Assembly (NCBI GenBank): GCA_021799935.1
Contig: JAJYZM010000062.1
Span: 1-6,487, forward strand
Length of the DNA: 6,487 nucleotides
Direction of reading: 5' to 3'
From: a bacterium
GTDB lineage: Bacteria; SZUA-79; Acidulodesulfobacterales; Acidulodesulfobacteraceae
Below the pieces are notes generated by a model, which had not been told where the DNA came from, made no database searches, and was given only the letters and a program-made list of their open reading frames with translations. Position 1 is the stretch's first letter. Every line of letters begins with the position of its first letter. The position numbers and the translations under genes were made by a program. Shown piece by piece: positions 1-6,487 of the stretch.

Positions 1-143
1 TATTAAATTAAATTTTGTATAAAGAATTTCTATTTCCTTAGTTTTTCTTTTTGAATAAAAGATAAAAAAAAGTATGGACGCAAATATCAATAAGGAACCT
101 GTTAAATAAATCAGATTAACATAGTTCTGCAATATCGCCTGTT
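1..143. other. AT-rich non-coding stretch abutting a truncated gene
   Basis: No credible gene is seen on either strand; the longest ATG reading frame (from 74) runs only 11 codons. The frame of the downstream manC-like gene is open only back to base 120, where a TAA at 117-119 stops it. The residues encoded between 120 and about 140 do not resemble the sequence normally found upstream of the EKPD motif in this family. Family resemblance begins at about 141-150. This suggests a deletion, insertion or rearrangement junction near 135-145. No terminal inverted repeat or transposase remnant is visible. Confidence 0.5.
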
Positions 144-1052
144 TTGTCTTTCAAAGAAAAACCGGATAAAGAAACTGCCGCGAAATATATTTCGGAAAAG
201 AATTTTTACTGGAACAGCGGAATGCTGATGTGCAGACCCGAAATACTGCTTGAGGAGCTTAAGTCTCTGTGTCCCGCAATTTACGAAAATTCAGGGGAGG
301 CTTATAAAAACGCGCCTAAGAACGGCGGCATGATAAGGGTCAAAGAAGCGGATATGCTTAAGATAGAGGAAAATTCCATCGATTTTGCCCTTCTGGAAAA
401 AACAAAATGCGTAAAGGTCGTGGAATCCGATATCGACTGGTCCGACCTTGGAAATTTTGATTCAATTTATAACGAGCTGGAAAAAGACGAAAATAATAAC
501 GCCGTAAATTCAAAAGAAGATATAGTCGGCATTAATTCTAAAAACAATCTTATAATGTCCGGCGGGAAAATGGTTGCCGCTATAGATATAGAAGATTTGA
601 TAATTATCAATACCGACGACGCTATTTTAATTTCTAAGAAAGGTTCTTCGCAGAACGTTAAAAAAGTCGTAGATGAATTAAAAAATAGAAATTCCGAACT
701 GCATACACATCATCTTACCGTACATAGGCCTTGGGGATCATATACCGTTTTGCTCGAATCCGCCCTTTATAAACTTAAAAAGATTTCGGTAAAACCCGGC
801 GCTAAGCTTTCGCTTCAAAAGCACTTTCACAGGTCGGAGCACTGGATAGTAACGAGCGGAACCGCCCTTGTTACCGTCGGCGATAAAGAAACGCTTTTAA
901 GGGCAAACGAATCTACCTATATACCTATGGGTTTCGTCCACAGGCTCGAAAATCCGGGTTTGATACCGCTGGTTATTATAGAAGCGCAGGTGGGGGAATA
1001 CCTTAAAGAAGACGACATAGTCAGGTTTGAAGACGACTACGACAGGCTGTAA
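144..1052 (+). CDS. manC: 5'-truncated mannose-1-phosphate guanylyltransferase / mannose-6-phosphate isomerase (type II PMI)
   Basis: Full-length members (about 450-480 residues) make GDP-mannose precursors for surface polysaccharides: an N-terminal nucleotidyltransferase makes GDP-mannose and a C-terminal cupin isomerises fructose-6-P to mannose-6-P. Only about 302 residues remain here. The nucleotide-binding signature GGxGxRLWPLSR is absent, because the reading frame enters at the family's FxEKPD motif (residues 3-8). Still present are WNSGM (23-27), DWSDLGNF (98-105), RPWGSY (195-200), the cupin metal motif around H227, H229, E232 and H233, H266 in the YIP-GFVHRLEN block (259-270), and the family's typical C-terminal block ending FEDDYDR. 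The start given is a TTG with no ribosome site, so it is a formal start only. The guanylyltransferase should be dead. The isomerase domain looks intact but its expression is doubtful. Family assignment is very secure; its status as a gene or remnant is not. Confidence 0.88.
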   Translation: MSFKEKPDKETAAKYISEKNFYWNSGMLMCRPEILLEELKSLCPAIYENSGEAYKNAPKNGGMIRVKEADMLKIEENSIDFALLEKTKCVKVVESDIDWSDLGNFDSIYNELEKDENNNAVNSKEDIVGINSKNNLIMSGGKMVAAIDIEDLIIINTDDAILISKKGSSQNVKKVVDELKNRNSELHTHHLTVHRPWGSYTVLLESALYKLKKISVKPGAKLSLQKHFHRSEHWIVTSGTALVTVGDKETLLRANESTYIPMGFVHRLENPGLIPLVIIEAQVGEYLKEDDIVRFEDDYDRL

Positions 1053-1064
1053 GCCGCGGCGGAG

Positions 1065-1340
1065 CTATAAATTAAATTCCGATTCGTAAATTTCCAAAGT
1101 ATCCTTCACGCCGTTCAATTTATCGTCCAATTTATACGTTTCGTTGTTATATTCGCAGTATCCTTGAACCAGCAAAGATTCCGCAATTTTTTTATTTTTA
1201 GTTAAAAATATGTGGACTGACAGCGGGTCGCCTATATTGTCGAGAGATATAACCGATGTATTGCCTTTTTCCGCGTTTTTGCTAAAAAATTGGCGCAGTA
1301 ATTCCCCTGTTTGTTTATTTCTAATTCCGTAATAAGTCAT
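1065..1340 (-). CDS. small hypothetical protein (91 aa)
   Basis: I do not recognise a family. The product is soluble-looking, with no signal peptide or membrane segment, and is rich in Asn, Lys and Glu. It opens with a tyrosine-rich MTYYGIRNKQTGE segment that looks like the first beta-hairpin of a small domain. The ATG at 1340-1338 has no clear Shine-Dalgarno sequence, but an extended -10 promoter sits about 40 bases upstream on the minus strand. The gene converges on the manC remnant, with 12 bases between the stop codons, and diverges from the pilus operon across a 406-base control region. It could be an ordinary housekeeping or accessory gene. A link to the pilus is suggested only by the shared intergenic region. 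That it is a real gene is moderately supported by its length, its codon use and its promoter. Confidence 0.55.
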   Translation of the reverse strand: MTYYGIRNKQTGELLRQFFSKNAEKGNTSVISLDNIGDPLSVHIFLTKNKKIAESLLVQGYCEYNNETYKLDDKLNGVKDTLEIYESEFNL

Positions 1341-1380
1341 GAATAGATTTTTAATTATTTTTTTTCATATATATCAATAA

Positions 1381-1389
1381 ATTATAGCA
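1381..1389 (-). promoter_or_regulatory. probable extended -10 promoter for the 91-aa minus-strand gene
   Basis: Read on the minus strand, this is TGCTATAAT: a perfect TATAAT (bases 1386-1381) preceded by the TGn extension. The expected start site is near 1374, giving a leader of about 34 nt before the ATG at 1340. The -35 region is poor, which extended -10 promoters tolerate. The first TGTCAT repeat (1407-1415) lies where the -35 element would be. Confidence 0.45.
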
Positions 1390-1406
1390 TATTTTAAAAC
1401 TGATAT

Positions 1407-1474
1407 ATTGTCATAAAATATCTGCCATTTTGTCATAGTTTTAAAATTAATTTTTTATTTAAAAATATGACAAT
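1407..1474. promoter_or_regulatory. three TGTCAT-type repeats, candidate enhancer-binding sites
   Basis: ATTGTCATA (1407-1415) and its exact reverse complement TATGACAAT (1466-1474) form a 9-base inverted repeat. A third copy, TTGTCATA (1430-1437), lies between them in the same orientation as the first. The first two copies are 22 bases apart, about two helical turns. The group sits roughly 77 to 144 bases upstream of the predicted sigma-54 start site, the usual place for bacterial enhancer-binding protein sites. TGTC-containing sites are, as I recall, a feature of PilR binding at pilin promoters; that this locus uses a PilR-like activator is inference. Confidence 0.5.
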
Positions 1475-1524
1475 CTTCAAATAAATCCTATATTGATTGC
1501 GGTATATAATAAAATTTTATCTAA

Positions 1525-1540
1525 TGGCACATATTTTGCT
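1525..1540 (+). promoter_or_regulatory. sigma-54 (RpoN) -24/-12 promoter of the pilus operon
   Basis: The sequence reads TGGCAC, five bases (ATATT), then TTGCT. This matches the TGGCACn-N4-TTGCW consensus, with the invariant GG and GC doublets at the correct spacing of ten intervening bases. Transcription should start near 1551. It points towards the pilus genes, 206 bases before the first ATG. Sigma-54 control of type IV pilin genes by PilS/PilR systems is established in other bacteria. This is the clearest regulatory site in the window. Confidence 0.8.
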
Positions 1541-1550
1541 CAATCAAATT

Positions 1551-1746
1551 ACAACATAAAAATACCTGATAATTTAAATTATAAATAAGTTATTAGGGTA
1601 ATTAGATAAAAATACGGAGATGTAGATTTTTTGCCGCCCATTTTTTTAATTGTCCCAATTAAAATGGATGCGAAGAATTACGTAATCTACCCGAAAAATT
1701 TACAAGCAATAAGAATGCACGTAAATTTTCGGCGGGAGGGGACTCT
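1551..1746 (+). promoter_or_regulatory. long structured 5' leader of the pilus operon
   Basis: Between the predicted start site and the ATG at 1747 there are about 195 untranslated bases with three potential hairpins. H1 pairs 1565-1572 with 1590-1597 (8 bp, one G-U). H2 is a long imperfect hairpin spanning 1622-1690, with GTAGA/TCTAC at its base, a U-rich helix of 1627-1634 with 1670-1677, and CCATTTT/AAAATGG plus AATTG/CAATT at the top around a TCC loop. H3 pairs 1691-1703 with 1721-1732 (12 bp, one bulged A). H3 ends two bases before the GGAGG ribosome site (1735-1739). CCGCC at 1634-1638 could instead pair with GGCGG at 1731-1735, touching the ribosome site. It does not match the c-di-GMP-I (GEMM) consensus as I know it. 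Function as a riboswitch or RNA thermometer is speculative. Confidence 0.4.
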
Positions 1747-2154
1747 ATGCAGAATCTAAAAAGAATTTTATTTATTTTTGCGATTTTTTTGTGCATTTTT
1801 ACGATAATTTTATCGGATAATGCGGATGCGGCAGGCTATTTAAGAACTTATAAAAAAATTGCGACGACTGTAGGAAAGGCGATAAAAGGCGCTGATGTTG
1901 TCGGCAACGAGTCGCTTCTTCCGACGCTGAATATCCATGCGGACGATATGCCCCTGTGGCAGTGCCTCGAAAAATTAAGCCGCCTTACCCGTTATTATAT
2001 TCGTACAAGAAATGTCCGGCTCGCTAAAAAAGTCTCGATTAATGAAACCGGCAATTTAGCCGCAATACTAGATGCACTTTTTCCCGATTATAAAGTTTAC
2101 GTATATCCCGAAAAAAAAGAAATAAAGGTTGTCAACAATGAATATAATAAATAA
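1747..2154 (+). CDS. exported protein with a secretin N0/STN-like domain (135 aa)
   Basis: Residues 1-28 form a classic Sec signal peptide: a Lys/Arg n-region, a long Ile/Phe/Leu core, and an Ala-Asp-Ala cleavage site before AGYL. No lipobox is convincing. Residues about 58-130 have the beta-alpha-beta-beta-alpha-beta rhythm of the STN/N0 domain found at the start of secretins and TonB-dependent receptors: LNIHADDMPLWQCLEKLSRL, then KKVSINETGNLAAILDALF, then a final KEIKVV strand. It could also be compared with the small secretin-partner domain of TcpQ-type proteins. The ATG has a strong GGAGG seven bases upstream and is the first gene after the sigma-54 promoter. The C-terminus overlaps the next gene by 17 bases, implying translational coupling. 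A periplasmic role helping the secretin or the pilins is inferred. Confidence 0.65.
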   Translation: MQNLKRILFIFAIFLCIFTIILSDNADAAGYLRTYKKIATTVGKAIKGADVVGNESLLPTLNIHADDMPLWQCLEKLSRLTRYYIRTRNVRLAKKVSINETGNLAAILDALFPDYKVYVYPEKKEIKVVNNEYNK

Positions 2155-2719
2155 CAAAGGCTTTACGCTTTTTGAAATAATTATAGCTTTAGCGCTGACC
2201 GCGGTCATAACTGCCGGAGGAATTTATCTTTTAAATTATTACATACAGATTGCAAAGGCGCGGAAGACGGTCGATGAGCTTGTTTATCTAGGTAAGGCGG
2301 AAAATTTATATTATCAGAAAAATACCGGTATTATACAGGAAACCGCATATAATCCCGTAACCGAAGAAAACGGCGTAAATTGTTCTAACGATGTTTATCA
2401 TATATATACGGACAATTTTTCTAGCCTTCAGAGCGACGGCGATTTAACGGAAATAAATTCAAACAATAATCCGTTCGGCAAGCCCTTTACATTTACTCCG
2501 AGTTACGGACAGGTTGCGATGAATAATAACCAGTACTGCGTGAGGTCCGCCGGCATTTTAATAACGACTGAGGTGCCGGAGGCTTATAAAGGCGCGGCGA
2601 GTCTTGTTCCCGGAGCCTCGGTTGTAAACGTTTCCGGCGGCTGGGCTACCGTAGGATTTTTTCAGGCGCGGAAAACAGGCAACGTCGAAATGAAATATAC
2701 TTTAAAGTATAACTGGTAA
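2138..2719 (+). CDS. type IV prepilin / major pseudopilin-like protein (193 aa)
   Basis: The product begins with a short leader MNIINNKG followed by FTLFE and a hydrophobic stretch to about residue 36. This is the standard prepilin signal: Gly at -1, Phe at +1 (N-methylation site) and Glu at +5. The mature protein would be 185 residues. After the alpha1 helix (to about 60) comes a globular head with an NPFGKPFTF segment (111-119), typical of pilin and pseudopilin beta-regions, and two cysteines (C82, C134) that may form a disulfide. The ATG at 2138 is preferred over a TTG at 2129 because AAAGG (2124-2128) lies nine bases upstream and the leader is then normal. It overlaps the preceding gene by 17 bases. 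It most likely forms the fibre, although the copy number of pilins cannot be read from sequence. Confidence 0.88.
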   Translation: MNIINNKGFTLFEIIIALALTAVITAGGIYLLNYYIQIAKARKTVDELVYLGKAENLYYQKNTGIIQETAYNPVTEENGVNCSNDVYHIYTDNFSSLQSDGDLTEINSNNNPFGKPFTFTPSYGQVAMNNNQYCVRSAGILITTEVPEAYKGAASLVPGASVVNVSGGWATVGFFQARKTGNVEMKYTLKYNW

Positions 2720-2730
2720 CGGATGAAGCT

Positions 2731-3834
2731 ATGATTCTTTTAAAAAATAATAACGGGTTTTCCGGGCTTTTCGGCATAATAATCATGCTAATAGTCGTCG
2801 GCATATTGTCTGCCGCCATAATTCCCACGTTTACCGCAAGGATTCAATACAAACAGGCAAAATACGCGGCAGGGGTAATTCAAACCATAGAAAACGCCGA
2901 GAACGCATATATGGCTAAAAACGGGTCTAACTTTGCAAGTCTTCAAACTTTGTCTCAGGACAACTATATATCAAGCGCTTTTCTTAGCTCAGTAAATTGG
3001 GACTATGCTAACGATGTATCGGTAAATATCGCAAATCAAAAGGTTTCTATATGTATCGGCAGCGGTACCGACTGTCCGAATAGCCCGGACGTCGGTGATA
3101 ACGGTTATTTCATAGGCGTATATAATATTCCGCATAATTATCAAACATATATCGAGCATGAACTCCCCGGCAGCGGTTTAATCGGCGCCGACGGCGTAAG
3201 TTTTATAGCTCCTGCACCGATGGCTCCGCCCGTTCCTATAAATTTAACTCCTTCCGGCCAGCCTGTAATTTACGGTCCGGGCAACCAAGCATATGCCGTG
3301 CCTCCGGGAGTAACGGAAATAGAGTGGACGCTGGCAGGCGGCGGCGGAGGAGGAGGCGCTCCCGCATTGCTGAGTCTGTTAGGTCTGCCGATTGCCGGAG
3401 GCAACGGCGGCGGCGGCGGCGGTTCTTCAGCCGTATTTTTAAGCGGTAATATTGCCCCGCTGGCTATCGCTGCAGGCGGCGGCGGCGGAGGAGGCGCAAG
3501 CACCTCAGGATTAGTGGGCGGACCTGGCAGTGCAGGCGGAGGAGGCGCTATTCAGGTTGGCTACATGCCGGTTTTACCGGGAGAAACGCTAACCGCAGAC
3601 ATAGGATATGCGGGGAATGAAAACGGTACGGGTGGCGGCGGTTATTATTCCGGAAGCGCAGGCAGTACCGGGGAATTGCTTTCGGGCGGGAACGGAGGCA
3701 ACGGCGGCGGGTGGAACGCCGCATATTTGTACGGCGGAGCTGGCGGCACAAGCGGCAGTAACGGGGGCAATGCCGTTTCCGAGTACGGGTATAACGACGG
3801 CAACGGATATCTTATAATTCAGCCGATACAATAA
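2731..3834 (+). CDS. prepilin-like protein with C-terminal polyglycine (tail-fibre-tip-like) domain, candidate tip adhesin (367 aa)
   Basis: The leader MILLKNNNG is followed by FSGLFG and a hydrophobic helix to about residue 32, then an amphipathic helix and a pilin-like head (about 40-145) with C108 and C115. The +5 residue is Phe, not Glu, as in initiating or tip pseudopilins such as GspK. A proline-rich hinge (159-173) joins this to residues about 178-367. That part has VPPGVTEIEWTLAGGGGGGG, further glycine runs at 223-231, 249-255, 269-272 and 301-304, many GGNGG motifs, and a closing GNGYLIIQP strand. The layout resembles the glycine-rich domain of phage tail-fibre adhesins (T4-like gp38 family), where glycine strands pack as a polyglycine-II sandwich with variable receptor-binding loops. 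It lies 11 bases after the pilin gene, with GGA at 2721-2723 as a weak ribosome site. Function as a pilus-tip adhesin, analogous to PilV of IncI plasmids, is inferred. Confidence 0.8.
   Translation: MILLKNNNGFSGLFGIIIMLIVVGILSAAIIPTFTARIQYKQAKYAAGVIQTIENAENAYMAKNGSNFASLQTLSQDNYISSAFLSSVNWDYANDVSVNIANQKVSICIGSGTDCPNSPDVGDNGYFIGVYNIPHNYQTYIEHELPGSGLIGADGVSFIAPAPMAPPVPINLTPSGQPVIYGPGNQAYAVPPGVTEIEWTLAGGGGGGGAPALLSLLGLPIAGGNGGGGGGSSAVFLSGNIAPLAIAAGGGGGGGASTSGLVGGPGSAGGGGAIQVGYMPVLPGETLTADIGYAGNENGTGGGGYYSGSAGSTGELLSGGNGGNGGGWNAAYLYGGAGGTSGSNGGNAVSEYGYNDGNGYLIIQPIQ
3334..3549 (+). repeat. three near-identical glycine-codon tracts inside the adhesin gene
   Basis: The pattern GCA-GGC-GGC...GGA-GGA-GGC-GC(T/A) occurs at 3334-3359 and 3472-3498, with a shorter copy at 3532-3549. 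Another run of GGC codons lies at 3406-3423. All are in frame and encode the polyglycine strands. They are imperfect direct repeats made of GGC and GGA triplets, so they could promote in-frame slippage or recombination that swaps or deletes the intervening loops. Confidence 0.6.
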
Positions 3835-3872
3835 AAATATAATAATTAAAATTAAATTAATTTTTTCTTTTT
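3835..3872 (+). other. AT-only gap with a weak hairpin and T-rich run
   Basis: These 38 bases, almost entirely A and T, separate the adhesin and PilMN-like genes. AAAATT (3848-3853) can pair with AATTTT (3859-3864), followed by TTCTTTTT. As an intrinsic terminator it would be weak because it has no G-C pairs. It could dampen transcription between the pilin genes and the machine genes. No Shine-Dalgarno sequence is visible before the next ATG. Confidence 0.25.
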
Positions 3873-4961
3873 ATGAATATGCAATTTTTCGACGGATACG
3901 CTAATAAATTTTACGAACTTTCGGGAGAAACTCTTAAGGAGGCAGAAGCCCCGGTTCGGGGCGAGCCGCTTGCCGTACTCCTCGAAACGACAAAAATCAA
4001 GACTTTCCGCTTTGCTAAAAAATCGGTTTTTCAAAAATTTATCAAACAGTATGCAAAAACCAGAGCCGTCTCGGTGTTCGAGAGCGGCGAATACTATGTT
4101 GTATTTTCCGAAGGGTTTAAGGTAATTCAAGCAATCTACGAGCAATTTTCCGTTAATCCCTTCCCTTATCAGGTTTTCTTTTTGAATTACCTGCGAAAAA
4201 AGAAAACCGACGGCACAAGCATTTTTATCGAAATTGCCGAAAGAAGCGTAAGAATTACGACCGTCACGGAGTATATGAACGTGTCTTCCGAAATTGCCAA
4301 CATCCAGTCCGTCAGCGGACTTATACAATCTAAGGTTTCGGGACTTCAAAAACAGGGATTTAAAAAAATTAATTTCTTCGGCTTAAGCAAAGAAGTGCAG
4401 GTTTTAGTACCCGAATCTGAAACCTTATCGTATTCAGAACTGTTTGACCACGGTTCTGCGGACATAGACGAATTTATTTACGAAGAGCCTAAAGAAAAAA
4501 TTAAAGAAGAACAAATCCGTGATTTTAAATTTAATATTGCACTTGTATCTACGGCGTTTTTGTTGTTTATTTTTTCGTTTATAGTTTTTAAAACCCTTAA
4601 AGCGAGGATAATCTCATATAACCGGAACAGGCTGGCGCTTAATGCGCTCAATACGACGCTCGACAAAAAACTAAAATTAGAAACCGGAAAAAGATTCGTA
4701 TATATATTAAGAAAACAGCCCAGGTATGCTTACAGGCTTAAAAATTTACTCGGGCTTTTTCCAAACGGGGCACACGTGAAACAGCTGACGGTTAGCCGCG
4801 GAGGAATAAGCCTTTTAGGCTCTTATAAAGGCGGCTACAGAAATTTTGTCTTAATATTCGACACGCTGGAAACCCGGCTTAAAGGGTCCGGCTACAGAAT
4901 AAAGGTTTTATCGACCGGCAAAGCTAAATTGTATTTTTACATCAGCGGAGGCGGCTACTAA
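3873..4961 (+). CDS. GspL-like / PilM-PilN fusion assembly-platform protein (362 aa)
   Basis: The architecture is a cytoplasmic domain of about 215 residues, one membrane helix (about 221-239, with IALVSTAFLLFIFSFIVF), then a periplasmic domain of about 120 residues. The cytoplasmic part is weakly reminiscent of the actin-like PilM/GspL fold, for example the strand pair around TSIFIEIAERSVRITTVTEY (115-134) and INFFGLSKEV (166-175). I see no intact nucleotide-binding motif. The periplasmic part begins with a likely coiled region (245-275), followed by a PilN/GspL-like ferredoxin-like fold with NLLGLFPNGAHVKQLTV and GGISLLGSYKG. In type IVa pili these are two genes (pilM, pilN); GspL and BfpC are single-chain equivalents. 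The ATG at 3873 lacks a clear ribosome site. A second in-frame ATG lies two codons on. It stands immediately before PilO- and PilP-like genes, which supports the call. Confidence 0.65.
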   Translation: MNMQFFDGYANKFYELSGETLKEAEAPVRGEPLAVLLETTKIKTFRFAKKSVFQKFIKQYAKTRAVSVFESGEYYVVFSEGFKVIQAIYEQFSVNPFPYQVFFLNYLRKKKTDGTSIFIEIAERSVRITTVTEYMNVSSEIANIQSVSGLIQSKVSGLQKQGFKKINFFGLSKEVQVLVPESETLSYSELFDHGSADIDEFIYEEPKEKIKEEQIRDFKFNIALVSTAFLLFIFSFIVFKTLKARIISYNRNRLALNALNTTLDKKLKLETGKRFVYILRKQPRYAYRLKNLLGLFPNGAHVKQLTVSRGGISLLGSYKGGYRNFVLIFDTLETRLKGSGYRIKVLSTGKAKLYFYISGGGY

Positions 4962-4962
4962 A

Positions 4963-5544
4963 ATGAAAAAAACAACGGCAAGACTCGCCGCCGTGCTTTT
5001 GATTATTTTATCGGCGGTATTTTTAATTAAATCGGAACTTATCTGCAAGCAGTATAGAACGGCAAAACATTTAAAAGCCGTTGCGATGCAAAGGAATTTA
5101 ATTCTTAAGCGCAGGATTAAAGCGGTTGAGAAAATAAGCATCCCTAAAACGGTTTTCGGGTATCATAATATAAAAACCTTTCTTCTCACTTTTTTGAGCT
5201 TTTCCGATTACGTTAAATATAAGGGGTTCAATGACAGCGTTTTTATTTATAAAGCCGTCTCCTCTTTAAAGCAGCCTGCGGAGGCTCATACTCCGCATGC
5301 GTTTGTAAAAGTAAAAACCGCCAATATAAACGGGATTCCGGTTTTATCGTCATATATAAGTAATTCAAGGTCTTTTTACGGATTAAAAAAAATATCTTTA
5401 AAATTCGATATTGAAAACTTTCATTCGGCTAACGAAGTTTTAAAAATTATTAGCGACATTCAGAATTTATTCCCGTCAAGAATTAACCTTATTAAGATGA
5501 CCGACAGGGAAGCAGTCATAAATTTTAATATTTACGGAGGATAA
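4963..5544 (+). CDS. PilO/GspM-like inner-membrane assembly protein (193 aa)
   Basis: The protein has one N-terminal membrane helix (about 8-25) after a basic MKKTTAR start. A positively charged, probably coiled segment (30-57) follows, then a periplasmic region ending in a ferredoxin-like unit: LKKISLKFDIENFHSANEVL (141-160), helix to about 170, then INLIKMTDREAVINFNIYG (174-192). This is the size and layout of PilO and GspM, which pair with PilN and GspL through coiled coils and connect the cytoplasmic motor to the secretin. Only one base separates it from the preceding stop codon, and GGAGG (4947-4951) inside the upstream gene is its probable ribosome site, so translation is likely coupled. 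Sequence identity within this family is low, so the call rests on topology and gene order. Confidence 0.6.
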   Translation: MKKTTARLAAVLLIILSAVFLIKSELICKQYRTAKHLKAVAMQRNLILKRRIKAVEKISIPKTVFGYHNIKTFLLTFLSFSDYVKYKGFNDSVFIYKAVSSLKQPAEAHTPHAFVKVKTANINGIPVLSSYISNSRSFYGLKKISLKFDIENFHSANEVLKIISDIQNLFPSRINLIKMTDREAVINFNIYGG

Positions 5545-5546
5545 CC

Positions 5547-6194
5547 ATGGGCTTAGAGGATTTAGATACAACGAACGGCAAGGGGTTAAACGGAGCATCT
5601 CTTGCGCCGGAAGGGCATAAGCCTAAAAGAAACTTGGCCGCCTTTAAAATTAACAAACCGGTTCTTTATGCCGTAGCTTTTTTGATAGTAATAACCGGCG
5701 CGGTTATTCTTTATAAATATGAGTCGCAAAAACCAGAAGCTGAAAAAGTCAGGCAAATGAAAGCCGCCGGATTGCAGGAAACGAAGGTTTATCCCGCACA
5801 AGCTAATTCAACGGCCGCGATAGAAACCTCCGCAAAAGCCGGAAAAGTAAAAAAAGCGAAAAAAAATAAATCGTTGAACGACCTTTTCAGATTAAAAACT
5901 GCAGCTCCGAACGGTTTTTCGACCGGAGTTCCGGTTGCTCCTTATCCGTCGGCGCCTAATTTTAACGGATTACCCCCTATGTTTAGAAATATTAAATCAA
6001 ACCGGAATTACGGCGGAGCGCAGATTGCGGTTGTCGGCGTTTCTAACGGTACAGCGGCGGTTAAATACGGGAATAATTTATTATATTTGAAAAGCGGCTC
6101 GGTTTTCGGCAGATGCACAGTGCTTTCTATAAGCGTAAACAATGTTAAAATTTCGTGCCGCGGGAGAACCAAAGATTACCCTGTTTTATTTTGA
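5547..6194 (+). CDS. PilP/GspC-like pilus assembly protein (215 aa)
   Basis: An N-terminal cytoplasmic tail of about 37 residues precedes one membrane helix (38-56). Next come a charged, low-complexity linker (60-110), a proline-rich stretch (120-145), and a compact C-terminal domain (about 156-212). That domain reads GAQIAVVGVSNGTAAVKYGN, then LKSGSVFGRCTVLSISVNNVKISCRG. It matches the short beta-rich homology region of GspC and PilP, with its 'G-V-x-A-x-V-x-G-x-x-x-V-x-S-I' rhythm, which contacts the secretin N0 domain. C190 and C204 could form a disulfide in the periplasm. True PilP is often a lipoprotein; this protein is instead membrane-anchored, like GspC or the PilP of IncI-type type IVb systems. 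GGAGG (5536-5540) sits six bases before the ATG, and the gap from the previous gene is two bases. Confidence 0.65.
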   Translation: MGLEDLDTTNGKGLNGASLAPEGHKPKRNLAAFKINKPVLYAVAFLIVITGAVILYKYESQKPEAEKVRQMKAAGLQETKVYPAQANSTAAIETSAKAGKVKKAKKNKSLNDLFRLKTAAPNGFSTGVPVAPYPSAPNFNGLPPMFRNIKSNRNYGGAQIAVVGVSNGTAAVKYGNNLLYLKSGSVFGRCTVLSISVNNVKISCRGRTKDYPVLF

Positions 6195-6260
6195 ATCAAG
6201 AACCGGAGAGTATGAATCGGGGCACCACCAGAATATAAAATAAATTAACGGAGTCAAAAA

Positions 6261-6487
6261 ATGAAAAAATTCGGATTATTTTTAACTGTTGTTTTTATCT
6301 TCTTTGTTATGCCGAAGACGGTTCATGCCGTCGTGTATATTAAAGTCTCTCCGCCTTCCCATTCTCCGCGCGTAAGAAAGATAAAACATATACGCCATAT
6401 TCCTTATTTACTGAGACAGAGGGTTGATTTAGCGGGCAAATTAAATACCGTTACGGCTCTAAATCTTCTTATGCGGAGCGTCAGCGG
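6261..6487 (+). CDS. probable secretin (PilQ/GspD-like), N-terminal part only
   Basis: This gene runs off the window edge; 75 full codons are visible. ATG at 6261 has GGAG (6250-6253) seven bases upstream. Residues 1-23 form a Sec signal peptide (MKKFGLFLTVVFIFF core, Val-His-Ala cleavage before VVYIKV). A basic segment SPRVRKIKHIRHIPYLLRQR follows, and then VDLAGKLNTVTALNLLMRSVSG, which resembles the 'strand then helix with ALxLL' beginning of a secretin N0/STN domain. The position directly after PilMN-, PilO- and PilP-like genes is where pilQ stands in classical pil operons. The conserved secretin pore domain would lie outside the window, so the call is mostly from context. A 66-base gap separates it from the previous gene, with no hairpin terminator seen. 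Confidence 0.5.
   Translation, partial: MKKFGLFLTVVFIFFVMPKTVHAVVYIKVSPPSHSPRVRKIKHIRHIPYLLRQRVDLAGKLNTVTALNLLMRSVS

Follow-up and report, generated by a model that had tools for sequence, protein, structure and literature searches.

The described systems closest in design to the pilin reported here are the PilV minor pilins of the R64 and TP114 type IVb pili, in which the Rci shufflon provides alternative C-terminal segments for a constant N-terminal part (PMC9045228); Rci and its homologues carry an extra C-terminal domain, as outlined in PMC11852207. Modular pilins are widespread, with more than 1,200 proteins and as many as 264 architectures given in PMC8179133, and a module grafted on a pilin is therefore not new. 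PilB and PilC of Streptococcus sanguinis, in the same account, likewise combine a pilin module, a short linker and a separate module (vWA or lectin), and have been argued to sit at the tip. Beyond pili, the Pam3 gp24 fibre, Bxb1 gp33 and ALK/LTK have beta-sandwiches with glycine-rich loops, the distal loop ends being the proposed receptor sites in Pam3 (PMC9608196), while S16 gp38 has glycine-rich motifs split by variable segments (PMC6851490). Here we describe a gene in a 6,487-nucleotide stretch of DNA (the window) whose product we read, with a probability of about 0.6, as a tip-type modular minor pilin with a glycine-rich binding head; it would belong to a family with a conserved stalk and swappable heads, the swapping probably being recombinase-mediated elsewhere and the window copy fixed.

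The product reads, in order, as a leader that ends in G9 and is followed by F10, a hydrophobic stretch, a head containing the only two cysteines of the protein (C108 and C115), a hinge and a glycine part, residues 167-367 being 32% glycine with runs of up to seven and closing in GNGYLIIQPIQ. An earlier note had described a prepilin N-terminus (short leader, hydrophobic segment, small two-Cys head) followed by a Pro-rich hinge, glycine runs and a closing GNGYLIIQP strand, and this description was right. Two alignments, one of 28 sequences and one of 21, show both cysteines and the hinge prolines P161, P163 and P166 unchanged throughout, which places the pilin architecture beyond chance. The short Gly-ending leader and the hydrophobic helix after it are those of a class III signal as read from the sequence, although matches to the N_methyl model are weak (six of 12 glycine-head members, best E 0.039). 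A fold search aligned residues 10-161 with pilins of type IVb pili; in another fold search, type IV pilins or pseudopilins make up 14 of the 50 matches listed.

Glu at position +5 is usual in type IV pilins without being strictly defining; it is absent in some tip pilins, and its loss is a recognised argument for tip placement. We would place the protein at the tip because this residue is missing from the window protein and from every one of the 43 family members that have a GF motif close to the N-terminus (P0014, the remaining one of 44, lacks the motif), and because of the bulky C-terminal module, an argument also made in PMC8179133. The missing Glu5 is a trait that the earlier note had not mentioned. 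S. sanguinis PilB, in contrast to the window family, has Glu5. The protein is thus most likely a minor pilin that caps a type IV pilus and displays its glycine-rich head as a binding module.

The gene lies within an assembly operon (Table 1), and the companion minor prepilin is immediately upstream of the tip pilin in all six complete loci (the window, L001, L002, L003, L004 and L048). In the orthologous locus L001 (MAG YF1.bin133, genome G001), whose best segment is 92% identical to the window, the operon extends further through the secretin, another prepilin, an ATPase and a PilC/GspF protein. The similarity to L001 would also place the window in the same order as G001. The ATPase is nearest to PilB (227 bits) and GspE (222 bits), with PilB, GspE and GspF scores under the cut-offs of their models, and contains a c-di-GMP motif of the MshE type (43.4 bits against a cut-off of 38). 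Within L001 10422-14138, two genes beyond this MshE-motif pilus ATPase, there is a protein with a GGDEF-like motif, recognised by eye; motif and neighbour together suggest that the pilus may be under c-di-GMP control. At the other end, the mannose-1-phosphate guanylyltransferase gene at window positions 1-1052 lacks its 5' part, and similarity to L001 starts at window base 131; the window start may be a rearrangement or an assembly edge.

Table 1. Features of the window and of the cassette-bearing scaffold C4 of genome G005 (locus L049).
Feature	Position	Strand	Basis
Companion minor prepilin (GFTLFE start)	2138..2719	+	PF07963, 25.8 bits (cut-off 21.2)
Tip-type modular prepilin with glycine-rich C-terminal domain	2731..3834	+	367 aa, ATG start
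Prepilin leader, residues 1-9; predicted cleavage G9/F10; no Glu at +5	2731..2757	+	Read from sequence
Pilin module: alpha1 helix (9-64 in the model) and small head with C108, C115	2758..3213	+	Alignment, model, fold search
Pro-rich hinge PAPMAPPVP (residues 161-169); relatives diverge beyond it	3211..3237	+	
Glycine-rich head, residues 178-367; eight predicted strands between Gly runs	3262..3831	+	Model; homologue fold
Operon gene, PilM/N- or MshI-like by position only	3873..4961	+	Gene order; no Pfam family above cut-off
Operon gene, PilO/MshJ-like by position only	4963..5544	+	Gene order; no Pfam family above cut-off
Operon gene, PilP/MshK-like by position only	5547..6194	+	Gene order; no Pfam family above cut-off
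Secretin N-terminus, cut by the window end	6261..6487	+	Orthologue L001:8233-9783 is Secretin PF00263, E 1.1e-30
Headless cassette, G005 scaffold C4	L049 1-666	minus	
Tyrosine recombinase beside the cassette	L049 996-2003	minus	Phage_integrase, E 1.6e-28

The same operon might instead encode a type II secretion pseudopilus, the protein then being a tip pseudopilin like GspK that works on a secreted substrate. GspK likewise lacks Glu5, the near-equal scores of the ATPase against PilB and GspE would suit such a system, and the best weak NCBIfam matches of the tip pilin are GspG (22.9 bits over residues 9-67, cut-off 88.85) and ComGC, both far below cut-off. We nevertheless consider it very unlikely, since the best fold matches of the pilin part, among those listed, are mostly pilus pilins, the ATPase has the MshE-type motif, and variable large heads suit pilus adhesins as these are portrayed in PMC8179133 and PMC9045228.

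With regard to the head, the minor pilin reading has to contend with the proposal that the glycine-rich C-terminus has no binding role and serves as a spacer, either disordered or of low complexity. The glycine stretches have pLDDT below 50 in both structure models, and the window head stays under the cut-off of every family model: for PF21722 (Gly_rich_2) the window protein scores 9.8 bits against a cut-off of 24.3, with a weak alignment over residues 184-358, and this model matches five of 12 glycine-head members with E values of 1 or lower, the best being 0.002. However, strands alternate with glycine runs in the same order in both models, the register of the non-glycine residues is common to the window head, P0016 and L048 (z about 7), and the modelled fold of the homologue P0019 matches the Pam3 gp24 fibre, the ALK/LTK glycine-rich domains and Bxb1 gp33, its glycine loops being of low confidence. 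Furthermore, the glycine part is 98% kept in P0001 and 89% in L001, and dN/dS between the window and L001 is 0.29 for the head and 0.18 for the stalk; purifying selection is acting on the window's glycine part, and a dN/dS of 0.29 indicates a head that is maintained, with no sign of rapid diversification. A mere spacer is therefore unlikely.

In our preferred view the head would be a TNF-like beta-sandwich with glycine-rich loops, and we infer polyglycine-II packing in the window protein. The earlier note had likened residues 178-367 to a phage tail-fibre polyglycine adhesin of the gp38 type and proposed structure prediction as the check. Prediction returned eight strands between the glycine runs, with the runs themselves poorly modelled, and a likeness to phage fibres was seen for the modelled fold of P0019. 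The gp38 fold is not among the matches listed for these weak structure models. The window head has in common with S16 gp38 the glycine-rich motifs split by variable segments; gp38 itself is built on a beta-helix and a three-layer PGII lattice (PMC6851490).

Of 569 candidates in a search with residues 1-180, 38 proteins reached E 0.01 or better (256-426 aa, 48-98% identity); with the window and five genome loci they gave a stalk set of 44. Stalks and C-termini differ in how far they are alike: of 179 stalk pairs at least 90% identical, the C-termini are less than 45% identical in 147, 45-80% in 23 and at least 80% in nine, a fraction (147/179) that is too high as a result of the protein database being clustered at 90%, which collapses pairs alike in both stalk and head, although the existence of the discordant pairs is unaffected. 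One such pair, L004 and L048, comes from genome assemblies and has stalks 94% and heads 29% identical. The family consists of a conserved stalk with interchangeable heads, unrelated heads being found on near-identical stalks. Heads fall into glycine-rich (13), ANSAG-repeat (22) and other (9) classes, and the 13 glycine-rich heads answer the suggestion in the earlier note that other pilin N-termini joined to such domains be sought. The C-terminus of P0003 is mostly Ala/Tyr repeats with no recognisable head.

On the stalk tree at least 14 changes of head class are needed (shuffled mean 19.0; two of 200 shuffles as low), and glycine heads alone require seven (shuffled mean 11.5; one of 500 as low), four of them forced by starred branches; changes are fewer than in shuffled data, and heads therefore move yet show some clustering. 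The window protein groups with P0001 and L001 in a single clade, all three having the glycine head. Among 30 genomes of the order, the stalk family is matched at E 1e-15 or better in five, including G019, whose match is a 51-residue piece located where a contig ends, and at 1e-6 in 24, mostly via a more distant pilin. The earlier note had proposed a pilus-tip adhesin with exchangeable binding loops; the differing heads on near-identical stalks suggest exchangeable tip adhesins, the place at the tip following from the arguments given above and the adhesive role being presumed.

In proposing how heads are exchanged, we need to account for cassettes that encode a head and no stalk. In G002 (L003) a headless ANSAG-type cassette at about 4596-4955 lies on the minus strand after the pilin stop, and is thus inverted; it is cut within its hinge by the apparent end of a Tn7-like element at 4958. 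That element (TnsA and TniQ by Pfam, and a TnsB-like Mu-transposase C domain) starts with TGT inside the cassette's hinge, beside the pilin gene, and the searched part of L003 did not contain its right end. Upstream of the pilin pair in the same locus is a VirB4/TraG-like ATPase (134-2044, PF19044 E 3.7e-18), and from gene content this pilin copy may be on a conjugative element. In G005, which belongs to the same order as G001, a glycine-head pilin gene is at the end of scaffold C2 and a headless glycine cassette at the start of C4; gene and cassette have in common a perfect 73-bp repeat coding for the hinge, and two tyrosine recombinases (Phage_integrase E 1.6e-28 and 3e-28) adjoin the cassette. 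This cassette, not counted among the 44, matches the head of P0031 at 95% identity, the stalks of P0031 and the G005 gene being 84% identical.

A single contig of G003 (L004) carries the pilin and a convergent, decayed cassette fused to 239 bp that match the 5' part of the G005 recombinase at 98% identity. From these contig arrangements, the layout of pilin, inverted cassette and recombinase is contiguous though decayed in G003, and in G005 the cassette would be inverted beside its gene. The protein P0021 and the recombinase fragment P0060 are on contigs of the same size (18,865). Single further copies of the hinge repeat occur in G002 (94% over 67 bp) and G003 (91% over 56 bp), and none was found in G001 or G019. 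The 461 bp past the gene in L002 contain nothing recognisable, no cassette and no recombinase are present at the window locus, and the orthologue's contig (G001:C9) gave no recombinase match.

Ordinary homologous recombination, gene conversion or horizontal transfer, as in the gene conversion at Neisseria pilE/pilS, could also exchange heads, the recombinases then being unrelated mobile neighbours. Such exchange would fit the multi-copy nature of the recombinase family (six matches in G001, five in G002, 11 in G003, seven in G005 and three in G019, some being fragments of one gene), hinge DNA that has no clear excess conservation, and heads shared on similar stalks only, there being no pair among the 44 with heads at least 80% identical on stalks less than 90% identical. 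We regard it as a serious competitor that is nonetheless probably wrong, because the same type of recombinase is beside both the G005 headless cassette and the inverted decayed cassette of G003, and the G002 gene is followed by an inverted headless cassette. In the recombinase family itself (L054-L073, from these five genomes) a near-constant central block is visible by eye, and several matches are near contig ends.

Our essential contention is that a pilin part of type IVb-like fold, lacking Glu5, would sit at the pilus tip and carry, on its Pro-rich hinge, a beta-sandwich of the kind seen on some phage fibres. At a paralogous locus in related genomes, heads would trade places with headless cassettes by way of the hinge-coding DNA, with the adjacent tyrosine recombinase as the probable agent, much as in PilV shufflons; the window copy, inside the assembly operon, looks fixed. 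The more specific proposal, that acid-mine Ca. Acidulodesulfobacterales possess a pilus-tip system without recognisable kinship to plasmid PilV which swaps whole heads, some of them phage-fibre-like (TNF/polyglycine), by recombinase-driven inversion at a hinge-coding repeat, with the window version locked in a pilus operon, is put forward tentatively and at slightly less than even odds.

Like PilV, members of the family are minor pilins with a constant N-terminus and alternative C-terminal segments, and relatives of the window gene have headless cassettes near the gene and an adjoining tyrosine recombinase. Inverted headless C-terminal segments, a shufflon trait, are present in G002, in G003 (decayed) and in G005 (at the end of another scaffold, in a presumed orientation), and the window lacks them. 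By sequence the protein is not a member of the PilV family: no PilV or shufflon family was matched in Pfam (E up to 1) or NCBIfam, and a tblastn search of 72,556 plasmid records gave nothing at E 0.1. There are further differences. The repeat here is a 73-bp hinge repeat rather than the 31-bp sfx site; the recombinase, whose best NCBIfam models are Xer-type and under cut-off, lacks the extra C-terminal domain of Rci, the integrase domain match running no further than residue 322 of 335; glycine-rich, phage-fibre-like heads occur in some members; and the window copy is outside any shufflon. Compared with the S. sanguinis modular pilins, the window protein has a glycine-rich head in place of a vWA or lectin module, and its family has many unrelated heads on near-identical stalks. 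Unlike Pam3 gp24, ALK/LTK and Bxb1 gp33, the glycine-rich domain sits on a pilin, a combination for which we found no published case in the literature searched.

If our interpretation is correct, the combination of a constant stalk with exchangeable heads, familiar from conjugative PilV pili, also exists in a family with no detectable homology to PilV, and extends to environmental acidophiles. Pili and phage fibres would then use a similar glycine-rich head, and the family would make it possible to test which targets such pili bind and by what means this specificity is switched.
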